9,643 nucleotides of DNA from Candidatus Sumerlaeota bacterium. GTDB taxonomy: Bacteria > Sumerlaeota > Sumerlaeia > JAFGJS01. A program made the translations under genes and the position numbers. The stretch is taken from the NCBI GenBank assembly GCA_016928995.1, contig JAFGJS010000156.1, positions 1 to 9,643 of the forward strand, read 5' to 3'. This document shows, one piece after another, positions 1 through 9,643 of this stretch; position 1 is the first letter of the stretch; each line of letters opens with the position of its first letter. The notes below the pieces were generated by a model. The model was given only the letters and a program-made list of their open reading frames with translations. It had not been told where the DNA came from and ran no database searches.

Positions 1-393
1 ACGCGCGTTCGTAAATGCGGCGGGCATAAGCGGGAAGGTCGCGCGTCTTACCCTGGGAGCTCTGCGCTCCTGCCTTGCGCTACCGCCGCTGAGAGGCGGC
101 GGGATGGGAATGCAGAAGTCAGCCGACGCCATAGTCGTTGGCCTCACCATCCAACGAAGGGCCGAACCTGTCGCTGAAGGCCAGGACTGTTTTCTGCCGT
201 GCTTGAGCAGATGCCCCGGATGGGGGCCTAAAGCCGGAAGTAGCGGACGGAATCCGTGAGGTAAGGCTGGGCGCTTAAAAGACGGCAGGCATTCAGTGCG
301 ATACAGCCGGAGACGACAGGAACCGCCGGATACGGAACCGTATGTCCGGTGGTGTGGGAGGGGGAGTTGCTGCAAGGCCTCCCCCTACCCGAT
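1..393 (+). mobile_element. Group II intron, 3' part, without a reverse transcriptase core (5' end outside window)
   Basis: The right end folds as group II intron domains V and VI (separate entry), and the sequence ends in GAT at 391-393 after the branch-point helix. Around 107-140 the text resembles the stretch that often precedes or opens the intron-encoded protein frame in bacterial group II introns (GCAGAAGTCAGCCGACGCCA). Only about 180 bases separate this stretch from domain V, whereas an intact intron carries well over 1 kb of reverse transcriptase/maturase there. One plus-strand frame is open from base 2 to a stop near 262, but it shows no reverse transcriptase motifs. I infer an intron whose domain IV frame has been deleted. 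The 5' domains may start left of the window. The 3' end is well supported; the internal domain assignment is from memory of related introns. Confidence 0.72.
322..393 (+). ncRNA. Group II intron domains V and VI with branch-point adenosine
   Basis: Domain V: arm 322-335 pairs with 338-353 (ACCGCCGGA with TCCGGTGGT, TACGG with CCGTA), leaving the two-base bulge TG at 343-344. That is the expected shape of the catalytic hairpin. Domain VI: GGG 356-358 pairs with CCC 388-390, and A359 to G366 pairs with C379 to T386, leaving A387 unpaired. A387 lies six bases before the end at 393, as expected for the lariat branch point. The bulged adenosine and the close spacing of the two hairpins make chance unlikely. 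Confidence 0.8.
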
Positions 394-468
394 TTTTGCG
401 CGCCGTACAACCTGTAATGGTTCTCGAAAGTTATTGCGTGATTGCCTGGAACGTTGGCCTTGAATGCA

Positions 469-531
469 AGACGAACGCTTCTGTTCGTCTGAAATTGGCG
501 CGGAAAATGAAGGCGAACAAGAGTGTTCGCC
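469..531. repeat. Two related REP-like hairpins
   Basis: The first hairpin pairs AGACGAAC (469-476) with GTTCGTCT (483-490), with a six-base loop. The second pairs GGCGAACA (512-519) with TGTTCGCC (524-531), with loop AGAG. Both share the core CGAAC...GTTCG and a preceding AATG-AAG context, so they look like two diverged copies of one small palindromic repeat. Confidence 0.65.
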
Positions 532-612
532 CTACATGCATGACGTAATAACATTCGAGAAATGCTATATACTGATCCGCAAAATGAACGCTGTCTTCGA
601 TAGGCATCACAA

Positions 613-695
613 TCAGTGCCGCGACCGTTAGGGAGCGGCCCCGACGGCGCTGCGGCAATGCATTACGGGCCGCTCCCTAACGGTCGCGGCACTGA
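613..695. repeat. Perfect 29-bp inverted repeat with 25-base spacer
   Basis: The left arm 613-641 and right arm 667-695 are exact reverse complements over 29 bases; the arms begin TCAGTGCCGCGACC and end GGTCGCGGCACTGA. The spacer is 642-666. No long T-run follows on either strand and no gene ends nearby, so a simple terminator is unlikely. It could be a miniature mobile element or a dispersed palindromic repeat. Confidence 0.85.
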
Positions 696-822
696 ATTGA
701 AAAAGGAATTCTGCGAATCAGTCTATGCAAACCGCGAGAAAAATCATCTGGAAACGTGCACGTAAGGCGGCGGCATGGCCGCCGCAGTCCAAGACACATC
801 GCACTTGGTACGAAAATCAACG

Positions 823-857
823 GATTAAAATCCGTATAATCCTGTTGATCCTGTCAA
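823..857 (-). repeat. Short periodic ACAGGAT repeat
   Basis: On the minus strand this reads GACAGGAT, then CAACAGGAT, then TATACGGAT, so a GGAT core recurs every nine or so bases. Similar ACAGGAT-rich runs are common in intergenic DNA of environmental bacteria (from memory). Function unknown. Confidence 0.5.
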
Positions 858-910
858 AATAAAAAAAAACGTAGCGCCGTCGTGTCGTTGTGGTTGTTTT
901 TATGGTGTGA

Positions 911-1726
911 TTAAAAATCCCGCGCGATCCATGCGCCGAGCTGCTCGATCATCAGCGTGCGTCCATTGTCCAACTCGACGATGATCACTTCGACGCGGCT
1001 GAATTGACGGTCAAACACCTCGGCCGGCGGAATGCCGTGGAACAGCAGCGCCTTGCGTCCGTCTTTCAGCCGGATCATGGGCGCACGTCGCTCCACATGC
1101 ACCGGCACTTCACCCTCGCTGGCGACAAACAATCCCGCTTCCTGCAAACGCCGCAATAGCCCGTCCGGCGCATCCGATGCGGCCGCGTCACGAATAATGA
1201 AGCCCTCTGTGGTGTCATCGTCATCCGTCGAGTGCGCGGCGTCCTGCGCAGCGCCGCCGCCCTCATCGGACGCCAGGGCCGATTCAGACACTGCGACATG
1301 CGGCGACCCCGCCTCCTGCTCTTCAACTTGCTCCCATGCCGGGCCAAGTTCAGGGCCGCGTTTGGCGTGGTAGCCCTGCGCCGCCATGCTGTTCTCGAAT
1401 TGCTTTTCCTCTTCCCGCTGCTTTTTCAGCTGCGCTGCAATCTTGACGATGAAAAACACCAGGCCGCCAAGGGGAAAGCATAACGCGAACGCCAGGCAGA
1501 CCCATGAGGTCGTGTCGTATTTAAGTTCCTCTCCGCCGGGCGGCGCCGTTTGTTCCTTAGCATTTTCACGCTTGGAAGATTCTTGCGCGGTTTGCTTGGG
1601 CTGTTCGATGGCGTCTTTGATCGTTTCACTGCGGGGCGAATCATCTTGCGCGCGCAGCAACGGCGAGCCGATGCAAAGCAGCAACAGCAGAACCGGCCAG
1701 CCGCGCAGGACGCCGCGCGGAATCAC
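911..1726 (-). CDS. Unknown secreted/membrane-anchored protein coupled to a prenyltransferase
   Basis: I do not recognise a family. The start chosen is GTG at 1726, which overlaps the upstream TGA as GTGA (translational coupling) and puts a signal-peptide-like sequence at the N-terminus: arginines at 4 and 9, a hydrophobic run at about 11-24, possible cleavage after RAQ (27). An in-frame ATG at 1765 would add 13 residues but lie inside the neighbour. The 271 residues comprise the signal sequence, a charged region rich in Gln, Glu and Lys (28-72), one membrane helix (about 74-97), a coiled-coil-like KKQREEEKQF stretch, a long acidic low-complexity region (about 130-185, with DDDD) and a compact C-terminal domain (about 187-271) of alternating hydrophobic strands ending ELDNGRTLMIEQLGAW. 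The context suggests an envelope role with the prenyltransferase; this is inference. Confidence 0.78.
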   Translation of the reverse strand: MIPRGVLRGWPVLLLLLCIGSPLLRAQDDSPRSETIKDAIEQPKQTAQESSKRENAKEQTAPPGGEELKYDTTSWVCLAFALCFPLGGLVFFIVKIAAQLKKQREEEKQFENSMAAQGYHAKRGPELGPAWEQVEEQEAGSPHVAVSESALASDEGGGAAQDAAHSTDDDDTTEGFIIRDAAASDAPDGLLRRLQEAGLFVASEGEVPVHVERRAPMIRLKDGRKALLFHGIPPAEVFDRQFSRVEVIIVELDNGRTLMIEQLGAWIARDF

Positions 1727-2598
1727 TTCTGAAAGTAAAAAATGTAGATCATTGAAGCGAGCCATAAAATTACGTTCGCCACCATGGTTTTATCGCGCAG
1801 CACGGTCATTTCCGGCGCGCCGCCTTGATTCTGATGATAGACCGCGTGGAGATAGCGAAAGATGCCATAGACCACGAAGACCACGGTCCAGACAATGCCG
1901 TGGTGCCGGTCGTTGTTGATCGCATACAGCGCATAGGCCATGATCGTGCCCGTGGTCGTGATCGAAACGAGCTGATCGAGAAACGGCGTCGAGTACTCCT
2001 CGAGCACGGCGCGATGGTTGCGCGCGCCCTCCTGCAGCAATCCGATCTCATGGCGCCGCTTGCAGATCACGATGAACAGCGCCAGAAACCACACACACGT
2101 CAGAAACCAGGGCGTGGCTGGAACGGTCGGCTCATTCACCGCGGCGATGCCGGCGTACGCACGCAGCACGAAGCCGAACGAGAGGATCATGATGTCAATA
2201 ATCGCCACGTGCTTCAAGCCCAGCGTATAGCTGACCGTCATGATCAGGTAAACCACGCCGCAGAGGCCGAACTCGAAGGAAATCAGGAAAGACCAGGCCA
2301 GACCGATGGTTCCGGCGATCAAAGCGCCAATCTGCGCCACGGGCATCTTCAACGCGCCGGACGCCAGCGGGCGATTTTTTTTCTCCGGATGCTGCCGGTC
2401 CTGCTCCACGTCCCGGATGTCGTTAAACAAATAAATTGAACCGGAAAGCAGGCAGAAAGAGACGAAGGCCTGCACAACGCGGCTGAGCAGCGTGATGTCG
2501 GTCAACTTTTCCGCAAAGATCAACCCTGCGAAGAGCAGAACATTTTTCAACCATTGGCGGGGACGCAATCCCAGAAATAGCCGCCATACCTGACCCAT
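1723..2598 (-). CDS. UbiA-family prenyltransferase, decaprenyl-phosphate phosphoribosyltransferase type
   Basis: Integral membrane enzyme, about 291 residues, with roughly eight or nine hydrophobic helices. The signature NDIRDVEQD (59-67), followed by DRQHPEKKNRPLASG, is the Asp-rich, Mg2+-dependent active-site loop of UbiA enzymes, in the form seen in decaprenyl-phosphate phosphoribosyltransferase (DPPR synthase), which joins 5-phosphoribosyl pyrophosphate to a polyprenyl phosphate. LRPRQWLKN near the N-terminus and the cytoplasmic KRRHEIG motif (about 180-186), where ubiquinone-type enzymes usually have a second Asp motif, support this subgroup. ATG 2598 (MGQVWRLF) gives the usual N-terminal length; ATG 2655 would add 19 residues. 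Neither has a strong ribosome binding site. It overlaps the next gene by four bases and probably leads that transcript. The product is likely a lipid-linked ribose or arabinose donor, which cannot be proven here. Confidence 0.9.
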   Translation of the reverse strand: MGQVWRLFLGLRPRQWLKNVLLFAGLIFAEKLTDITLLSRVVQAFVSFCLLSGSIYLFNDIRDVEQDRQHPEKKNRPLASGALKMPVAQIGALIAGTIGLAWSFLISFEFGLCGVVYLIMTVSYTLGLKHVAIIDIMILSFGFVLRAYAGIAAVNEPTVPATPWFLTCVWFLALFIVICKRRHEIGLLQEGARNHRAVLEEYSTPFLDQLVSITTTGTIMAYALYAINNDRHHGIVWTVVFVVYGIFRYLHAVYHQNQGGAPEMTVLRDKTMVANVILWLASMIYIFYFQK

Positions 2599-2694
2599 GA
2601 AGCCGTCCGATCCTAAACGTATTGATCGCAATGCCACAAAGCGTTGTATCAGCATTCAGGAAGAGCGCGGAGAAAATCAATAAAAAACTGGACG

Positions 2695-2724
2695 TGGAAC
2701 AAGTGTTTGAGACATAGTTATACA
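2695..2724 (+). promoter_or_regulatory. Candidate lexA promoter overlapped by an SOS-box-like operator
   Basis: At 2696-2709, GGAACAAGTGTTTG matches the Gram-positive-type SOS box CGAACRNRYGTTYC at 12 of 14 positions; only the outermost bases differ. A -10-like TATACA lies at 2719-2724, and the matching -35 position (TGGAAC, 2695-2700) falls inside the box. AAGTGT recurs at 2701, 2725 and 2735. This layout fits autoregulation of the downstream LexA, but the -35 is weak and the LexA recognition sequence of this lineage is unknown. Confidence 0.35.
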
Positions 2725-2776
2725 AAGTGTGCGAAAGTGTTTAGTGGCGGAACTTGAGACTTGAACTGACCATGAC

Positions 2777-2787
2777 GTGCTGAGCAC
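2777..2787. promoter_or_regulatory. Short palindrome upstream of lexA
   Basis: GTGCTGAGCAC is an 11-base perfect palindrome about 28 bases before the lexA start codon. It could be an operator half-site pair, but palindromes of this size also arise by chance. Confidence 0.2.
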
Positions 2788-2814
2788 CGACCTCTTTCCC
2801 GGGAGCCTCGTCCG

Positions 2815-3480
2815 ATGATCGGCCTTTCCCGCAGACAAAGCGACACCTTGCGCGAGATTTTTTTATTCAACGAGAACAACGGATATTTTCCTTCCGTGCG
2901 CGATTTATGCAGCGCGATGAAAATCGCCTCCACCAACACCATCCAGACGCACCTGAAGGGCCTGGAGCGCAAGGAATATCTGGAGCGGCATGGCAGCGGC
3001 GCGCGGGCCTTGCGCCTGACGCAGAAGGCGTGGGATGAACGGGAAAAACTCCTCGGCCGCAGGGGGATCAAAGCGGTCCGGGGCGCCGTGCAAGTCACGG
3101 GCGGAGTTCCGCTCTTCGACACCGCGCCCGCTGGCACATTCGCCGAGGCCTTCGAACGCTCCGAGGGCTACATTCAACTCGGCGACCTGCTGCCGATCAA
3201 TGACGCGACGTACGCCCTGGCGGCGCACGGCGACAGCATGGTGAACAAAGGCATCCACGATGGCGACACGCTGATCGTGCGGCATCAAACCATTGCGGAA
3301 TCGGGCGATGTGATCGTGGCGCTGCTCAATGGCGAGCCGATCGTGCGCTCATACATCCAACGCGTGGACGGCGTCACGCTCCAGCCAGCGAACGACTTCA
3401 TGGAACCAGCGCGCATCTCGCTCGATCACGAAGGCCTGCAAATCTGCGGCAAAGTTGTCGGCGTGATCCACGGGCTGTAA
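2815..3480 (+). CDS. lexA: LexA-like repressor with Arg replacing the catalytic Lys
   Basis: 221 residues, close to the normal LexA length. Residues 1-70 form the winged helix-turn-helix DNA-binding domain (LSRRQSDTLREIF, then FPSVRDLCSAM and TNTIQTHLKGLERKEYL). Residues about 96-221 form the S24 peptidase/dimerisation domain. The self-cleavage bond is Ala106-Gly107 (TAPAGTF) and the nucleophile is Ser141 (HGDSMVNKGI). These lie 35 residues apart, as Ala84 and Ser119 do in E. coli. The general-base lysine, 37 residues after the serine in E. coli (Lys156), is Arg178 here (EPIVRSYI; codon CGC at 3346-3348). RecA-stimulated self-cleavage may therefore be slow, altered or lost. GGGAG nine bases before ATG 2815 supports the start. 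The gene is transcribed divergently from the prenyltransferase unit. It could be a LexA paralogue rather than the main SOS repressor. Confidence 0.9.
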   Translation: MIGLSRRQSDTLREIFLFNENNGYFPSVRDLCSAMKIASTNTIQTHLKGLERKEYLERHGSGARALRLTQKAWDEREKLLGRRGIKAVRGAVQVTGGVPLFDTAPAGTFAEAFERSEGYIQLGDLLPINDATYALAAHGDSMVNKGIHDGDTLIVRHQTIAESGDVIVALLNGEPIVRSYIQRVDGVTLQPANDFMEPARISLDHEGLQICGKVVGVIHGL

Positions 3481-3553
3481 ATCTGCCGTATCATATCATT
3501 TCCAATTTGTTCTGGGATGGATGTGAATTGGGGAGGGCTGCCTCAACCCTGAA

Positions 3554-3589
3554 TCGAATTTGATTTCGATCCCGATTTCGATTTCGATA
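3554..3589. repeat. Degenerate TCGATT hexamer array, six units
   Basis: Six consecutive hexamers read TCGAAT, TTGATT, TCGATC, CCGATT, TCGATT, TCGATA, so every unit differs from TCGATT by at most one base. It is a clear tandem microsatellite between two convergent genes. Confidence 0.85.
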
Positions 3590-3631
3590 GGGATGATATG
3601 TGGGAGGGGCTGTCCTCAGCACCGAATGTTC

Positions 3632-3648
3632 GCGACCGGGACGGTCGC
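3632..3648. repeat. GCGACCG hairpin
   Basis: GCGACCG (3632-3638) pairs with CGGTCGC (3642-3648) around loop GGA, followed by TCCCA. The arm shares GCGACCG with the arms of the 29-bp inverted repeat at 613-695, so the two may belong to one repeat family. There is no T-run after it. Confidence 0.55.
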
Positions 3649-3701
3649 TCCCACGTCCATCCAACCCTTGATTGCCAACTGCCGCTGGCGTCCCTTGGAG
3701 T

Positions 3702-3720
3702 GCGCAGGCCATGCCTGCGC
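3702..3720. repeat. GCGCAGGC palindrome
   Basis: GCGCAGGC (3702-3709) and GCCTGCGC (3713-3720) are perfect reverse complements around loop CAT. This is a third type of small palindrome in the same spacer. It could help end transcription from lexA, though no T-run follows. Confidence 0.55.
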
Positions 3721-3825
3721 CTTGATCCACGGAAGAGCTGCTCAAAGGCTACACTCTGGGAACTCCCTCAAGGCGTCAGGCGTGATTTTCACGATAGAAA
3801 AGCCGCCCATTTTTGCACATTTGAA

Positions 3826-3851
3826 TTTGGAATTTGTTTCGGATTTCGGAC

Positions 3852-3864
<13 letters not shown>
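3826..3864. repeat. Degenerate TTTCGGA heptamer array running into the coaBC stop codon
   Basis: Units TTTGGAA (3826), TTTCGGA (3837), TTTCGGA (3844), CTTAGAA (3851) and TTTCGAA (3858), with a four-base irregularity at 3833-3836. The array overlaps the last codons and the stop of coaBC (3852-3854). Confidence 0.75.
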
Positions 3865-5102
<1,238 letters not shown>

Positions 5103-5177
5103 TTCAACATCTCCGGACAAAGGCAAATAAATTTCGCATCGATCAATTTGACGTTGAATTGCATTCCATTCCATGCG

Positions 5178-5206
5178 ATTCTATCGTAAGAAAGACTGTA
5201 CCGCAA
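5178..5206 (-). promoter_or_regulatory. Candidate sigma-70-type promoter for coaBC
   Basis: On the minus strand a -35-like TTGCGG (5206-5201) is followed after exactly 17 bases by TAGAAT (5183-5178), which matches the -10 consensus at five of six positions. It would start transcription about 70 bases before ATG 5102. The -35 matches only three of six bases. Confidence 0.4.
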
Positions 5207-5247
5207 TCATTTGCGCTCGAAAGAGCCGGCATTGGATTCTAGTGACT

Positions 5248-8200
5248 ATGGCTGTGATTGTACAACCAGGAGAGATTGTCATCGGCATCGACCTCGGCAC
5301 CACTTACTCAGTGGTCTCGCTTGTGGAAAACGAAGAGCCGTTGGTGATTAAAAACGCCGAAGGCAAGAGCAAAACGCCCTCTGTCGTGGCGTTTACGGAC
5401 GAAGACCATGCCCTGGTGGGAGAGGTGGCGTTGCGGCAAATGGCGACGAACCCGCGCCGTTCGATCAGCTCGGTCAAGCGCCTGATCGGCCGCAACTATT
5501 CCGACATCCAAGACCGGGAGATGTTCACCTATGAATTGATGCCGGATGAAAACGACGAGATTTTAATCCGCATCGACGACCTGGGATATTCTCCGCAGCA
5601 GATTTCCTCGCTGATCCTGATCAAACTCAAGGAAGCCGCCGAAGAGCATTGGGGCGGCGAGATCACCAAAGCGATCATCACCGTTCCGGCGTACTTCAAC
5701 GACCGTCAGCGGCAGGCCACGATCGAAGCCGGCCAGATGGCGGGACTGGATGTGCTGCGCCTTGTGAACGAACCCACCGCCGCGGCAGTGGCATATGGCC
5801 TGGGGCGCAGTTTCGAGGGTGTTGTGGCGGTCTATGATTTCGGCGGCGGCACGTTCGATATCTCGATTCTCGAAATCATCGAAAACAGCTTCGAGGTGCT
5901 CGCAACCCACGGCGACACGTTCCTGGGCGGCGACGACATCGATATGCGCATCATGCGCGGCGTGGCGGAAAAATTCAAAGCGCAGCACGGCATCGACCTG
6001 CTGCAAGACCCCATGAGTTTCCGGCGGCTGAAAGAACAGGCCGAACAGGCGAAATGTTATTTATCATCCGCGCAGGAGGCCGTGATCTCGCTGCCGTTCG
6101 TGGTGCAGACGGAAAGCGGCCCGCTCCATCTGGAAGAAACGATCACGCGCAATGACTTCGAGGACATGATCGAAGACCTGGTGAAGCGGACGCTGGAATG
6201 CTGCCGCGAGACCATCGACAGCATCGGGCTCAAGCGCCGCAACATCAAACGCGTGATTCTGGTCGGCGGCTCCACGCGCATCCCGATGGTTCAGGAGATG
6301 GTGGCGGAGTTCTTCAACCAGGAGCCGTTCAAGGGCGTGAACCCGGACGAAATCGTGGCGATGGGCGCGGCGACGCAAGGCGCGGTGCTGGCCGGAGGGC
6401 TGGATGAAGTCGTGCTGATGGAAGTCACGCCGCACTCGCTGGGCATCGAAGTGAAGAACAACCGGGTGAGCCGCGTGATCGAAAAAAACAGCACGATCCC
6501 GCTCAAGGCCGCGAAGACCTTCACGACCACCGAAGACTTTCAGGAATTCGTCAACATCCACGTGCTGCAGGGCGAAGATCCTGAGGCGTCCAACAATCTG
6601 TCGCTGGGCAAATTCACCTTGATGGATATCGAACCCGTGAAAGCCGGCGAGCCGCGCATTGAAGTCGCGTTCTTCATCAACTCGGACGGCGTGGTGGAAA
6701 TCAGCGCTCGCAACATGCTGGACGAATCCGCCGAACCGATCACTGTGCGCCATTCTTTCCTCAGCGGCGCCGAGCGGGAGGAAATGCGCCATAAGCGCCA
6801 CACCCGGCGCCACGTCGCGCCTCCTGGGCGGCGGGCGGACGACTCATCCGTCGTGCGTCATATCAAGGAAGACGCCGCATTACAGCCGAAGCATCTGTCC
6901 GAAGAAGAACTGAAAAAAGAAGAGGAAAAGCACGTCGCGGAAAAGAAAGCGCCGGCATCGAAAGAGCTCGATTCCGCCGAGGTTGTGATCCCGCGGAATC
7001 TTGAGCCGCCGCAGGAGATGACGGAAACGAATGTCCGCTTAAAAAAGGCCGCCGTCCCCGCCAGCGAAGATGAACCTTCGCAGACCGGCGCAAACCACAC
7101 CGTCACCGTCGGCCAAAGCCTGGATTACGCGGCGATGATGCTGGATGATTCGGATCAGCCCGGACGGCGCCGATATGACACTCCATTCAAGGACAAACAG
7201 GCCCAACCCTCTCTCGCCGCGGCACAGCGTCCAGAAACAGCCGGACCAAACGACGACACGGTTCAACCGGACCGCTTGATGCCCGCGGACACTCCGGAAG
7301 AGCCGGACGATGAAGACGATGTGACGGATCCATGGCAGCAGGCGCTGCATCATGTCAAACACGACGATCGCGATGCGCATGTTCAATCTCCCGCGCCGGA
7401 TGGGACCGGCGTCCACAGCTCGCCGCAGCTGCTGGATTCATTGCCCCCGCCCGATCAGATCGATTGGCCCGCGGAGCTGCAAGCGCTTGAGCCGGAACTT
7501 TCCCCGGAGACGCTTGCCGCTTGCGAATGCCTGACACACGCCTCGGATCCGACTCATGACGAGCGTGAAGCGCTCCGCAAGTGCGAGAGCGAACTCGAGA
7601 AAATCGCGTTTGACCATCCAGAGTCCTTTCTCGCCGCGGAAGCCGTAATGCGCGCAAAAATGGCCCTGGGCAATCCGCATCCCGCGCTGATCCAAATCGA
7701 GCAATACATGCGCGCGAATCCCGGCCGCCTGCTCGAAGCGCAACGGTTGTTCCGCCAGCTGCTCAAGGCCCATCCGCATCACGCGCCCGCGATGAAGCAA
7801 TACGGACGGCTTTACATCCAGCTCAACAATGAAGAGCGCGGATTGCATTACCTGGAAAAAGCCTTGGAGCACGAAACCTCGGACATGGCCTTGATCGAGG
7901 AATTGATCGAGCAATACCAGCGGCAGCTCAACGAGCAAACCGATCCCGTGGTGCAGTTCAAACTCGTCAAGCTGCACCTGAAGCGCGGCAACATCGACGA
8001 AACCATTTCGATCCTGCAGCAGCTCACCAACAACGAACGCTATCAGCAAAAAGCGACCAAGATTCTGGGCTTTTGCTTCTGGCAGAAAAACATGTACTAC
8101 CTGGCCTGGCAGAAATTCAAGAACCTGCCGGTGACCAATGAAGTCAAGGACATCCTCTACCGCCTGGCGTCGGACATGGAAACGGCGGATCAACTGACGA

Positions 8201-9138
8201 ACGCGCGCTACTCGCTGGAACGCATCTTGGAATTCGACTACGCCTTCCGCGACACGCAGAAGCGCCTGGAGCAGATCAGCCAGCGCATCCGCAAACAGCA
8301 GCAAAGCCTCGTCCTGGCCGCCGCGAAGGAAGAGCACAGCGTGCTGAAGGACTCGCGCTTCGTCGTGCTCGAAGAAATCAACCGCGGCTCCATGGGCATC
8401 ATCTATCGCGCGAAGGACCGCGTGCTCGACGAAATCGTGGCCTTGAAAGTGCTCAACGATTACCTCTGCCAGGATCCGCAAGCCATCGAGCGCTTCAAAC
8501 GCGAAGCCCGCGCGGCCAAACGCTTGAGCCATCCCAACATCGTGCGCATCCATGACATGTACGACAGCACCGGCAAATTTTTTCTCTCCATGGAATACAT
8601 CGAAGGTCGCGACATCAAGGCGATCCTGCGCGAAAAAGAACGCTACACCTGGAAAGAGCTGGCGCCGATCTGCCTGCAAATCTGCGACGCCCTTAAATAC
8701 GCGCATAAGCTCAGCGTTGTGCATCGCGACGTAAAACCGGCCAATATCATGGTCACCTCCGCCGATGAAGTGAAAGTGACCGATTTCGGCATCGCCAAAC
8801 TGCTGCGCACCGAAGACGCGACGAAATCGCAATCGATGATCATGGGGACGCCGCTGTATATGTCGCCGGAGCAGGTGGAAGGGCTGAGCATCGACGCCCG
8901 CTCCGACATCTATTCACTCGGCGTCATGCTCTACGAACTGCTGTCCGGCGCGCCTCCCTACATTGAGGGAAACATCGAATATCAGCACGTGCACGCGGAA
9001 ATTCCGCCCCTTCCAGGCGATATTGATCGCATTGTCACGGAAATCGTTTACAAATGCATGGCGAAAAAACCGGCGGATCGTTTCCAATCCATCTCGGAAC
9101 TGATCCAGGAGATCAACAACAACGCCTCGGATGTATAA
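5248..9138 (+). CDS. Hsp70 (DnaK-like) - TPR - Ser/Thr protein kinase fusion protein
   Basis: 1296 residues from ATG 5248; an upstream ATG at 5173 would add 25 residues not expected in Hsp70, and neither start has a clear ribosome binding site. Hsp70 ATPase domain (about 11-385): IDLGTTYS (14-21), Lys77 in SVKRLIGR, NEPTAAAVAYG (174-184), VYDFGGGTFD (195-204), LVGGSTRIP (338-346); all key DnaK residues are kept. Beta substrate-binding domain (about 390-506): VTPHSLGIE, NIHVLQGE, VEISARNML. The helical lid is absent; a charged, proline-rich linker (about 507-760) follows. TPR-like helices run from about 790 to 1020. Kinase domain (about 1036-1290): glycine loop NRGSMG (1045-1050), Lys1067, HRDVKPAN (1159-1166), DFG (1179-1181), GTPLYMSPEQ (1200-1209). 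No membrane helix, so probably cytoplasmic. I infer a kinase whose activity or targets are set by chaperone and TPR modules. Confidence 0.95.
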   Translation: MAVIVQPGEIVIGIDLGTTYSVVSLVENEEPLVIKNAEGKSKTPSVVAFTDEDHALVGEVALRQMATNPRRSISSVKRLIGRNYSDIQDREMFTYELMPDENDEILIRIDDLGYSPQQISSLILIKLKEAAEEHWGGEITKAIITVPAYFNDRQRQATIEAGQMAGLDVLRLVNEPTAAAVAYGLGRSFEGVVAVYDFGGGTFDISILEIIENSFEVLATHGDTFLGGDDIDMRIMRGVAEKFKAQHGIDLLQDPMSFRRLKEQAEQAKCYLSSAQEAVISLPFVVQTESGPLHLEETITRNDFEDMIEDLVKRTLECCRETIDSIGLKRRNIKRVILVGGSTRIPMVQEMVAEFFNQEPFKGVNPDEIVAMGAATQGAVLAGGLDEVVLMEVTPHSLGIEVKNNRVSRVIEKNSTIPLKAAKTFTTTEDFQEFVNIHVLQGEDPEASNNLSLGKFTLMDIEPVKAGEPRIEVAFFINSDGVVEISARNMLDESAEPITVRHSFLSGAEREEMRHKRHTRRHVAPPGRRADDSSVVRHIKEDAALQPKHLSEEELKKEEEKHVAEKKAPASKELDSAEVVIPRNLEPPQEMTETNVRLKKAAVPASEDEPSQTGANHTVTVGQSLDYAAMMLDDSDQPGRRRYDTPFKDKQAQPSLAAAQRPETAGPNDDTVQPDRLMPADTPEEPDDEDDVTDPWQQALHHVKHDDRDAHVQSPAPDGTGVHSSPQLLDSLPPPDQIDWPAELQALEPELSPETLAACECLTHASDPTHDEREALRKCESELEKIAFDHPESFLAAEAVMRAKMALGNPHPALIQIEQYMRANPGRLLEAQRLFRQLLKAHPHHAPAMKQYGRLYIQLNNEERGLHYLEKALEHETSDMALIEELIEQYQRQLNEQTDPVVQFKLVKLHLKRGNIDETISILQQLTNNERYQQKATKILGFCFWQKNMYYLAWQKFKNLPVTNEVKDILYRLASDMETADQLTNARYSLERILEFDYAFRDTQKRLEQISQRIRKQQQSLVLAAAKEEHSVLKDSRFVVLEEINRGSMGIIYRAKDRVLDEIVALKVLNDYLCQDPQAIERFKREARAAKRLSHPNIVRIHDMYDSTGKFFLSMEYIEGRDIKAILREKERYTWKELAPICLQICDALKYAHKLSVVHRDVKPANIMVTSADEVKVTDFGIAKLLRTEDATKSQSMIMGTPLYMSPEQVEGLSIDARSDIYSLGVMLYELLSGAPPYIEGNIEYQHVHAEIPPLPGDIDRIVTEIVYKCMAKKPADRFQSISELIQEINNNASDV

Positions 9139-9234
9139 CGGGTGCATGCCGGAATTCTGTCAACAAACCCGTCTCCTTGTTGTAGATTTTCCTCGGCTCT
9201 GTCCCAATACTCTTTTTTCCGAAGGGACCGAACA
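9139..9234. other. Short spacer after the fusion gene
   Basis: CAACAA and TTGTTG near 9163-9184 can form a weak six-base stem, and a run of six T follows at about 9213. This is not a convincing terminator. Nothing else is visible. Confidence 0.3.
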
Positions 9235-9530
9235 ATGAGCGTTCCCGTTCCTGCCGCCGCTCTGGCGGCTCTGCTCCCTCTGTTTGCTCATTTGGTGGAA
9301 CTTTTCAACCAGGTCGCGGCGTTGCCGGACGCTCGCGGCGTGGAGTCGCTGGTTCACGAAGGGCTGCGCGAGGCGCGCTGCCGCCACTGCGGCGAGTGGG
9401 CGGAACTGCTCGAGACTGCCCGTGGGCGGACGATGATCAGCGTGCGCGGCGAAGTGCGCGGCGTGTACGCATCTTCAACCAACGCGATGATGACCTGTGG
9501 AAAAATCACGATGAAGACCTTGCAGCGTGA
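9235..9530 (+). pseudogene. Possible decayed transposase-like fragment
   Basis: ATG 9235 has AGGGA seven bases upstream and opens a protein-like frame: a helical N-terminus (LLPLFAHLVELFNQVAALPD), then CRHCG (about residues 49-53) and RTMISVRGEVRGVY. Some transposases have a similar N-terminal order: helical region, Cys-x-x-Cys-Gly, then an Arg- and Gly-rich strand. Around 9465 the protein-like text jumps to another frame, reading VRIFNQRDDDLW and ending EDLAA with a stop at 9528-9530. This looks like a real C-terminus joined to the N-terminus by an internal deletion. The original frame stays open to the window edge but loses protein character. Family assignment is a guess from style. Confidence 0.35.
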
Positions 9531-9542
9531 CAGAATGGAGAC

Positions 9543-9567
9543 ATGCGCCCCAGAAGTTTGGGCGCAT
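9543..9567. terminator. Hairpin between convergent gene ends
   Basis: ATGCGCCC (9543-9550) pairs with GGGCGCAT (9560-9567) around a nine-base loop. It lies between a plus-strand stop at 9530 and a minus-strand stop at 9573, a usual place for a shared terminator. There is no T-run on either side, so it is weak as an intrinsic terminator. Confidence 0.4.
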
Positions 9568-9572
9568 CTTGA

Positions 9573-9643
9573 TCAAGCTACCAAGCGTTCGCTCCAGATT
9601 TCGTCCCAGTCGTCGTTTCTTCGCGCGAGTTCGAGCAGCAACA
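9573..9643 (-). CDS. C-terminal end of an unknown protein (partial)
   Basis: The last 22 codons of a minus-strand frame enter from the window edge and stop at TGA 9575-9573. The residues (LLLELARRNDDWDEIW, then SERLVA) have the amphipathic, charged look of a real C-terminus, and a hairpin follows. The alternative reading in the same place, the plus-strand frame from 9235, is rich in Ser and less protein-like. No family can be named from 22 residues. Confidence 0.4.
   Translation of the reverse strand, partial: LLLELARRNDDWDEIWSERLVA

Follow-up and report, generated by a model that had tools for sequence, protein, structure and literature searches.

Bacteria are known to sense protein misfolding mainly through the titration of transcription regulators by chaperones and through envelope proteases. 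Control of a kinase by the Hsp70 system has been described in eukaryotes, where BiP and its J-protein ERdj4 repress IRE1 until unfolded proteins compete (PMC5733394). In bacteria, HSP70/GrpE and TPR/DnaJ proteins have been proposed to act as threshold devices in the GAP1-N2 GTPase conflict systems, in which they are encoded by separate genes in operons (PMC7159879). Chaperone-system components can also be fused to a kinase, as in DNAJB1-PKA (PDB 4wb7), although it is a J-domain and not an Hsp70 that is joined there. The closest described protein comes from a survey of prokaryotic Ser/Thr kinases published in 2005, which lists one Pirellula sp. kinase with a C-terminal HSP70 domain (gi|32474490) and separately notes TPR kinases (PMC1262709). 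Within the open-licence literature this listing was the only direct precedent that we found (PMC1262709), and our search there turned up no functional study of a protein that joins an Hsp70 to a kinase.

The protein considered here is encoded in a genome of Candidatus Sumerlaeota (BRC1), an uncultured phylum. Like the Pirellula protein it combines a Hanks-type kinase and an HSP70 in one bacterial polypeptide. As far as the description of the latter allows the two to be set apart, the Pirellula HSP70 lies C-terminal to the kinase and a single species is listed, whereas the Sumerlaeota Hsp70 is N-terminal and lidless, is separated from the kinase by a TPR solenoid and is conserved across the phylum (PMC1262709). 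Chaperone-kinase fusions are therefore not wholly new. The first-pass annotation, made from the sequence alone, stated that this arrangement was not known as characterised; this stands with respect to functional studies in the open-licence literature, but a fusion in the reverse order had been on record since 2005 (PMC1262709). An N-terminal, lidless, phylum-wide Hsp70-TPR-kinase appears to be undescribed so far. Such a conserved single chain would link proteostasis directly to Ser/Thr phosphorylation, would make the control of a kinase by Hsp70 client occupancy testable with one purified protein, and is a candidate lineage-defining signalling protein for the Sumerlaeota.

Gene and domain layout

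The window, i.e., the whole stretch of DNA analysed, is an entire contig of 9643 bases from an assembly of 4.55 Mb (161 contigs, 92% complete). The uninterrupted frame that had been annotated was borne out, and it is intact in 23 other genomes as well (Table 1). When searched against Pfam, the full protein gave HSP70 (residues 11-574, 7e-183), TPR_19 (826-886, 1.3e-9) and Pkinase (1039-1286, 1.5e-53), which is the claimed order. A start at the alternative in-frame ATG at 5173, 75 bases upstream of 5248, would overlap the beginning of the coaBC frame, which runs divergently. Given that most orthologues start about 8 residues ahead of GIDLGTT, we favour the start at 5248.

Table 1. Positions of the fused gene and its domains in the window, and of class II TPR-kinases in their own sequences
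Feature	Positions	Strand	Basis
Fused gene (1296 aa) for a lidless Hsp70, a disordered tether, a TPR solenoid and a Hanks-type kinase	5248..9138	+	Open frame, Pfam, 23 full-length orthologues
Hsp70 nucleotide-binding domain (NBD), residues 11-386	5278..6405	+	Pfam HSP70; alignment to DnaK 2kho; invariant catalytic residues
Hydrophobic interdomain linker EVVLMEVTP, residues 387-395	6406..6432	+	Alignment to DnaK linker VLLLDVTP
Substrate-binding domain beta (SBD-beta), residues 396-503, with retained pocket and altered arch	6433..6756	+	
Basic stretch and variable low-complexity tether replacing the SBD-alpha lid, residues 504-755	6757..7512	+	Orthologue comparison; orthologue model disordered; dN/dS
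TPR solenoid, residues 756-1033, about 14-15 helices	7513..8346	+	Pfam TPR_19; AlphaFold2 models
Hanks-type Ser/Thr kinase domain, residues 1037-1290; NRGSMG Gly-loop, K1067, E1086, HRD, DFG	8356..9117	+	Pfam Pkinase; PknB-like sequence and fold; invariants
Class II TPR-kinases, examples of 1600-1740 aa	L125 2847-8069; L129 1927-6759; L071 1321-6135		

An Hsp70 without a lid

The N-terminal part belongs to the Hsp70 superfamily, with an actin-like NBD carrying the ATPase signature residues, a hydrophobic linker and an SBD-beta with its pocket. Using DnaK numbering, taken from the alignment to 2kho, the equivalents of T11, K70, P143, R151, E171, D194 and T199 are invariant in 24/24 orthologues, as are those of R167, N170, E217 and V218 and those of F426, Q433, V436 and G468; we take the three sets to serve in the ATPase, in the contact with J-domains and in the peptide cleft, respectively. 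All the ATPase signatures annotated at first reading are thereby kept, and the recognisable SBD-beta was confirmed by the same alignment and by the model of an orthologue. Mean conservation over the 24 orthologues is 0.74 for SBD-beta versus 0.71 for the NBD, which would argue that peptide binding has been retained. This similarity also bears on the idea that the Hsp70 senses no clients and instead acts for the kinase as a sensor of nucleotide (ATP/ADP), as an aid to folding in cis or as a scaffold for dimerisation. Such a role would suit the invariant NBD residues, considering that Hsp70 ATPase domains respond to nucleotide state, but a pure sensor or scaffold would find an SBD-beta and pocket conserved like the NBD superfluous, and we regard it as very improbable.

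Homology to DnaK stops just past SBD-beta, no lid helices are predicted, and the SBD-alpha helical lid of a canonical DnaK is absent from every aligned orthologue. Therefore "an entire Hsp70", as the first-pass annotation put it, was too strong: a tether stands in place of the lid. In nearly all orthologues (G039 is the exception) an Arg/Lys-rich stretch follows SBD-beta and gives way to low-complexity sequence, and the segment that replaces the lid varies from 43 to 247 residues. The AlphaFold2 model of a 1149-residue orthologue (L053) has a confident NBD and SBD-beta, disorder at 496-596, a TPR solenoid and the kinase; on superposition, its Hsp70 part fits DnaK in the ATP state, and it also matches structures of lid-truncated Hsp70s. 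NCBIfam scores are 667 for NF001413 (cut-off 648) and 634 for TIGR02350 (cut-off 822.55). The arch over the cleft is altered too, M404 being replaced mostly by Lys or Glu and A429 by an invariant Thr in the 24 orthologues. In comparison with DnaK/Hsp70 chaperones, the fusion thus has the NBD, linker, SBD-beta and the catalytic and J-contact residues, but it lacks the SBD-alpha lid, has a changed arch and is joined to a TPR-kinase. It is not the housekeeping Hsp70 of its genome, since a separate canonical dnaK and seven J-domain genes are present. Besides the fusion, the genome has three Hsp70 genes. Among the loci compared, an Hsp70 of 822 aa (L061, 2502-4970), extended by about 97 residues at the N-terminus and also longer at the C-terminus, belongs to a separate, kinase-free Hsp70 group.

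The TPR-kinase and its class II relatives

For the kinase half, the annotated Lys1067, HRD, DFG and SPEQ elements were all found in place (K1067, H1159-R1160-D1161, D1179-F-G1181 and the SPEQ segment). The residues that mark a Hanks-type kinase, namely the VAIK Lys, the alpha-C Glu, HRD, the D and G of DFG and the APE Glu (in SPEQ), do not vary among the 24 orthologues. The Gly-loop NRGSMG (residues 1045-1050; 8380-8397, forward strand) keeps its second and third Gly, and an Asn replaces the first in 24/24. Because the other catalytic elements checked are all intact, an active kinase is expected. The NRGSMG motif was also seen in an unrelated kinase of a Thiotrichaceae genome (L114). AlphaFold2 modelled the TPR-kinase of the window with a mean pLDDT of 86.6 and a kinase resembling PknB; PknB/Stk1-type kinases are the closest in solved fold and in sequence, but the fusion has no PASTA domain (no Pfam match) and scores 302 against the cut-off of 450 for NF033483. 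In total, the genome carries 19 kinase genes above the Pfam cut-off.

Two intact catalytic halves within one chain could indicate a self-regulating chaperone, whose kinase would phosphorylate its own Hsp70, the tether, or other Hsp70s and J-proteins and so tune chaperone activity. There are bacterial phosphoproteome papers that mention DnaK and Hanks-type kinases. However, a lid is usually needed for stable client holding and its loss in all orthologues would be odd for a working foldase, and a canonical DnaK is additionally present; we consider this role distinctly unlikely.

The closest relatives of the fused kinases form a sister clade of TPR-kinases, here termed class II (kinase identity 47-51%), which are mostly about 1500-1800 aa long and occur in nearly all Sumerlaeota genomes. 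They share with the fusion the kinase and a homologous C-terminal part of the TPR region, and they differ from it in having a long TPR array, an N-terminus other than Hsp70 and a Gly at the first Gly-loop position. Beta-propeller/FG-GAP matches were obtained in the N-termini of 2/3 class II proteins tested, and in the class II protein of the window genome itself no named domain was matched over an N-terminal region of about 680 residues. As the proteins most closely related in the kinase have long N-termini of other kinds, the Hsp70 looks like a recognition module that was swapped in, judging from these comparisons.

Distribution, origin and selection

We searched 40 Sumerlaeota genomes and read the contigs at the matches. 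The gene or its pieces occur in 33/40; the same Hsp70-TPR-kinase order, for which the first-pass annotation had suggested a count, was found at full length in 24 genomes, the window's included. In four further copies (G011, G014, G022, G024) Hsp70 and kinase share one frame that is truncated where the contig ends, and four genomes have only pieces at contig ends (G005, G006, G010, G019). A natural split of the gene in G033 was ruled out, the apparent break inside SBD-beta being an N-run gap in the scaffold. The gene was not found in seven of the 40 genomes (G004, G007, G009, G034, G036-G038), some of them more than 90% complete, and it is therefore not essential throughout the phylum.

A scan for orthologues in other phyla covered 84,980 species, its reach limited by the peptide patterns used, and gave 34 sequences related to the TPR-kinase stretch. 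Of these, 28 are the fused gene in Sumerlaeota, two of them with the kinase half only, and the other six are weaker kinase matches. In 288 genomes of the phylum of G041, which is recorded as Verrucomicrobia, the best matches listed lay in frames of 495-953 aa and comprised Hsp70 alone. A viral origin was rejected as relatives were not found in viral contigs, and a plasmid origin because 80% of the protein was never covered in one place by any plasmid record.

When Hsp70 domains were placed in a tree, the 24 fused proteins grouped in a single clade (support 0.997), distinct from the DnaKs of other phyla as well as from three further Hsp70 groups of Sumerlaeota. The kinase tree likewise unites the same 24 (0.985), adjoining class II. 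The deepest branch of the fused clade is in both trees G039, the sole examined genome from outside the window's class. Since the two trees agree on a single clade and on its deepest branch, the simplest reading of the phylogenies is one ancient fusion followed by vertical descent. Three close pairs had unsaturated dS and were usable for dN/dS (a fourth was saturated). In these the NBD gave 0.10-0.19, SBD-beta 0.12-0.25, the kinase 0.05-0.27 and the TPR part 0.16-0.41; the tether, at 0.29-0.60, had the highest ratios of the segments. By these ratios, NBD, SBD-beta and kinase are under purifying selection.

The window genome is a fragmented MAG, which might suggest that two adjacent genes had been wrongly joined in assembly or gene prediction. 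An assembly join was rejected, however, as 23 other genomes have the identical open frame, among them G035 with a full copy in a single-contig genome of 3.29 Mb; the congruent clades and the purifying selection on the fused gene also speak against an artefact, the chance of which we consider negligible.

Genomic context and possible role

In the window the gene adjoins coaBC and lexA. Comparing the orthologue loci, no shared neighbours were found beyond groups of 3-4 loci from related genomes. A function based on an operon was rejected on these grounds, and in contrast to the GAP1-N2 systems with their separate operon genes (PMC7159879), the fusion looks like a stand-alone signalling gene. Heat-shock control by CIRCE/HrcA was likewise rejected, the best site being no better than those in shuffled sequence.

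Because the domains, the catalytic motifs, the single polypeptide and the peptide pocket are all conserved, a client-responsive or client-directed kinase, probably cytosolic, is plausible. Of these, we lean towards the former, at prospects a little short of even: the lidless Hsp70 would be the input module of a Hanks-type kinase responding to misfolded proteins. The Hsp70 part would cycle ATP with J-proteins and bind hydrophobic segments that misfolded proteins expose. With a client in SBD-beta, the Hsp70 on its flexible tether would engage the TPR-kinase differently, either in cis or in a partner molecule, and the altered engagement would switch kinase activity or dimerisation, coupling the misfolding load to phosphorylation. 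Such a protein would be a covalent analogue of the control that BiP exerts on IRE1. This proposal agrees with the (near) invariance of the ATPase, J-contact and pocket residues, with the invariant kinase residues and the selection on NBD, SBD-beta and kinase, and with the co-occurring dnaK and J-domain genes. The differing class II N-termini fit an N-terminus used for recognition, the tether is long, variable and disordered, and the gene stands without conserved partners. For the logic itself there is a precedent in BiP-ERdj4-IRE1, made of separate eukaryotic proteins (PMC5733394). Several observations point the other way. The changed arch and lost lid may leave client affinity weak, the invariant Gly-loop Asn could lower kinase activity, no CIRCE site was seen in support of heat-shock control, and seven genomes do without the gene. 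Moreover, a tether of such variable length disfavours a precise allosteric relay, and therefore speaks against rigid allostery and for control by proximity or dimerisation.

The strongest rival is a client-directed kinase, in which the Hsp70 would set the choice of substrate and not the activity, holding unfolded or nascent clients near the kinase to be phosphorylated for repair, degradation or silencing. A conserved peptide pocket on a long flexible tether would suit such proximity phosphorylation. On the other hand, lid loss should, from general knowledge of Hsp70s, shorten client residence, and phosphorylation of misfolded proteins was not found for Sumerlaeota; we hold this rival to be rather unlikely. 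If the misfolding-responsive kinase is taken one step further, the protein might be a self-contained, phylum-wide receptor kinase for unfolded proteins, a one-protein counterpart of BiP-IRE1/PERK in bacteria, which would read misfolding directly and pass it on by phosphorylating targets in the cell. This analogy we offer as a possibility that falls somewhat short of likely.

Two minor observations concern the contig upstream of the gene. Positions 911-1765 (reverse strand) encode a protein of 284 aa that seems to contain hydrophobic segments and matched neither Pfam nor NCBIfam. At the contig start, 80-162 and 321-393 (forward strand) match the Rfam group II intron families RF01998 (D1D4-1) and RF00029; the matches are about 160 bases apart with no reverse transcriptase frame between them, indicating an ORF-less or truncated intron.
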